A stretch of DNA of 64,000 nucleotides from Paenibacillus polygoni (lineage in GTDB: Bacteria; Bacillota; Bacilli; Paenibacillales; Paenibacillaceae). Below are positions 1 through 64,000 of this stretch, in pieces; the first letter of the stretch is position 1; every line of letters starts with the position of its first letter. The stretch spans positions 3,667,501-3,731,500 of the forward strand of contig NZ_CP127162.1 in NCBI RefSeq assembly GCF_030263935.1, given 5' to 3'. The notes under the pieces are model-generated. The model saw nothing but the letters and a program-made list of their open reading frames with translations, did not search any database and was not told the origin of the DNA. The translations under genes and the position numbers were made by a program.

Positions 1-126
1 TAACGAGAACACCGTCACATCTCGTTTACGAAGTTCTTCCATGGCCGTCTTTTTGTCTGCAGCACCCAGTTTGCCGCGGATCTGTTTCCCACGATTAGTC
101 TTAATTACATATTCAAATTGTTTCAT
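1..126 (-). CDS. pilC: PilC/GspF-type inner membrane platform protein, N-terminal fragment
   Basis: Only the first 42 codons lie in the window; the gene runs off the left edge. The peptide starts MKQFEYVIKTNRGKQIRGKL and continues with AADKKTAMEELRKRDVTV. That is the usual opening of type II secretion F domain proteins (PilC, GspF, ComGB), with the early tyrosine, the G-x-x-x-G-K-L turn and the A-x-x-x-L-x-x-x-G/D-x-x-V segment. Its ATG overlaps the pilT stop in an ATGA arrangement, so translation is probably coupled. In the family this protein is the membrane platform that couples the PilB and PilT motors to the growing pilus. The short length seen limits certainty about the subfamily. Confidence 0.8.
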   Translation of the reverse strand, partial: MKQFEYVIKTNRGKQIRGKLGAADKKTAMEELRKRDVTVFSL

Positions 127-1169
127 CCAGAACTCACCTCAGCCAAATATGACTTCGCACTTGAAGCAAGCACTTGTCCCTCTTTTACAAGATCACGTAC
201 AGCCATTTCCATCGTCTGCATGCCAAATGCTTTAGAAGTCTGCATCACACTCTTAATCTGATGCGTTTTGTCACTGCGAATGAGATTGGCTACAGCAGGC
301 GTATTAATCATCACCTCAGCAGCACATACTCGGCCTTTCCCATCCGCTTTTGGAAACAGACGCTGTGATATGACAGCAACAAGAACAGAGGATAACTGGG
401 CGCGAATCTGGGCTTGCTGGTGTCCTGGAAATGCGTCCATAATCCGATCAATCGTCTGCGGTGCATCTGTAGTATGAAGTGTTGAAAGAACCAAATGTCC
501 TGTTTCTGCCGCCGTAACCGCTGCGGTGATCGTCTCTAAATCTCTCATTTCTCCTACTAAAATCACATCAGGATCTTGACGAAGCGCTGCCCTTAGACCA
601 CTCGCAAAGCTCATCGTATCTGTTCCTACTTCCCTCTGTTCCACAAGACTTGATCCTTTGGTATGTATGTACTCGACCGGATCCTCCAGCGTAATAATAT
701 GCTTGCGTTCGCTTCGATTAATATGATCAAGAATGGAAGCCAGCGTAGAAGATTTACCACTTCCAGCTCTCCCTGTTACTAGAATGAGACCTTGTGATTT
801 CTCAGCCAACGTGCGCACCACTGAGGGCAAACCAAGCTCATCCAGCCCTTTTACTTGCGAGGAAATGAGACGAGCGGCAATACTAACTTCACCACGCTGT
901 TTATAAACATTGATGCGAAACCTAAGTCCATCTTCGAGAGAATAAGCGAAATCTAGTTCTCCCCGTTCTTGAAATTCTTCATATCCTTTCGTTCCAAGAA
1001 GGAATTCTGCCATTTCCCATGCCTCTTCTGAAGAAATAAACTCACCTTCCACGGGTTTCAGCAATCCATCAATACGCAGGACAGGCGGGGAATCAAGCGA
1101 TATATGAAGATCAGAGGCACCCGATTCATAAGCAAGTCTGAGCAGATGGATGATACTATGATTGTGCAT
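123..1169 (-). CDS. pilT: Type IV pilus retraction ATPase PilT
   Basis: A 348-residue hexameric secretion ATPase of the PilT family, whose members depolymerise pili and power twitching. Visible motifs in order are an N-terminal SGASDLHIS strand, Walker A GRAGSGKSS (usual form GPTGSGKST, so P-T is R-A here), Asp box LEDPVEYIH, Walker B DVILVGEMRD and His box ETGHLVLSTLHTTDA. The C-terminal ANLIRSDK segment resembles the AIRNLIRE motif that separates PilT from PilB. Length is typical for PilT. It lies 14 bp downstream of pilB and overlaps pilC by ATGA, so the order is pilB, pilT, pilC in one transcript. The Walker A variant keeps the essential G, K and S. Confidence 0.9.
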   Translation of the reverse strand: MHNHSIIHLLRLAYESGASDLHISLDSPPVLRIDGLLKPVEGEFISSEEAWEMAEFLLGTKGYEEFQERGELDFAYSLEDGLRFRINVYKQRGEVSIAARLISSQVKGLDELGLPSVVRTLAEKSQGLILVTGRAGSGKSSTLASILDHINRSERKHIITLEDPVEYIHTKGSSLVEQREVGTDTMSFASGLRAALRQDPDVILVGEMRDLETITAAVTAAETGHLVLSTLHTTDAPQTIDRIMDAFPGHQQAQIRAQLSSVLVAVISQRLFPKADGKGRVCAAEVMINTPAVANLIRSDKTHQIKSVMQTSKAFGMQTMEMAVRDLVKEGQVLASSAKSYLAEVSSG

Positions 1170-1183
1170 TTCCCTCGTTCCTC

Positions 1184-2851
1184 CTAGCTATGTGAAACAG
1201 ACTCTCGCATAATCTCCTGAATGGTCGTAATTCCGCTTTCTACTTTCATAAGGCCGTCCGTCATCAAGGGAACAAGTCCTTTCTGCTGAGCCATATAGCG
1301 CACTTCTTCTACCGATGCGGAGGAAGCAATCAGAGAAGCAATCGCATCATCAATCTTCAGAACTTCATGAATCGCGACACGTCCACGATAACCGGTATTG
1401 TTACAGTATCCACAACCTTTACCGGCATATAACTCATCTGTCTTTATCCCGTGATTTTGCAAAATAATCGATTCTTGCATAGAAGGAACATACGCTTTTT
1501 TACATTCCGTACAGATCTTTCGAACAAGGCGCTGAGCGACAACCCCTAGTAAGGAAGAAGCAATAAGATAAGGTTCAGTTCCCATATCTCGAAGCCGCAT
1601 GATGGTACTTATTGCATCGTTTGTATGTAGCGTTGATAACACAAGATGCCCGGTTAACGACGCCCTAACTGCAATCTCTGCTGTCTCTGTATCCCGAATT
1701 TCACCGACCATAACAACATTCGGATCTTGTCTCAGAATAGAACGAAGGCCCGCGGCAAAAGTAAGTCCAACCCCTGAATTCACATTTACCTGGTTAATCC
1801 CTTCAAGCTGATATTCCACGGGGTCCTCAATAGTAATGATGTTGACGTCTTCTTTGTTCAGATGATTCAAAGCAGAATAAAGAGTCGTTGTTTTCCCGCT
1901 GCCTGTCGGTCCTGTAATAAGAAGAATGCCGTATGGACGTTCAATCATCTGTCTGAATAACTCGCTATTCATCTCACTAAACCCGAGTTGATCAAGGGAT
2001 TCTACACCTGATGATTGGTCCAAAAGACGAAGCACAATCTTCTCGCCATGCATCGTCGGAAGTGTGGAAACTCGAATATCGATCATTCGATAATCCAGCT
2101 GTATTTTCATCCGCCCGTCTTGAGGTAATCTTCGCTCTGCTATATTAAGCTCGGCCATGATTTTAATTCTCGCCGTAATATATCCTTGCATCTGCTTTGG
2201 AACCTGACGTTCTGTTCGCAGGGTCCCATCAATACGGTATCGAATTGCTAAATAATCTTCACTCGGGTCCATATGAATATCTGAGGCTTTTAACTGCACA
2301 GCTTGCTGTATCATTTGATTGACGAGTCTGACAATGGGAGAAGCTTCGTCCGTTATCTCTGTTTCTTGAAACTCTTCCTGAGTGGGAAGTTCCACCATCA
2401 TCTGAGTCATGGAGTCGCGAAGTCCATAATGCCTTGCAATCGCTCGCTGCAAATCATCCCGTGTTGAAATAGCGGGTTCAATTCGAAATCCCGTCGTCAT
2501 CCGCAAATCTTCAATTGCAAAATAGTCGAGTGGATCGACCATAGCCACCATGAGCTTCCCGCCTTCTTTCATAAAAGGCAGCACTTGATGACGTTTGGCC
2601 ATACTTTCGGGAATAATCTGGGTGATTGCAGGATCAATATGATATTTGAATAGACTGACATGAGGGATACCTAGCTGGAATTCCAATACTTCGATCAGCT
2701 GCTGTTCTGTAATGTAACCATGAGAGATAAGTAAATCCCCAAGTTTCATTTTTAGATCCCGCTGCTTTACAAGCGCTTCTTGTAATTGTTGCTGTGAGAT
2801 AATTCCGTTCTCGACCAGCAGATCCCCCAGCCTTTTTTTAATAACAGTCAT
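1184..2851 (-). CDS. pilB: Type IV pilus assembly ATPase PilB (GspE family)
   Basis: A 555-residue extension motor. Residues about 5-75 form a GspE/PilB N-terminal domain with two tandem LGDLL...I(S/T)xQQL repeats. The ATPase core has Walker A GPTGSGKTTTL, the Asp box IEDPVEYQLEG, Walker B NVVMVGEIRD and the His box LTGHLVLSTLHTNDA. A zinc tetracysteine follows (CTEC, then CGYC before NNTGYRGR), a PilB/GspE hallmark absent from PilT. The ATG has a GAGGTGAT ribosome binding site. It is the first gene of the pilB-pilT-pilC unit and is divergent from the large adhesin gene, so the 350-bp spacer should carry promoters for both. Confidence 0.93.
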   Translation of the reverse strand: MTVIKKRLGDLLVENGIISQQQLQEALVKQRDLKMKLGDLLISHGYITEQQLIEVLEFQLGIPHVSLFKYHIDPAITQIIPESMAKRHQVLPFMKEGGKLMVAMVDPLDYFAIEDLRMTTGFRIEPAISTRDDLQRAIARHYGLRDSMTQMMVELPTQEEFQETEITDEASPIVRLVNQMIQQAVQLKASDIHMDPSEDYLAIRYRIDGTLRTERQVPKQMQGYITARIKIMAELNIAERRLPQDGRMKIQLDYRMIDIRVSTLPTMHGEKIVLRLLDQSSGVESLDQLGFSEMNSELFRQMIERPYGILLITGPTGSGKTTTLYSALNHLNKEDVNIITIEDPVEYQLEGINQVNVNSGVGLTFAAGLRSILRQDPNVVMVGEIRDTETAEIAVRASLTGHLVLSTLHTNDAISTIMRLRDMGTEPYLIASSLLGVVAQRLVRKICTECKKAYVPSMQESIILQNHGIKTDELYAGKGCGYCNNTGYRGRVAIHEVLKIDDAIASLIASSASVEEVRYMAQQKGLVPLMTDGLMKVESGITTIQEIMRESVSHS

Positions 2852-3203
2852 AACAGATCACCTCGTGTACCCTGGCTTTTATGCTGAATAACAATGAAAA
2901 TGATTACATTCTTAGTAAATCAAGACTAATTACTCACTCAAACGTGAATAACTACTTTATTGCACTTAGATAATAATACTTTAAACCTACTAATCTATTG
3001 ATTAGATATGTATTTTGTCCTAGAATGATATATATCATAGTTTGGAAATATTTACAACTTTGAAATTCCTAAAACAGTGTATTCAGGAACATTAGATTTA
3101 AGTTCGAAACGATCGAAAAAATATAAATGAGAATGGAGAAAAATATAGGTTAATCCTATGATAAATCAGTATTTTTTCAATGAATGAGGAGGGAGTTTAA
3201 GAT
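2852..3203. other. Divergent intergenic region between pilB and the adhesin gene
   Basis: AT-rich, no ORF worth calling. It must hold promoters for pilB (minus) and the adhesin gene (plus). I see no clear -35/-10 pair in either direction and no riboswitch consensus. The one notable element is a perfect 14-bp palindrome, ATGATATATATCAT, at 3025-3038, which could be an operator or chance in AT-rich DNA. The adhesin start has a strong GAGGAGGGAG ribosome binding site at about 3187-3196. Confidence 0.5.
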
Positions 3204-6200
3204 ATGAAGGACTATGTTCAGAAGAATAAAACACTCGGAATATTTATATTAATATTATTTATCGCCTGTTTTCTTACTATGCAAATAAAGGACTTTTTTA
3301 CTACAGCAGAAGCAAATTCATCCGCCTACAAAATTCGACTGCTCGAAATAACGGATTCTGGTACAACTGACCTATCTTCTCTTCAAAAAGATAAACTAGG
3401 CATCACTGTGGAAACAATGAGCATGAAAAGATTCGTATCTCTACGAAATGAACTTGATGGTTTATACGATGCCATTTATATTGGCTCGGGGGTGTATAGC
3501 ACCAAACCTGTGCAAGGAAATGACCATAATACAAAAACAGTGATGAACGATATAACCAAATTGAAGGCAGAGGAAATAATAGATAACTATATTAATAGAG
3601 GATTATATGTTTTTATACATACACAGCCTTTTGTTGAGCAACAAGGCGGAAACCCAGGAAATCTGTATAACTATTTTAATACATACCGATCTACGGCCGC
3701 TCAGCCTAATGTTATATTTGTAGACAATGCCTCTTCCGCACAGTTTCTAACCGCACTTAATGAGGGCAGTTCACTTTATTTATCAAAACTTAAACAGAGG
3801 CCTCGGCTACATATAACGAATAAAGACTCCATTATTGATTACGCAGTGAATCCGGGTCATATTTATAACATTGGTGATGAACTGAAATTTGAGTTTGAAG
3901 TGTCCAATCGGCAAGATTTTGCAAAGCAGCCCATAACTGCGAATCTATATTTAACGGTTGATAAATCTTCAAAGCTAAGCAAAGAACAGATCGTAGCAAC
4001 CACCACATTAAAAACTGGTCCAACCGGGAAAATCACTTACAAACTTCCTAAGACTTATTCTGGACTGCTCTACTGGAAACTCGAAATTATAGATCAACTG
4101 AATCCTAATCAGCTCAAAGATTATGATACAGGTACAATCCGGTTTCGTGGTAAAAAGACCCAGGTATCCATTCTACAGGTCCTTCCTGCCAAAGAATCCG
4201 TCCGAACGAGCAGTCTGTTATATACAGAAAATATGAATCAAAGCTTTCTGAAAAATGAAGATTATGAACTGAGTATCCAAACGAAAACAATTCCTGAGTT
4301 CAACGAGTATATAAAAGCAAATTACAATTCCAAACAAGGGTATGGACTAAATGGAATATATGACATGCTGATCTTTGGATTTGCTGACATCTATAATACG
4401 AAAGCAGATATCAGTTCATTAGCAGCGGATGGTGTTGTAGAATTTGGCGAAAAAACAAAACAAAGTATTATGTTTACGCATGACACGATCTATGCAAGTA
4501 CAGCGGAGTGGGTAAGCAAATTTCAGAAGATGACGGGACAAATAGCGCCGGAGACAAACTTAGGATTCAGGGGTCCAGCAAAGTCTACTACCGTTGCGGG
4601 GGTAAACAGCGGGCTGTTAACAGATTATCCATTCCAACTGGATAAGACGAGCAATATAGGTGAGTCATTATACAGCGTAGCTACTACGCATAATCAGTAT
4701 TTTACACTTGATCTTGAAGATGACTCTGTTGTGCCTTGGTACAATATTTCAGGAGGCAGCCGAGATGTAAGTGATAGTTGGAATCATTACTATACCTATT
4801 CCAAAGGAAATATCACCTATTCAGGTACAGGACATATTTTCCAGAGTAACCTCTCTACTCAGTTTCCAGTCTGGGAACAAAAGTTGTTTGTAAATACCAT
4901 GTACCGTGCTTTCGCAGGGGCAAACCATGCTCCTGAAATTACGATTCTATCACCAGAAAATAATAGCAGCAGACCATCGTATCAGAAGGATTTTTCAGTT
5001 AGTTATACAGTGGACGACTGGGACTTTAAAGATCGAAATATTTTGACCAGTATCCACTTTAAAGCCGATGGCGATGCCTTACCTAATATGTCGGTTAACA
5101 ATAAACCCGTTACCACCGGACAGACAATTACACAGACGTTCAAGAACCCGCTCCCCGAGGGAGGTACACTTGAGATCATCATTACTGCCGAGGATAAACA
5201 AGGAGCAAAAGCGGTTCAATCCCTTATATTAAACTTTGAGAAGAAATCAACTATGCTCGAAACATCCCGCCATCTTTCTGAACACGTCATTAACAATGAA
5301 CTTAAAAAAAACGAACCCGTGAGCATCACCTATCAAATTACACCCAAATCTATTCCATACAGTGAGGTGGATAAAGGCATACAAGGCATAGATAATTTGG
5401 TTTTATCTAATCTTGAGTATACAGAAACGTTCCCTGCTCAGCTGAACATCGATAATACACCGGATGGGGCAATAACGGTTGGGGACATATCTTCGGGTTA
5501 TCAGCTTCGTTTACCGCTTGGAGATGTTTTCTATGAATCCAAAGAGCAGAACGGAGTTATGATGTATATTCCAAAGACTCAGGAACCCATAACTTATACC
5601 ATAACAGTCAGACCTCTAAGTAAAGGAGTATATTTACTGGATCAGTCCCAGCTGGAATATGATGATCTTCGTGCAGCAGTAACGTTAGAAGAGGAAAATG
5701 GGCAACAAAAATATAGGGATATATCAGAGCTTTTCCCAAACATGGGTCCTTTATCTCCACTTGGACTCCCGGCTGACCTTTCCTTGTATGCATTAAATGA
5801 TGTTCAGAACTCTGGTTTTGCCTTTCATGGCAGGGTTATTGCAGGTGGTAATATTACTTTAGATAGTTTTGGCATCGGCGAAAAACTAGAAGAGGCTGCC
5901 AATTCAACCTACTCTGTCATTGCTCTAAAGTCACTAAATCTTGGAGAGGGTTCTGTAAAGTATGGTAAAGTAGCATACGGTACAACAATAAACACTCCAG
6001 AATATCATAATTACCAGACTGTAAAAGAAGTTAATTTATCCGCCGATAATCTAAATCGGCGCCTTCTCTCCTTATCAGAGCAGTTGTCGAAACTTCCAGC
6101 TACAGCTGAGCCCAAGATATATAGTGAGGATTTTTCCAATTTTCCTGGTGAAGATTTTTCCAAGTGTCAGCTCATATTATATGGAAAAGAAGAGACAGTA

Positions 6201-7784
6201 AATATTTTTCATGTAACAGAGAAAATGCTGGCTGCATCCAGTTGCACTTGTATCTATGCTCCTGTTGGTTCTACCGTGATCGTGAATGTGGACGGTGCAT
6301 CAGCAACCATGAGCGGCGGAATTAAACTCATGAATGTCGATTCAAATCATGTACTGTATAACTTTTACAACGCTTCTTCGGTTTCAACAACATCCATTGA
6401 TGTGTTTGGTTCCATTCTAGCTCCAAAAGCGAATTACGAACTTAAAGGCAATGTCTTTGGTACCGTTATCGTACGTAATATGTCAAACAGTGGTTATTCG
6501 ATCCGGTCTAGCCCGTTTCAAGGCGACATTGGTCTGCCGCCAACCGAACCAGAAACACCAGTAACACCAGAACTACCCGATTCATCTGATCCATCAGAGC
6601 CAACCACGCCCATTTCACGTGTCACTTCTTTGTTCCCGACTTTGTTACTCAAAGCTGTGGTCAAAGTAGAGAAAATTGAGGCCGAAGGTACAACGATGCT
6701 AGTTGGTACGGAGCATAAAATTACGCCAACTATACTTCCAGAAGATGCAGATAATAAAATGTTGCAGTGGAGAAGTTTGAACTCTGATATAGCTACTGTA
6801 TCTGATGAGGGGGTCGTTCGTGGTCTAAAAGGCGGGATCGCAAACCTAGAGGTTTCTGCTATAGACGGAAGTGATGTTACTTCCATTGTCACTATCAAGG
6901 TTATTAACCGAAGTTTAACTATTATTGGACCTAATACTGCCAAAACAAATGAAACGATCGATCTTGAAGCAATCTACATTACAGCGAATGAGAATGTAAC
7001 CGGGTATAGATGGGAGGTAATAAACGATAACGGACAAAACAGTTCCGACAAAGTAATCTTACATCCAAATCTAAATGACCAGAGTAAAATCAGCATCTCG
7101 GCAATAAAGAAAGGAATTGTCACACTCGTGGTGACCGTCTTAACAGATCAGTCTCCTAATGGTGTGAAATCAAGCGAACATACGATTACCATTAGCGAGC
7201 CGATCAAGCAGATTTTCATCGATGGACCAAGCCAAGTCATGGTTGGCGATCTAATAACCCTTGATGCAGGCACCATCCCCTATAACCCGGATATAAAGCA
7301 TTTTATATGGTCCTTAACCGGAGATGGTAAAACATACGCTACGCTAACCCCTTCAGAGGATGGGAGAAAAGCGGAACTCACAGGCGTCAAATCAAAGGAT
7401 AAGGTTGAAGTGAAACTCTCACTAAGTGACGACGAAGGATCTCCTCCTTTAACTGATGTTAAGTTGGTGAGCATTAAACCGAGACTCGAAGGCCTGCATT
7501 TGTCAGATACCACACTTGATATTGGGGGTTCTGAAAATTTGGCTCGGAATAAACTAACATCTTTCCCTAGGGATTTTGATCCCTACCTGCTAAAAGACAG
7601 ACTCACTTGGATCAGCAGTACTCCTTCTGTTGTTTCGATAGATGAGATGGGTATTGTCACTGGAATAAAAAAAGGTGTCGCGACGATTACGGTTACTTAC
7701 CACAGTCCCCAAGCTGGACAGAGTACAGTGACAGCCAGCGGCACTGTAAAAGTGAACGCAAAAAGCAGCGAAGATCGATACTAG
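3204..7784 (+). CDS. Large secreted multidomain adhesin-like protein (choice-of-anchor A region plus BIG2-type repeats)
   Basis: A 1526-residue exported protein. Residues about 9-38 form a hydrophobic signal segment ending TTAEA-NS. The region at about 40-230 (YKIRLLEITDSG, then YDAIYIGSGVY and NRGLYVFIHTQP) resembles the Paenibacillus family I know as DUF5057. An Ig/cadherin-like stretch starts near residue 573 (APEITILSPENN). Residues about 870-1110 look like the choice-of-anchor A adhesin fold (FHGRVIAGGNITL ... IDVFGSILAPKANYEL). A Pro/Thr/Glu linker follows at 1112-1140. BIG2-like repeats lie near 1160-1245 and 1435-1520 (IATVSDEGVVRGLKGGIANL; VVSIDEMGIVTGIKKGVATI), with Ig-like material between. 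No LPXTG motif or C-terminal membrane helix is seen. It is the only plus-strand gene in the pilus locus, so a pilus-linked adhesin is likely but inferred. Confidence 0.75.
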   Translation: MKDYVQKNKTLGIFILILFIACFLTMQIKDFFTTAEANSSAYKIRLLEITDSGTTDLSSLQKDKLGITVETMSMKRFVSLRNELDGLYDAIYIGSGVYSTKPVQGNDHNTKTVMNDITKLKAEEIIDNYINRGLYVFIHTQPFVEQQGGNPGNLYNYFNTYRSTAAQPNVIFVDNASSAQFLTALNEGSSLYLSKLKQRPRLHITNKDSIIDYAVNPGHIYNIGDELKFEFEVSNRQDFAKQPITANLYLTVDKSSKLSKEQIVATTTLKTGPTGKITYKLPKTYSGLLYWKLEIIDQLNPNQLKDYDTGTIRFRGKKTQVSILQVLPAKESVRTSSLLYTENMNQSFLKNEDYELSIQTKTIPEFNEYIKANYNSKQGYGLNGIYDMLIFGFADIYNTKADISSLAADGVVEFGEKTKQSIMFTHDTIYASTAEWVSKFQKMTGQIAPETNLGFRGPAKSTTVAGVNSGLLTDYPFQLDKTSNIGESLYSVATTHNQYFTLDLEDDSVVPWYNISGGSRDVSDSWNHYYTYSKGNITYSGTGHIFQSNLSTQFPVWEQKLFVNTMYRAFAGANHAPEITILSPENNSSRPSYQKDFSVSYTVDDWDFKDRNILTSIHFKADGDALPNMSVNNKPVTTGQTITQTFKNPLPEGGTLEIIITAEDKQGAKAVQSLILNFEKKSTMLETSRHLSEHVINNELKKNEPVSITYQITPKSIPYSEVDKGIQGIDNLVLSNLEYTETFPAQLNIDNTPDGAITVGDISSGYQLRLPLGDVFYESKEQNGVMMYIPKTQEPITYTITVRPLSKGVYLLDQSQLEYDDLRAAVTLEEENGQQKYRDISELFPNMGPLSPLGLPADLSLYALNDVQNSGFAFHGRVIAGGNITLDSFGIGEKLEEAANSTYSVIALKSLNLGEGSVKYGKVAYGTTINTPEYHNYQTVKEVNLSADNLNRRLLSLSEQLSKLPATAEPKIYSEDFSNFPGEDFSKCQLILYGKEETVNIFHVTEKMLAASSCTCIYAPVGSTVIVNVDGASATMSGGIKLMNVDSNHVLYNFYNASSVSTTSIDVFGSILAPKANYELKGNVFGTVIVRNMSNSGYSIRSSPFQGDIGLPPTEPETPVTPELPDSSDPSEPTTPISRVTSLFPTLLLKAVVKVEKIEAEGTTMLVGTEHKITPTILPEDADNKMLQWRSLNSDIATVSDEGVVRGLKGGIANLEVSAIDGSDVTSIVTIKVINRSLTIIGPNTAKTNETIDLEAIYITANENVTGYRWEVINDNGQNSSDKVILHPNLNDQSKISISAIKKGIVTLVVTVLTDQSPNGVKSSEHTITISEPIKQIFIDGPSQVMVGDLITLDAGTIPYNPDIKHFIWSLTGDGKTYATLTPSEDGRKAELTGVKSKDKVEVKLSLSDDEGSPPLTDVKLVSIKPRLEGLHLSDTTLDIGGSENLARNKLTSFPRDFDPYLLKDRLTWISSTPSVVSIDEMGIVTGIKKGVATITVTYHSPQAGQSTVTASGTVKVNAKSSEDRY

Positions 7785-7797
7785 GCCAAAACAAAAC

Positions 7798-7848
7798 AAA
7801 TAACCCGTGCAGGGAGAGAATCACATTCACACCCTGCACGGGTTATTT
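7798..7848. terminator. Bidirectional terminator between adhesin and PilX-like gene
   Basis: A 17-bp perfect inverted repeat (AAATAACCCGTGCAGGG and its complement) with a 17-nt loop. It has a T-run on the plus strand and an A/T-rich flank on the other side. It sits between two convergent genes and probably serves both. Confidence 0.9.
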
Positions 7849-7867
7849 TTCGCTTAATTACAAATAT

Positions 7868-9598
7868 TTAATTCAATTTGATTGGCCCCACTTGAACACT
7901 CATCTGATTAACCCTTGGAAGACCCTTCTGCTGCTGCTTGTATACTTCTTCATTATACCTGGCCGAAAACCGAACTAAGTTGGTCCCTGGCGTAATTTGA
8001 ATGACCCCATTTCCAGCAAACGTCTCTCCACGTACTGCGTTGACCGTAAGATCTCCTTTGGCAAAGAAACCGCCGCTTAAAGAAAGGATTGAACCTACCC
8101 CATAGAGCTCCGCTGTTGAATCGGTATAGAAAAAAGCTTGTATTACTTCTGTTTTACTCTGAAAAGCATCCAGCCGGTTAATAAGTACTGCGCCTTCTGA
8201 CATCACTACCCCAGAACCGCTAATCGCGGCATCTTCCACAAGCGTAGCATATCCCTCTCCTCCTGATGGACCTAAAACATATATAGTAGAATCAAGCTGA
8301 ACATTACCTCTAATCTGCAATTTTCCCGTAACTAGCATATTGGCCTTTATCATGATAGGCGTGTCCTTATAATTATTAATTGTCAAATCCCCGTCTACAA
8401 CAAACCAATGATCACTTTTAGACTCGTATTCAATTCCTCCTAGCTCTACACCATCATAGGTTAGATCACCGTGGTAAATAAAAGACTTGTCCGGTTTCGT
8501 AAAACGCTCGATCTGGTTTCTGTAATAAGCCCAAGCATGCTGATCTTCTGGTTTATCTGATTGTTCAGGAATACCGGGTTTTGTTGGGATTTGATCTGGC
8601 GCATCATATAATACAGGATAATTCCGTAGAAACTCACCTAACGTATGATTATTGATGTGTTTTCGAATAAGTGATCTGTCAATTGCTGAGTTTTTTAAAG
8701 ACTCGATAACTTTATCGACAAAAGACTCCCTCACATTCAGCTGTACGAACTTGCGATGATTTCGAACGCGCAGCTGTTTCTCAGGGATAATGAATTGGCT
8801 GCTTGCTCCTTCGCTAAGCCATTCTTCGGCGCTTTTTGTAGTATCGTTCAAAGTGTATAAGACTTGTTTAAGTGATTGAATATGTGCTTCTCCATCCAGC
8901 TGAAGAGGAGACGAGAACAATGTTTGTACATCCCTCGACTGATAATAATATTTCGCCTTATCCCCGATCCTCAGATTATTCCCTGCATAAATATTCCCCT
9001 GAATATAAGGAGAACCATTAATAGTTAAATCGTTTTCTGAACCTAAAGTGTATTTCAGAAAGTCAGGGTAGGTATCATAAATGACTTCTTGCGTGAGTTC
9101 ACGCTGAACACCATTTACCTCTGCTTCAACGGTTAACGTCACGTGATAGGCCGCTGCCTGTTGTTGGTAACTTACTTTTTTATAATCCAGTTGAAGCAGC
9201 TTACCTGTTGCATTTGTCAGCTCTGTACTGGTCATAAGGTCTTTATAAGACCCTTGCTCTAAACCAGATAGATAGAGGTCCACATCACGTTCTAATTTTT
9301 CTTGAGTACCATCTATACTTTTAGTGACAATCGACTGCAAATTAGAAGTTATACCAGCTATGACTTCTTCCAGTGTTTTTTCTGCGAGATGTAAACTTTG
9401 TACATCATTTTCTCTCGTCTCTGCCCGCTGAGCACCTCCGACCGCGGCACTTAATACAGCAGTCCCGAGAATGGTAAGCAAGAGGGCAATAAACATAACG
9501 AGTACCAGCGCAGAACCGTGTTCACCAGCAGAAGCCTTTACCACCATTTTCTTTGCTTTCACTGAAAAGATCCGAGCTATCTTATTAAAATTAAACAT
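7868..9598 (-). CDS. PilX-like membrane-anchored protein with polymer-forming (bactofilin-like) beta region
   Basis: A 576-residue protein whose N-terminus resembles PilX/minor-pilin assembly proteins: a short basic segment, then a hydrophobic helix at about 29-52 (SALVLVMFIALLLTILGTAV), then an amphipathic stretch rich in E and Q. There is no G-F-T-L-x-E prepilin peptidase site. The C-terminal half has short repeating strands with N/G turns (GDLTINNYKD, NMLVTGKLQIRGNVQLD, AAISGSGVVMSEGAVLI), like a right-handed beta-helix. The ATG has AGGAGA 8 nt upstream. It follows the two prepilin genes by 12 bp and ends the operon. The role is probably in pilus priming or a surface layer, inferred from position only. 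Confidence 0.65.
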   Translation of the reverse strand: MFNFNKIARIFSVKAKKMVVKASAGEHGSALVLVMFIALLLTILGTAVLSAAVGGAQRAETRENDVQSLHLAEKTLEEVIAGITSNLQSIVTKSIDGTQEKLERDVDLYLSGLEQGSYKDLMTSTELTNATGKLLQLDYKKVSYQQQAAAYHVTLTVEAEVNGVQRELTQEVIYDTYPDFLKYTLGSENDLTINGSPYIQGNIYAGNNLRIGDKAKYYYQSRDVQTLFSSPLQLDGEAHIQSLKQVLYTLNDTTKSAEEWLSEGASSQFIIPEKQLRVRNHRKFVQLNVRESFVDKVIESLKNSAIDRSLIRKHINNHTLGEFLRNYPVLYDAPDQIPTKPGIPEQSDKPEDQHAWAYYRNQIERFTKPDKSFIYHGDLTYDGVELGGIEYESKSDHWFVVDGDLTINNYKDTPIMIKANMLVTGKLQIRGNVQLDSTIYVLGPSGGEGYATLVEDAAISGSGVVMSEGAVLINRLDAFQSKTEVIQAFFYTDSTAELYGVGSILSLSGGFFAKGDLTVNAVRGETFAGNGVIQITPGTNLVRFSARYNEEVYKQQQKGLPRVNQMSVQVGPIKLN

Positions 9599-9610
9599 GT
9601 GCTTGTTCTC

Positions 9611-10171
9611 CTAAAATCCAAATTTACTCTCTAGTTCAAGCGAATAATCCCGGTCATTCTCCTGTCTTTGCAGTACAAGTTTGATATAGATAAGCCCAGT
9701 CTCGCAGTAGGCATCGTTTTGACAAAGCCTTTCATCAGCCGTTTTTGCCACAATAGTGGACTGATCAAGTACGGCTTGTATTGAAGTAGCAGATGTACTA
9801 GATATGTATTCTTCCTCTTCAGCTAAAATTGCTTTTGATGTATATTCTTCTATCACTAGCTTTCCTTCTCGGATGGCAATTTCTCGGTGTTCTGAATTAC
9901 CTGCTTGTCCTCTGCTAAGAATGATACCGTCCTTACTATTTTCGATAGATTCGGGAGCAAAGGTATATAGTTCCGTCATAATGGACGACATGATGAGATC
10001 ACCCTCATCCCGCAGTGCATTCTCGGTAGTTATGCGGTGATATTCACGAAATCCAGAGAAAGTAATAACCGAAATCAGTCCAACAAGAATCGTGAAAATG
10101 GTTATGGCCGCAATTAACTCAATAAGGGTAAACCCCGCATCTAGATGCTGGTTATCTTCTGATTTTTTCAT
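9611..10171 (-). CDS. Type IV prepilin-like protein (PilW/GspJ-like minor pilin)
   Basis: A 186-residue protein with a classic class-III signal: a 13-residue leader ending in Gly, then FTLIELIAAITIFTILVGLI, with Glu at +5 for pilin assembly. Prepilin peptidase would cut after G13. The globular part is acidic and has two cysteines (LCQNDAYCETG), perhaps a disulfide. Size fits minor pilins of the PilW/GspJ type. It overlaps the upstream prepilin gene by 20 bp, and the ribosome binding site GGAGG lies inside that gene, so the two are expressed together. Confidence 0.8.
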   Translation of the reverse strand: MKKSEDNQHLDAGFTLIELIAAITIFTILVGLISVITFSGFREYHRITTENALRDEGDLIMSSIMTELYTFAPESIENSKDGIILSRGQAGNSEHREIAIREGKLVIEEYTSKAILAEEEEYISSTSATSIQAVLDQSTIVAKTADERLCQNDAYCETGLIYIKLVLQRQENDRDYSLELESKFGF

Positions 10172-10808
10172 CTGTAATATAGCCCTCCACTACGGCTTCG
10201 TTTCTATGTCCCCTTGGACCACCAGGCCCCGTAACAGTAACTTTCACAGGCAGTAAATAACCCGCTAATGATTCACCGTCTTGCGACGAATCCATACCAC
10301 CGCCAAGTTCCAAACTTTTAATTCTAGTACCATCCTTTAATTGCTGATGAAGCTTCGACTGATAAGAAATAACAAGCTCATACTGCACATTATTCACCTT
10401 TGGATTCAATACCTCTGGTAGAGTGTGAGCATTCCTGAATAAAGAATTATACTTACACTCCGTTACCTGGGTGCAGGAACTCCCTTTTATAATCGGCGAT
10501 CCCTCTTTATCTGATTTGAAGTATGCATCCATCTTCGTAAAATCCTGCTTCTCCAAATAAACCAATGCATTACGCGCTAAATTCACCATGACTGTCTTAT
10601 TCTGATTTGATTTAGCATAGGAATGTGCATTCATAAAATAGGAGAAAACAACGAGAGAAACAATAGATAAAATAATAGTAGCTGCAAGCACTTCCACCAA
10701 TGTAAAACCCTGCTCTTTCTGAATTTGTGCTTTCAAGGACGAAGATCCCTCACGATCTTTAGCAATCTGCTTTCGAGTTACAAGGAAATTATGTAATACT
10801 TCTTTCAT
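10152..10808 (-). CDS. Type IV prepilin-like protein (PilV/GspI-like minor pilin)
   Basis: It contains the prepilin motif QGFTLVEVLAATIILSIVSL with Glu at +5. From the first ATG the product is 218 residues with an unusually long 34-residue leader. That ATG overlaps the stop of the upstream nuclease gene (ATGA). A TTG at 10736-10734, with GAGGG 9 nt upstream, would give the normal 10-residue leader MKAQIQKEQG, so it may be the true start. The mature domain has one Cys pair (SCTQVTECKY). It probably acts with the adjacent PilW-like and PilX-like proteins as the pilus-initiating minor pilin complex. The exact subfamily cannot be told without alignment. Confidence 0.78.
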   Translation of the reverse strand: MKEVLHNFLVTRKQIAKDREGSSSLKAQIQKEQGFTLVEVLAATIILSIVSLVVFSYFMNAHSYAKSNQNKTVMVNLARNALVYLEKQDFTKMDAYFKSDKEGSPIIKGSSCTQVTECKYNSLFRNAHTLPEVLNPKVNNVQYELVISYQSKLHQQLKDGTRIKSLELGGGMDSSQDGESLAGYLLPVKVTVTGPGGPRGHRNEAVVEGYITDEKIRR

Positions 10809-11542
10809 ATTGCTTCATGTTTCTTTATATATCGACATTTTGGAAAACGGCTGCAGCCATAAAAAGAACCTCTAGAACTGTTTCGCAGTACTAGATGATT
10901 TCCACACCTTGGGCACGTAAATTCCTTGGTTGGAGCATCCGTAATTACTTCGCTTGGTTCTGGGAATTTCTCTCCCTTGTTCTTCATTACCAGGATCATC
11001 TCTATTAACCTATCTCGGTTAATTAATTTCACTCGATTCGAATTAGCGAGGTTACGTGCAGCCTCCGTATAATCACTACTCGTTACTACCCATGCCTCTG
11101 CCGCCCCGTAATGAGCGATAGCAGCCTGAGCTTCCTGTACCGCTTTGATCCCTACATTATTACGGTAACGCTTAGCTTGGACAACAATCTTCCTTCCCGC
11201 TTTCTCTAAAATCAGGTCAGCCCCATAATCCCCAGCAGCTTTCGTAACCTGAGTCTTATAGCCCTGAGCAGCAAACAGATGACTTAGATATTTCTCGAAC
11301 TGAATCCCATCCATCTGATCAATATCCTCTATTCCTGAGCGTTTGAGTCGTCTGATTCTCTGATACTTAATATTAATTAAAACAGCAATAAGAATACCTA
11401 GAGATATAAGGCTTATCACGATAGATAAATAAACTGATTTTGTCATCACAAAGGTACCAAAACCCGTTACAATGATCACAAATAGAAAGGTTGACTGAAT
11501 AAGCTCCTCCCGCTTTTTTACTTTACTTTTGCGTCTAGCCAT
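10805..11542 (-). CDS. Membrane-anchored Mrr-type restriction endonuclease-like protein with topoisomerase-type zinc finger
   Basis: A 245-residue protein in three parts. Two predicted membrane helices lie at about 18-55 after a basic MARRKSKVKKREE start. An Mrr-cat nuclease domain follows at about 75-180, with the PD-(D/E)xK pattern readable as GDYGADLIL then IVVQAKRYR. A C-terminal C4 zinc ribbon is last (CPRCGNHLVLRNSSRGSFYGCSRFPKC), like the one at the end of bacterial topoisomerase I. I chose the ATG at 11542 because GGAGGA lies 8 nt upstream and the open frame before it has no conserved look. The stop overlaps the prepilin ATG, so it is the first gene of the minor-pilin operon. No methylase partner is present, so a classical restriction role is unlikely. 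Confidence 0.8.
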   Translation of the reverse strand: MARRKSKVKKREELIQSTFLFVIIVTGFGTFVMTKSVYLSIVISLISLGILIAVLINIKYQRIRRLKRSGIEDIDQMDGIQFEKYLSHLFAAQGYKTQVTKAAGDYGADLILEKAGRKIVVQAKRYRNNVGIKAVQEAQAAIAHYGAAEAWVVTSSDYTEAARNLANSNRVKLINRDRLIEMILVMKNKGEKFPEPSEVITDAPTKEFTCPRCGNHLVLRNSSRGSFYGCSRFPKCRYIKKHEAI

Positions 11543-11658
11543 TATAAAAGTCCTCCGTCTTTCTTTGAATCTAGATAAATATTCGACATATAGGACTAAA
11601 TTCCTGCTACTAAAGACATATTCCAATAGAATCATATGCACTATATTAAAATAAAAAA

Positions 11659-11700
11659 AAGAAAAAGACCTCTTGCAAAAATGCAAGAGGTCTTTTTCTT
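11659..11700 (-). terminator. Terminator of the tRNA transcription unit
   Basis: A 19-bp stem (AAGAAAAAGACCTCTTGCA and its complement) with a 4-nt loop, followed on the minus strand by a long T-rich tract. It lies 6 bp past the second tRNA and insulates the nuclease-prepilin operon from tRNA transcription. Confidence 0.92.
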
Positions 11701-11705
11701 CATAA

Positions 11706-11779
11706 TGGGCCCTGAGGGACTCGAACCCCCGACCAATCGGTTATGAGCCGACCGCTCTAACCAACTGAGCTAAGGGCCC
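11706..11779 (-). tRNA. tRNA with CAU anticodon (probably tRNA-Ile2, possibly elongator tRNA-Met)
   Basis: A 74-nt cloverleaf with acceptor stem GGGCCCT/AGGGCCC, D arm TAGCTCAGTTGGTTAGAGC, anticodon loop CTCATAA (CAU at positions 34-36) and T arm GGGGGTTCGAGTCCC. CCA is not encoded. The G-rich acceptor and TTAGCTCAG start resemble the lysidine-modified isoleucine tRNA more than elongator Met, but the two cannot be separated safely by eye. Confidence 0.85.
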
Positions 11780-11835
11780 TGATCATTTCAATTACACATC
11801 TAGTAATTGTTAATGAAGCGCTGTAGGTACTTCAA

Positions 11836-11909
<74 letters not shown>

Positions 11910-11941
11910 TCAATTAGTTAATTAAAACAGCGACCTCTAAT

Positions 11942-11971
11942 AATATACACGATGTGTAATAGAAATGTCAA
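11942..11971 (-). promoter_or_regulatory. Sigma-A promoter for the tRNA pair
   Basis: A perfect -35 TTGACA (11971-11966) and -10 TATATT (11947-11942), separated by 18 bp, stand 33 bp before the initiator tRNA. A strong consensus is expected for a stable RNA promoter. Confidence 0.85.
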
Positions 11972-11977
11972 GGCCTT

Positions 11978-12151
11978 TTACGGAATAAATCGAACACCAT
12001 ATTTTCCTTTACGAGATTGATATACTTCAACCTGCTTAGGATCATCATGACCGTAAATCCATCCGTCTTGCTCCATCCGTTTAGCCAGACATCCTGCCTG
12101 GAACTTTGAGACATATAGTCTAGCATAATAGATCCAGTTCAACCGAGTCAT
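11978..12151 (-). CDS. Small hypothetical protein, 57 residues
   Basis: A short ORF starting MTRLNWIYYARLYVSKFQAG and ending KGKYGVRFIP, with ribosome binding site AAAGGAAG just before the ATG. It is basic and aromatic-rich, has one Cys and no membrane helix. Codon use looks normal and the tail KYGVRFIP resembles a beta strand ending a small fold. A 12-codon ORF (MKKGYPANAALK, 12207-12169) with its own GAGGGGG site ends 17 nt upstream and might act as a coupled leader. I do not recognise a family. It stops just before the tRNA promoter. Confidence 0.6.
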   Translation of the reverse strand: MTRLNWIYYARLYVSKFQAGCLAKRMEQDGWIYGHDDPKQVEVYQSRKGKYGVRFIP

Positions 12152-12226
12152 CTTCCTTTAACACTACTCTATTTTAAAGCTGCATTAGCAGGATACCCTT
12201 TTTTCATATGAAATAACCCCCTCTAT

Positions 12227-12267
12227 AAAAAAACTCTGAGCAGCAGCCAAATTGCTGTTACTCAGAG
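12227..12267 (-). terminator. Terminator of the ABC transporter operon
   Basis: Stem CTCTGAGCAGCAGC paired with GCTGTTACTCAGAG (one mismatch, one wobble) and a 6-nt loop, followed on the minus strand by seven T. It lies after the small hydrophobic ORF and closes the operon. Confidence 0.88.
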
Positions 12268-12324
12268 CTATAAATCTAGATCAAATATTCAAACACATAT
12301 TCATAGCAATACGTTTTTGCCCTT

Positions 12325-12462
12325 CTATAACGCTCCCTTAAAATCTGCAATGGCCAACAACACGATCGCAATCAAGATAACGAGATTAACAAGGAATAAC
12401 ACGATTAGTAACACCCACAATAGCCAAACCAGCAATTTCCGAACCCACTTCATAATAAGCAT
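12325..12462 (-). CDS. Tiny hydrophobic membrane protein, 45 residues
   Basis: A short ORF starting MLIMKWVRKLLVWLLWVLL and ending LLAIADFKGAL, preceded by AGGAGAG 8 nt before the ATG. After a short basic start, residues about 8-39 are almost entirely L, V, I, W and A, long enough for one membrane helix or a tight hairpin. It begins 26 bp after the solute-binding protein gene and before the terminator, so it belongs to the ABC operon. It could be a small regulatory subunit of the transporter. This is inferred from position; no family is recognised. Confidence 0.6.
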   Translation of the reverse strand: MLIMKWVRKLLVWLLWVLLIVLFLVNLVILIAIVLLAIADFKGAL

Positions 12463-12488
12463 GGTAAGTAATCTCTCCTAGATGCTCC

Positions 12489-13958
12489 CTATTGCAATTT
12501 ATCTTCAAAAGAGGCCTTTGGATCTTTTTGAAGCTTAAGCAACATTTCGTTCCCTTCTTTTTGCCATTCTGCCAGCGCTTCTTTTGGTGTCTTTTTGTTA
12601 TCCATTACTTGTTTAAAATATTTCTGTCCTACTTGATCAACTTGCCACAGATTCGGCATTTTTTGATACAGCTGGTATTGATTCATATTAACCGGTGGAG
12701 TTGGTTTAAGGGTATAAAATGCGCCGATATTATAATCCAAACCTTCTTTTGGCTTGATATAACTCTTCCGAGACACAAGTTCGTAACTGCTTCTGGCTCT
12801 TATCTTTGCCCATTCTTCACCATTTAGAAATTTAATAAATTCCCATGCGTCATCTGGATTCTGAGCGCTGCTGTTGATGGCCATTAAATTACTGAGATAG
12901 ACGTTGCCGCCAACACCAGGTTTCTCTTGATGTACAGGCGGAGTCACGACATCCCAATCAATAGGATTAAATTTCTCGTTCTTCTCTGCATACTTATTAT
13001 CATTGATTAGACGGGTTACATAACCATAATCAGCGATAACCATCGCAGTACGGCCTTCCATAAACAAGTTGCCTTGGAATGGATTAAATTCCTCAGGTGA
13101 CCCCGAGTTATTGTTCATCGCATCTTGCCCTGCTAAAACTTTGTCTCGAGAAAGCTTTGAGATGGTTGACCATACTTTTTCCCATGAATCATTATCCACT
13201 GTCATCTTCTCTGCCTTATCGTCGTAAGTACGCAATTGCAGAGGAGCTGCATAGGTCTGCGCATCATAGAACGCATCACTTCCCCATTGATTTAAGGATA
13301 TCCCATAAATTTGGTCTTTCCCTTCTCCACTAGTAACACGGCGCGCTTTATCAAAAATGTCATCCCACGTGGATCCATCAACGGGCGGTTCTACGCCTGC
13401 TTTCTGAAAAATCGCCTTGTTATAAAATAAAGCAGAAGAAGAGAATGTCGGAGTTAGCGCATAGATACTGTTATCACCTATATCCTTAATTCCGTCCAGG
13501 ACTGTCGGTACAATATCACTTGTATCAAATTTATCTTCGGCAATGAGGGGATCTAGCTGCTTGAGCATATTTTCCTGAACCAAGGACTTCATTGTACTTA
13601 CATCGCCAATAATAATGTCTACTGGATTATCCCCGGTCAGCATCTTTTTCACGGATTCAAGTTGATCCGGCTGTTCGGGCTGTTCCTTTTGTGTGTAATC
13701 ATAGTACTGATACTCGGTCTGATCAATGGCAGGTACAATCTCAATCGTTATATTATCGTTTAACACTTCAAACACGTCCGTATACTGCTGACGGAAATAG
13801 GAATCATCATTACTTCCATATAGCGTTCCCAATCGCAATACTCGCTCTTGCTGCTGTGATGGTTCGGCAGCTGTACAGCCCGCAATTGCCGGTGCCACCA
13901 GTGTCATACAAGTAAGTAATGTCACAACAGGACGAGCTAACAAAGACCTCTTTTTCAT
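12489..13958 (-). CDS. Extracellular solute-binding lipoprotein (family 1, sugar-type)
   Basis: A 489-residue lipoprotein: MKKRSLLARPVVTLLTCMTL, then lipobox AIAGC with the lipid Cys near residue 27. The rest has the layout of family 1 binding proteins: an early LRLGTLYG strand, PVDIIIGDVSTMKSL, ALTPTFSSSALFYNKAIFQKAG (the usual hinge region), GRTAMVIADYGY and DDAWEFIKFLNGEEWAK near the C-terminus. The start was chosen for its signal peptide and GAGAGGAAG site; a longer reading adds 27 unlikely residues. No MalF/MalG-type permeases are adjacent. The gene follows an FtsX-type permease and its ATPase, an unusual partner set. The ligand is unknown. Confidence 0.85.
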   Translation of the reverse strand: MKKRSLLARPVVTLLTCMTLVAPAIAGCTAAEPSQQQERVLRLGTLYGSNDDSYFRQQYTDVFEVLNDNITIEIVPAIDQTEYQYYDYTQKEQPEQPDQLESVKKMLTGDNPVDIIIGDVSTMKSLVQENMLKQLDPLIAEDKFDTSDIVPTVLDGIKDIGDNSIYALTPTFSSSALFYNKAIFQKAGVEPPVDGSTWDDIFDKARRVTSGEGKDQIYGISLNQWGSDAFYDAQTYAAPLQLRTYDDKAEKMTVDNDSWEKVWSTISKLSRDKVLAGQDAMNNNSGSPEEFNPFQGNLFMEGRTAMVIADYGYVTRLINDNKYAEKNEKFNPIDWDVVTPPVHQEKPGVGGNVYLSNLMAINSSAQNPDDAWEFIKFLNGEEWAKIRARSSYELVSRKSYIKPKEGLDYNIGAFYTLKPTPPVNMNQYQLYQKMPNLWQVDQVGQKYFKQVMDNKKTPKEALAEWQKEGNEMLLKLQKDPKASFEDKLQ

Positions 13959-13980
13959 TAGAAAATCTTCCTCTCTATAG

Positions 13981-14835
13981 TTACTTCGGCTGCGTAATGA
14001 CGATGCGCTCCCCATCAAATTCAAGTGTAGCCCGCTCATCGATGGATAGTGCCTCTAAGTATTCTCTTGGTACCTGCAGTCTTCCAGCGCGATCAATGAT
14101 AACAAATGCCTCATGTACCTCTTTACTGCCTGGAACGCGTTCCGTATCAAGACTAGCATTTCGTTTCACAAATTCGGTACTCGTTAGTCCATCCCGAATA
14201 GCAACAATCCGGTCCACTTTGTTCGCGAGTTCTAGATCATGTGTAACAATGACAATGCTAATCCCAAGTTCCCGGTTCATTTTGCGAAAAATATCCATAA
14301 TACGGTCACTCGTCTCGCTGTCTACCGAACCAGTAGGTTCATCTGCAAGCAGCAATTTTGGCTTATTAGATAAGGAGATCGCAATCGCAACCCTCTGCTG
14401 TTCCCCGCCAGACAGTTGATAAAGCCTTGAATGCATGCGATCTTTAAGACCTACCCACTCCAGCAGCTGTTTGGCATAAGCCCGGTCATATTTACCGCCA
14501 AGCATCATCGGTGTCTCCACATTCTCGAGCGCTGTCATGTATGGAAGTAAGTTGCGGCCGTTATTCTGCCATATAAATCCGACGGTATGACGTTTATATT
14601 CGACGAGCTGAGGTTCTGTCATCTTGAGCAGGTCCCAATCACCAACAACAGCAGTTCCAGCAGAAGGGCGATCTAGCCCGCCTAAAATATTTAAAAGCGT
14701 AGATTTCCCGCTTCCGCTGTTCCCAATGATCGCCATCATTTCTCCATCCTCAACCGTGAGGTTGAGTCCTTGCAAGGCAACCACTTCCACTTCACTTGAT
14801 TTATAAATTTTGACAAGACCTTCACAGTGGATCAT
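13981..14835 (-). CDS. ABC transporter ATPase (MacB/LolD type) with AbrB-like C-terminal domain
   Basis: A 284-residue protein. Residues about 1-225 are an ABC ATPase: Walker A GNSGSGKSTLLN, signature [12 protein letters not shown], Walker [13 protein letters not shown] and H-loop IVTHD. This type normally energises FtsX/MacB permeases. The last 45 residues (FVIIDRAGRLQVPREYLEAL, then ERATLEFDGERIVI) match the AbrB/MazE/SpoVT swapped-hairpin pattern, which is not a usual part of this ATPase family. It starts 1 bp after the permease stop. The AbrB-like tail could dimerise the ATPase or bind DNA; neither is shown. The ATPase call is secure, the tail call is by pattern. Confidence 0.88.
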   Translation of the reverse strand: MIHCEGLVKIYKSSEVEVVALQGLNLTVEDGEMMAIIGNSGSGKSTLLNILGGLDRPSAGTAVVGDWDLLKMTEPQLVEYKRHTVGFIWQNNGRNLLPYMTALENVETPMMLGGKYDRAYAKQLLEWVGLKDRMHSRLYQLSGGEQQRVAIAISLSNKPKLLLADEPTGSVDSETSDRIMDIFRKMNRELGISIVIVTHDLELANKVDRIVAIRDGLTSTEFVKRNASLDTERVPGSKEVHEAFVIIDRAGRLQVPREYLEALSIDERATLEFDGERIVITQPK

Positions 14836-14836
14836 C

Positions 14837-17755
14837 TTACCGCTCCTCTCCCATTTTGACGGCTTGATGCACCTTCAGTCTCCGAATTTGCCACAGCAGC
14901 ATTCCTGCACCAATCAGCAGCATTACAAGCGTCACTGCGTACAACTGAAGCGTGTCACTTTGTTCAAAAACAATTCGAAATGGAGGTACTTGCTGTTTCA
15001 CATTATCTGTAGTCTGGAGAAACGGTAAAAATAACCGACTTGCGAGTTCACCGATCCCAATTCCGAGTACAATCGATAATCCTGCGGTAAAAATCTGTTC
15101 TAGTAACAACATCCCGCTGAGCTGTGCTCGAGGCAGACCCATGGCGCGGAGTACCCCAAACTGAACAACACGGCCAGATAAGTTAAAGAACCAATACAGC
15201 ACATATCCAATAAGTGAAATCAAGATGGATACCAAGAATCCGAGACTAAGAATTCCAAATACCCCTCCTCTTGAAGGATGTTTACCTTCAGCGACAAGTT
15301 CAGTCCGTACATCTTTTACCGATGACAGCTCGATACCATCTTTGCCAAGTCTCTCAATGAGCGGTGCAACCAGCGCATCAGGTTCCATTTTGAGCCACAC
15401 TTCGTATGGCATCATAGGAACTTGATCGTAGATATAATCTAGATTAGTTATAAAAAAGGGCGTCTCATCCGGATACTGCGCCGGCCAGTAGGGCAGTATG
15501 CCAAAAACAACAAAATCTATCATCTGTTCCTGCAAGGCAATCGATAGTACATCTCCACTTTCCAGCTGATATTTTGCAGCAAACCCGGAAGGAATGATGA
15601 CCGCTCCCTCATAATGACCCAGCAGGTCTAGATATTTATTCGGATGCGCGGGGAACAAATCATTACGAAACCAAGCAACCTCTGCAAAATCAACGTTATC
15701 GATGCCCACGACCATGCCTTGGCCTGCCGATTTACCAGATACGACTACATTTCCCTTGGTCTGCAGCACTCTCGCCGCATGTTCTACACCAGGCAGCTGG
15801 CGAAAAACTTCAAAAGGAGGTTCTGAGTATATTATTTTACTTGGAGCAGGTGAACCCGAGCCGCCGCCGCCTCCAGCTCCACCGCCAGGGTTCCCCCCGC
15901 CTCCTGCACCTGGGTTTCCTCCTCCAGTACCTGGGGATCCAGAACCTCCCCCATTCCCTGCATTTCCGCCGGTGCTTGGTAACATCTCTGCGGTTCCTTC
16001 CCATACCGTCTGCATCACAACATCCGTTCCATACCGGTACAGAGTACGTTCCGTAGAGTTAAGGTCGATCGTCCTCGCAGCAGAAGCATTATATACACCA
16101 AGACCCAAAGTAAGTACGAGCAAGATCATAAGCGGGTAATAAGAAGAAGAGGAGCGAGAAAGCTGTGTTAGCGTAAGGTAGATAGGTACCGGGAAAACTT
16201 TACGCCCTATCCAGCTGAAGAATCTGAGAATCCAAGGGAAGATACGTAAGAAGAATAATCCTGCTGCAAAAATGAAAAGTGCTGGAACAAAGAATAAAAA
16301 CGGCTGTACTTGAAGCTGATCTGTGGTCATCCCGGTTTGAAAAGTCAGCATCTGCCTTTCGTAGAACAGGTAGTAGCCGTAACCCGCAAGACCCAGCAAT
16401 AAAATATCCATATACCAACGCTGCCAAAAAGGTTTTCTATCACTTCTTGCTTGCCTGCGTTTAGCATCAACAATTGTCGACCGGGCATATCCCATGGCGG
16501 GAATAACCGAAGCAATAATCGAAGCAATAACAGCAATGGCGCCAAGAAGAATTGCATCTTGTGTGATTCCGATTGGGATTGATTTACGATCAACAAAGGA
16601 CAGAAATCCACTTGCTGAGCCGATGCTTTTTGCCATAAACCAGCCGAGAAAAGGTCCCGCTACCATCGCAATTGCTCCTAGGACGATGCCCTCCAGTAAA
16701 TATAAAATGACGATCTGCTTGGCGGATGCCCCGCGGCTGCGAAGAACAGCGATATCACTTTCCTGCTTTTGCAGAGACTGTCTAGCATTCATCACGATAA
16801 AATAAAAAACCATCGCAATCATGGGCACCGCTAGTGTAAAAAGCATCGTTTGGAGCTGTAAGCTTTGTTTTCGAAAATTAGCAAGTAAATCTCCAAAAGA
16901 AATATCCACTTTTGTGTCCTTTAGCTTCTGATAAAGTTCAATATCAAGACGCTCTAGTGTACTGCTTAAGGAAGGAAGCTGACTTGTTTTAATCTGACTC
17001 AGATCAAAAACGTAGTACCATTTTGATGTTTGTATCGGCACGTTTTGGTCTGCAAGAAGATACGTATTAAATAAGCCAGGATCTACATAAAATCCATTCA
17101 TCATTCCTTCAAAACCCTGAACCCAGTATGGATCAGCTGTATCATCGGGGGTAAATGCACCCACAATCTTGACTCGAAGGGTAAGATCTAGACCGCTGTA
17201 TACGGGATACTCCATGATGTCTCCCACATGCAGATCATTTCGGTACATCCCTTCTTCCAGCATGACGGCTTCAATAAGATCACCCTGAGCCTGATTTCCG
17301 GGAAGTACACCTTGATTCATCGTGACATGATTTTTGAGATCATTCATTGACCCGAGTGTCATGGTACGAATTCGGCTTGCATCTACTTTTTCCGGATCTT
17401 CTGGGCTGACCTCCGTACTTCGAATGGATCTGATATTAACATAGGTGCTGTAATCAAATCCGATCTTTGCAGGAATATCCTGCTGAATGAATCGATCTAC
17501 ATCCTCAAGTGACCTAAGATCTGTTTTGGTACCGCCGGGAGCTTGATAACTCATAAGCAGTGAACCGGCCGGCATACCGCTGCTCTCATCCTCAAGGGAC
17601 TGTGCAACAACACGCTTTAGTGCGCCATCAGCATACATCGGAATGCTCACCGTGAAGCCAACAGCCACAATAAGACCAATCAAGGTACTTAACGTCAGCC
17701 AGCGCGTATTCCACATTTTGCGAGACAATAATCGTAACAAGGGGATACCTTTCAT
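14837..17755 (-). CDS. FtsX-like ABC permease, 972 residues, with glycine-rich extracellular insert
   Basis: A large permease of the FtsX/MacB superfamily in the duplicated 'long' form. One N-terminal helix (about 18-42) is followed by an extracellular domain to about 310, helices near 315, 360 and 405, two more near 450 and 480 and one near 540, then a second extracellular domain and three final helices (about 830-960) ending LRLKVHQAVKMG. FtsX signatures such as VLRSRGASAKQIVILYLLEG and QFGVLRAMGLPRAQL are clear. Residues about 598-637 are a Gly/Ser/Pro/Asn repeat that probably links the membrane to the second outer domain. It overlaps the adaptor gene stop and sits between two ATPase genes. 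Such proteins often move lipids, peptides or lipoproteins, or work as mechanotransmitters. Confidence 0.87.
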   Translation of the reverse strand: MKGIPLLRLLSRKMWNTRWLTLSTLIGLIVAVGFTVSIPMYADGALKRVVAQSLEDESSGMPAGSLLMSYQAPGGTKTDLRSLEDVDRFIQQDIPAKIGFDYSTYVNIRSIRSTEVSPEDPEKVDASRIRTMTLGSMNDLKNHVTMNQGVLPGNQAQGDLIEAVMLEEGMYRNDLHVGDIMEYPVYSGLDLTLRVKIVGAFTPDDTADPYWVQGFEGMMNGFYVDPGLFNTYLLADQNVPIQTSKWYYVFDLSQIKTSQLPSLSSTLERLDIELYQKLKDTKVDISFGDLLANFRKQSLQLQTMLFTLAVPMIAMVFYFIVMNARQSLQKQESDIAVLRSRGASAKQIVILYLLEGIVLGAIAMVAGPFLGWFMAKSIGSASGFLSFVDRKSIPIGITQDAILLGAIAVIASIIASVIPAMGYARSTIVDAKRRQARSDRKPFWQRWYMDILLLGLAGYGYYLFYERQMLTFQTGMTTDQLQVQPFLFFVPALFIFAAGLFFLRIFPWILRFFSWIGRKVFPVPIYLTLTQLSRSSSSYYPLMILLVLTLGLGVYNASAARTIDLNSTERTLYRYGTDVVMQTVWEGTAEMLPSTGGNAGNGGGSGSPGTGGGNPGAGGGGNPGGGAGGGGGSGSPAPSKIIYSEPPFEVFRQLPGVEHAARVLQTKGNVVVSGKSAGQGMVVGIDNVDFAEVAWFRNDLFPAHPNKYLDLLGHYEGAVIIPSGFAAKYQLESGDVLSIALQEQMIDFVVFGILPYWPAQYPDETPFFITNLDYIYDQVPMMPYEVWLKMEPDALVAPLIERLGKDGIELSSVKDVRTELVAEGKHPSRGGVFGILSLGFLVSILISLIGYVLYWFFNLSGRVVQFGVLRAMGLPRAQLSGMLLLEQIFTAGLSIVLGIGIGELASRLFLPFLQTTDNVKQQVPPFRIVFEQSDTLQLYAVTLVMLLIGAGMLLWQIRRLKVHQAVKMGEER

Positions 17756-18861
17756 TACCTTCCAACCACCTTCTGCCCTGGTGTAAGCCCTTTGAGAATC
17801 TCCACATCGGTGGATGTCTGCTGTCCTGCTTCTACATCCACTTCTCGTTTACTCCCATCCGCTTCTACCACTTGGACATACGTTCTTGAACCAATAGAGC
17901 GAAGAGCTGAGATGGGAATCAGTACGGCATCCTCTTTGCGCTTCGTTACGACACTTACCGTAAGCGGAGTACCTCTGTTTAGTCCCTTAGGCCATTTATC
18001 CATCTCAACAATAACGTATGTATCTAGCGAGTCTTGTGCAGGAGGTTTACCCTCTCCTCCATTATTTCCTCCATTCGAATCTGATCCCAGATTCACCGGC
18101 ATCACTTTAATCGTACCCTGATGTACACCAGCTCCGTTAATATCCACCTCTGCCTTCATACCTGCAGCAATCACTTCAAGATCCTGCTTCGCAAAAGTGG
18201 CGGCAACAACCAGATTAGCTGTATCCGCAATCGTAGCAATCGGGTCATACGCTTTTACCGCTGCTCCTTTTTCAACTTCAACGCTAAGTACCGTGCCGCT
18301 AAAAGGTGCCCCAAGTGTAGACTTACCGACTTGTTCCTCAAGGTCCGAAAGTTCCTGTCTTTGTTCTTCAAAAGTAATGACCGCTTCTTCGTACTCCACA
18401 GGGTCCATTTCCTCTTTTTTACGAAGGGTCTCTTTCATTTGCACTTCGGATTTGCGAATCTGCAATTTCTTTTGACGAATTTGTTTGTTCAGCTCTTCCA
18501 CATCGAGCACCGCAATTTGCTGTCCCGCCTTCACCTTATCCCCGGGCTTCACGTAGAGTTCCTTCACATGCATGCCATCAAGTGTAAAATACGCCTTTTC
18601 CTCTCGCTGACTCATCAGTTTGCCAGAAGCGGACACTTTTGTCTCAATGGTTTCGGTTCTCACTTCATATTCGGGTTTCTTGGAAATCGTCGGCGGTGTA
18701 ATCGGCGGCAGCACTTCCTCTTCCGGCTCAGCCGGAAGTAAGGAGCAACCGGTCAACGACAGGCTTAGGGTTCCGATCAAAACATACTGGGTCCATCGTT
18801 TACCCGCTCTAGGCAGGTGCTTTTTATGTAATAAATTTGCCGTCCACCATCTCGTAAACAT
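17755..18861 (-). CDS. HlyD/MFP-family adaptor lipoprotein
   Basis: A 368-residue lipoprotein: a basic start, a hydrophobic stretch [10 protein letters not shown] and lipobox LTGC. It then has membrane fusion protein architecture: biotinyl-lipoyl half-motif [19 protein letters not shown], a coiled coil at about 120-180 rich in K, E and Q, the second half-motif [18 protein letters not shown], a beta-barrel and a C-terminal TPGQKVV strand. I chose the ATG at 18861 because GGAGG lies 9 nt upstream; it overlaps the preceding ATPase gene by 38 bp. In Gram-positive bacteria such adaptors assist MacB-like exporters, as in YknX-YknY-YknZ. A Gly/Asn-rich loop ([13 protein letters not shown]) sits in the barrel. 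Confidence 0.88.
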
Positions 18862-19705
18862 GGTCTGCAACCTCCAAAATCGTAGGATCATGTGTCGTCA
18901 TACAAATACTAACTTCTTCTGTGGCAATAATTTTCTGGAACACGGCCATAATCTGGGCTCCCATTTTGGAATCCAGCTCAGCAGTTGGTTCATCAGCCAG
19001 CAGCAGTTTAGGCCGATGTGCAATTGCTTTGGCAATGGCAACACGCTGCTGTTCCCCGCCTGATAATTCAAACGGCCTGTGTTTCGCTCGTTTTGTAAGA
19101 CCCACCATATCAAGACAGTAAGCGACACGCTGGTTCCATTCCCCCTTAGGAACACCTGCCATACGAAGTGACAGTTCTACATTCTCCCAAGCTGACAACA
19201 GGGGCATGAGGGCATACGCCTGAAAGATAAAACCAATCTCCTGTCTTCTCATCCGGGTGCGAGCAGCATCTCCTGCTTCATGAAAAGCTCTTCCGTCAAA
19301 ATAGATCTCCCCGCTTGTCGGCTGGTCCAGTCCTCCAAGCATATTAAGAAGGGTTGTCTTTCCTGAACCTGAACGACCTTTCAGCATAACGAGTTGCTGC
19401 GGCTGCACTTCCATATTAATTCCTTTAAGCACATGTATCGCTCTTCCACCAGTTTCGAAACTACGGTGTACCTCTTGAACCTGCAGCACAGGACCTTTAG
19501 GAATTACTTCTTGATCTGCTTCTTGTAATGCCTCATGTTCTACTTCTTGTAATATCTCTTGTTCTAATTCTTGTACTATTCCAGGCTCATCTTCTATATC
19601 AACCTGCTCCTCTAGAGCTATCCTCTCTGCCACATCCACTGTTGATTTACGTTCTTCTTTGGCTTTTCGAAAGGGTATTCGAATCGTAACTCCCCCCTGC
19701 TTCAA
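18824..19705 (-). CDS. ABC transporter ATPase (MacB/LolD type) with acidic N-terminal extension
   Basis: Read from a TTG codon it is 293 residues. The ATPase core starts near residue 72, with Walker [10 protein letters not shown] at 110-118, signature [15 protein letters not shown], Walker [13 protein letters not shown] and H-loop MTTHD. Residues 1-71 are an extension with an acidic 8-residue quasi-repeat ([23 protein letters not shown]). The start is uncertain: TTG has a weak ribosome binding site, and a better one (GGGGGGAG) lies just inside the frame before ATT and ATA codons. GTG codons at residues 23, 25 and 73 are also possible. It is the first gene of the operon, and its end overlaps the MFP gene. 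Confidence 0.85.
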
Positions 19706-19748
19706 TAAGGAAATTAATATACTTTACTTACAAATATTTCTATCTCGC

Positions 19749-19781
19749 ATTATAAACGACATAAATGAGGAAGAAGTTACA
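19749..19781 (-). promoter_or_regulatory. Candidate promoter of the ABC operon (ECF-like element over a -10 TATAAT)
   Basis: On the minus strand TGTAAC (19781-19776) and CGTT (19758-19755) are 17 bp apart. This resembles ECF sigma promoters of the Bacillus SigX/SigW class, although the -10 is CGTT rather than CGTC/CGAC/CGTA. Immediately next is a perfect sigma-A -10, TATAAT (19754-19749), without a good -35. Start and sigma factor are unproven. Confidence 0.35.
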
Positions 19782-19886
19782 ACCTTTTAAAGATATTTTT
19801 ATATTCAGGTTTATCAAACACTGTGGATTCGAAGCTATTGCTGGTAAAAAGTCAGATTACTGCTTTAGTGAAGTTATCTTCACAAC

Positions 19887-19929
19887 AAAAAGAGAGTGTC
19901 TCCCCTTTTAAGAGGAACCACTCTCTTTT
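19887..19929 (-). terminator. Terminator of the pyrimidine operon
   Basis: An 11-bp stem (AAAGAGAGTG region against CACTCTCTTT) with a 20-nt loop that can pair further inside. T-runs follow on both strands. It lies about 115 bp past pyrE and separates it from the ABC operon. The rest of 19706-20044 shows no ORF. Confidence 0.85.
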
Positions 19930-20044
19930 CTCATACTATAATTATATTTTATTCAATTTCATATCTTCATTTAGATGAACGAAACCCTTCCGATCCATAT
20001 ACCCTTGATTAAAGTAAACTAGAATTATGATGAAATGGATTTAC

Positions 20045-20683
20045 CTATACACCAAACGCCGCAGGGTTCTCTCTCCAAGAATGGAGAAGAGCGATATCTC
20101 CTTCTGCAATGGCTCCTTCACGAAGAGCTACATCAATGAGAGCAGAATAGTTAGACAAGGTTTGAAGCGCAATTCCTGCTTCCTCAAAGCCATTCACTGC
20201 CCGGTCTAGCTGGTAACTGAAGATGGCAAGTACAGCCAGAACCTCAGCGCCGGATTGCTGAACTGCTTGCGCAGCTTTGATGGAACTTCCACCTGTTGAG
20301 ATGAGATCCTCAATAACAATCACTTTTTGACCTTCTTTTACAAGCCCTTCGATTTGATTCTCTTTGCCATGTCCTTTCGCTTTATCGCGAATATAGATCA
20401 TAGGCAGACCCAATTTCTGAGCAACAAAAGCTGCATGAGGAATACCTGCGGTTGCGGTACCCGCAATCACTTCTGTCTCCGGATACTGCTCACGGATGAG
20501 AGCGGCGAAGGATTCAGCAATGAGATCACGGATTTCTGGATAAGACATGGTCAGGCGATTGTCGCAATAGATGGGAGACTTAATACCGGAAGTCCAAGTA
20601 AATGGATCATTTGGGCGTAAAGCTACAGCCTTAATACTTAGTAGAGCGGATGCTATTTTTTCTGCGATTGTTGTCGTTGTCAT
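20045..20683 (-). CDS. pyrE: Orotate phosphoribosyltransferase
   Basis: A 212-residue enzyme that joins orotate to PRPP to give OMP, the fifth step of UMP synthesis. The PRPP-binding loop [14 protein letters not shown] is intact. The substrate region [16 protein letters not shown] and the flexible-loop lysines ([15 protein letters not shown]) are also present, as expected for the bacterial enzyme. Length is typical. Its ATG overlaps the pyrF stop (ATGA), and it is the last gene of the operon before the terminator. Expression should follow the PyrR-controlled leader upstream of pyrR. Confidence 0.96.
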
Positions 20684-21414
20684 GCGTTCATCATCTCCTC
20701 AATAATTTGTTCTGCTGCTGCTCTTGGATCCGTTGCTGCTGTAATGGGTCTTCCGACCACAATAAACTGAGTTCCGCCAGCGATAGCTTCTTGCGGTGTA
20801 GTTACTCGGGACTGATCGCCTGCTGCACTGCCGCGCGGTCTAATTCCCGGGGTTACCGTAATAAAATCTGCCCCGCACGCTTCGTGAGTACTTCCTGCTT
20901 CGAGAGGAGATGCCACTACACCGTGCAGTCCTGCTTCCTTAGCAAGCTGTGCATACCTTACAACAGTATTCTGAACTTGTCCAGGAATACCGATCTCATC
21001 ATTCATCGTTTGCTGATCTGTGCTCGTCAGCTGAGTCACAGCAATAATGGTAGGCAGCGCTATATTTTCCTCTTCTGCTGCCTGTTTAGCACCTTCTAGT
21101 GCGGCACGCATCATAGCAGATCCGCCTCCGGCATGCACGTTAAACATATCTACACCAAGCCTAGTTACACTGTGGGAACCTCCGCGAACGGTGTTAGGAA
21201 TATCATGCATTTTCACGTCTAGAAATACAGAATATCCTTTTTCTTTGAGTTCTCTAACAAATTCAGGTCCTGCTGTGTAAAACAGCTGCATCCCAACTTT
21301 CATATAGCAAGGAATACCCTTCAGTTTTTCTACCAACTCTCTTGCTGCATCTGCGTTTGGATAATCCAGAGCAACCATCAAGCGTCCAGCCATTTGTTTA
21401 TATTCAGGTGTCAT
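20680..21414 (-). CDS. pyrF: Orotidine 5'-phosphate decarboxylase
   Basis: A 244-residue TIM-barrel enzyme that decarboxylates OMP to UMP, the final step. It has MVALDYPNA at the N-terminus, the catalytic [11 protein letters not shown] motif, the barrel strand TPGIRP and the phosphate-binding VVGRPIT. An AGGAG site precedes the ATG by 8 nt. It overlaps pyrE and follows carB after a 123-bp gap that contains a large hairpin. In Bacillus subtilis that position would be filled by pyrK and pyrD, which are missing here. Confidence 0.96.
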
Positions 21415-21460
21415 GAGCCCTACTCCTTCGCTAACGTTATTTCTTCCTTATCCGTGATAA

Positions 21461-21507
21461 AGGACATCAAGTCCAGCCCAAGCAAGTTATGGGCTGACCG
21501 ATGTCCT
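21461..21507 (-). other. Stable hairpin between carB and pyrF
   Basis: An outer 8-bp stem (AGGACATC with GATGTCCT), an asymmetric internal loop, then an inner 7-bp stem (CAGCCCA with TGGGCTG) and a 9-nt loop. No strong U-tract follows on the minus strand, so it is not a good terminator. It could be an mRNA processing or stability element. Confidence 0.6.
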
Positions 21508-21537
21508 ACTGTAAAATTCACTAGAATCTATGCGTAA

Positions 21538-24500
21538 TTAGCGGCTAAAAGTCGGCATGGATTCCGAGGAGAAGTTAATCGTCTCCAGCATTTGCAGGAG
21601 TGCACGAACAGTATCCAAGGAAGTCATACATACCACACCGTTCTCTACCGCTTCACGGCGGATCCGGAATCCATCACGCTGCGGCGTTTTACCCTTAGTC
21701 AGTGTATTAAAGACAAAGTTTGCTTCGCCCGTACGGATCATATCAAGAATGTTCGGCGTACCTTCGCTAAGCTTATTCACGGTTTGGACAGGGATACCTG
21801 CTTCTTCAAGGGCTGCAGCCGTACCGCCTGTAGCGATAATTTTGTAACCTAGCTTAAAGAATCCGCCCAGCAGTGAAACTGCTTCGTCTTTATCCTTGTC
21901 AGCTACGGTTGCAATAATTGCACCGGAAGAAGGAATCTTCATTCCTGCACCGATCAAACCTTTATAAAGTGCTTTTGCATACTGAACATCACGGCCCATT
22001 ACTTCACCCGTTGATTTCATCTCAGGTCCAAGCGTAGGTTCCACTCGGCGGAGTTTCGCAAAAGAGAACACCGGTACTTTTACCGATACATGCTCGCTTT
22101 CCGGCCACAGACCATCTACATAACCTTGATCCGCTAGCTTTTTACCAAGGATGGCTTGTGTAGCTAGGTTAGCCATTGGAATGCCTGTTACTTTGCTCAG
22201 GAACGGTACCGTTCTAGAAGATCTAGGATTCACTTCAATCACGTATACATCATCTTTGTAGATGACGAACTGGATATTTACCAGTCCAATGGTTTTCAGT
22301 TCTTTTGCAATATTGATCGTGATGCTCACCACTTTTTCTTTCAAATGCGGTTCCAGATGCTGCGGAGGGTATACCGCTATTGAGTCACCGGAGTGAACCC
22401 CTGCGCGTTCTACATGCTCCATGATCCCTGGAATGAGAACTGTTTCTCCATCACAGATTGCATCAACTTCGACCTCTTTGCCAAGCATATAGCGGTCAAT
22501 CAATACTGGGTGATCAGGATTGATTTTCACTGCTTGTTCCATATAGCTCAGCAGTTCACTGTCAGAGTAGACGATTTCCATTGCACGTCCCCCAAGGACA
22601 TAAGAAGGACGAACCAGTACAGGGTAGCCAATACTTTGTGCAGTGACTACAGCGTCATCTACTGTTGTAACTGTTTTACCGAGTGGCTGTGCAATATCAA
22701 GTCTAGATAGAAGCGCTTCGAATTTCTTACGATCTTCTGCTTCATCAATGCTAGCAAGATCTGTACCCAGGATTTTGACGCCTGCCGCTGCAAGCGGTGC
22801 AGCCAGGTTAATTGCGGTTTGGCCACCGAACTGTACAATAACACCGATTGGTTTTTCTTGTTCAATTACATTCATTACATCTTCGAAGAACAAAGGCTCA
22901 AAGTAGAGACGATCAGATGTATTGAAGTCCGTGGATACTGTCTCTGGGTTATTGTTAATAATAACCGCTTCATATCCAGCATTCTGAATCGCCCATACGG
23001 CATGTACGGTAGAGTAGTCGAACTCAATTCCTTGACCGATTCGGATTGGACCGGAACCAAGTACCACGATTTTCTCTTTTGCAGATGGAATGACTTCATT
23101 CTCTGTTTCGTAACTAGAGTAGTAGTACGGTGTAGAAGCTTCAAATTCAGCAGCACATGTATCTACCATTTTGTATACAGGGCGCAGCTGCATTCTTTCA
23201 CGCATCTCGCGAACTTCCTTCTCTGTAGTGAATGCCTCGCCCGGCTGTCCTTCGGCGCGAATCTCGGCAATGGAACGATCTGTGAAGCCCATTCGTTTTG
23301 CTTGATAGAGCATTTCTTTGCTTAGCTCTTTTTCGGAACGAATTTGATCTTCAAATTTGATAATTCCTTCGATTTTGTCAAGGAACCACCAGTCAATCTT
23401 GGTAAGATCCTGAATCTCTTGTAAAGAGTAACCGCGGCGGAATGCTTCCGCTACAAGGAACATACGCTCATCGTCCGGCTTGATCAGACGTGCTCTCAGC
23501 ACTTCGTCTTCAAGCTGACCTGCATCTTTCAAATGAATACGGTGTGCTCCGATTTCAAGCGAACGAACTGCTTTGTGAATCGATTCTTCAAAAGTACGGC
23601 CAATGGCCATTACTTCGCCCGTTGCTTTCATCTGTGTTCCCAGTTTACGGTTCGCAGATACAAATTTATCAAATGGCCAGCGTGGAATCTTGCTTACGAT
23701 ATAATCCAGCGTCGGCTCGAAGAATGCATACGTTTGACCCGTTACAGGGTTAATAATTTCATCCAGTGTGTAGCCCATTGCAATTTTAGCTGCCATCTTC
23801 GCAATTGGATAACCCGTAGCTTTAGATGCCAGAGCGGAAGAGCGGCTTACACGTGGATTTACTTCAATAACATAGTACTGAAAGCTTTGTGGGTCTAGGG
23901 CAAACTGAACGTTACAACCGCCTTCGATATTGAGCGCGCGGATGATTTTGAGTGATGCCGTACGCAGCATCTGATACTCACGATCCGAGAGTGTTTGGCT
24001 CGGTGCCACAACGATACTGTCTCCCGTATGTACACCAACTGGGTCAAAGTTCTCCATATTACATACAACGATACAGTTGTCATTCGCATCACGCATAACT
24101 TCATATTCTACTTCTTTCATACCCGCGATACTTTTCTCGACCAAACATTGTCCGATTGGGCTGTAGCGAAGTCCAGAAGCAACGATCTCACGAAGTTCTT
24201 CTTCTGTTGCACAGATTCCGCCGCCTGTTCCACCAAGCGTATATGCAGGACGAACAATAATTGGATAACCAATCTCATTTGCAAAATCGAGAGCTTCATT
24301 AAGCGTTGTTACGATGACACTTTCAGGTACTGGTTGTTCTAGTTCACGCATCAATTCACGGAACAAGTCACGATCTTCTGCTTTTTCAATAGAAGTCAGC
24401 TGTGTACCCAGAAGTTTTACATTTTCGCTCTCCAGCACTCCAGCGCGCGCCAATTCAACCGCCATGTTAAGACCCGTTTGACCGCCAAGCGTTGGAAGAA

Positions 24501-24756
24501 GTCCATCGGGACGCTCTTGACGAATGATTTGCGTTACAAAATCAAGCGTAATCGGCTCGATATATACTTTATCTGCCATATTGGTGTCTGTCATGATCGT
24601 TGCAGGGTTACTGTTAATGAGAACAACTTCCACGCCTTCTTCTTTAAGCGCTTGACATGCTTGCGTTCCTGCATAATCAAACTCTGCTGCCTGACCGATT
24701 ACGATCGGACCGGAGCCAATAACAAGGATTTTTTTGAGGTCTGTATTTTTCGGCAT
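21538..24756 (-). CDS. carB: Carbamoyl-phosphate synthase large subunit, pyrimidine type
   Basis: A 1072-residue enzyme that makes carbamoyl phosphate from bicarbonate, ATP and ammonia passed from the small subunit. The two homologous synthetase halves start at [20 protein letters not shown] and at [20 protein letters not shown] near residue 555. Each has an ATP-grasp domain with a glycine-rich loop ([26 protein letters not shown]). The C-terminal 140 residues are a methylglyoxal-synthase-like regulatory domain ([14 protein letters not shown]). It starts 1 bp after carA ends. In an operon with pyrR it corresponds to Bacillus pyrAB, expected to be inhibited by UMP. Confidence 0.97.
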
Positions 24757-24757
24757 G

Positions 24758-25900
24758 TTAACGTGCTCCCTTCACTGCTGCGGCAAGTACGGCTTGGCGC
24801 GCTTTTTTCGGATGGTTAAGTTTGTGTTCACGAATCATATCAATGAAGCGGTCGAACAAGTAAGAATTATCTTCCGGTCCTGGTGCTGCTTCTGGATGGT
24901 ACTGTACTGTAAATGCCGGATATTCTTTATGTTTTAATCCTTCAATGGATTTATCATTATTGTTAATATGTGTAACAATCAGGTCCGTACCTTTTATTGA
25001 CTCTTCATTTACGGTATATCCATGATTTTGAGATGTAATATAGCAGCGGCCTGTTTCTAAATCTTTGACCGGATGGTTACCACCGCGGTGACCAAATTTT
25101 AGTCTTTCTGTATCCGCACCGGCTGCCAGCGCAAACAACTGGTGACCAAGGCAGATCCCGAAGATTGGATATTCGCCAAGCAATTCGGAGATCATCTCTA
25201 CCGCATGAGGAACGTCTTTCGGGTCCCCAGGGCCGTTGGATAGCTGAATGCCGTCTGGATTCAGTTTCCGAATTTCATCAGCCGTCGTATCGTGCGGTAC
25301 GACCACTACGTCACAGCCGCGTTTATTCAATTCGCGCAGGATACCTGTTTTCGCCCCATAGTCTACAACTACGATTCGCTCTCCTGTACCTGGGCTGCTG
25401 TATACGTGTTTAGTTGATGTGAGCGGCACCTGATTGCGTAGTTCTTCTATCGTCGTATCTTTCATCATTTCTAGAAGTTCTTCAACCGGCTTCGAACCTG
25501 TTGTCAAAATTCCTTTCATTGTTCCGTGATGACGAATACGGCGTGTTAACATCCGTGTATCGATATCGCTGATTCCTACAATTCCATACTCTTTCAAAAG
25601 ATCATCAACACTGCATTCTGCACGCCAGTTACTCGGTACCGGTTCGTGGCGGCGAGTAACAAAGCCATGTACATAAGGACGAATGGATTCAAAATCATCA
25701 CGTGTGATCCCGTAGTTTCCGATCAGCGGATAAGTCATCGTTACGATTTGTCCGCAGTAAGAAGGATCAGACAGCACCTCTTGGTAGCCTGTGATACCTG
25801 TATTAAAAACGACTTCACCTGTTGTTTCACCCTCTGCACCGAAAGATCTTCCGGTGAACAATGTGCCGTCTTCTAGTAACAATCTTGCTTGTGCCTGCAT
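24758..25900 (-). CDS. carA: Carbamoyl-phosphate synthase small (glutaminase) subunit, pyrimidine type
   Basis: A 380-residue subunit. The N-terminal half is the CPSase small-chain domain ([34 protein letters not shown]). The C-terminal half is a class I glutamine amidotransferase with nucleophile Cys in [15 protein letters not shown] and the His-Glu pair in [11 protein letters not shown]. It releases ammonia from glutamine and channels it to the large subunit. It is followed almost at once by carB. It corresponds to Bacillus pyrAA. Confidence 0.97.
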
Positions 25901-26001
25901 CCAATTTCACTCCTTAATGTTGTCTTGACTCAATTTTGGTATTATCGATAAGCTTCTATATAAAAGTTCAGAAAACCGTTGTTAGTTGTAATCGTTTATT
26001 G

Positions 26002-27324
26002 CTAGCTTAACGTTGAATCAGAATATACCTTTTTCCCGTCTACAAAAGTCATTACAGGCCAGCCCTTAAGTTCCCATCCTGTAAATGGTGTGTTACGTCC
26101 TTTTGTAGCGAACTCGGTTGGATCAACAGCGCGCTCCGTATTAAGGTCAATGACCGTGATATCCGCTGGTGCTCCTTCTTCCAAACGTCCTGTATCAAGG
26201 CGGAATACCCGAGCTGGTTCAGTCGTCATTTTCTCTACCAGGAAGGACAAACTCCATTTTCCTGTTGCCACAAACTTGGTATAGAGCAGCGGGAATGCTG
26301 TTTCAAAACCAACAATACCAAATGGTGCAAGCTCCATTCCTTTTGCTTTTTCTTCTTCACTGTGCGGTGCGTGATCTGTAACGATAATATCGATTGTGCC
26401 GTCCTCAAGACCTTCGATACATGCTTCTACATCACGGCGCGAGCGCAGTGGAGGGTTCATTTTCCAATTTGCATCAAGACCTGGGATGTCTTCATCTGCC
26501 AGAATCAGATGGTGTGGACAAACCTCAGCAGTTACTTTAATTCCGATCTTCTTCGCTTCACGGATCAGTCGAACTGATTGCTCCGTACTCACATGGCAGA
26601 CATGATAATGTACACCTGTTGCTTCAGCTAGTAAGATATCACGTCCAACATGAATCGCTTCAGACTCATTCGGAATGCCTTTTAGGCCATGTTTCTCGGC
26701 AAAAGCGCCTTCTGCTACACAAGCACCTTCTACCAAGGAGTTGTCTTCACAGTGAGCAATAACGGGCATATCCATCGCTGCTGCTTTTTTCATCGCATCT
26801 TTCATCATTTGTGCACTTTGTACGCCAACACCGTCATCAGTGAATCCGATTGCACCCGCTGCTTTGAGTGCATCAAAATCAGTCAGTTCACGACCCAGTT
26901 CGTTTATGGTAATCGCAGCGTAAGGAAGTACTTTCGCAAGATTTGCTTCTTTTGCTTTATTAAGTACGAGTTGTACGGTTTCGGGATCGTCTGTTACAGG
27001 TCTCGTGTTTGGCATACAAGCGATTGTCGTAAAGCCACCTTTTACAGCAGAACGGCCGCCGGACTCAATTGTTTCTTTATGTTCAAATCCTGGTTCTCTC
27101 AAATGTACGTGCATATCGATTAAACCCGGAACTACTAATTTTCCTTCTACATCAATCTCTTCTATGTTTACATCGCTAGGGTTCGTTCCTTCTTCAACAA
27201 ATAGGGAGAAGCCCGCGTTCACATCATGTATACTCAAAATCTTTCCTTCGGATATGATAATGTTCTTTTGTTCGAGTTCCCCAGCCTTATTCAGTACACT
27301 TGCATTTTTAATCATTTGTAACAT
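26002..27324 (-). CDS. pyrC: Dihydroorotase
   Basis: A 440-residue class I dihydroorotase that cyclises carbamoyl aspartate to dihydroorotate. Metal ligands are visible in DMHVHLREPGFEHKETIESG (H-x-H), in the histidines of VIAHCEDNS and HYHVCHVS, and in the aspartate of VTDHAPHSEEEK. The N-terminal extension (residues 1-50) and C-terminal strands form the usual amidohydrolase side barrel. The ATG at 27324 has GGAGG 8 nt upstream, better than the next ATG three codons inside. It lies between pyrB and carA. Confidence 0.96.
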   Translation of the reverse strand: MLQMIKNASVLNKAGELEQKNIIISEGKILSIHDVNAGFSLFVEEGTNPSDVNIEEIDVEGKLVVPGLIDMHVHLREPGFEHKETIESGGRSAVKGGFTTIACMPNTRPVTDDPETVQLVLNKAKEANLAKVLPYAAITINELGRELTDFDALKAAGAIGFTDDGVGVQSAQMMKDAMKKAAAMDMPVIAHCEDNSLVEGACVAEGAFAEKHGLKGIPNESEAIHVGRDILLAEATGVHYHVCHVSTEQSVRLIREAKKIGIKVTAEVCPHHLILADEDIPGLDANWKMNPPLRSRRDVEACIEGLEDGTIDIIVTDHAPHSEEEKAKGMELAPFGIVGFETAFPLLYTKFVATGKWSLSFLVEKMTTEPARVFRLDTGRLEEGAPADITVIDLNTERAVDPTEFATKGRNTPFTGWELKGWPVMTFVDGKKVYSDSTLS

Positions 27325-27439
27325 GGTTATATCCTCCGCTCCGGTACCGTTTTATCGTAACAACGGACATTATGTTTAAATTGTATGTTTTGACTACTGT
27401 AAGGGTTAACAAATGCCCAACTTTTTTCGAATTTTACTA

Positions 27440-29111
<1,672 letters not shown>

Positions 29112-29193
29112 ATTTAAAGGTGCTATTCATGTATTTGTCTGAATGTTAACCTCTCAGGATTAACCAATTTCAAACAAATCTTCATTGACATGA

Positions 29194-29222
29194 ATTATGA
29201 CAGATAGCTTATCCTCTGTCAA
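29194..29222 (-). promoter_or_regulatory. Sigma-A promoter of the pyr operon
   Basis: A perfect -35 TTGACA (29222-29217), a 17-bp spacer and -10 CATAAT (29199-29194, five of six). It lies about 80 bp before the PyrR-binding element, as expected for an attenuated leader. Confidence 0.88.
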
Positions 29223-29351
29223 CACCTTAATTGATAAAAGGGTTTCAGCACAATCGTTTATACATCAGACACCTGTCATTATGCATTTCAATAGCTATAT
29301 TTTCTATAATTATACGTTAATTATGTATAAATATCCACCTTTTCTTTTCTC

Positions 29352-29385
29352 CATAAAAAAAGGACCTGACAGTGCCAGGTCCTTT
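29352..29385 (-). terminator. Terminator after the 30-codon membrane peptide gene
   Basis: A 10-bp stem (AAAGGACCTG with CAGGTCCTTT) and 7-nt loop, followed on the minus strand by seven T. It separates the small gene from the pyr promoter. Confidence 0.9.
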
Positions 29386-29462
29386 ACATTTATTTTTGTT
29401 CCATATTCACTTGATTATTTATTTAACTATTTAAGTTCCATTTATGGTTGGTTCCAAATTTA

Positions 29463-29555
29463 TTAGTGATCGTCTTTCGCCAATCGTCTAAAGAGAAAAG
29501 TAATTCCAGTGAACCCTAAGACCATAATCAACGCGACCATTGCAATAAACGCCAT
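29463..29555 (-). CDS. Single-helix membrane peptide, 30 residues
   Basis: A 30-codon ORF reading MAFIAMVALIMVLGFTGITF then LFRRLAKDDH. One hydrophobic helix fills residues 2-22, and a charged tail FRRLAKDDH follows the positive-inside pattern. GAGGGGG lies 9 nt before the ATG. It has its own terminator 80 bp downstream and a plausible -10 TACAAT upstream, so it looks like a stand-alone gene. I do not recognise a family. Single-helix peptides of this size are often small subunits of membrane complexes, but no partner is visible here. Confidence 0.65.
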   Translation of the reverse strand: MAFIAMVALIMVLGFTGITFLFRRLAKDDH

Positions 29556-29635
29556 GAGTAACGTCCCCCTCTTTATTTAATAACTTTATTGTATCCTGAA
29601 ATTTTTCCTTTTGTCGTGCTAAACTTTACAATACT

Positions 29636-29663
29636 GTGAAACGTTTCACATAAATCATTTATG
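29636..29663. promoter_or_regulatory. Two adjacent palindromes, possible operator
   Basis: GTGAAACGTTTCAC (29636-29649, perfect 14 bp) abuts CATAAATCATTTATG (29649-29663, perfect except the centre). They lie between the dapL terminator and the 30-codon gene, upstream of its probable promoter. The first does not fit the cre consensus in register. A dimeric repressor site is a reasonable guess. Confidence 0.4.
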
Positions 29664-29690
29664 AAACTTCTGCGGCTCATGATCACATGA

Positions 29691-29725
29691 AAAAAGGACA
29701 CAACCGAAAGGTTGCGTCCTCATTT
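29691..29725 (-). terminator. Terminator of dapL
   Basis: An 11-bp stem (AGGACGCAACC paired with GGTTGTGTCCT on the minus strand, one mismatch) with a stable GAAA-type loop and T-tracts on both sides. It lies 28 bp past the dapL stop. Confidence 0.88.
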
Positions 29726-29752
29726 TTTAACTATGACTAAAAACGGTTCCTA

Positions 29753-31006
29753 TTAAAATTCAAACTCCACGTCGCTTAAACGACGTTTGATCTCTTCCAT
29801 CACCCGTCTCTCCTCAGCTTCGCCTTTCGCTTCAAATGTAACGGAGAAACGTACAAAATGACCTGCATCATCCCAAGGTACAGTGGAGATTAGCTTCTCG
29901 CGGATCAGGAACTGAGAGAAGTCTTCTCCTGTTTCAAAACGACGTCCGCCTTTGATCCCCTTTGGAGCTTCAACATATAAAAAGAAAGATCCTTTTGGCT
30001 TTTCCGCTCTAAATCCAAGTTCAGTAAGAGTATCCACCAGCATGTCATGACGGCGAGAATATTTCTCTGCAATCTTTTCTGTGATTTCCGGATGGGACAA
30101 TCCATACGCTGCCGCTTTTTGAATCGCTATAAACTGACCCGAATCATTGTTATCCTTTACATCGCTGAATGCTTTGACAATAAGTGGGTTACCCGCAACA
30201 AAACCAATACGCCACCCTGTCATGTTATAGGATTTGGACAAGGAGTGAAGCTCAACGCCCACATCCTTCGCACCAGGCACGGATAAGAAACTCAGCGGAT
30301 TCAGACCATCATACGTAAGTGCCGCATAAGGAGCATCATGTACAACGATTACGTTGTATTTTTTAGCCCATGCTACAACCTCTGTAAAAAATTCCGCAGT
30401 GGCACTTGCCCCTGTTGGGTTATTCGGATAATTCAAATAAAGCAGCTTCGCTCGGTGAGCAATTTCCTCTGGAATCGACGCTAGGTCCGGTAAGAAGTTG
30501 TTTTCTTTGGTGAGTTGTACGTTGTACACTTCTCCGCCAAGATACTTGGTGTGAGTTCCGAGAACAGGATATCCAGGTACAGTTAAGATCGCAACATCCC
30601 CAGGATTAATGAATACAGAAGGGATCATAGCCAGGGCCGGTTTTGAGCCAATGGAATGTACGACTTCAGATACAGGATCAATTCCTTTTACCCCAAAAAC
30701 TTCTTCTAAGTATTTAGACGCAGCTTCTTTAAATTCAGGAATCCCGTTATCCGCGTAACCACGGTTTTCGGCCTTTGCAGCTTCTTCCGCAAGCTTTGCA
30801 ACAATCCCTGCATCTGCCATCTCATCTGGTTCACCAACCCCAAGGTCAATGAGTTCAATATTTGGAAAGTCCTTTTTTGCTGCTTGTTTTGCTCGTTTTA
30901 TTTTTTCAAATTTATAAATGTTTGTGTCTTTACCATAGTTCGCACCGCCGATTCGATCGGCAAAACTCGTTTGAATGAAAGTTTCTTGATATTTATTAGT
31001 ACTCAT
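29753..31006 (-). CDS. dapL: LL-diaminopimelate aminotransferase (PLP fold type I)
   Basis: A 417-residue class I aminotransferase. The PLP lysine is in SLSKSYNMTGWRIGF, and NYPNNPTGA, HDAPYAALTYDG and the final arginine in FVRFSVTF are typical. The N-terminus (ANYGKDTNIYKFEKIKRAKQ, then IDLGVGEPDE) fits the DapL group, which makes LL-diaminopimelate from tetrahydrodipicolinate in one step. Another class I specificity cannot be excluded. The start is not certain: ATG at 31006 has AAGGAG 15 nt upstream, while ATG at 31021 touches that site. It is a single gene between lspA/RluA-family genes and the pyr operon, where the two sets adjoin in Bacillus. Confidence 0.78.
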   Translation of the reverse strand: MSTNKYQETFIQTSFADRIGGANYGKDTNIYKFEKIKRAKQAAKKDFPNIELIDLGVGEPDEMADAGIVAKLAEEAAKAENRGYADNGIPEFKEAASKYLEEVFGVKGIDPVSEVVHSIGSKPALAMIPSVFINPGDVAILTVPGYPVLGTHTKYLGGEVYNVQLTKENNFLPDLASIPEEIAHRAKLLYLNYPNNPTGASATAEFFTEVVAWAKKYNVIVVHDAPYAALTYDGLNPLSFLSVPGAKDVGVELHSLSKSYNMTGWRIGFVAGNPLIVKAFSDVKDNNDSGQFIAIQKAAAYGLSHPEITEKIAEKYSRRHDMLVDTLTELGFRAEKPKGSFFLYVEAPKGIKGGRRFETGEDFSQFLIREKLISTVPWDDAGHFVRFSVTFEAKGEAEERRVMEEIKRRLSDVEFEF

Positions 31007-31212
31007 ATCGCGTATCTTCATCTCCTTGTGTAACGAATATCTCCATGTATAAATATGAAGGATTCTGCTCGTTAAAACCATGGACTATACATCCGATCAT
31101 TTGCACTATCATTTTATGCTAAGTTACGCTTATAACCCTATATACCCAATATTATACGTTCTAAGCGCTTCATTTAGTTTGCACGAAAGCACCATTAATT
31201 ATCAATAAAACA

Positions 31213-31243
31213 CAAAAAAGAGCGCCGCTTAAAGCGACACTCT
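31213..31243 (-). terminator. Terminator of the lspA-pseudouridine synthase unit
   Basis: Stem AGAGTGTCGCTT with AAGCGGCGCTCT (two wobble pairs), followed on the minus strand by TTTTTTGTG. It lies about 30 bp past the synthase stop. The rest of 31007-31212 has a lone TATAAT on the minus strand (31156-31151) but no good -35. Confidence 0.85.
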
Positions 31244-31274
31244 GAATGAACTGATTCTAAACTGTAAAAATAAG

Positions 31275-32216
31275 CTACCTGCTTCGCAAAGAAGCAAGCA
31301 CATCTTCCATATCTTGCGGAAGTGGAGCCGTGAATTCCATCTGTTCTCCTGTATCTGGATGAACAAAACCAAGCGTCTGAGCATGAAGTGCTTGGCCATT
31401 CATTTTTATCCCTTTATTCCGTCCATACATGGGATCACCGACGAGAGGATGGCCAATAAACTTCATGTGTACCCTGATCTGATGCGTACGTCCTGTCTCC
31501 AGCTTCAATTCAAGCAGGGTATAGTCGCCAAGACGTTCTAATACAGTAAAATGCGTTACTGCTTCTTTGCTATTGCGATCAGTTACGGTAAACATTTTAC
31601 GGTCATTTGTGTCACGCCCAATTGGAGCATCCACGGTTCCCTGATCATGCTGTACATGACCATGTACCAGTGCAATATAACGACGATTGACACTATGCTC
31701 TTTCAGCTGAGCAGCAAGCGAGGCATGCGCCTTATCATTCTTGGCAGCCATAAGGAGACCTGAGGTATCTTTATCAATTCGGTGGACAATTCCCGGACGA
31801 AGTTCGCCGTTAATACCGGACAAATCTTTACAATGATACATAAGTGCATTCACCAGTGTTCCAGAAGTATGACCCGGTGCCGGGTGAACAACAAGTCCTC
31901 TTTGTTTGTTCACTACAATGACGCTTGCATCTTCATATACCACTTGCAGCGGAATGTTTTCAGGAACGATTTCTACTGCTGCCGGCTCTGGGACGATAAC
32001 CGTAATGTTATCTCCTTCACTGAGCTTATAGTTTGACTTTACCTTTGCACCATTTACGGTAACATGACCGTCTGCAATCCACAATTGAACCTGAGAACGG
32101 GAAACACCATCCATGCTCTCCGCAATATATTTATCAATTCGTTCCTTTGCATAATCAGCAGTGACGGTCCACTCCTGGATGTCTTGAGCCGATTCTTGTT
32201 CGGACCGATCTGTCAT
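31275..32216 (-). CDS. RluA-family 23S rRNA-type pseudouridine synthase (YlyB-like)
   Basis: A 313-residue enzyme. Residues about 17-75 are an S4 RNA-binding domain (ERIDKYIAESMDGVSRSQVQ). The catalytic domain carries motif HRIDKDTSGLLMAAKN with the catalytic aspartate, VVHPAPGHTSGTLVNAL, and ETGRTHQIRVHMKFIGHPLVGDP. Length matches RluD/YlyB. It follows lspA by 2 bp, as ylyB follows lspA in Bacillus subtilis upstream of pyrR. The exact uridine target cannot be read from sequence. Confidence 0.92.
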   Translation of the reverse strand: MTDRSEQESAQDIQEWTVTADYAKERIDKYIAESMDGVSRSQVQLWIADGHVTVNGAKVKSNYKLSEGDNITVIVPEPAAVEIVPENIPLQVVYEDASVIVVNKQRGLVVHPAPGHTSGTLVNALMYHCKDLSGINGELRPGIVHRIDKDTSGLLMAAKNDKAHASLAAQLKEHSVNRRYIALVHGHVQHDQGTVDAPIGRDTNDRKMFTVTDRNSKEAVTHFTVLERLGDYTLLELKLETGRTHQIRVHMKFIGHPLVGDPMYGRNKGIKMNGQALHAQTLGFVHPDTGEQMEFTAPLPQDMEDVLASLRSR

Positions 32217-32218
32217 CT

Positions 32219-32719
32219 TTATTCCTTCCCTTCTTGTTGACCTACTTGTTGATCTTCACGCCGCTTTTCTCTTCTTGATTCAAGTAGTGTGTCCAAGATA
32301 ATAAGAGCTACCCCCACTACAATCGCAGAATCGGCAACGTTAAAAATCGGAAACGTATAGCTTCCAAAATTAAATTTAAAGAAATCAACGACTTCACCCA
32401 TTAGCAGGCGATCCAAAAAGTTACCAATAGCTCCTGCAAGAACTAAAGATAATGCCAGTGGGAGCAATTTATCAGGCTGGGATTTAATTTTTTGGATATA
32501 CCAAACGAGTGCGACTACCACAATAATGGTTACTACAATAAAAAACCAACGCTGATCTTGGAGAATACCGAAAGCCGCTCCCCGGTTACGGTGAGAAGTA
32601 ATGTAGAAAAAGTCTCCAATCACCGAAATTTGTTGGCCCAAATCCATATTGGTTTTGACGAGCCACTTACTTCCTTGATCCACCATAAAAACAATCAAAG
32701 CAATAACGTAATAGATCAC
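32219..32719 (-). CDS. lspA: Lipoprotein signal peptidase II
   Basis: A 166-residue integral membrane aspartic protease that cleaves the signal of prolipoproteins after diacylglyceryl transfer. Four hydrophobic helices are visible. The catalytic motifs are GNFLDRLLMGEVVDF and FNVADSAIVVG with the two aspartates; SHRNRGAAFGIL is the conserved first loop. The start is GTG with GGAGTGA 12-13 nt upstream. The charged C-terminal tail (RREKRREDQQ) is cytoplasmic. The lipoproteins of the ABC operon in this window would be substrates. Confidence 0.96.
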   Translation of the reverse strand: MIYYVIALIVFMVDQGSKWLVKTNMDLGQQISVIGDFFYITSHRNRGAAFGILQDQRWFFIVVTIIVVVALVWYIQKIKSQPDKLLPLALSLVLAGAIGNFLDRLLMGEVVDFFKFNFGSYTFPIFNVADSAIVVGVALIILDTLLESRREKRREDQQVGQQEGKE

Positions 32720-32945
32720 CGTGTTTTTGTCACTCCGTTCTTGTCTTTTACCATTCGATGGGTAATGCCTTATTTATTGTAGCACACCCGCTGGAACAGC
32801 GTCTATTTGAAGTGATAGAGAGAGTTCAGTCCCATTATGCAAAATACACCTTCTCTAAAACCTTTGCTTTTTGCGCACTCTATACAGACACCAAGACAGT
32901 GCAATTTTAATACTACACCAGCCAGTAACAAGTAAAGGAGCATTC

Positions 32946-33686
32946 ATGCCCATGACGCATCTTAGCAAGCAAGAGATGGAAGATTTGCGCAAGCAGCTTC
33001 TTGAGCGAAAACAAGATATTCAGCACCGTGAAAAAACCAATGATCACTATGGCCTTAGCGGTTCCATGCGTTATCAAGCAGGAGAACTTTCCACGATTGA
33101 TAATCATCCCGGAGATGTAGCTACTGAAATGTTCGAACGAGCAAAAGACATCTCCTTAAACGAACATGATGAATTTATGCTTGAGCGCATTGACTCTGCA
33201 TTAGCCCTTATGGAAAAAGGTGACTACGGCGTATGTGCTGTATGCAGTAAGCCAATTCCTTATGAACGGCTAGAAGCTGTACCCTATACCATTTATTGTA
33301 GAGAACATGCTCCAGAAACTGTCGTTTCTAATGATCGCCCAGTCGAAGAAGAGTTCCTTACCCCTCCATTTGGCAGAACAAGCCTGGACGAGAAGGATAC
33401 TCAGAATGGTTTTGACGGCGAAGATGCCTGGCAAATCGTTGAGAGCTGGGGAAACTCTAATAGTCCCGCTCTGGCAGAAAGCAATAACGTCGATGATTAC
33501 AATGCGATGTACATTGAAGCATCGGAAGAAATTGATGGATGTGTGGAAGCTTACGAAAGCTTTCTCGCAACCGATATCTATGGAGAAAATGTATATGTTC
33601 TAAGAAATAACCAATATCGTAAATACCTTGAGGATGACGAAGGAATGAACATTCTTGCCCCTGATGTTCTTCCGAGTGACGATTAA
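32946..33686 (+). CDS. yteA: DksA/TraR-type zinc finger protein, YteA family
   Basis: A 246-residue protein. The N-terminal helical hairpin (LSKQEMEDLRKQLLERKQDI) and NHPGDVATEMFERAKDISL are followed by a zinc finger CAVC...CREH near residues 98-120. The long acidic C-terminus (EEIDGCVEAYESFLATD) is typical of the sporulation-associated YteA family rather than true DksA. I chose the ATG at 32946 for its AAAGGAG site 5 nt upstream; 25 earlier in-frame codons are unlikely to be translated. It is divergent from lspA and convergent with the next gene. Its role in sporulation is known only by family association. Confidence 0.85.
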   Translation: MPMTHLSKQEMEDLRKQLLERKQDIQHREKTNDHYGLSGSMRYQAGELSTIDNHPGDVATEMFERAKDISLNEHDEFMLERIDSALALMEKGDYGVCAVCSKPIPYERLEAVPYTIYCREHAPETVVSNDRPVEEEFLTPPFGRTSLDEKDTQNGFDGEDAWQIVESWGNSNSPALAESNNVDDYNAMYIEASEEIDGCVEAYESFLATDIYGENVYVLRNNQYRKYLEDDEGMNILAPDVLPSDD

Positions 33687-33687
33687 A

Positions 33688-34023
33688 TCACAGCGTATCG
33701 AGTTCTAATTGTCTTTGAACAATACGTACGATATCTGCAATGTAGTCTCCAATAATGGGGAGATTTAACGCTCCAAGCAACTGAAGGAGATAGATGATCG
33801 TTGCTGCAAAAAAGGTGAAGCCAATCGCTATTCCAACTCCTCTTGCTGTACCTGAAAGAATATTAAGCCAGATGAGTCGCGCTGGTCTATACAAGAGCTG
33901 CGTATAATCAGCAATCCTTGACTTCTCAAGGCTCGAAGCTAATTTTTGTAACAACCCGTGCATCTCATTAATTTGCCCTTCAAGTTCTTTGATTTCATCT
34001 GATGCTTTCTGATTTGTTGTCAT
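33688..34023 (-). CDS. Small membrane protein of the DUF5665 type
   Basis: A 111-residue protein. Residues 8-35 form a probable coiled coil (IKELEGQINEMHGLLQKLAS). YRPARLIWLNILSGTARGVGIAIGFTFFA and IIYLLQLLGAL suggest one long or two short membrane segments at about 50-85. The tail YIADIVRIVQRQLE is amphipathic. The layout matches the DUF5665 family as I remember it, which has no assigned function. It is convergent with the yteA-like gene, with one base between the stops. Confidence 0.7.
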   Translation of the reverse strand: MTTNQKASDEIKELEGQINEMHGLLQKLASSLEKSRIADYTQLLYRPARLIWLNILSGTARGVGIAIGFTFFAATIIYLLQLLGALNLPIIGDYIADIVRIVQRQLELDTL

Positions 34024-34068
34024 CGCTAAATGGTCTTATCCTTTCCTTTATAGGATTAGAAAAAGCGG

Positions 34069-34107
34069 AAACGAGCCAGGGGAAATATACTTCCCTCAGG
34101 CTCGTTT
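34069..34107. terminator. Terminator between ileS and the DUF5665-type gene
   Basis: An outer 9-bp stem (AAACGAGCC with GGCTCGTTT) and an inner GGGGAA/TTCCCT extension. The plus strand ends in TTTTT; the minus strand has CCGCTTTTTC. It probably serves mainly as the ileS terminator. Confidence 0.75.
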
Positions 34108-34173
34108 TTGCATATCGTTCTTTATGCTATTATATCCGCTTTAAAACCGAATTAGCCTCTACCTATAGTTATC

Positions 34174-37100
34174 TTACGAGATTTTAACACCAATCGTTTT
34201 AGATCCCGCTTCTACTTTTTCCATATCTTCCGCAGTACCAAAGGAAACATCGGTTACGAGTACATTTTCACGAAGTACATCTTCAAATGCTTCAATCGCT
34301 GCTTTTAGCTCATCATCCACATCTAGCACAAGATTTACTCGTTTTTCTATTGGAAGATCCAGTTTCTTTCTTGTATCCTGAACGGCACGAACAACCTCAC
34401 GAACCAAACCTTCTTGTTCAAGTTCTGGCGTGATCTCTGTATTCAGCGCAACCGTCAGACCGTAACCGGATGCTGCTGCAAATCCTTCTTTTGCTTTTTT
34501 CTCGATTAGAAGTTCCTCACTAGAAATGTGAAGTTCAGTTCCTTCAGGGGAGACAATGTTAAATTCTCCAGATTCTACAACAGAACGAGTCTCGTCTACG
34601 GTCATACCTTTAAAATGATTTTGCAGGAAGCCTACATTTTTACCGTATTTTTTACCTGCTACTTTCAAATTCAATTTCAATGAGAAATCAACAAAGCCGC
34701 TGTCGCTTGTTTCTACTTCAATTGTTTTCACATTGATCTCTTCTTTAATGATCTCTTCATATCCTGGCAGATCGAAATCTTGGTGCAGAGATACAATCAG
34801 AGCGGACAATGGCTGACGTGTTTTGATTCCTGTCTCATTACGTACGTTACGCGCAAGTTCAACAATATTGCGTGCCGTCTCCATGTCTTGCTCCAGCTTC
34901 TCATCAATCAGAGCAGAATCTGCTACTGGATAGTCAGTAAGGTGAACACTGCCTTCTCCGCCAAGGTTTCCATATACATCCTCTGACAACATCGGTGTAA
35001 ATGGAGCCATGAGTTTGGACAACGTAAGCAGTACTTCTGTCAGCGTACCATAAGCAGCCAGTTTGTCTTCGCTCAGGCCACTTCCCCAGAAACGATCACG
35101 GGAACGACGGATATACCAGTTGCTCAGCTCATCAACAAATACTTCGATTGATTTTGCAGCATTCAGGAAATCATTTACTTCAAGCCCTTTACGAACTTTT
35201 GCGATTAGAGAGTTCAGACGTGACAGCACCCAGCGATCCAGTTTGTTCTCAGAACCGTTAAATGGATGATCTTTTGGATCATAACCATCGATATCAGCAT
35301 ACAGCGCAAGGAATGCATGTGTATTTACAATCGTATCGATCACTTTTGATTTTGCTTCTCCTACGATCCCTTTGGAGAAACGTTTGCTGTTCCATGGCGC
35401 ACTGTCTGCAAGTAGTGCCCAACGGAATGCATCTGTACCATATTCGTTAATGATCTCCCATGGATCAATGACATTGCCTTTGGATTTGGACATTTTTTGT
35501 CCATTCTCATCCAAGATATGACCTGTTGCCATAACTGCTTTATAAGGAGCTTTGCCAGTAAATAAAGTGGATACGGCAAGCAAGCTGTAGAACCAGCCGC
35601 GAGTCTGGTCAATCCCTTCACAGATCATGTCTGCAGGATATTGCTGTTCAAATGTTTCCTTATTCTCAAAAGGATAATGATGCTGTGCAAATGGCATTGA
35701 ACCACTGTCAAACCAGACATCAATTACTTCGGATGTTCTTTCCATTACCCCATTTTCACAGTGTGTACAGTGTACTTTTACTTCATCTACATATGGCTTA
35801 TGGAGTTCGAGATCCTCGCTCACTTCGCCTACCGCATGTTTGCGAAGTTCCTCATGGCTGTGCGGTGAAAATTGTCCGCCGCAGTCCTGACATACCCATA
35901 CGTTCAGCGGAGTACCCCAGTAGCGGTTACGACTGATGTTCCAGTCCACGAGATCTTCAAGGAACTTACCAAAACGTCCTTCACGAACATGGCCAGGATA
36001 CCATTCTACGGTATTGTTATTGGCAATCAGCTGATCTTTCACAGCTGTTGTTTCAATAAACCAGCTGTCCATTGCATAGTAGAGAAGCGGTGATTTACAA
36101 CGCCAGCAGAACGGATAGCTGTGTTCGATTTTTTCTTTGCTATAAAGTGTGCCTTGTTCGGACAAATACTTCACGATATCAAGGTCACAATCTTTTACAA
36201 AACGTCCTGCAAAATCAGTAACTTCTTCTGTATACTTCCCTGCAGAATTAACTACACTTACAAAGCTGATTCCATTCTCACGACAAGTTTTATAGTCATC
36301 TTCCCCGTGAGCAGGAGCCATATGAACGATACCTGTACCGCTTGCATCCGTTACAAAGCTTGCTCCAACTACCATGTTCGCTTTTTCTGCTTTGATGTAA
36401 TTAAACGGCGGTGTATAAGTAAGACCCACAAGCTCTGAACCTTTCAGTGTAGAAAGAACTTCATAGTCGCCTTTCATCACTTTTTCCACCAAGTTCTTCG
36501 CCACGATATAGGTGCCGTCTTCTTGTTTCACTCGTGCATATTCCATGTCTGGATTTACAGCAAGTGCCACGTGAGCAGGAAGTGTCCAAGGTGTTGTCGT
36601 CCAAGCCAGAATATATTCATCACGATCATCCAGTTTAAATTTGGCTGTTGCACTCAGGTCCTTAACATCCTCGTATCCTTGAGCTACTTCATGTGAACTA
36701 AGCGTTGTCTGGCAGCAAGGACAATACGGGCTGACACGATGTCCGCGATAAAGAAGCCCTTTGTCATGGATCGTTGCGAGAATATTCCACACACTTTCGA
36801 TGTATTTGTTATCAAGTGTAACGTAAGGATGATCCAAATCCGTCCAGTACCCGATTGCTTCGGTTAGTTCGCGCCATTTATGTTCATATTCAAACACACT
36901 AGCTTTACACTTCTTGATAAAAGCTTCTACGCCGTAGTTTTCAATCTCATGTTTTCCGTTAATGCCAAGCTGCTTCTCCACACCAAGTTCTACGGGAAGA
37001 CCGTGAGTATCCCAACCTGCTTTACGAACTACACGGTAGCCGTTCATCGTTTGATAGCGACCCACAAAGTCTTTAATAACGCGGCCAAGTACGTGCCCGA

Positions 37101-37269
37101 TATGCGGAGCACCATTTGCGGTAGGTGGTCCTTCATAGAGAACGTAATTAGGTTTGCCTTCCCGATTCTCAATTGATTTTTTAAATGTATCTTCTGCATT
37201 CCATTTACTGAGGATTCGCTGCTCGCGAGCGCGAGCTTTTTCTTTGACATCGACTCGTTTCATCTTCAA
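34174..37269 (-). CDS. ileS: Isoleucyl-tRNA synthetase, type 2 (eukaryote-like)
   Basis: A 1031-residue class I synthetase. The HIGH motif is PPTANGAPHIGHVLGR and the KMSKS loop is GQKMSKSKGNVIDPWE. The editing domain includes WTTTPWTLPAHVALAV and GTGIVHMAPAHGEDDY. Paired-Cys clusters (CPCC, CWRC, CQDC, CTHC) bind zinc in the core. Length, KSKGN instead of KSLGN, and the lack of the C-terminal four-cysteine zinc finger of ordinary bacterial IleS indicate the type 2 enzyme, often less sensitive to mupirocin. The HIGH motif is canonical. It is behind an isoleucine T-box and next to divIVA, where Bacillus carries its usual ileS. Confidence 0.93.
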   Translation of the reverse strand: MKMKRVDVKEKARAREQRILSKWNAEDTFKKSIENREGKPNYVLYEGPPTANGAPHIGHVLGRVIKDFVGRYQTMNGYRVVRKAGWDTHGLPVELGVEKQLGINGKHEIENYGVEAFIKKCKASVFEYEHKWRELTEAIGYWTDLDHPYVTLDNKYIESVWNILATIHDKGLLYRGHRVSPYCPCCQTTLSSHEVAQGYEDVKDLSATAKFKLDDRDEYILAWTTTPWTLPAHVALAVNPDMEYARVKQEDGTYIVAKNLVEKVMKGDYEVLSTLKGSELVGLTYTPPFNYIKAEKANMVVGASFVTDASGTGIVHMAPAHGEDDYKTCRENGISFVSVVNSAGKYTEEVTDFAGRFVKDCDLDIVKYLSEQGTLYSKEKIEHSYPFCWRCKSPLLYYAMDSWFIETTAVKDQLIANNNTVEWYPGHVREGRFGKFLEDLVDWNISRNRYWGTPLNVWVCQDCGGQFSPHSHEELRKHAVGEVSEDLELHKPYVDEVKVHCTHCENGVMERTSEVIDVWFDSGSMPFAQHHYPFENKETFEQQYPADMICEGIDQTRGWFYSLLAVSTLFTGKAPYKAVMATGHILDENGQKMSKSKGNVIDPWEIINEYGTDAFRWALLADSAPWNSKRFSKGIVGEAKSKVIDTIVNTHAFLALYADIDGYDPKDHPFNGSENKLDRWVLSRLNSLIAKVRKGLEVNDFLNAAKSIEVFVDELSNWYIRRSRDRFWGSGLSEDKLAAYGTLTEVLLTLSKLMAPFTPMLSEDVYGNLGGEGSVHLTDYPVADSALIDEKLEQDMETARNIVELARNVRNETGIKTRQPLSALIVSLHQDFDLPGYEEIIKEEINVKTIEVETSDSGFVDFSLKLNLKVAGKKYGKNVGFLQNHFKGMTVDETRSVVESGEFNIVSPEGTELHISSEELLIEKKAKEGFAAASGYGLTVALNTEITPELEQEGLVREVVRAVQDTRKKLDLPIEKRVNLVLDVDDELKAAIEAFEDVLRENVLVTDVSFGTAEDMEKVEAGSKTIGVKIS

Positions 37270-37308
37270 ACTCCCTCTCTTTATAGCGCATTACTATATT
37301 TAGAAAAA

Positions 37309-37625
37309 TAAAAAAAGCCTCATCCCCAAAAGGGACGAGACTGTACTCGCGTTACCACCCTAGTTCCATCTCCAGCCTGTTCGCTCTAATCAAATTCATG
37401 ATCATCACGATTGAGCAATAGAGACAGCTCTCTAATCCTTATGAAACTTCCATAAGGAGCCGATATAACGTTCGGCTTACGGTATCAGCTTATTCGTATC
37501 CGCAAATACCATCGTAATATGCAGATCCTTTCGGCTTCACTTCTCCGGGAGGATATTCGGTCGTGACCTGTTCATTGGCTTGCACCAACCGCCAACTCTC
37601 TGTGAACAATCTTCACAACGTACTG
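37309..37625 (-). promoter_or_regulatory. T-box leader (isoleucine) of ileS
   Basis: On the minus strand stem I contains AGAGAGTTGGCGGTTGGTGC and, in the loop following, GAATATC, whose ATC at 37554-37552 is the likely isoleucine specifier codon. The T-box antiterminator sequence AGGGTGGTAACGCG is at 37361-37348. The terminator (GTCTCGTCCC with GGGATGAGGC, then TTTTTTT) ends at 37309. Uncharged tRNA-Ile should pair with both sites and prevent termination. Confidence 0.93.
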
Positions 37626-37765
37626 ATTCCCATCATCAAAAATAAAATATGAAATTCATATAAGAATATTTATAGCCTCTTTTATAAAAAAAGTCAACCG
37701 GATCAATAACCTGGAAATAGTTCATAATCCGCTCTTATCTATATCATATCCAAATAAATGAAATA

Positions 37766-38275
37766 TTAATAAATTTCTTTCATTTCACGTTCATGCTCAC
37801 GAACCTCAAATTCTCGGTTCTCCAATGCTTCCCATCCATCCTGTGTTAATAGTTCAAGCTGAGCTTCCACAAGTGTACGGAAACGTGCACGATAGATTGA
37901 AGCCTGTTTCTTCAGCTCTTCAACTTCCATCGAAATCTTGCGTGACTTCGACAAAGCTTCGTTTATGATGCGGTCTGCGTTCTTCTCCGCTTCCTTCACG
38001 ATCAGCTGCGCTTCTTTCTTCGAATTATTCTTCACTTCATCTGCAGCTTCTTGAGCCACGATAATGGTCTTACTCAGCGTTTCCTCAATGTTTGAGAAAT
38101 GATCCAGCTTCTCCTGCACGGACAGCAGCTGGTTATTAAGTTCCTTATTCTCGCGGATCACAGCCTCATAATCTTTAATGACCTGATCCAGGAATTCGTT
38201 AACCTCATCCTCATCATACCCACGAATTCTGCGAGAGAACTCTTTATTATGTATGTCCAGCGGTGTAAGCGGCAT
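37766..38275 (-). CDS. divIVA: DivIVA cell-pole/septum-targeting protein
   Basis: A 169-residue coiled-coil protein. The N-terminal lipid-binding domain is MPLTPLDIHNKEFSRRIRGY, then DEDEVNEFLDQVIKDYE. A long heptad region (about 30-145) with many E, K and A residues follows, and the C-terminus is amphipathic. The start at 38275 has AGGAGG 8 nt upstream; an earlier in-frame GTG lies within that site. DivIVA senses negative membrane curvature and recruits division and sporulation proteins. It follows ylmH, as in Bacillus. Confidence 0.95.
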   Translation of the reverse strand: MPLTPLDIHNKEFSRRIRGYDEDEVNEFLDQVIKDYEAVIRENKELNNQLLSVQEKLDHFSNIEETLSKTIIVAQEAADEVKNNSKKEAQLIVKEAEKNADRIINEALSKSRKISMEVEELKKQASIYRARFRTLVEAQLELLTQDGWEALENREFEVREHEREMKEIY

Positions 38276-38330
38276 ACTGTCCACCTCCTATAATATTAAC
38301 CTCCAAAAAAGGAGATTTATGAAACAAAAA

Positions 38331-38393
38331 AATAATGGTGAACCTTCTGCCACCCTAGGCAGCAGAAGACTACGGAATCATGTAATATTCACC
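38331..38393 (-). terminator. Probable terminator between ylmH and divIVA
   Basis: An imperfect two-tier hairpin: outer GGTGAA/TTCACC, inner CTTCTGC/GCAGAAG, then ATTATTTTTTT on the minus strand. A 41-codon plus-strand ORF with a good ribosome binding site overlaps it but is judged fortuitous. Confidence 0.65.
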
Positions 38394-38494
38394 ATCTGTA
38401 TATTAACATGTAGTTTATATCGGCAACTTTATATGTTGTCATAATGCCTAGACCTATACTTTTCGACAAGAAAAGCAGAATTCCTGCAACATAC

Positions 38495-39277
38495 TTAGAC
38501 AAATCTGCCAACTTTGACACGAAAACGGCCTTTTTTAGTAACTCCATCTATCTCCATTACTTTAAAACGTCCTAACCCTTGAACAGAAACTACGTCTCCT
38601 GCCTGAAGAGCTTTAGACGGATCTTCAACAACTCGGAAATTCACTTTACAGCGGCCAGCCTTGATGGGTATAAGAATTTTGCTTCGGCTGAGCCTGTACA
38701 CATCACTTGCAATCCCGTCGAGACGCAAAGAAGCTACCGTCAGATCCATCATCTGAAGTGATACCTCACTCGTCCGAAGCTGATCGATCGGCAGAATATC
38801 TGTAAATACGTTCACACGATGAACCTGATGCAGATGGATTGATAAATAATCTGCAACTTCTTTAGCAACTACCGTATGGCAACCATCATCAAGTACATGA
38901 ATGTCTCCAATCTTACCTCTTTTCAGGCCAAGACTCAAGAGTGCACCCATATAATCCCCGTGTTCGAGCTGTAGTAATTTTTGGTCTGCTGAGGTAATCG
39001 CCAGCACAGCGAGCTCCATGCTTTCCTCTTCTAAATAAGCATAATCGGGTGCTACGAGTGCCCGTTTACGTTCAGCCGTTTCTGAACCCCCGTCCAGATG
39101 TATCTGCACATCGTTTCGGCGATTCATAAGTGATTCCAAAATATAAGCCTGGCGAGGATCGAGAAAGTCCGTCAGTTTCATCTCGTGAAACTGTCCCGCA
39201 CGTTCGACCCACTCCCAGGCTTTGTCTACAAAATCCCGTTCATCGGGGTGAAAATGATCATAAACTTCAGTTTTCAT
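38495..39277 (-). CDS. ylmH: S4-domain RNA-binding protein YlmH
   Basis: A 260-residue protein of the YlmH/photosystem II S4 family. The first 80 residues are a YlmH-type domain (HFHPDERDFVDKAWEWVERA). The middle part (ALLSLGLKRGKIGDIHV) is typical. An S4 domain lies at about 182-245 (TVASLRLDGIASDVYRLSRSKILIPIKAGRCKVN). Family members bind ribosomal RNA and have been tied to ribosome rescue; its conserved place among division genes is not explained by that. It lies between the yggT-type gene and divIVA. Confidence 0.93.
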   Translation of the reverse strand: MKTEVYDHFHPDERDFVDKAWEWVERAGQFHEMKLTDFLDPRQAYILESLMNRRNDVQIHLDGGSETAERKRALVAPDYAYLEEESMELAVLAITSADQKLLQLEHGDYMGALLSLGLKRGKIGDIHVLDDGCHTVVAKEVADYLSIHLHQVHRVNVFTDILPIDQLRTSEVSLQMMDLTVASLRLDGIASDVYRLSRSKILIPIKAGRCKVNFRVVEDPSKALQAGDVVSVQGLGRFKVMEIDGVTKKGRFRVKVGRFV

Positions 39278-39330
39278 TTCAAGATCACCCTGCTTTGCAT
39301 ATCATACTTACCTAAAGGCTTTCGTATAAT

Positions 39331-39606
39331 CTACGTTAATATACTGCTTAGAATAGCAATGAGTCCCATTGCTGCATAACGCAGAGCAAAAAGCGCAATG
39401 ATTGGAGAGATATCAATCATACCGAAGATTGGCGGTATAAAACGCCGGAAAGGCGCAAGATATGGCTCTACAAATTTGCCTATTATTTCTCCAAATTTAC
39501 TCTCGCGTGCATTAGGCAGCCAGGACATTAAGATATAAATAAGAATCAGCCAGTAGTAAATGTCTACTATAGCTGTGATGGTTCGAACTGCAATATCCAA
39601 AAACAA
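39331..39606 (-). CDS. ylmG: YggT/YlmG family membrane protein
   Basis: A 91-residue protein with two hydrophobic segments (about 8-27 and 65-90) around the conserved loop MSWLPNARESKFGEIIGKFV, then EPYLAPFRRFIPP. The family is widespread; in division clusters it is thought to help FtsZ or septum placement, but its biochemical role is unsettled. It starts 1 bp after sepF ends and leads into ylmH. Confidence 0.93.
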   Translation of the reverse strand: MFLDIAVRTITAIVDIYYWLILIYILMSWLPNARESKFGEIIGKFVEPYLAPFRRFIPPIFGMIDISPIIALFALRYAAMGLIAILSSILT

Positions 39607-39607
39607 T

Positions 39608-40078
39608 TCACCTCATTCTGCCGTAATCTGTGTCGCTCTCACTTTCAGCCAAAATCTCAGCAATCGTTCCTTGAATTTCCACCGTGTCTGGTGTACATAA
39701 GAAAATATTACCGCCTATTTTGGAAATACCCCCACCCAGCGCATATACCGTTCCGCTTAAGAAATCAATAATCCGCAGAGCTTGGTCTTTGCGGACACGC
39801 TGAAGATTGATCACAACGGTGCGATGAGCACGAATATGATCCGCAATCTCTTGAGCTTCATCATAACTGCGTGGTTCGTAGAGAACAACTTTTACATTTT
39901 TTTGGGAATGGATACTCACCACATTATTTCCCTTCTGATTTCTACGTTTATCGAAGTTCGGGGTTTCAACTTCTTGTTCCGGTTCCTCATTACGTGTATT
40001 ATTTACTTGTTCACGCTCGATAATCTCTTCTTCTTCTTGCAAGCCAAAAAAATTCATGAATTTATTCATTACACTCAT
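39608..40078 (-). CDS. sepF: SepF, FtsZ-associated division protein
   Basis: A 156-residue protein: an N-terminal amphipathic membrane-binding helix (MNKFMNFFGL), an acidic linker, and a C-terminal SepF domain (VVLYEPRSYDEAQEIADHI; RTVVINLQRVRKDQALRIIDFLSGTVYALGG). SepF forms rings that bundle FtsZ and tethers it to the membrane together with FtsA. Length and motifs match Bacillus SepF. It follows the yggS-type gene by 4 bp. Confidence 0.96.
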   Translation of the reverse strand: MSVMNKFMNFFGLQEEEEIIEREQVNNTRNEEPEQEVETPNFDKRRNQKGNNVVSIHSQKNVKVVLYEPRSYDEAQEIADHIRAHRTVVINLQRVRKDQALRIIDFLSGTVYALGGGISKIGGNIFLCTPDTVEIQGTIAEILAESESDTDYGRMR

Positions 40079-40082
40079 CTCC

Positions 40083-40781
40083 TTAGTCCTCCTCTTTTCC
40101 TACAAGAACACTTCCCAGTCTTACCCAGGTAGCCCCTTCTTCAACAGCAACTTCATAATCATTCGACATTCCCATCGACAAATGGGTCAGCGGCTGATTC
40201 GTTAAAGCTTGTCTGTTCAAATCATCCCTTAGTTCACGAAGTCCGCGAAATACAGGGCGAGTACGTTCTGCATCTTCCTCAAAAGGAGCCATTGTCATTA
40301 ATCCGGTAATATGAACATGAGGAAATTCACGAATTTGCTTGAGTAATGGTACAACTTCTTCCGGCTCAAGACCGTATTTTGATTCTTCTCCAGATATATT
40401 CACCTGAAGCATGCACTCCACTTGCAGATCAACCTGGCCTGCCTTTTTCTCAATCTCTTTTGCAAGAGAAAGACGATCTAGTGAATGAATGTATGCGAAT
40501 TTGCCAATAACATCTTTAACCTTGTTGGTCTGCAAATGTCCTATGAAATGCCATATCCCTCTATCGTGCAGAGCATTCCATTTGTCTTCAGCGTTTTGCC
40601 AGCGATTCTCGCCAATATGTATAAGTCCGTGATCCAGTACTTTACTGGTCATCGCAGTCGAAACATATTTTGTAACGGCAATTACACCGACGTCTTCTCT
40701 ATTTCGTCCGCTTCGTTTGCATGCGGCCGTTATACGCTCATTAACATGCTGAATTCTCTCCTCCAGTTGCAAGGAGGTCAC
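40083..40781 (-). CDS. ylmE: YggS-family PLP-binding protein (YlmE)
   Basis: A 232-residue single-domain TIM barrel similar to the N-terminal part of alanine racemase. The PLP lysine is in VIAVTKYVS, and the phosphate cup includes HFIGHLQTNKVKDV and LSMGMSNDYEVAVEEGATWVRLGS. These proteins buffer PLP and affect amino acid homeostasis; they have no racemase activity. Its start overlaps the pgeF stop. Confidence 0.94.
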   Translation of the reverse strand: MTSLQLEERIQHVNERITAACKRSGRNREDVGVIAVTKYVSTAMTSKVLDHGLIHIGENRWQNAEDKWNALHDRGIWHFIGHLQTNKVKDVIGKFAYIHSLDRLSLAKEIEKKAGQVDLQVECMLQVNISGEESKYGLEPEEVVPLLKQIREFPHVHITGLMTMAPFEEDAERTRPVFRGLRELRDDLNRQALTNQPLTHLSMGMSNDYEVAVEEGATWVRLGSVLVGKEED

Positions 40782-41683
40782 CTCTCTTCCAATCCGATCC
40801 AGCTTGCCATACGACCCGTAATCCCGTTTTCCTTACGGTAACTGAAGAACAATTCTGGATGGCAGCTTGTACACCATGAAGTAATTTCGATATGTTCCGG
40901 CAATATTCCTGCTTTTATCATAATGTGTCGATTCACTTCTTTCAAGTCAAGCATACTTTTTCCATCTGAAACCGGTTTATGGCAAGCTGCATAAGTCAAG
41001 CTGTTATGTTTGTCATTACCCTCTGAAACCTCATACCAAACCTTCACCTTATTCATTACATAGTCGTCTACCTCATAACAGCAGCTCCCTATCGACGGGC
41101 CAATTGCAGTTCTAATGTCTTGACGCTGACACCCATAATACTCTTCCATTCGTGTAATCATTCGCTCCGCAATCCCGGCAACCGTGCCTTTCCAGCCTGC
41201 ATGAGCAAGCCCTACAACTTCTTTTTTCGGATCGAAGAAATACAAGGGCACACAGTCGGCATAAAAGGAAGTTAATAGAATACCTCTTACGTTAGTGAGT
41301 AATCCGTCCGTTTCCTGAAAAGCCGATTCGCGATCTAGAAATCCTCTGCCCTGATCTCGCTCGGTTACAATCGCAACTTCATTCTTATGCACTTGTTCTC
41401 CGCATGTCCATGATTCTGGCTTCATACCGATTTCTTTAGCGATCCGCGTTCTATTCTCGATAACATCCTGCGGATCATCCCCTACATGAAAAGCACAGTT
41501 CAAACTGCTGTAAGGCGCTTTCCCTACTCCGCCCAGACGGCTTGTATAACCAACTTTGAGTCCTATATCTGCCTCATAGCTTTTCCAAGGTTCTATTTCA
41601 AACAATCCCGGGCTCCCAGCAGCAGGAGGATTCAAGCTGGGAGAATCTAAGGATGCTGTCTTTTTGAATACAAACGGTTCCAT
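40778..41683 (-). CDS. pgeF: Purine nucleoside phosphorylase/laccase-domain protein PgeF (YlmD)
   Basis: A 301-residue protein of the multicopper-polyphenol-oxidase-like family, now viewed as purine nucleoside hydrolase/phosphorylase or peptidoglycan-editing factor. The metal site is visible in VGLAHAGWKGTVAGI and SIGSCCYEVDDYV, with the final His in TSWCTSCHPELFFSYRKEN. I chose the ATG at 41683, since the earlier in-frame GTG is part of the GAGGTGA ribosome binding site; spacing is then a little long. It lies between ylmC and yggS, matching Bacillus ylmD. Confidence 0.92.
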   Translation of the reverse strand: MEPFVFKKTASLDSPSLNPPAAGSPGLFEIEPWKSYEADIGLKVGYTSRLGGVGKAPYSSLNCAFHVGDDPQDVIENRTRIAKEIGMKPESWTCGEQVHKNEVAIVTERDQGRGFLDRESAFQETDGLLTNVRGILLTSFYADCVPLYFFDPKKEVVGLAHAGWKGTVAGIAERMITRMEEYYGCQRQDIRTAIGPSIGSCCYEVDDYVMNKVKVWYEVSEGNDKHNSLTYAACHKPVSDGKSMLDLKEVNRHIMIKAGILPEHIEITSWCTSCHPELFFSYRKENGITGRMASWIGLEER

Positions 41684-41790
41684 GAAAGTAAAATTCACCT
41701 CATCTTTTTTTACAGTGTAACAAAAATAGAGCTAAATTGCTCATCTACCTTCGCTTAAAAGAAAGACGGCGCCTTTTTCCAATCCTACTT

Positions 41791-42135
41791 TCATAACCCG
41801 CGCCGCTGCTCGTCTCGGCTTCGTTCCCATCGTTCTGAACTTGGCTGCTCTCCATCGCCTGGATGCTCCTTGACCTCATCCATCTTAACAAGAACCACAT
41901 CAGAACCGATTTTGACAATATTACGCCATGGAATGATCAGGTCTGAACCACCGCCGAATAACCCCATAAAGCGGCTGTAACTGGGGACAACAATCGCATC
42001 AATTCGCCCATTCCTAAGGTCAAGTTCCAGATCACTAATCTGACCAAGCCTTTTTCCATCGATAATATTAATTACGTCTTTGGTTTGAAAATCCGAAATT
42101 TTCATCGCTCTTACCGTTAAATCTCCTGAACTCAT
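41791..42135 (-). CDS. ylmC: YlmC/YmxH-family PRC-barrel protein
   Basis: A 114-residue protein with a PRC-barrel core: MKISDFQTKDVINIIDGKRL, then GQISDLELDLRNGRIDAIVV and IIPWRNIVKIGSDVVLVK. The C-terminus is hydrophilic and probably disordered (GDGEQPSSERWERSR). The start may instead be the ATG ten codons inside (42105), where family members usually begin; neither has an ideal ribosome binding site. It follows sigG after a terminator-bearing gap and is a sporulation-linked family of unknown mechanism. Confidence 0.87.
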   Translation of the reverse strand: MSSGDLTVRAMKISDFQTKDVINIIDGKRLGQISDLELDLRNGRIDAIVVPSYSRFMGLFGGGSDLIIPWRNIVKIGSDVVLVKMDEVKEHPGDGEQPSSERWERSRDEQRRGL

Positions 42136-42244
42136 ACCTTATCACATCCCGCTATTTGTGCTTATAATCTACTATATGATTGAATCGCCCAAAATGTACT
42201 CTTTTTTAAGATCGTTGCTGCAAGCTTTTAGACTCCTGTACAAA

Positions 42245-42287
42245 AAGATAAAACCTTTATTTCTGCCTAAGGCAGAAATAAAGGTTT
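42245..42287 (-). terminator. Terminator after sigG
   Basis: A 17-bp perfect stem (AAACCTTTATTTCTGCC and its complement) with a 3-nt loop, followed on the minus strand by TATCTTTTTG. It should stop most transcription from sigG before ylmC. Confidence 0.88.
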
Positions 42288-42349
42288 AGGAATTTAGTTC
42301 ATTATGCAATTTACCAAATACATTGCATTTTCCTCGTACTGCAAAAGCC

Positions 42350-43132
42350 TTACGTCTTCACATGTTTCTGCATTTGCTGGATCGCTGACTTCTCAAGACG
42401 TGACACTTGAGCCTGGGAAATGCCGATTTCATCTGCTACTTCCATTTGCGTTTTTCCTTCGAAAAAGCGCATAGACAATATCATTTTTTCCCGCTGACCC
42501 AGCCTGAGCATCGCTTCTCTAAGCGCAATTTCTTCAATCCAGGTTACATCCTTATTCCTGTCGTCACTGATCTGATCCATTACATAAATCGGATCACCAC
42601 CGTCATGATAGATCGGTTCGAACAAGGATACGGGATCTTGAATTGCATCTAGCGCAAACACGACATCTTCTTTGGGCACACCGAGCACCTCAGATATCTC
42701 AGAAACCGTAGGTTCCCGCGAATTGAGATTGGTTAATGCATCCCTGACTTGCAGTGCTTTGTATGCGATGTCTCTCAGAGATCTTGATACACGAATCGGA
42801 TTGTTATCTCGAAGGTATCTGCGAATCTCACCGATAATCATCGGTACCGCATACGTGGAGAATTTTACATTTTGAGACAAATCAAAGTTATCGATGGCTT
42901 TCATCAAACCAATACAACCGACCTGAAACAAATCGTCAACGAATTCTCCCCGGTTATTGAAACGCTGAATGACACTGAGTACTAATCGCAAATTGCCATT
43001 CACCAATTTCTCTCTAGCTGAGCGCTCATTATTTTGCTGTAGATTTGTAAATAACTCACGCATCTCTACGTTGGTTAGGACCGGCAGTTTCGCGGTATCC
43101 ACGCCACAAATCTCGACTTTATTACGAGTCAT
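42350..43132 (-). CDS. sigG: RNA polymerase sigma factor SigG (late forespore)
   Basis: A 260-residue sigma-70 family member. The N-terminus NKVEICGVDTAKLPVL is diagnostic for SigG, including the segment that contacts the anti-sigma factors SpoIIAB and Gin/CsfB. Region 2 is VDDLFQVGCIGLMKAIDNFD then FSTYAVPMIIGEIRRYLRDN; region 4 ends EGKTQMEVADEIGISQAQVS. It directs late forespore genes. The gene is downstream of sigE but has its own structured leader, consistent with separate forespore-specific expression by SigF and SigG. Confidence 0.97.
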   Translation of the reverse strand: MTRNKVEICGVDTAKLPVLTNVEMRELFTNLQQNNERSAREKLVNGNLRLVLSVIQRFNNRGEFVDDLFQVGCIGLMKAIDNFDLSQNVKFSTYAVPMIIGEIRRYLRDNNPIRVSRSLRDIAYKALQVRDALTNLNSREPTVSEISEVLGVPKEDVVFALDAIQDPVSLFEPIYHDGGDPIYVMDQISDDRNKDVTWIEEIALREAMLRLGQREKMILSMRFFEGKTQMEVADEIGISQAQVSRLEKSAIQQMQKHVKT

Positions 43133-43141
43133 CGTGATTTA

Positions 43142-43223
43142 CCTCCCAAGGAGAAACATTAATGTACATTATCTCCCTGAGCGGTGTTTTTATTCCAAAA
43201 ATAAAACCTTACCAGTTATAACC
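43142..43223 (-). promoter_or_regulatory. Structured leader and candidate forespore promoter of sigG
   Basis: A SigF/SigG-like -10, GGTTATAACT, is at 43223-43214, but the -35 is weak. Then a hairpin GGTTTTATTT...AATAAAAACACC (43208-43183). Then GGAGA (43176-43172) that can pair with TCTCC (43154-43150), which alternatively can pair with the ribosome binding site GGGAG (43147-43143). This is compatible with translational damping. Confidence 0.45.
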
Positions 43224-43234
43224 AAGACTTGATT

Positions 43235-43957
43235 TTACACCATTTTATTGAATTCCTTACGCAACCGCTTAATGATTCTCTTTTCGAGCCGAGAAATGTA
43301 AGACTGGGAAATGCCCAGCATGTCCGCAACATCTTTTTGTGTTTTTTCTTCCCCGTCTTGAAGTCCGAACCTTAGTTCCATGATCATGCGCTCTCGATCT
43401 GTCAGCTTGTCTAATGCTTTGTGCAGCAGTTTCCGATCCACTTGCTCTTCAATATTCCGGTATATCGTATCATTCTCGGTACCCAGTACATCAGACAGCA
43501 GCAATTCATTTCCATCCCAGTCGATATTCAGCGGCTCATCAAAAGACACTTCGGACCGGATCTTACTGTTACGCCGCAAGTACATCAATATTTCATTCTC
43601 AATACACCGGGAAGCATAAGTCGCCAGCTTAATTTTTTTCTCTGGATCAAACGTGTTCACTGCCTTGATTAGTCCAATTGCCCCAATAGAGATTAAATCT
43701 TCAATGTTAATGCCGGTATTCTCAAATTTGCGAGCAATGTATACGACAAGCCGGATGTTCCGTTCGATCAGCATAGCCCGGATCGCAGGGTCGCCTGTCT
43801 GCAGTTTTTGCAGTAAAAATTCTTCCTCTTCCCTTGTTAACGGCGGGGGCAGTGCTTCACTTCCACCAATATAATAAATCTCTTCGCTTTTTAGCCCAAA
43901 CAAAAATAAGAATCTGTAATATTGCAGCTGTACGGCAAGTTTCCATTTGACAAGCAT
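43235..43957 (-). CDS. sigE: Pro-sigma-E, early mother-cell sigma factor
   Basis: A 240-residue sigma factor with a membrane-associating pro-sequence ([20 protein letters not shown]) removed by SpoIIGA before the [13 protein letters not shown] segment. Region 2 ([40 protein letters not shown]) and region 4 ([20 protein letters not shown]) are almost identical to Bacillus SigE. The ATG at 43957 has AGGAGG 8 nt upstream; a GTG two codons earlier is weaker. It is co-transcribed with its protease gene spoIIGA, 12 bp upstream, from the Spo0A-type promoter. Confidence 0.97.
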
Positions 43958-43969
43958 GTACACTTCCTC

Positions 43970-44938
43970 CTATACCACGTTCAGCGGCTTTTCTGTTTGA
44001 CCGGCCGTTGTATTGACTACAGCAGGCTCTTGCACATATTCCGGGTGAATGATGGCCTGATACTTCCCTTCCGAAGATAACTTCCCTCCATCGAGTCCAA
44101 TCAGGGTACGCCTTGGTGTATAGCAAGTCCCGTTCATTATTACTTTTACCGAGTCTGGTTTAAGTGCAAGCATAAACGTTGTTCCTTTGTTAATCCCCCG
44201 GTAAGGGATCAGCCTAAGACGATCTTGCCAGATGAACTCCTCTTCGAGCTCCATAATTAACGTGTCTGCTGAAACTTCTGAGATTCTCCCTTTCCAAGAA
44301 GGGGGCAGATAAGATTCCCACAAGGAAGCTTCCATCACGGTAACCGGTGTCCGTGTGAGTGGATCGGTAAGCTGATTCCCGGTATCCACGAGCCCTGTAC
44401 AAGTGACTTCCACTCCCCCTATCTCAACGATCATATCTCCGAAAAAAACAGCCATCTGTTCCGTCTTTCTTTTGCTCGACTGTACTCCTTTAAAAACAAG
44501 CAGAACCGCAAAAAAAGTAATAAACACAAACCAAAAGCCAACCTGAAGTTCAAATGAGATGCCGCCTGTTGTCGTAAATAAAATACCATTAAATAAATCA
44601 GCTGAACTCTGCAGCAGATAATGAACGCCGAGTATGCCGCCCGCTGCCACAAAGTTAACTACATAAAACGTCCCTATTGTTTTTGTAAATGCTTGTAAAC
44701 TATGAAATCCAAATGCGGTCCAGATCATAAACAGGGATAATGTGAATTTGATTAAGAAGGTGTACAAAAAAGTAAGTTCCGGAACAAACATCATTACTAC
44801 ATACAAAGCCCCGATGATGGAAGAAATAATCATTCGCCACCATTTTGGCTTTTTCTTCTGCATCCAAGCGGTAAGGAACAACAACACCCAGTCAATAAGC
44901 AGGTTCGTTAGAAAAATCAAGTCGATATATACAACCAG
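43970..44938 (-). CDS. spoIIGA: SpoIIGA, pro-sigma-E processing aspartic protease
   Basis: About 322 residues. Five hydrophobic helices fill residues 1-155; a soluble aspartic-protease-like domain follows with active site TGLVDTGNQLTDPLT (D-T-G). It processes pro-SigE at the sporulation septum on a signal from SpoIIR. The N-terminus of family members (Y-x-D-x-I-x-L-x-N) is encoded here as VVYIDLIFLTN, but the only start that includes it is a CTG at 44938-44936, with AGGTGA 6 nt upstream. The first ordinary start, TTG at 44920, would cut off VVYID and has no ribosome binding site. An in-frame stop lies two codons above CTG. Confidence 0.92.
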   Translation of the reverse strand: MVVYIDLIFLTNLLIDWVLLFLTAWMQKKKPKWWRMIISSIIGALYVVMMFVPELTFLYTFLIKFTLSLFMIWTAFGFHSLQAFTKTIGTFYVVNFVAAGGILGVHYLLQSSADLFNGILFTTTGGISFELQVGFWFVFITFFAVLLVFKGVQSSKRKTEQMAVFFGDMIVEIGGVEVTCTGLVDTGNQLTDPLTRTPVTVMEASLWESYLPPSWKGRISEVSADTLIMELEEEFIWQDRLRLIPYRGINKGTTFMLALKPDSVKVIMNGTCYTPRRTLIGLDGGKLSSEGKYQAIIHPEYVQEPAVVNTTAGQTEKPLNVV

Positions 44939-44976
44939 GTCCTCTCACCTGCCTTACGTAAATCATGAATACATTC

Positions 44977-45043
44977 AGTATAAGGAGAAGATATCTCAAA
45001 GTCTGTCTAAACGTGGGAAGTGATTTGTACTATTTTTGTCGTA
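44977..45043 (-). promoter_or_regulatory. Spo0A-type promoter of spoIIGA-sigE
   Basis: A -10 TATACT (44982-44977) and a -35-like TAGACA (45009-45004) are 21 bp apart, the unusually long spacer typical of the spoIIG promoter class. A near-consensus 0A box, TTGTCGTA on the plus strand (45036-45043), lies upstream. Spo0A~P would activate it with sigma-A. Confidence 0.7.
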
Positions 45044-45050
45044 AAAAGAA

Positions 45051-45101
45051 AATAAAAAAGACTGTAGACAAACTAGTTATAGGCTAGTTTGTCTACAGTC
45101 T
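45051..45101 (-). terminator. Terminator of ftsAZ
   Basis: A perfect 18-bp stem (AGACTGTAGACAAACTAG and complement) with a 7-nt loop, then TTTTTTATTTTC on the minus strand. It separates ftsZ from the sporulation unit. Confidence 0.95.
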
Positions 45102-45146
45102 GCCAGCAGTCCAACGGACTACAGTTCGTTATGCATAATAAGTTTA

Positions 45147-46277
45147 TTATTCGTTATGATTGCTGCCATTATTTCTCGAGCGATTACGTAAGAACGTCGG
45201 AATATCAAGTTGATCCGAACCCGGTGCATTACTGAACGGTTTCAGGTTGTTTGACGGACGGCTCTCTTGCGGTTCAGTATTAGATTGAACCGGTTTGCGA
45301 GTAGACTGCGGGATAGGCTCCGGCTTACTCTCGAATCCTGTCGCGATAACCGTAACCTTGATTTCCTCTTTCAGGTTCTCGTCAATGATCGCACCAAAGA
45401 TCATATTTACTTCTAGATCAGAAGCAGATGTAACAATCTCGGCTGCTTCGTTTACTTCATACAAGGACAGGTTAGAACCACCTGTAATGTTCATGATAAC
45501 ACCGCGTGCTCCTTCAATCGAAGTCTCCAGGAGCGGACTCATAATTGCTTTACGTGCAGCTTCAGCAGCCCGATTCTCTCCCGTAGCCATACCGATACCC
45601 ATAAGTGCAGAACCGCGTTCTGTCATAATGGTTTTAACATCGGCAAAGTCAAGGTTGATAAGACCTGGTACTTGAATCAAGTCAGAAATACCTTGTACTG
45701 CTTGGCGAAGAACATTATCAGCTTCGCGGAAAGCTTCAAGCATTGGAGTCTTCTTATCTACAATCTCAAGCAAACGATCATTTGGAATCACAATCAGTGT
45801 ATCTACTTTTTCTTTGAGGGCTTCAATACCGTGCTCTGCTTGATTATAACGTTTACGTCCTTCGAATGTGAATGGACGTGTAACCACACCAACTGTTAAC
45901 GCTCCGCACTCTTTAGCGATCTCAGCGATAACAGGAGCAGCACCTGTTCCTGTACCTCCGCCCATACCAGCAGTAACGAACACCATGTCCGCACCTTTTA
46001 AGGTATTCGCAATCAGATCACGAGACTCTTCTGCAGCCTTTTTACCTACTTCTGGATTGGCACCAGCGCCAAGTCCTCTTGTGAGCTTATCACCGATTTG
46101 AAGTTTGTGTTCTGAGCGGGCTAAATGCAGTGCTTGAGCATCCGTATTCACCGTAATGAATTCGACTCCTTGCACACCATTCTCAATCATTCGGTTAACC
46201 GCATTACTTCCGCCGCCACCGACACCTATTACTTTTATCTGAGCCAAGCTCTCCATATCGAAATCAAATTCCAACAT
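45147..46277 (-). CDS. ftsZ: Cell division protein FtsZ
   Basis: A 376-residue tubulin-like GTPase that forms the division ring. Motifs: [18 protein letters not shown], the tubulin signature [15 protein letters not shown], the T7 loop [11 protein letters not shown] and, after a variable linker rich in S, P and N, the C-terminal peptide [12 protein letters not shown] that binds FtsA and SepF. The ATG at 46277 has AGGGGGAG 10 nt upstream; seven upstream in-frame codons were dropped. It follows ftsA by 152 bp containing an inverted repeat and ends at a strong terminator. Confidence 0.98.
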
Positions 46278-46332
46278 ACTTTTCCATCTCCCCCTCATGT
46301 GTGCATGGATGGCTCGTCCACGTTCCGAAAAT

Positions 46333-46423
46333 GAATCCAGACCATTTCATATATCGACGAACAATACCATTTCGTAAAGATCACTCGAAAACGAATCGTT
46401 CAAGGATCTATGAAATGGATTCA
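46333..46423 (-). other. Long-range inverted repeat in the ftsA-ftsZ spacer
   Basis: TGAATCCATTTCATA-type arms at 46332-46350 (with a 4-nt insertion AGAC) and 46409-46423 enclose about 58 nt that can form further pairs (ACGAA/TTCGT). The structure would lie in the ftsAZ mRNA ahead of the ftsZ ribosome binding site. Confidence 0.5.
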
Positions 46424-46429
46424 GACATG

Positions 46430-47701
46430 CTATATCAATTCACTGAACATATTTTTTAAGCGTTCGAAAAACCCCGGTTTTTGTTCTTCTTCCGGAGCCG
46501 GATTCGGCTTAACTCGATTGGTTGGTTTTTTGTTATTGCCTCCGCCACCAGGATTATTATTCGCTGGTCTTACTTTGATACCACGAATGACATTATGCAA
46601 AATCCCTACACCGCTCGTATAGCCTGGATCCCTTACACCGATATAATCCGGCACTGCAATTCTAACGGAAGCAGCAAGTTCATGTCTAGCAACCTGTAAC
46701 ACACCTGGCATCGCTACAGTACCGCCTGTTAGTATATAACCTCCAGGTAGCTCTGTATAACCCAGTCGCTTTACTTCCTGATGAATTAATTGGAAGATTT
46801 CTTGCACACGAGGTTCTATGATCGCTGCCAAATCTTCCTGAGTAAATTCTTTATCCACGTTACTGCCAATACGTGTTACTTTGAATACAACATCACTAGC
46901 TGCATCATCAAGCCAAGCACAACCATACTTAAGCTTGACCTTCTCAGCTTGCTCTGTCAAGGTTCGCAGTCCGTAAGCAATATCGTTAGTAACAAACTCC
47001 CCGCCGATTGGCAGTGTCGAAGTTGCAACCATTGAGCCTTCCTCAAACACAGCAATCGTGGTCATTCCTGCACCGATATCAACCAGTACAGAACCCATTC
47101 CTTTTTCATCTTTGGATAAGGACAACAGCCCTGCTCCAAGAGACATGAGCACCAGATCTTTCACTTTCAGTCCTGATTTCTCAACGCAGCGCAACAAGTT
47201 ATGTATGGCAGTCTTCGCCCCTGTAATGATCGTCGCTTCAACTTCAAGACGAACACCGATCATACCGCGAGGATCCTGAATTCCTTCAAGACCATCAACT
47301 ACATACTGCCTTGCCACAACATCTATGATCTCGCGTTCCGGCGGGATCGCGATGACTTCTGCTGCTTTCAACACCCGTTCCATGTCTTCTTCACCGATCT
47401 CGCGGTCCTCATTTGATACTGCCACAACACCGTGACTTGTCATAAGCCCGATATGATTTCCAGAGATCCCGACATAAACTTCGGATATTTGAATACCAAC
47501 CATACGTTCCGCGTGATCTACTGCGTTGCGGATCGATTGTACAGTCTGGTCAATGTCTACAATTGCACCTTTACGAATTCCTTCTGAGTCGGCAGATCCA
47601 ACTCCAATAATATTAAAGGTTCCATTATTAATTTCCCCAATAATAGCCCGAACTTTGGATGTACCGATGTCCAAACTAACAATGATGTCATTGTTGCTCA
47701 A
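46430..47701 (-). CDS. ftsA: Cell division protein FtsA
   Basis: A 423-residue actin-like protein that anchors FtsZ to the membrane. ATPase motifs: IVSLDIGTSKVRAIIGEI, VLVDIGAGMTTIAVF and YILTGGTVAMPGV. The SHS2 1C domain is at about 80-165. The C-terminus is a Pro/Asn/Gly linker, then the amphipathic membrane helix FFERLKNMFSELI. The start codon is TTG, with AGGAGG 10 nt upstream; no ATG in frame is better. A 358-bp spacer upstream separates it from divIB. Confidence 0.97.
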   Translation of the reverse strand: MSNNDIIVSLDIGTSKVRAIIGEINNGTFNIIGVGSADSEGIRKGAIVDIDQTVQSIRNAVDHAERMVGIQISEVYVGISGNHIGLMTSHGVVAVSNEDREIGEEDMERVLKAAEVIAIPPEREIIDVVARQYVVDGLEGIQDPRGMIGVRLEVEATIITGAKTAIHNLLRCVEKSGLKVKDLVLMSLGAGLLSLSKDEKGMGSVLVDIGAGMTTIAVFEEGSMVATSTLPIGGEFVTNDIAYGLRTLTEQAEKVKLKYGCAWLDDAASDVVFKVTRIGSNVDKEFTQEDLAAIIEPRVQEIFQLIHQEVKRLGYTELPGGYILTGGTVAMPGVLQVARHELAASVRIAVPDYIGVRDPGYTSGVGILHNVIRGIKVRPANNNPGGGGNNKKPTNRVKPNPAPEEEQKPGFFERLKNMFSELI

Positions 47702-48059
47702 GTCTGTGGCACCTCCTGACTCCGATTAATATACGTTCTTTTAAACAAACACTCTCTACATATTCAACACGTTTAAGGCTTTCCCTCTTTTTTCAACAAA
47801 TTTTTTGGGTGCCTTCAGGGTGGAGATAATAAGCTCCTGTTAACTGCCTTTACTCAGTTGATAGGAGATGAGTCTCCTAATTGTCTCTAAGTTTGTTCAC
47901 GAGTTTAACCGTCACAAACGATTCTAGTCAAATTTCAAAGAAAAAAGAAGGAAATGATAGCAAGATGCATATAGTGTAAAGTGTAACATTTTTTCATACG
48001 ATCAGAAAGTGCTATCTTCACACGTCCATTGTTTTCCATTAGAATTGCATGAATTTGGA
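47702..48059 (-). other. Non-coding spacer between divIB and ftsA
   Basis: No credible ORF. On the minus strand two weak sigma-A candidates have 17-bp spacers (TTGACT or TTGTTG with TTAAAC). Near 47820-47880 there are repeated GGAGA/TCTCC blocks, including AGGAGATGAGTCTCCT at 47863-47878, able to form alternative hairpins. Promoters for ftsAZ are expected here, and a SigH site would be plausible, but I cannot identify one. Confidence 0.5.
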
Positions 48060-48824
48060 TCATTCAACTGTCTCTACTTCCTCATCTTCCTCTGTATCTG
48101 GAATAAAGGGTTCATAGGAGTCTGCTTCAAGCATGGTGATGATCCCTGGTTTTTCCGTTTCAATTACTTGATTTAAATAGCTTACCTTATCTTCTAACAA
48201 GGACACCGTAGTAATTACTTCAAACTGTGATTTTGTGTAAAGTTTAATCCGATCAGGAAACGACGGGGTAGGCGATGGCATAATTTCAGAAATATCTGTG
48301 GTAAGTTCATTAGGTATGTTCTTAAGGATCTCAGACAACTCTGTTTTTAGCGGATTGCCATCCTCCCAATGTGTCAAGATCGGTTTTTCTACGGAAATTC
48401 CGCGGTCAGGAAGCGTAACACTCACTCCACTGGATAAAATAGCATGAAGGTGTCCGTCTGCAGCCAGTTCGTAAGCTACTGGATCGTATTCTTTAATGTG
48501 GATTACGATTGTACCCGGGAACTGCTTGTCCACTGTTGCCTCAGATACAGAAGGCATCTCTTCCAACTTCTTCTCTATATCACTGCCATTATCACTAAAA
48601 AACGGATTACCCACTTGAAGGCCGCTCTTTGCTAAAATCTCATCTTTAGTAGTAAACACATTTCCATCAATCTGAACCTGGGAAATTTTGCTGACTGGCG
48701 ATCTGAAAAATATAACAGCAAGCATAGCAATAAATAAAAGGATGAGAATCGTGATTAGTTTACGGCTTGTTTTACGTTTTGGCATGCTCTCTTTTTTGAG
48801 AGCGGGCAATTGATTTTTTGGCAT
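48060..48824 (-). CDS. divIB: Division protein DivIB/FtsQ
   Basis: A 254-residue bitopic membrane protein: a basic cytoplasmic start (KKESMPKRKTSRK), one helix LITILILLFIAMLAVIFF, a POTRA domain (ISQVQIDGNVFTTKDEILAK), an FtsQ beta domain (LPDRGISVEKPILTHWEDG) and an acidic tail. It stabilises the FtsL-DivIC complex in septation. I prefer ATG 48824, with GGAG at 9 nt, over ATG 48839, which has only AGGG. It follows murA behind a perfect 8-bp hairpin. Confidence 0.92.
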   Translation of the reverse strand: MPKNQLPALKKESMPKRKTSRKLITILILLFIAMLAVIFFRSPVSKISQVQIDGNVFTTKDEILAKSGLQVGNPFFSDNGSDIEKKLEEMPSVSEATVDKQFPGTIVIHIKEYDPVAYELAADGHLHAILSSGVSVTLPDRGISVEKPILTHWEDGNPLKTELSEILKNIPNELTTDISEIMPSPTPSFPDRIKLYTKSQFEVITTVSLLEDKVSYLNQVIETEKPGIITMLEADSYEPFIPDTEEDEEVETVE

Positions 48825-48851
48825 AAATCTCCGCTCCATAAAAGCCCTATT

Positions 48852-48872
48852 GTCCCCTCAAAAAGAGGGGAC
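48852..48872 (-). other. Hairpin just before divIB
   Basis: GTCCCCTC and its complement GAGGGGAC with a 5-nt loop, directly upstream of the divIB ribosome binding site. There is no T-tract on the minus strand, so a terminator role is unlikely; it may affect translation or mRNA stability. Confidence 0.6.
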
Positions 48873-48955
48873 TTTCAAGGCAAGTTTGTGCTTAAAATGA
48901 TACTGATTGGAATATATATAAGCATCGTTATTCTCACTGACCAGGGGGATAACAA

Positions 48956-50227
48956 TTACGGTGCAACAAAGCTCACTGGCTGACGTTCCACAGAAGCCCC
49001 AAGTGATTGAAACAACTGCTCAATTCGATCATAACCCCGATCAATATGATGCACTTGTTCAACGACGGTTCTTCCTTGTGCGGCAAGTCCTGCAATCACA
49101 AGCGCAGCACCGGCGCGTAAATCGGTTGCTTCTACTGTGGCCCCATAAAGCCGCGGAACACCACGTATAAAAGCAGCGTTCATATCAACAGAAATATCAG
49201 CACCCATTACATTCAGTTCATCAACATGCTTAAATCTTGCTTCGAAGACGGTCTCTTTCATTACACTAAATCCATCTGCCAAACTGAGTAACACCATAAC
49301 CTGTGATTGAAGATCTGTAGGAAACGAAGGGTATGGTGAAGTAACAATACGATCAACCGCTTTAGGTCGCCCCAAACAGCTTACGTTTATTATATCATTG
49401 CATACACTCGTTTGAACACCGGCGCGCTTCAGCACATGGATAAGAGAATTTAAGTGCGATGGATTGCAGTGAGTAAGAGTGACATTTCCCCTTGTTGCAG
49501 CAGCAGCAATCAGCACTGTACCTGCCACAATCCGGTCCGGTATAATCTCATAGGTACAAGAGGTTAATGAATCGACTCCGTGAATCGTAATGGTACTCGT
49601 GCCCGCTCCGATAATGTTCGCACCCATTGCATTCAAGAAATTTTGAAGATCCTGAATCTCGGGTTCTCTTGCAGCATTCGTGATCGTTGTCGTCCCTCTG
49701 GCTGTTGCAGCAGCCATCATGATATTTTCCGTGGCCCCGACACTTGGAAAATCAAGTTGTACATCTGCACCGATTAGTTTCTTGGCACGGCAAGTAATTT
49801 GAGAATCCTTCTCCTCAATCACCGCACCCAGCGCCTCGAGTCCTCTCAAATGCAGATCTATCTTTCTTTCCCCGATCGCACATCCTCCAGGCTGATAGAT
49901 GGACACTTCACCAAATCTGGCAAGCAAAGGACCCATTAAAAAAATGGAGGAGCGCATCTTGCTCATTAAGTCTTCCGGTACTCTAGCAGAACTGACTAAG
50001 GATGTGTCGATGGTTACTTTTCCTGAGTCATGTTTTGCACCACATCCGAGCCGTTCTAAAATGTGTAACATTACCTCAATGTCGAGCAAATGAGGTACAT
50101 TATGGAGCTGCGTGTTTCCTTCTGCAAGTAAACTTGCTGCCATGATAGGCAAAGCAGCATTTTTAGCTCCATGGATACGTATGGATCCTGATAGGGGTTT
50201 CCCGCCTTCAATCACCAATTTGTCCAA
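48956..50227 (-). CDS. murA: UDP-N-acetylglucosamine 1-carboxyvinyltransferase MurA
   Basis: A 423-residue enzyme of the EPSP synthase fold that transfers enolpyruvate from PEP to UDP-GlcNAc, the first committed wall step. KNAALPIMAASLL holds the catalytic Lys and QPGGCAIGERKIDLHLRG the active-site Cys (the fosfomycin target). The protein should start at TTG 50227 (MDKLVIEGG), with GGAGG 8 nt upstream; an in-frame GTG three codons earlier is inside that site. In Bacillus subtilis this position between murG and divIB holds murB. A second copy elsewhere is common in this phylum. Confidence 0.96.
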   Translation of the reverse strand: MDKLVIEGGKPLSGSIRIHGAKNAALPIMAASLLAEGNTQLHNVPHLLDIEVMLHILERLGCGAKHDSGKVTIDTSLVSSARVPEDLMSKMRSSIFLMGPLLARFGEVSIYQPGGCAIGERKIDLHLRGLEALGAVIEEKDSQITCRAKKLIGADVQLDFPSVGATENIMMAAATARGTTTITNAAREPEIQDLQNFLNAMGANIIGAGTSTITIHGVDSLTSCTYEIIPDRIVAGTVLIAAAATRGNVTLTHCNPSHLNSLIHVLKRAGVQTSVCNDIINVSCLGRPKAVDRIVTSPYPSFPTDLQSQVMVLLSLADGFSVMKETVFEARFKHVDELNVMGADISVDMNAAFIRGVPRLYGATVEATDLRAGAALVIAGLAAQGRTVVEQVHHIDRGYDRIEQLFQSLGASVERQPVSFVAP

Positions 50228-50559
50228 GTGTATCACCTCCGAGTTTACCCGTTCACCCTAGTTCTTGATCGCTTCGACCCGGTTTATACCGTCCATTTCA
50301 TGCCTGATCGAGAGCATCCACAAGGTAGAACGTCCTCTGCTGTTTCTCTCCAGGAAGCGCATCAGCGTGATCTAGACACTGCTTTGCCATCCCATCAAGT
50401 CAGTTCAGCGGATAATAGTATTGTTTATGACACACCCGGACATTTACTTCGTCCAAAAGGGGAATGTCACAATTGATAAGGTATCTTATGTAAAGAGTAC
50501 CTTGTGTGTGACAATCGCCCAGGAACCGTTTTACATTACATGGGGACTTTTATATTCTA
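50228..50559 (-). other. Spacer between murG and murA
   Basis: No convincing gene. A plus-strand ORF of 82 codons (50228-50476) has no ribosome binding site and odd composition. On the minus strand there is a hairpin AAGGTATC...GAGTACCTT (50478-50503) about 250 nt before murA. A weak TTGTCA element overlaps it. A promoter for murA-divIB could lie here but is not clear. Confidence 0.4.
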
Positions 50560-51669
50560 TTATTTATTTTTCGCAATACGTTTCATTTCAGCTACTAATA
50601 AGGAGGCAGAATCCGGTTTTCCGAGACGCTTTGAAGCTTCCATCATAGAACGCTGAATCTTCTCATCTTTCATGATATCTTCGATATTCTGAAATAAAGC
50701 AATACCCGTAAGATCCTTCTCAAGCAGCATCCGAGCTGCTCCTGCTTTTTCAAGCGTCCTTGCATTCGCTTCTTGATGGTTATTGGTTACATTCGGTGAA
50801 GGAATGAGAATAGCAGGAATTCCAAGCGAGGTAATCTCCGCAAGAAAAGAAGCGCCGGCCCGGTTAACGATTAACGAGGTAGCTGCCAGCACCTCAGGCA
50901 TGTTGTGCACGTACGGTAGAACATGCAGATAACTTGGAATATGTCCTAAACGTTCCTTTATTGCCTGAAGGGTTGATTCATAATAGCCATCTCCTGTTAC
51001 GTATACCACATGGATCTCGCCTAAATTCTTTAGCTGATCTGCCATTTGAATCATTGCATCATTGATTGCTTTAGCTCCTCTGCTGCCTCCAACAATCAGT
51101 ACTACTTTACTTCCTTTCGGAATACCAAGCGAAGCAAATCCACGCTCTGGGTTCGCATGTTGTACCGTAGTAGCACGCGGATTACCGGTATATATGGTGT
51201 TCTTTGCGGAAGAGAAGGCTTTCTCCGCTCCTTCAAAGCTAACAGCCACCGTATCGACGTACCGACTCAAAAACTTGTTGGTGAGCCCAGGAATTGCATT
51301 TTGTTCATGTATAATGCTTGGAATGCCCAGCTTTGCTGCAGCATACACAACAGGACCGCATACATAACCGCCAGTACCCACCACTACATCGGGTTTAAAT
51401 TCCTTCAGCATTTTTCTAGATTCCTTTACTGCTTCAAGAAAACGAAGGATCGTTTTCACATTATCAAAAGATAACTTTCTTTTGAAACCAGATATTTCAA
51501 TCGATTGAAAAGGGATGTTCTCTTGCGGAACAAGTTTGCTTTCGAGCCCCTTTTTACCTCCGATATATAAAAATTCCGCCGTGTTATCTTCTGATTCTAA
51601 TTGTCTTGCGACAGCAACAGCCGGATAGATATGTCCGCCTGTGCCCCCGCCGGTTAGTACAACGCGCAT
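50560..51669 (-). CDS. murG: UDP-N-acetylglucosamine transferase MurG
   Basis: A 369-residue peripheral membrane glycosyltransferase (GT28) that makes lipid II from lipid I. The N-terminal domain has VLTGGGTGGHIYPAVAVARQ, and HEQNAIPGLTNKFL. The C-terminal UDP-GlcNAc site has VGGSRGAKAINDAMIQ, with NRAGASFLAEITSLGIPAIL. The ATG at 51669 has GAGGTGA 8 nt upstream; the earlier in-frame GTG is inside it. It overlaps the end of the ftsW-type gene at the ribosome binding site. Confidence 0.97.
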   Translation of the reverse strand: MRVVLTGGGTGGHIYPAVAVARQLESEDNTAEFLYIGGKKGLESKLVPQENIPFQSIEISGFKRKLSFDNVKTILRFLEAVKESRKMLKEFKPDVVVGTGGYVCGPVVYAAAKLGIPSIIHEQNAIPGLTNKFLSRYVDTVAVSFEGAEKAFSSAKNTIYTGNPRATTVQHANPERGFASLGIPKGSKVVLIVGGSRGAKAINDAMIQMADQLKNLGEIHVVYVTGDGYYESTLQAIKERLGHIPSYLHVLPYVHNMPEVLAATSLIVNRAGASFLAEITSLGIPAILIPSPNVTNNHQEANARTLEKAGAARMLLEKDLTGIALFQNIEDIMKDEKIQRSMMEASKRLGKPDSASLLVAEMKRIAKNK

Positions 51670-51677
51670 GAATATCG

Positions 51678-52775
51678 TCACCTCGCATAACGTGATAAAT
51701 TAAGTAAAATTCCTAGTGCTGTAAGCATCAGCGTCAGAGATGAACCTCCATAACTGATTAACGGGAGCGTAATTCCCGTAACAGGCATCAGCCCGATAAC
51801 AACTCCAATATTAATGATGACCTGAACAGCAACCATTCCCACAATCCCTACCCCAAGCAGACTTCCAAAAGCATCCGGAATCGTCATCGCAACTCGCATT
51901 CCTCTCCATACCAGCATCAAAAAGAGCATAAGTACGATGAGACCGCCTATAAACCCGAGTTCTTCCGCTAGAATAGAAAAAATAAAGTCCGTTTGCGGTT
52001 CTGGAACATAACTATATTTCTGTCGGCTCATTCCAAGACCCAGCCCTCCAAGGCCCCCTGGACCGATCGCGTATAGGGATTGGAGAATTTGATAACCAGA
52101 GCCCAGCGGATCTGACCAGGGATCAAGAAAAGCGGTGATCCGCTGCAGGCGATAAGGTGCTGCTGCGATAAGGCCCGCAAAACCCACTAACCCGCCCAAA
52201 CCTAGCAACAGTAAATGTTTCATTCTTGCCCCCGCTGTAAAAATAATCAGCATAGAAGCTCCCATCATTACCGTGCCGGTACCAAGGTCTGGCTGAAGCA
52301 TAATAAGAGCAAATGCGGTTCCCATTAAAGCAAGCGGCGGCAATAATCCCGATGTGAAATTTTTAATTGCATCCGGGTCTTTACTGAGCCATTTGGCCAG
52401 AAATAAGATCATCCCGAGCTTCATAAACTCGGAGGGCTGAATACCGAACGAACTGATTCCGAGCCAACTTCTCGCTCCGCCGCGAACAACGCCGACTCCA
52501 GGAATCAATACGATAATAAGCAAGATAAAGCAAAAAACAAGGATATACTTTGCATAATTGCGCCAAATCCGGTAATCCACATTGGCAGTGAAGAACATGG
52601 CAGCTAGCCCCAGCCCCGCAAATAACAACTGCCTCTTTACAAAATAGAAAGAGTCGCCGTATTGACGGAAAGCGAGGACAGAACCCGCACTGTATACCAT
52701 TACAAGACCGATGGCAAGTAAAGATACAATGCAGATGATCAGCCAAAAATCGGGCGCTGGACGGGTCTGTTTCAT
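51678..52775 (-). CDS. FtsW/SpoVE-family lipid II polymerase (SEDS protein)
   Basis: A 365-residue SEDS glycosyltransferase with about ten membrane helices. Conserved features: MVYSAGSVLAF in helix 1, RGGARSWLGI and SFGIQPSEFMKLGMI, LQPDLGTGTVMM, and the large outer loop with YKYSYVPEPQTDFIF-type sequence (QKYSYVPEPQTDFIFSILAEELGF), then MPVTGITLPLISYGGSS. Members polymerise glycan with a partner PBP. Position between murD and murG matches Bacillus spoVE, while motif content fits FtsW equally; the paralogue cannot be settled here. Confidence 0.93.
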   Translation of the reverse strand: MKQTRPAPDFWLIICIVSLLAIGLVMVYSAGSVLAFRQYGDSFYFVKRQLLFAGLGLAAMFFTANVDYRIWRNYAKYILVFCFILLIIVLIPGVGVVRGGARSWLGISSFGIQPSEFMKLGMILFLAKWLSKDPDAIKNFTSGLLPPLALMGTAFALIMLQPDLGTGTVMMGASMLIIFTAGARMKHLLLLGLGGLVGFAGLIAAAPYRLQRITAFLDPWSDPLGSGYQILQSLYAIGPGGLGGLGLGMSRQKYSYVPEPQTDFIFSILAEELGFIGGLIVLMLFLMLVWRGMRVAMTIPDAFGSLLGVGIVGMVAVQVIINIGVVIGLMPVTGITLPLISYGGSSLTLMLTALGILLNLSRYAR

Positions 52776-52824
52776 TGGAGGCCACCTCTTACATATGTAG
52801 TAGGGGCTTATCCAACCCCCCTAC

Positions 52825-54246
52825 TTACAGGTTATGCACCGCCTCTTTAAAAATGCGTCCACGCTCTTCAAAGGAAGAATACATATCCCAACTTGCGCAT
52901 GCAGGGGATAAGAGAACCACATCTCCAGGTACAGCTAACGAAGCGGCTATCGAAACAGCCTTTCTTAGTGTATCAGCGGCATCTACCTCATTATCGACAA
53001 CCTCTATTTCCTTTAATCCGGCAAGTTTCGCAACTTCCGCGAGTTTGTCTTTCGTTTGACCCAGCAAAACGACAGCTTTTACTCTTTCACTGAAAACAGG
53101 GAGTAAATCCATATAATCCGATCCTCGGTCAAGCCCCCCTGCAATCAGGACAATTGGTTTCTTAAACGAGGTAAGTGCCATCGTTGTCGCTTTGGCATTG
53201 GTTGCCTTGGAATTGTTATAGTATGCCGTTTCGTTACGGGTAAGAACGTACTCGAGACGATGTTCTACCCCTCTAAAAGCAGATAGCGGTCCGTGAAGCA
53301 CATCTGGTGATGCGCCAGCAGCAATAGCTATGGCACAAGATGCAAGTGCGTTATCTACATTGAATCGTCCTGGGATTGCAATCTGATCCACAGTTATAAT
53401 CGGGTGAACCTTGCCTTCCTTATCCCGATAAACAACGGTTCTATTAATCTCATCCTCTACATTTGCTACATAAGGAGGATCAGCATAAACACCGGTTTGG
53501 AGCGTCTCCGTCATCGAAAAAGGAATCAATTCCGCTTTGATATAAGGAATAAGCTGTCTGCATACCGGGTCATCCCAGTTTAGAACAGCCTTGTCTTTTT
53601 CCGTCTGATTCCGAAAGAGTTTTGCTTTTGAAGCTACGTAATCTTCCATTCCTCCGTGGTAATCGAGGTGAGTCTCAGATACATTGAGAAGGCAGCTTAT
53701 CGCCGGTTTGAAGTCTGTCGTCCCTTTTAGCTGAAAACTGCTCAGTTCAACAACCATAATATCCTTCTCTGTAGCTGCGGTAGCCGCTTCTGAAAGAGGT
53801 GTTCCAATGTTACCGGCAACAATCGGCGATAAGCCGGCTGCATCCAGCATCATTCCCACCCAAGTGGTCGTTGTTGTCTTTCCATTTGAGCCGGTAATAC
53901 CGATGATCGGTGCCTTGCACAAGTGATAGGCTACTTCTACCTCAGTGACTACCTCAATACCAAGCTCAAGTGCCTTCTGAATTGGTGCCACTTTGTAAGG
54001 TATGCCCGGATTTTTTACGAGCAGAGCAACCTCTTCGTTAATGAGGTCATCTGGGTGACCTCCACATAGAACAGAAATTCCCAAAGCCTCCAATTCGGAT
54101 GCTTCGGGACACTGTTCTCTTTCTTTTTGGTCATTTACGGTCACATGAGCTCCAGCTTGATGGAGCACTTTAGCAACTTGAACGCCGCTCTTGGCAAGGC
54201 CAAGGACCACGACGTTCTTTCCTTTGTAATTCTCCGGATGATTCAT
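52825..54246 (-). CDS. murD: UDP-MurNAc-L-alanine:D-glutamate ligase MurD
   Basis: A 473-residue cytoplasmic Mur ligase. An N-terminal Rossmann domain binds the nucleotide sugar (VVVLGLAKSGVQVAKVL). The ATP loop is ITGSNGKTTTTTWVG, and later LNVSETHLDYHGGMEDYV and YYNNSKATNAKAT are typical MurD motifs. The start at 54246 has AAGGGG 8 nt upstream; 27 upstream in-frame codons overlap mraY and were dropped. It follows mraY by 2 bp. Confidence 0.97.
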   Translation of the reverse strand: MNHPENYKGKNVVVLGLAKSGVQVAKVLHQAGAHVTVNDQKEREQCPEASELEALGISVLCGGHPDDLINEEVALLVKNPGIPYKVAPIQKALELGIEVVTEVEVAYHLCKAPIIGITGSNGKTTTTTWVGMMLDAAGLSPIVAGNIGTPLSEAATAATEKDIMVVELSSFQLKGTTDFKPAISCLLNVSETHLDYHGGMEDYVASKAKLFRNQTEKDKAVLNWDDPVCRQLIPYIKAELIPFSMTETLQTGVYADPPYVANVEDEINRTVVYRDKEGKVHPIITVDQIAIPGRFNVDNALASCAIAIAAGASPDVLHGPLSAFRGVEHRLEYVLTRNETAYYNNSKATNAKATTMALTSFKKPIVLIAGGLDRGSDYMDLLPVFSERVKAVVLLGQTKDKLAEVAKLAGLKEIEVVDNEVDAADTLRKAVSIAASLAVPGDVVLLSPACASWDMYSSFEERGRIFKEAVHNL

Positions 54247-54248
54247 AA

Positions 54249-55217
54249 TTACAACCCCTTGTAGATGAAGAGTCCGAGTCCTGCAAGCAACAGTCCTACG
54301 GCCCAAAACGTAATAACAACACGCCATTCAGACCACCCAGACAATTCGAAATGATGGTGGATCGGGCTCATTTTAAATACCCGCTTGCCTCTTGTTTTAA
54401 AAGAAATGACCTGGATGACAACGGACAGCATTTCTACAACGAAAACACCGCCGATGACTAGAAACAGAAGTTCCGTCTTCGTAACAATGGCAATAGCGCC
54501 AATTGCACCGCCAATGGCCAGTGAACCTGTATCCCCCATAAACACTTTGGCAGGATGCGCATTGTATACTAGAAAACCAAGTACTGCACCGATCATTGCA
54601 GCAGCACATACCGCGGCAGGAAGGGAAGTTGCCTGCATTGCCACAATCGCAAATGCACCAAATGCGATGGCACTTACTCCAGAAAGCAATCCATCAAGGC
54701 CATCTGTAAAGTTAACTGCATTACTAATAGCAAGCATCATGATGACAATAAACGGATAGTAAAACCAGCCGCCAAAATCAAAACCAAAATCCGTTCCTGG
54801 CACGGAAATTTCCGTACTATGTCCGTTTTGAATAAGCAAGAAAGACATAATTGCAGCAAAAACCAATTGACCGATGAGTTTTTGCCTTGCTGTCAGACCA
54901 AGCGATCTTCTAGCGACAATTTTAATATAATCATCGAGAAATCCAATGAGACCAAACCCTAAAGTAGCCACGAGCAGAACATAAAAATCTGTGTTTTTTA
55001 CAGGAGCAAACTTTAGGAATGCAAGTGTAAATGCCAAGACGATAACGACGCCGCCCATCGTAGGCGTGCCTGATTTTTTAAGATGGCTCTTCGGTCCATC
55101 CTCTCTGACCTGCTGTCCAAACTTCATTCTTCTTAAAAGCGGAATAAGCAAAGGGGCTGCAATCACTGCAAGAATAAAAGAAACCCCGATTGTTAAGAGC
55201 ATTAATTGAAAATCCAT
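54249..55217 (-). CDS. mraY: Phospho-MurNAc-pentapeptide translocase MraY
   Basis: A 322-residue integral membrane enzyme that attaches UDP-MurNAc-pentapeptide to undecaprenyl phosphate, giving lipid I. About ten helices are present. Catalytic signatures are [30 protein letters not shown] with the DD pair, [27 protein letters not shown], and [15 protein letters not shown]. Length is typical. It lies between murF and murD in the Bacillus-like order. Confidence 0.97.
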
Positions 55218-55239
55218 GAAAACACCTCTCTAGTTAACT

Positions 55240-56643
55240 TCAGATCTGTAATGGTTCCGTAATTAAGGCATTCGCCACATCTTCCAGCTTCATTCCCCGG
55301 GATGCTTTTACAAGCACTACATCCTTAGAACTCATTCTATCCTTAAGGTAGGAAATTAAAGCATCCTTATCTTCAAAAGCGAACACTGCTTCCGCAGGCA
55401 TGTGTTGCCGTGCGCCTTTGGCAATGTAAGAAGACAAGGGACCATATGTGAAAACCAGATCGAGCTTATCAGGTGTCAAATATTGTCCAATCTCTTCATG
55501 AAGTTCTTCCTGCCTTGGTCCAAGCTCAAGCATATCGCCAAGTACTGCCGCTTTGCGAGAATACCCAGAAAGGCCAGCAAGAGCATCAATCGCAGCTTTC
55601 ATCGCTGTAGGACTCGCATTATAAGCATCATTAAGTACCGTAATCCCACTCGTACCTTTTAGGACCTCAATACGCATCCCCGTTAGTTTTATCTCGGATA
55701 GACCTTTTTTCATATTTTCGTAGGACACGCCGTAATGTCTTGCAACAGCAAGCGCAGCGAGTGCATTCACCACGTTATGAGCACCAATCAGAGGAATAGA
55801 TAATGCTTCTTCCCCGGATCGAACCGAAGTAAATACCATTCCTTCAGGGTGATTCATCATTCCCGTAGGGAAATCATCATTTGTCGCATTCATACCAAAA
55901 GTAAACCGTTTAAATTCCATTGGTTTTTTGGTCGCAGGTTCTGCAAGAACACGATCTGCTAAAGGATCATCACCGTTATAGATCAGGAGTCCACCATTTT
56001 TGAGTCCTGCCATAATTTCCAGCTTAGCCCGAGCAATTTCTTCTCTTGAACCCAGCTGCAACAGATGCGCTTCTCCAATATTCGTAATAACAGCAACATC
56101 TGGACAAGCAATTTGCGTTAGACGTTCAATTTCCTGACGCCCGCTCATCCCCATTTCCAAAATTGCAATTTCCGCATCTTCCGGCATACTTAAAATCGTT
56201 AAAGGCAGACCAATATGGTTGTTAAAGTTCCCTTGTGTCTTATGTACCTTAAAGGTAGTAGATAAAAGGGAGTACACCATATCTTTCGTTGTTGTTTTCC
56301 CATTGCTGCCCGTAATCGCAACTACAGAAGCACCGCTCTCTTTGAGATAGGCAGCCGCAATCTCCTGAAGTGCCGTTAGCGTGTCATCAACGAGGATGAC
56401 GGCGCCTTCAGGTGCATCTCCATGGTCTCTTTGCCACAGTGTCCCTGCAGCTCCCGAAGCCAGGCAGCTAGAAGCATATTCATGCCCATCAAAATGCTCC
56501 CCTGTCAGCGGAACAAATAATTGTCCCGCTGATGGTTTGCGTGAGTCCGTGTATACTCCTTCAATGAGCGTTTCACGGTCACTTTCTCTTACAAGGGTGC
56601 CGCTGCACATCTGTGCTATTTGTTCTAACGTTCTTTTTATCAC
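55240..56643 (-). CDS. murF: UDP-MurNAc-tripeptide:D-Ala-D-Ala ligase MurF
   Basis: A 467-residue Mur ligase that completes the pentapeptide. The ATP loop is AITGSNGKTTTKDMVYSL. Other motifs are NFNNHIGLPLTIL and VTNIGEAHLLQLGSRE, and NDAYNASPTAMKAAIDAL in the C-terminal domain. The start codon is GTG, overlapping the murE stop (GTGA). In Bacillus subtilis murF is elsewhere, so its presence between murE and mraY is the order seen in many other bacteria. Confidence 0.97.
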   Translation of the reverse strand: MIKRTLEQIAQMCSGTLVRESDRETLIEGVYTDSRKPSAGQLFVPLTGEHFDGHEYASSCLASGAAGTLWQRDHGDAPEGAVILVDDTLTALQEIAAAYLKESGASVVAITGSNGKTTTKDMVYSLLSTTFKVHKTQGNFNNHIGLPLTILSMPEDAEIAILEMGMSGRQEIERLTQIACPDVAVITNIGEAHLLQLGSREEIARAKLEIMAGLKNGGLLIYNGDDPLADRVLAEPATKKPMEFKRFTFGMNATNDDFPTGMMNHPEGMVFTSVRSGEEALSIPLIGAHNVVNALAALAVARHYGVSYENMKKGLSEIKLTGMRIEVLKGTSGITVLNDAYNASPTAMKAAIDALAGLSGYSRKAAVLGDMLELGPRQEELHEEIGQYLTPDKLDLVFTYGPLSSYIAKGARQHMPAEAVFAFEDKDALISYLKDRMSSKDVVLVKASRGMKLEDVANALITEPLQI

Positions 56644-58127
56644 TTTGTTATTCCCCTTATCGCTTCTTTCGCCACGAGCCGATCGTCAAAATCTGTTTTC
56701 ACCGTTCCGATAATCTGGTAAGTCTCGTGACCTTTGCCCGCTATCAATACTACATCGCCTGGGCTTGCCAGTTCAATAGCACGTTTAATAGCTGACTTAC
56801 GGTCAACAATCAGTTCATATTTTTCGGATGGAACCCCATCTGCTATTAATCCCTGCTTGATATCTTCAAGAATGGCATCCGGGTTTTCTGTGCGAGGATT
56901 ATCAGAAGTAACAAACACTCTGTCACTGTATTTAGCAGCGATTTGACCCATGATTGGACGTTTTGTGCGATCTCGGTCTCCACCGCATCCAAAGACACAG
57001 AACACTTCTTTTTCAGCAAATTCGTTAACGGTACGCAGTACATTCTCAAGACCATCCGGTGTATGAGCGTAGTCTACGATCACGGCAAAAGGCTGACCTT
57101 CATTTACCGCTTCTACCCTGCCATCTACACCTGGAATGGCTTCAAGGCTGCGCTTGATCGAATCAAGCTCAATTCCTTCAAGCAGAGCTGCTGAGATCGC
57201 TGCGAGCGCGTTATACACATTAAACTTACCTACCATACGAAGCTCTACATCCGTACTTCCTTTAAAGGAATCTACGTGGAAGGAAGTGCCTCGTGCTGTA
57301 ATTTTAATATTAGAAGCCCGCACATCAGCATTCGCATCGATTCCATATGTAATCACTTCTGCTGAAGTAGAATCTGCAAAATAAACCGATGCTGCATCAT
57401 CTGCATTAAGAACCGCATACTTGCGTTTATGAAGGTCATCTTCAAATCCATTGCCTAGTCTAGCAAAAAGCAAAGATTTCGCACCACGGTACTCTTCCAT
57501 CGTGTGATGATAGTCCAGGTGATCCTGAGTGAGGTTCGTAAACACCGCAGTCCGGAATTCGGTTCCTTTTACACGTCCTTGCTGCAACGCATGAGAAGAA
57601 ACTTCCATAACACAATTTTTCACGCCTGCTTCTACCATATGATGAAGACTGCGCTGCAAATCAAGGGCTTCTGGTGTGGTTCCTGACATCGGGAACGTTT
57701 GACCGGCATAACGCATCTGAATCGTGCCAATTAGACCAGTCTCTGATTCCGCATCATTCAATATTTGTTCAATCAGATAAGTTGTCGTTGTTTTTCCATT
57801 CGTACCTGTAACGCCGATCATATTCAGCTTCTGACTCGGGTGTCCAAAAAAACGATCCGAGAAAACAGCCATTGCAAATCGGCAGCTGCTTACGATGAGT
57901 TGAGGTACATCGATTTCAAGTTTACGTTCCACGACAAGTGCAACTGCACCGAGGCTTACTGCTTTGTCAGCATAATCATGACCATCTACGGTATGACCAG
58001 GCAGACATATAAACATATCCCCATCTTGAACTTGTCTTGAATCCGTTTGAATTCCTTTGATTTCTGTGTTTCCATTGCCGGAGAGTTCACATACTGCCAG
58101 CAGGGAAGCAAATTGTTTTAACTGCAC
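56640..58127 (-). CDS. murE: UDP-MurNAc-L-Ala-D-Glu:meso-diaminopimelate ligase MurE
   Basis: A 495-residue Mur ligase adding the third stem residue. The ATP loop is GVTGTNGKTTTTYLIEQIL. MEVSSHALQQGRV and NLTQDHLDYHHTMEEY are family motifs. The substrate motif DNPRTENP corresponds to the DNPR signature of diaminopimelate-specific enzymes; lysine-adding enzymes have a different sequence. Thus the wall is predicted to be meso-DAP type, in keeping with the dapL gene in this window. It follows spoVD and overlaps murF. Confidence 0.97.
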   Translation of the reverse strand: MQLKQFASLLAVCELSGNGNTEIKGIQTDSRQVQDGDMFICLPGHTVDGHDYADKAVSLGAVALVVERKLEIDVPQLIVSSCRFAMAVFSDRFFGHPSQKLNMIGVTGTNGKTTTTYLIEQILNDAESETGLIGTIQMRYAGQTFPMSGTTPEALDLQRSLHHMVEAGVKNCVMEVSSHALQQGRVKGTEFRTAVFTNLTQDHLDYHHTMEEYRGAKSLLFARLGNGFEDDLHKRKYAVLNADDAASVYFADSTSAEVITYGIDANADVRASNIKITARGTSFHVDSFKGSTDVELRMVGKFNVYNALAAISAALLEGIELDSIKRSLEAIPGVDGRVEAVNEGQPFAVIVDYAHTPDGLENVLRTVNEFAEKEVFCVFGCGGDRDRTKRPIMGQIAAKYSDRVFVTSDNPRTENPDAILEDIKQGLIADGVPSEKYELIVDRKSAIKRAIELASPGDVVLIAGKGHETYQIIGTVKTDFDDRLVAKEAIRGITK

Positions 58128-58219
58128 ATGTATTCCTTCTTTCCATGAAATAAGACGTCATCCTTACCTATTGTATCCGTTACTTGCCAGTATGGTCCAT
58201 AGATAGATGAGTAAAAACC

Positions 58220-60202
58220 TTAAGGCTCTTCTTTTTCATTATCTGCCTTCGTTTTCTCTTCGCTCTGGTGCGCATCTTCCGGTTCACTGCCCATGTAGAT
58301 TCGAATGGTCGAGCCGCGTTCCACCCTTGCTCCTGGCTTTGGAGCTTGACTTACTACGGTTTTGCCAGATCCGGATTTCGACAGCATGAAGTTCATATTA
58401 AGATCCTCATAGAGGTCCTGTACTGTCGCTCCGGTAAGATTTGGAACAGTAACGATCGGTGTTTCGCCATATTTGTATTCCTTAGCGATCTGATCACTCC
58501 GAGGCGGTACTTGTAAATAATGAAGCGAATCTTCTAGAATGTTCTGTACAATCGGCGCGGCAACAACGCCTCCGAATTGGATTCCTTTCGGGTTATCAAC
58601 GGCCGTATATACGACAATCTGCGGATCATCCGCTGGAGCAAAACCGATAAAGGAAACAATATGTTCTGTCGACGAGTATCTCCCATTAATTACCTTCTGT
58701 GCCGTACCCGTCTTTCCGCCTACTCGGTATCCATCAATAAATGCCGGGCGGCCTGTTCCTTTCGCGACTACACTTTCGAGAGCTTCTCGAACCTTCCTCG
58801 ATGTTTCTTCAGAGATGACTTGCCTTACGACTTCAGGCTTGGTCTCTTCTACGATTTTACCTGTCACCGGATCAACCCAGGACTTGGCTACAAATGGTTT
58901 GTACAGTTTCCCGCCGTTAATGGCGGCAGAGACGGCCGTAATCTGCTGGATAGGAGTAACAGATACCCCTTGACCAAAAGCAGTCGTAGCAAGCTCTACA
59001 GGTCCTACCTGCGAGAGTTTAAATAAAATTCCAGAGGCTTCTCCACTAAGGTCAATGCCTGTTTTAGAGCCGAAACCGAAGTTTTTAATATACTTGAAAA
59101 GCGACTCTTTGCCAAGTTTTTGACCTAGGGCAACAAACCCTGGATTACAGGAGTTTTCCACAACCTGTAAAAAGGACTGGCTGCCATGGCCGCCTTTCTT
59201 CCAGCACCGAAGTCTAGCTCCGCCGACTTCAACAAACCCCTTATCAAAAAACCTGTCATTTTTAAGATCCACTTTCTTTTCTTCAAGGGCAGCTGCCAGC
59301 GTAATAATCTTGAAGGTAGAACCCGGTTCATATGTCATCCATACCGGTAAATTCCGATTATATATATCAGCGTCATATTCCTGATAGTGACCGGGTTCAT
59401 AGCTTGGGCGGCTGGCCATCCCGAGTACTTCCCCAGTCTTTGGGTTCATCGCAATGGCAAGAGCCGAATTGGCTTGAAATTTGACCATTGCTTGATCCAG
59501 TTCACGTTCAATAATAGACTGAATCGGCTGGTCAATCGTAAGCTTGAGGTTCAGTCCATCTTGAGGAGCTTGATAAGTCTCGCTTGATCCCGGCATTAAT
59601 CTGCCTGCGGCATCAGAGAGATAGGCAATACCTCCCCCAATTCCGTTCAGATTGTCATCATACGTTTTTTCAACACCGGTCAATCCCTGATTATCAATTC
59701 CGGTAAATCCAAGAATATGACCTGCAAGATCCCCAAAAGGATAATAGCGTTTATTATCTTCAGCTACAACAATGCCCGGAAGCTCTAAATCACGAATCTG
59801 CTGTGCTTTCTCCATCGTAATTTTGCGGCCCCCGGGCTTGATCTGAACTATTCTTTCTTTCTTCGAGATAATACCCAGCACTTTTTCCTTCGTCATCCCT
59901 AGTAAGGGTGCTAAAGCCGTAGCCGTCTGCTCCTTGTCCTTAATCTGTACAGGAATAGCCATCACGGATGGCGTTGTAATGTTGTAAGCAAGAGAAATCC
60001 CGTTCCGATCAAGGATTTGTCCTCTTTTTGCTGTGTACGGAATTTCTCTTCGCCACAAGTTCTCCGCTTCCTCCGATAATGCTGGCCCTTTGACAAATTG
60101 TACATAAGCTAAACGTACGACCAGTGCTGAAAATAAAATAAGAAGTATCAGCATGCACCATAGTAAACGGCGACGAAGCATCACGCTGGACACTTTGGCC
60201 AT
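58220..60202 (-). CDS. spoVD: SpoVD-type class B penicillin-binding protein with PASTA domain
   Basis: A 660-residue bitopic transpeptidase. One membrane helix at about 10-32 is followed by the PBP dimerisation domain. The transpeptidase motifs are EPGSTFKII (S-T-F-K), ENSCNPGF (S-x-N) and GGKTGTAQKV (K-T-G). One PASTA domain follows near 580-640 (VTVPNLTGATVQDLYEDLN). The start at 60202 has GGGGGGAG at 6 nt. Single-PASTA structure and position between pbpB and murE match SpoVD, needed for spore cortex synthesis. Confidence 0.92.
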   Translation of the reverse strand: MAKVSSVMLRRRLLWCMLILLILFSALVVRLAYVQFVKGPALSEEAENLWRREIPYTAKRGQILDRNGISLAYNITTPSVMAIPVQIKDKEQTATALAPLLGMTKEKVLGIISKKERIVQIKPGGRKITMEKAQQIRDLELPGIVVAEDNKRYYPFGDLAGHILGFTGIDNQGLTGVEKTYDDNLNGIGGGIAYLSDAAGRLMPGSSETYQAPQDGLNLKLTIDQPIQSIIERELDQAMVKFQANSALAIAMNPKTGEVLGMASRPSYEPGHYQEYDADIYNRNLPVWMTYEPGSTFKIITLAAALEEKKVDLKNDRFFDKGFVEVGGARLRCWKKGGHGSQSFLQVVENSCNPGFVALGQKLGKESLFKYIKNFGFGSKTGIDLSGEASGILFKLSQVGPVELATTAFGQGVSVTPIQQITAVSAAINGGKLYKPFVAKSWVDPVTGKIVEETKPEVVRQVISEETSRKVREALESVVAKGTGRPAFIDGYRVGGKTGTAQKVINGRYSSTEHIVSFIGFAPADDPQIVVYTAVDNPKGIQFGGVVAAPIVQNILEDSLHYLQVPPRSDQIAKEYKYGETPIVTVPNLTGATVQDLYEDLNMNFMLSKSGSGKTVVSQAPKPGARVERGSTIRIYMGSEPEDAHQSEEKTKADNEKEEP

Positions 60203-60289
60203 ATTCATCTCCCCCCGACTTGTCTCCTTCATTCACAATATCATTCATCATTATGAATATTCAGGACAATCAGGGAATAGAACAAGCCT

Positions 60290-62590
60290 TTAGTTATCAC
60301 CGCGTTCTTCAGCTGTAGTACCGCTTATTTCAGGTTCTGTTACCGTTGATTCCGCTGATTCTTTATTTTCAGTACCAGCTTCGGATTTATTCACATCCTC
60401 TGCCTCGTCCGAAGAAAGCACATCTTCTCCCGTTTCTCCCGTAACGGTTTCTTTGGCCGATTTTAGCGTAAGGACAACCGTCCGTTGTTCGCCGGACACT
60501 TCTACCTTTTGTTCAGATACGAAACCTTCACCTTCGACTTTAACTCCTACTTTGATCAGAGTCAGTACTTCCAGGGCATCCCGCAGGGATTCTCCGGTCA
60601 GATCCGGTACTTCCATCGTATCGCTGTCTTCTGTTAACAAATACACTCGTTGCCCAGGTTGCAAAGCAGTACCCGACTCTGGATATTGCTTAACGACTTC
60701 GCTTCCCTTACCAAGAGTTTCATAAGCAATCCCTTGTTCAAGAAGCTGTGATCTTGCTTCTTTGCCCGATTTTCCAACCAAATCCGGTGCTTTTTTGCTC
60801 ACCACTTTTGATTTATCGGTGTCATCCTTAGATGCTGTTTCTTTTGGTACACCCAGATACGTAAGGGACTTTGACATGATCTCCTTAAATACAGGAGCTG
60901 CTGCGGTTCCTCCCCCTACCGTGGGGTCATTCGGCTGGTCAATTACGACGATCATTGCAATTTTAGGATTGTCTGCAGGCGCGAAACCAATAAAGGATAC
61001 AACTGCCTTCGAATGATCATATTTACCGTTTACATACTTTATCGCCGTCCCTGTCTTACCTGCGACACGATAACCATCAATATATGCTTTTCTTCCCGAA
61101 CCTTTTTCCCGATCAGCAACCACTTGTTCTAGATAAGTGCTGACTGTTTTGGAAGTAGACGCTGATATTGCTTGTCTTACTACTTTAGGTTCTACCTTTT
61201 CTACTTCACCCGTATTTGGATCTGTTATCTCTTTGACCAGATGCGGAACCATTAATTTACCACCATTAGCAATAGCAGAAACAGCAGCAACCTGCTGAAG
61301 CGGCGTAACTTGCACGAGACCATGCCCGTAAGAAGCCGCAGCTATATCTGCAGCATAATGCAGTTCACGAATCGGTGAAGCAGACTCATTAGGTAAGTCA
61401 ATTCCTGTTTTCACACCAAATCCAAACTTATCAATATAACTGCGCAGTTTTTCTCCACCAAGCATTTTATACCCGAGGTTAACAAACGCAACGTTACTGG
61501 AACGTTTGACTCCATCGAGATAGGTTATTGTCCCCCAATTCCGACTTACGTCACTAATCGTGCGGCCACCCACTGTAACACTACCGGATTCATAGGTAGC
61601 ATTTGGATTAAACAGCTTTTCTTCTACGGCTCCTGCCAGGGTTACAATCTTAAAGGTAGACCCCGGCTCGTAAATAGATTGGATCGCATGATTAAAAAAG
61701 TTTTCCTGTTCGGATTCCCAGTACGTATTAGGATTATAATTCGGCATATTTGCCATTCCTAAAATTTCCATTGTATTTGGATCCGCTGCGATTACAGTCA
61801 TACTGATTGGATCATACTGATCCACCGCTTTTTTCATGGCTTCTTCTATATAGAACTGGATCGTATCATCAATAGTTAGAGTCAAATTTTTACCATTAAC
61901 GGCAGGGGTATATTCAACCGTTGAATTATTAATCTCTACCCCTTTCCTGTCAGCCTGATAGACCATTTTTCCATCTTGTCCTTTTAACTTCTCATCATAA
62001 TAGAGCTCGAGGCCATAGACAGGGTCATCTTCTTTATTCAGGTAGCCAAGGACATGGGACGCCAGATTATTTTCAGGATAGAACCGTTTTGTTGCTTCCA
62101 TCAAAACAATCGCATCTTTTGCACCATATTCTTCGTCCAGTTTTTCTCTAAATTCATCAACTTGGTCTTTCAGTTCTTGGCTGATCTTGTACCCTTCGCT
62201 TCGAACCTCGCGGTAAATACGTAACTCACCGTCATCCTTTGTTGAAGTTATATCCTCTCGAAGACCAGCCTCATCTTTGCCGAGCAAATTATGGAGCCCC
62301 TTCACAACCTCATCTTCAATCTCTTTTTCAGCGATGAGTTTAGGATTCACTGCCACCGTATAAGCAGGGGCATCTTTAGCAAGAATATCTCCATTACGAT
62401 CCGTTATCGTTCCTCGTTTGGCAGAAATTATCTTCGTTCGATCGATAAGTTCCAAAGCATGCTTTTTCCATGTATCCGCATCAACTACTTGAATCCAAAA
62501 TACTTTCCCTACAAGTACAAGAAAAAAGAGGGTGATGATCCCTCCAATAAGTAACGTGCGAAGTTTTATTCTTTTTCCTGTTTTCCCCAT
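60290..62590 (-). CDS. pbpB: Septal class B penicillin-binding protein 2B
   Basis: A 766-residue transpeptidase for septal peptidoglycan. An N-terminal helix is at about 15-38. The active site motifs are EPGSTFKIV, RSSNVAFVNLG (S-S-N) and AGKTGTAIKY. Two PASTA domains follow at about 595-720 (APDLVGKSGKEARSQL; EVPDLTGESLRDALEVL), and the tail is Glu/Ser/Thr-rich. The start at 62590 has GAGG 7 nt upstream; a TTG two codons earlier is less likely. It follows ftsL, as in Bacillus, and would act with FtsW and FtsL/DivIB. Confidence 0.94.
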   Translation of the reverse strand: MGKTGKRIKLRTLLIGGIITLFFLVLVGKVFWIQVVDADTWKKHALELIDRTKIISAKRGTITDRNGDILAKDAPAYTVAVNPKLIAEKEIEDEVVKGLHNLLGKDEAGLREDITSTKDDGELRIYREVRSEGYKISQELKDQVDEFREKLDEEYGAKDAIVLMEATKRFYPENNLASHVLGYLNKEDDPVYGLELYYDEKLKGQDGKMVYQADRKGVEINNSTVEYTPAVNGKNLTLTIDDTIQFYIEEAMKKAVDQYDPISMTVIAADPNTMEILGMANMPNYNPNTYWESEQENFFNHAIQSIYEPGSTFKIVTLAGAVEEKLFNPNATYESGSVTVGGRTISDVSRNWGTITYLDGVKRSSNVAFVNLGYKMLGGEKLRSYIDKFGFGVKTGIDLPNESASPIRELHYAADIAAASYGHGLVQVTPLQQVAAVSAIANGGKLMVPHLVKEITDPNTGEVEKVEPKVVRQAISASTSKTVSTYLEQVVADREKGSGRKAYIDGYRVAGKTGTAIKYVNGKYDHSKAVVSFIGFAPADNPKIAMIVVIDQPNDPTVGGGTAAAPVFKEIMSKSLTYLGVPKETASKDDTDKSKVVSKKAPDLVGKSGKEARSQLLEQGIAYETLGKGSEVVKQYPESGTALQPGQRVYLLTEDSDTMEVPDLTGESLRDALEVLTLIKVGVKVEGEGFVSEQKVEVSGEQRTVVLTLKSAKETVTGETGEDVLSSDEAEDVNKSEAGTENKESAESTVTEPEISGTTAEERGDN

Positions 62591-62628
62591 TTTCAAACCT
62601 CACATTCAATCGTCAGTTTGGTCCTTCC

Positions 62629-63027
62629 TTACGGAGTGCCCGTTGTAACTGACGTTCTTTGAACTCGAATTGCCTCTTGTTCCGAAGACGGCTCAATGTA
62701 ACCGAGCTCCCGCGCTTTCGCTACAATATCGCTTTCCAGTTTTTCTTTCTGAACTTCAATTACAGCCATTTCTTTATTAGACTGTTCAATACTCTGGTTT
62801 GCCGTGTGCATCTGCTTGTTCAGATCGTAAATATTTGCATATCTGCCCACCAAAACACTCGCAATTGCTATACATACGATTACCGTCATCAAATACAGGA
62901 ATTTCTCTCTTGGAGGCAGTCCTGTTCTCCGTGTTACGACTTTTGTCGTTTCCTTATAGCGATTGGGCTTTAGCTGTTCAGCATTTGCTCTCTCTTTCAT
63001 TGCCAGATTGCCACGTGTATAGGCCAT
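62629..63027 (-). CDS. ftsL: Cell division protein FtsL
   Basis: A 132-residue bitopic protein: a basic cytoplasmic region of about 40 residues (RYKETTKVVTRRTGLPPREK), one helix FLYLMTVIVCIAIASVLVG, and an extracellular coiled coil (QMHTANQSIEQSNKEMAVIE). It ends with a short ELGYIEPS region, typical for FtsL. Sequence is poorly conserved, so the call rests on topology and position between rsmH and pbpB. It forms a complex with DivIC and DivIB. Confidence 0.9.
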   Translation of the reverse strand: MAYTRGNLAMKERANAEQLKPNRYKETTKVVTRRTGLPPREKFLYLMTVIVCIAIASVLVGRYANIYDLNKQMHTANQSIEQSNKEMAVIEVQKEKLESDIVAKARELGYIEPSSEQEAIRVQRTSVTTGTP

Positions 63028-63054
63028 AGTCGACTCTCCTTACGTTTCAATAGG

Positions 63055-64000
63055 TTACAATTTCTCCGCTACACGCAGCTTTGCTGAACGCGCTCTGGGG
63101 TTTTGCGACAGTTCTGCTTCTGTGGGTACCACCGGCTTACGATTTACGAGCCGCAGCGTTCCTTTACCCCCACAGACACATAACGGGAAGTCAGTTGGGC
63201 ATGTGCATTTTTCTAAATAACTGCTAAAAATCTGTTTACATATCCTGTCTTCCAAGGAATGAAACGTAATAACAGATACTCTGCCTCCAGGCTTAAGACA
63301 ACGCACAGCCTGATGTAAAGCTTCCTCAAATGCACCGAGCTCATCATTCACGGCAATTCGAAGGGCTTGAAAGCTTCGTTTGGCAGGATGACCGCCCGTT
63401 CTCCGGGCAGCCGCCGGAATACCTTCTTTTATGATATCGACCAATTCGCCTGTAGTTTCAATAGGTGCAGACTTTCTTTTTTCAACTATTACCCGCGCAA
63501 TGCGTCTTGAAAACTTTTCTTCGCCATAAACATACAAAATTCGGGCAATTTCTTCTTCACTCCACTCATTAATGATGTCTTTTGCTGTCAAAAGAGCAGA
63601 TTGATCCATCCGCATATCCAGTGGTGCATCGTGGTTATAACTGAATCCGCGTTCTCCTTCATCAAACTGGGGTGATGACACACCTAAGTCGTACAAAATA
63701 CCGTCCACTTGTGGTATCCCGCCCTGCATGGGCACGTCCTGCGCAGTCAGCACTTCGGTCAAATCTCGAAAATTAGTCTTTACGAGTGTAATGTTCGTAT
63801 CAAACTCCGCTAGTTTACTCTTGGCATGATCAAGAGCCCAATCGTCCTGGTCAAGGGCAATGAGTCTTCCCTGTGGTCCCAGTTTTGAAGCGATAACCGA
63901 GCTATGACCCGCACCGCCGAGCGTGCAGTCCACGTAAATCCCGTCCTGTTTGATGTTAAGTCCTTCGGTTGCTTCTTCTTTAAGTACGGTAATGTGGTGA
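63055..64000 (-). CDS. rsmH: 16S rRNA (cytosine-1402-N4)-methyltransferase RsmH, lacking only its first codons
   Basis: The gene enters from the right edge; reading the last bases gives [18 protein letters not shown], so probably only the initial Met and one residue lie outside. The SAM-binding motif is [14 protein letters not shown], with ALDQDDWAL and the family motifs [20 protein letters not shown] and [16 protein letters not shown]. Near the C-terminus a Cys cluster ([13 protein letters not shown]) is present. It methylates C1402 of 16S rRNA together with RsmI. It is the usual head gene of the dcw cluster, after mraZ. Confidence 0.96.

Follow-up and report, generated by a model that had tools for sequence, protein, structure and literature searches.

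Gene content and boundaries of the operon

Here we analyzed a 64,000-nucleotide window of the Paenibacillus polygoni genome, in which six co-directional open reading frames at positions 12325-19705, all on the minus strand, are bounded by two strong hairpins (Table 1). Read from the sequence, the A1 and MFP genes overlap, MFP/PERM and PERM/A2 are contiguous to about one base, and gaps of 22 nt and 26 nt follow A2 and SBP, respectively, the former containing a purine-rich stretch that resembles a ribosome site. The most likely start of SBP, judging from these letters, is 13958 and not 14039. The hairpin that closes the operon folds at -25.1 kcal/mol (z -4.53, 200 shuffles) and the one between pyrE and A1 at -25.9 kcal/mol (z -5.39); the latter probably acts as a terminator between the pyr genes and the operon. 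An earlier note on this DNA had described six tightly spaced genes under one terminator, and the reading frames, the spacing, and the closing hairpin all bear this out. We make no promoter claim because sigma-70-like sites were no commoner than in shuffled sequences (19 versus 15.9 +/- 4.0).

Table 1 Features of the operon and its boundaries, in window positions.
Feature	Position	Strand	Match or basis
A1 ATPase gene	18824..19705	-	ABC_tran (Pfam)
MFP adaptor gene	17755..18891	-	HlyD_D23/HlyD_3 (Pfam)
PERM permease gene	14837..17755	-	FtsX x2 + MacB_PCD (Pfam)
A2 ATPase gene	13981..14835	-	ABC_tran (Pfam)
SBP lipoprotein gene	12489..13958	-	SBP_bac_1 (Pfam)
45-codon hydrophobic ORF	12325..12462	-	no Pfam match
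Intrinsic terminator of the operon	12226..12269 (about)	-	hairpin, then U-run (T-run in DNA)
Hairpin between pyrE and A1	19886..19935 (about)	.	folding energy versus shuffles

Orthologue presence was scored in 59 genomes, host included, and a sample of named loci was made up of the best 80 of 475. The conserved unit consists of five of the six genes, A1, MFP, PERM, A2, and SBP. The co-occurrence of all six genes in relatives, which the earlier note proposed as a check, holds for these five and fails for the 45-codon gene, which is a local extra. Homologues of this gene are present in two of the 36 other orthologous loci (L051 and L052, the closest relatives), and tblastn at E 0.01 gave no match in the 80 named loci (best of 475). 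Seven small hydrophobic ORFs follow the last SBP across 79 of these best 80 loci, none of them similar by eye. The 45-codon product is thus lineage-restricted and was rejected as a core part; it probably lies outside the unit, and its suggested value as a sign of a dedicated unit was lost.

The ATPases, adaptor, and permease

A1 is a LolD/FtsE-like ABC ATPase with a TTG start and an acidic, poorly conserved N-terminal extension of about 70 residues, ahead of an ABC_tran match at residues 93-242 (2e-35, Pfam). A2 is also a LolD-like ABC ATPase (ABC_tran, 2.3e-32). LolD is the best-scoring NCBIfam model for both, at 204.8 (A1) and 216.2 bits against an equivalog cut-off of 307.75, which neither reaches. 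Each ATPase is present in 79 of the 80 named loci (best of 475). The Walker A, Walker B, Q-loop, and xSGGEQQR signature motifs are retained in A1 at all 79 A1-bearing loci of this sample, and A2 retains its catalytic motifs as well, which supports the earlier note in counting a second ATPase toward a dedicated unit.

The A2 C-terminus, at about residues 240-284, carries a putative AbrB/MazE/MraZ-like tail in which Pfam reported no domain. The AbrB/MazE/SpoVT fold is a swapped-hairpin domain with a GRxxxP core. Among 19 members, 18 match the MraZ model and 14 match MazE_antitoxin, with E values up to 1. Against the PDB, AbrB structures were found at E 0.016-0.018, but slightly higher scores, covering half of the length, went to signal recognition particle proteins. 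The tail motif is present in 79/79 A2-bearing named loci (best 80 of 475), three of which read GRMQ. The tail reads PREYLEAL where AbrB reads PIELRRTL, and so lacks two arginines that we take to be AbrB DNA contacts. The same type of tail is found in related cores without SBP of this clade. No ABC ATPase with an AbrB-like tail was described in the titles and abstracts searched, in which subscription journals are thinly covered.

MFP is an HlyD/MacA-type adaptor (HlyD_D23, 2.8e-13, Pfam). It exceeds the RND_mfp TIGR01730 cut-off (115.7 versus 94.9 bits) and scores 53.7 against the MacA equivalog cut-off of 342. The host MFP is probably lipid-anchored, since a lipobox-like LTGC closes its N-terminal segment; a simple lipobox pattern is present in MFP of 28 of the 80 named relatives (best of 475).

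PERM is a duplicated FtsX-type permease of 972 amino acids with two FtsX stretches and a MacB_PCD match, the latter falling in the second extracellular domain. The structure model predicts ten helices, with extracellular domains at approximately 58-285 and 579-826 and a Gly-rich stretch at approximately 594-637 within the second. Confidence in this model is moderate (mean pLDDT 70.5, pTM 0.50). Its best PDB matches are E. coli YbbP (9ge6/9ge7), then BceB, MacB, and LolC among others. NCBIfam lolCE scores 37.4 against a cut-off of 362.45, and PRK10535, the fused MacB, scores 187.7 and 193.8 against 966; here ATPase and permease are separate genes. Based on an FtsX-type transmembrane domain, a predicted domain after TM1, and LolD/FtsE-like ATPases, PERM and the ATPases fit the Type VII ABC systems (MacB/FtsX superfamily). 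A further hallmark of this class is mechanotransmission with no transmembrane translocation.

Linkage and inheritance of the binding lipoprotein

SBP is a family-1 solute-binding lipoprotein of 489 amino acids with the lipobox IAGC (SBP_bac_1, 2e-28, Pfam), and its predicted fold is a complete carbohydrate-SBP fold. Several source annotations name SBPs of this family sugar-transport proteins. Most SBP_bac_1 matches in the host genome (37 of 42) have a BPD_transp_1 match within 5 kb, and the remaining five, including SBP of the operon, are farther from one. As the earlier note had stated, there is no MalFG-type permease near the operon; the nearest BPD_transp_1 match in the host genome is 56,992 bases away.

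Of the 59 genomes, 37 contain both the SBP and the PERM orthologue, and the remaining 22 have neither. SBP follows A2 in 36/36 other orthologous loci and in 7/7 further loci of the same genus. It is present in 79 of the 80 named loci (best of 475), after A2 in 78 and before A1 in one. Two copies that are 44-94% identical are found in 12 of these best 80, and tandem SBPs are also present in more distant relatives (four in L112, two in L116, and three or more in L117). The earlier note had counted rare linkage, or ties to a separate importer, against a hybrid that joins FtsX/MFP components of the outward type to a binding protein of the importer type; the composite stands, with SBP linkage conserved throughout these samples.

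BPD-type permeases were found in the fetched stretch of two of the 80 named loci (best of 475; L287, with its own generic SBP, and L230, about 9 kb upstream) and one of the 36 orthologous loci (L033, adjacent to a different ATPase), none inside the unit, using a profile that gives a known MalFG pair just 34 and 17 bits, so that single MalG-type genes could be missed. The fetched stretches around orphan SBP copies L087 and L088 contain none. Near a third orphan copy, L086, a separate importer is encoded on the opposite strand at a distance of approximately 3 kb, together with an SBP-like gene of its own.

We also compared the trees of SBP and PERM. Operon-linked and orphan SBPs form one clade that excludes 27 further host SBPs (42 matches, 30 with loci, less the operon's own SBP and two removed by a length filter). 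Support for this exact clade fell from 1.0 to 0.083 when the long-branched SBP of L046 was added. In a permease tree of 47 chosen sequences, a subset of the loci fetched, the 18 permeases sampled from SBP-linked loci group in a single clade (support 0.979), and the related cores examined outside it contain no member of the SBP clade. With pyrEF distance removed, SBP and PERM distances give a partial r of 0.694, with 0/999 permutations as high; the values for MFP and A2 are 0.646 and 0.512, and that for A1 is weak at 0.206. This mirror-tree correlation leans on shared descent and is not taken as evidence of contact, and genomic linkage can also mean co-regulation.

Paralogous cores with the same gene order are often in carbohydrate settings. 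For example, the L042 core lies inside a MalFG/DUF5696 operon, and the L038 core is beside GH43, SBPs, and MalFG. The SBP of L042 was rejected as a family member, as it sits with the MalFG genes and falls outside the clade. L141, where a core follows two SBP_bac_5 genes, was considered as a case in which a different type of SBP had been recruited independently. We rejected this because the genes immediately upstream, in the same orientation, include two BPD permeases and two additional ATPases, like an oligopeptide importer.

Comparison with known systems

In the available part of the report on E. coli YbbAP-TesA, YbbP is a single pseudo-symmetric chain of ten helices with domains between TM1-2 and TM7-8, and YbbAP is a Type VII mechanotransmission complex that works with the extracytoplasmic partner TesA (PMC12646458). 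PERM is likewise predicted to combine ten helices with two extracytoplasmic domains in a single polypeptide, and the operon also supplies LolD-like ATPases and a proposed extracytoplasmic partner. However, the proposed partner is a carbohydrate-type SBP lipoprotein rather than a hydrolase, there are two ATPase genes instead of one, and an MFP and the AbrB-like tail of A2 are added.

In LolCDE, the halves are separate proteins, served by one ATPase gene and the partner LolA. The operon proteins resemble this system in the fold of permease and ATPases and in having two unlike halves, but they do not reach the LolC/LolE and LolD cut-offs. The adaptor is MacA-type by its RND_mfp subfamily, whereas MacB fuses the ATPase and permease that are separate here. 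CUT1 importers (MalEFGK) share the SBP family and fold, but the unit has neither a MalF/MalG permease nor a MalK-type ATPase. Pumps of the YknWXYZ and Spr0693-0695 type have half-size dimeric permeases, one ATPase gene, and no known SBP. Like the operon, they encode an MFP, a LolD-like ATPase, and a MacB-type permease in separate genes, as far as the available parts of the reports on YknWXYZ and S. pneumoniae Spr0693-0695 describe them (PMC5985334, PMC5768738). BceAB(S) also has a ten-helix FtsX-type permease of Type VII, with possible sensing. We know of no Bce system with an MFP or SBP. In addition, BceB has one extracellular domain in the text available (PMC11466899), whereas the PERM model has two.

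A proposed outward-acting machine and its alternatives

Because many related species retain the pairing of pump and SBP, the cluster is probably a genuine and so far undescribed type of receptor-fed membrane machine. No FtsX/MacB-type permease with a family-1 SBP partner was described in titles and abstracts, where coverage of subscription journals is thin. We lean, at a little short of an even chance, toward an outward-acting Type VII machine of A1, MFP, PERM, A2, and SBP, driven by the two ATPases and with SBP as the extracellular partner. PERM would be a YbbP-type permease, with ten helices arranged pseudo-symmetrically in a single chain and an A1/A2 pair beneath it. ATP binding and hydrolysis would move both of its extracellular domains by mechanotransmission. 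The lipid-anchored SBP would capture a saccharide-bearing ligand between membrane and wall and dock onto the PERM extracellular domains or the MFP adaptor. Once docked, it could either pass the ligand on for outward movement via the MFP channel or trigger the power stroke. The outward direction is proposed by analogy because the link to TolC-type OEP genes, two of which precede a related core, comes from one locus (L143), a distant relative without this SBP. The carbohydrate settings of L042 and L038 are also compatible with a function in taking up sugar.

A sensor, in which ligand-bound SBP on the permease signals inward in a Bce-like manner via the A2 tail or a histidine kinase, with little or no transport, is unlikely but the strongest of the other readings. 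Two divergent loci with a linked SBP, L043 and L265, have a histidine kinase and response regulator beside it. PERM also has BceB among its top structural matches, and the AbrB-like tail could report. However, the operon itself has no kinase gene, the tail lacks the two arginines, and it is also present in cores without this SBP. Uptake of a glycan or other nutrient, with SBP feeding the FtsX-type permease, would suit the predicted carbohydrate-SBP fold, the multiplication of SBP copies as in importer receptors, and the paralogous cores among glycan genes; we consider it improbable. We know of no Type VII permease that moves substrate inward across the membrane and of no importer role for an MFP, both of which count against uptake. 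The Type VII activities given in the available text are activation, extraction, and outward pumping (PMC11466899), which also argues against it.

An ordinary MacAB-like efflux pump for antibiotics or peptides, with SBP as a passenger or minor accessory, would agree with the RND_mfp score of MFP and with the related cores that have no such SBP. This too appears doubtful, since a passenger would be expected to be lost somewhere, yet across the 59 genomes SBP is always found with the orthologous core when either is present, and it has been repeatedly duplicated in place. Finally, SBP could serve a MalFG importer encoded elsewhere and simply be co-expressed with the core. The many Paenibacillus SBPs, those of the host that are far from a permease match, and the importer near L086 favor this idea, but the scarcity of BPD-type permeases at the named, orthologous, and orphan loci and the exact tracking of SBP with the FtsX permease make it very improbable.

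More broadly, and more tentatively than for the single machine, there may be a receptor-fed Type VII family, in which exchangeable carbohydrate-type SBPs, duplicated to match different ligands, dock on a YbbP-like permease that works with an adaptor and two dissimilar ATPases. The docked SBPs would load the outward mechanotransmission stroke or gate it. Solute-binding proteins are the usual mark of importers; such a family would break the rule that confines them to importers, and Type VII systems would gain a new class of partner. If these SBPs serve an export-type machine, sugar-transport annotations in the Paenibacillaceae would be misleading, and there would be a new means by which Type VII machines are fed. 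The AbrB-like tail of A2 is a lead on how such ATPases dimerize or report. The tandem SBP copies provide a natural handle on specificity, and therefore the substrates of such machines in Gram-positive envelopes may be tested with soluble proteins.

Organization of the operon

The operon consists of six ORFs on the minus strand, running from 19705 down to 12325 of the window. Neighbouring genes either overlap or leave gaps of a few tens of bases. The operon ends in a strong hairpin followed by a U-run, and a further hairpin lies between the operon and the upstream pyrE. Promoter-like matches showed no excess over shuffled sequence. We refer to A1, MFP, PERM and A2 as the core, and to the core plus SBP as the unit. 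Our literature search, which was thin on subscription journals, found no published description of an A1-MFP-PERM-A2-SBP unit.

Genes of the operon in the window
Gene	Product	Position	Strand	Basis or remark
A1	ABC ATPase	18824-19705	-	family search
MFP	HlyD/MacA-type adaptor		-	family search
PERM	FtsX permease, 972 aa	14837-17755	-	family search
A2	ABC ATPase	13981-14835	-	family search
SBP	family-1 solute-binding lipoprotein		-	family search
	hydrophobic ORF, 45 codons		-	last of six ORFs

Residues 1-71 of A1 form an acidic, poorly conserved N-terminal extension that is shorter in several relatives. Elsewhere in the window, two ORFs at 9611-10808 resemble pilin-type genes and have prepilin-like N-termini (GFTLIEL and GFTLVEV, which we take to be the prepilin motif); a larger ORF at 7868-9598 adjoins them.

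Conservation of the binding protein with the core

The earlier note had proposed that the SBP and the core belong to one dedicated unit, and the SBP is indeed conserved alongside the core. Fifty-nine genomes, including the host, were searched with PERM and, separately, with SBP, using ≥47% identity for a PERM orthologue and E ≤ 1e-60 for SBP presence. A PERM orthologue is found in 37/59 genomes and the SBP in the identical 37. Neither was found in the remaining 22, four of which (G043, G050, G054, and G057) have only a paralogous core, approximately 33% identical. The order A1-MFP-PERM-A2-SBP is kept in 36/36 orthologous loci besides the host's, and pyrE and pyrF lie within the same fetched stretch in 31 of these. 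A search of named genomes gave 475 relatives, of which the best 80 were retained; since the query was made from SBP-linked members, this set is biased towards that clade. The SBP accompanies the core in 79 of these best 80, lying behind A2 in 78 and ahead of A1 in L265, while the last is a 4.1-kb contig carrying MFP and PERM alone. Two SBP copies, with 44–94% mutual identity, occur in 12 of the best 80. Judged from these locus counts, there is little doubt that the five genes form a genuine, conserved unit.

In a class-wide sample, 27/250 genomes match at E ≤ 1e-40, and 12 previously unseen loci were fetched. Seven contain the SBP (four copies in L112, two in L116, at least three in L117, and one apiece in L113, L114, L122, and L123). 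None was seen in L118-L121, four loci from a single genus, and the L115 contig stops after A2. The SBP also lies behind A2 in 7/7 additional matches from the host's genus, all short stretches, and the stretch from an eighth genome, G176, which belongs to the genus of the SBP-less L118-L121, stops within A2. Across the phylum, 13/398 match at E ≤ 1e-20, nine of them from other classes; the SBP family is absent from all nine other-class stretches fetched, some shortened by contig ends. An SBP-clade member is likewise absent from 18 paralogous loci (L038-L042, L044-L050, and L080-L085), among which L042 and L046 give weak SBP matches of 56–84 bits and L038 has different SBPs close by.

A tree of 63 SBPs places 33 family members, either operon-linked or orphan (away from a core), together and apart from 27 other host SBPs. 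The exact 33-member node has a support of 0.083 with the long-branched L046 SBP in the set; the node taking in L046 has 0.997, and clade support is 1.0 once L046 is omitted. A permease tree was built from 47 chosen sequences; in it the 18 SBP-linked permeases all fall into one clade (support 0.979), which contains no SBP-less permease. Over 56 loci, SBP and PERM distances correlate at r = 0.882, and at 0.694 with pyrEF distance regressed out, with 0/999 permutations as high; the corresponding SBP values are 0.646 for MFP, 0.512 for A2, and 0.206 for A1.

Importer permeases near the binding protein

MalFG-type importer permeases, whose absence the earlier note had remarked on, are indeed missing beside the unit in the window. 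Across the host genome, SBP_bac_1 is matched 42 times and BPD_transp_1, the MalFG-type permease family, 115 times. A BPD_transp_1 permease lies within 5 kb of 37 of these 42, whereas the nearest to the operon SBP is 56,992 bases away. Relatives were searched with a permease profile built from host sequences. A known MalFG pair scores no more than 34 and 17 bits with this profile, and an isolated, weakly matching BPD gene could therefore escape it. In the stretches fetched, BPD genes turn up at two of the best 80 (L287 and L230) and at 1/36 orthologous loci (L033), outside the unit every time. Orphan SBP copies are present in three genomes, each of which also has a core. No BPD permease was seen at orphan loci L087 (three SBP copies) and L088, and at L086 the opposite strand encodes, approximately 3 kb off, a separate importer that has an SBP-like gene of its own. 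The orphan-SBP neighbours scanned by Pfam are mixed in kind.

Permease model and ATPases

The PERM model, built from 52 sequences (pLDDT 70.5, pTM 0.50), begins with one helix and ends with three; between them come two extracellular domains, at ~58-285 and ~579-826, on either side of a block of six helices. Its top PDB match is E. coli YbbP (9ge6, E 5.9e-19), followed by BceB, MacB, and LolC. YbbP is described as an internally pseudosymmetric protein of ten helices, with one periplasmic domain inserted between TM1-2 and another between TM7-8, that forms a complex with a YbbA:YbbP:TesA stoichiometry of 2:1:1 (PMC12646458). Two ATPases are therefore expected per PERM. The unit encodes two different ones, with Walker A, Walker B, Q-loop, and xSGGEQQR intact in both across 79/79 loci, and we infer that A1 and A2 pair at PERM. 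Within the second extracellular domain, residues ~594-637 are a Gly/Pro-rich low-complexity stretch, Gly-rich in the homologue consensus.

The last ~45 residues of A2 (about 240-284) resemble the AbrB/MazE/MraZ hairpin domain. A Pfam scan of whole A2 (E up to 0.1) did not report this tail, and against the PDB a signal recognition particle protein ranks slightly above the AbrB-type match, in an alignment covering half the length. The tail motif is present in 79/79 named loci drawn from the best 80. It also occurs in related cores lacking an SBP-clade member, and so is probably part of the ancestral core. Two arginines, which we take to be AbrB DNA contacts, are missing from the tail, and on that ground dimerisation or regulation would be a likelier role than DNA binding.

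Genomic setting and possible role

In L143 (1247-10402), genes for an ABC ATPase and for two TolC-type OEP proteins directly precede the core, a setting in one distant relative that favours an outward-acting machine. A histidine kinase and response regulator adjoin the SBP in L043 and L265, both SBP-linked, and in the related core of L115 (999-10297) A1 and MFP are separated by genes for two S-layer-homology proteins. Some paralogous cores have glycan-use genes and MalFG importers around them. These include the second host core, L038 (G000:C1:2741000-2757500; permease 32% identical), which is flanked by a GH43/CBM6 enzyme and two more SBPs, with BPD permeases behind those; upstream lie a histidine kinase and a response regulator of the AraC type. 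Yip1, DUF5696, and two BPD permeases flank the paralogous core of L042 (460-16481) at one end, and at the other end are an SBP and an apiosidase-like gene; the locus mixes import- and export-type parts. The best-supported mechanism, which we put forward tentatively, is that the SBP may serve a Type VII machine (the MacB/LolCDE/FtsX class) as its extracellular partner. Taken by their gene content, the settings of L143, L043, L265, L115, and the paralogous cores would fit an envelope or glycan-linked role.
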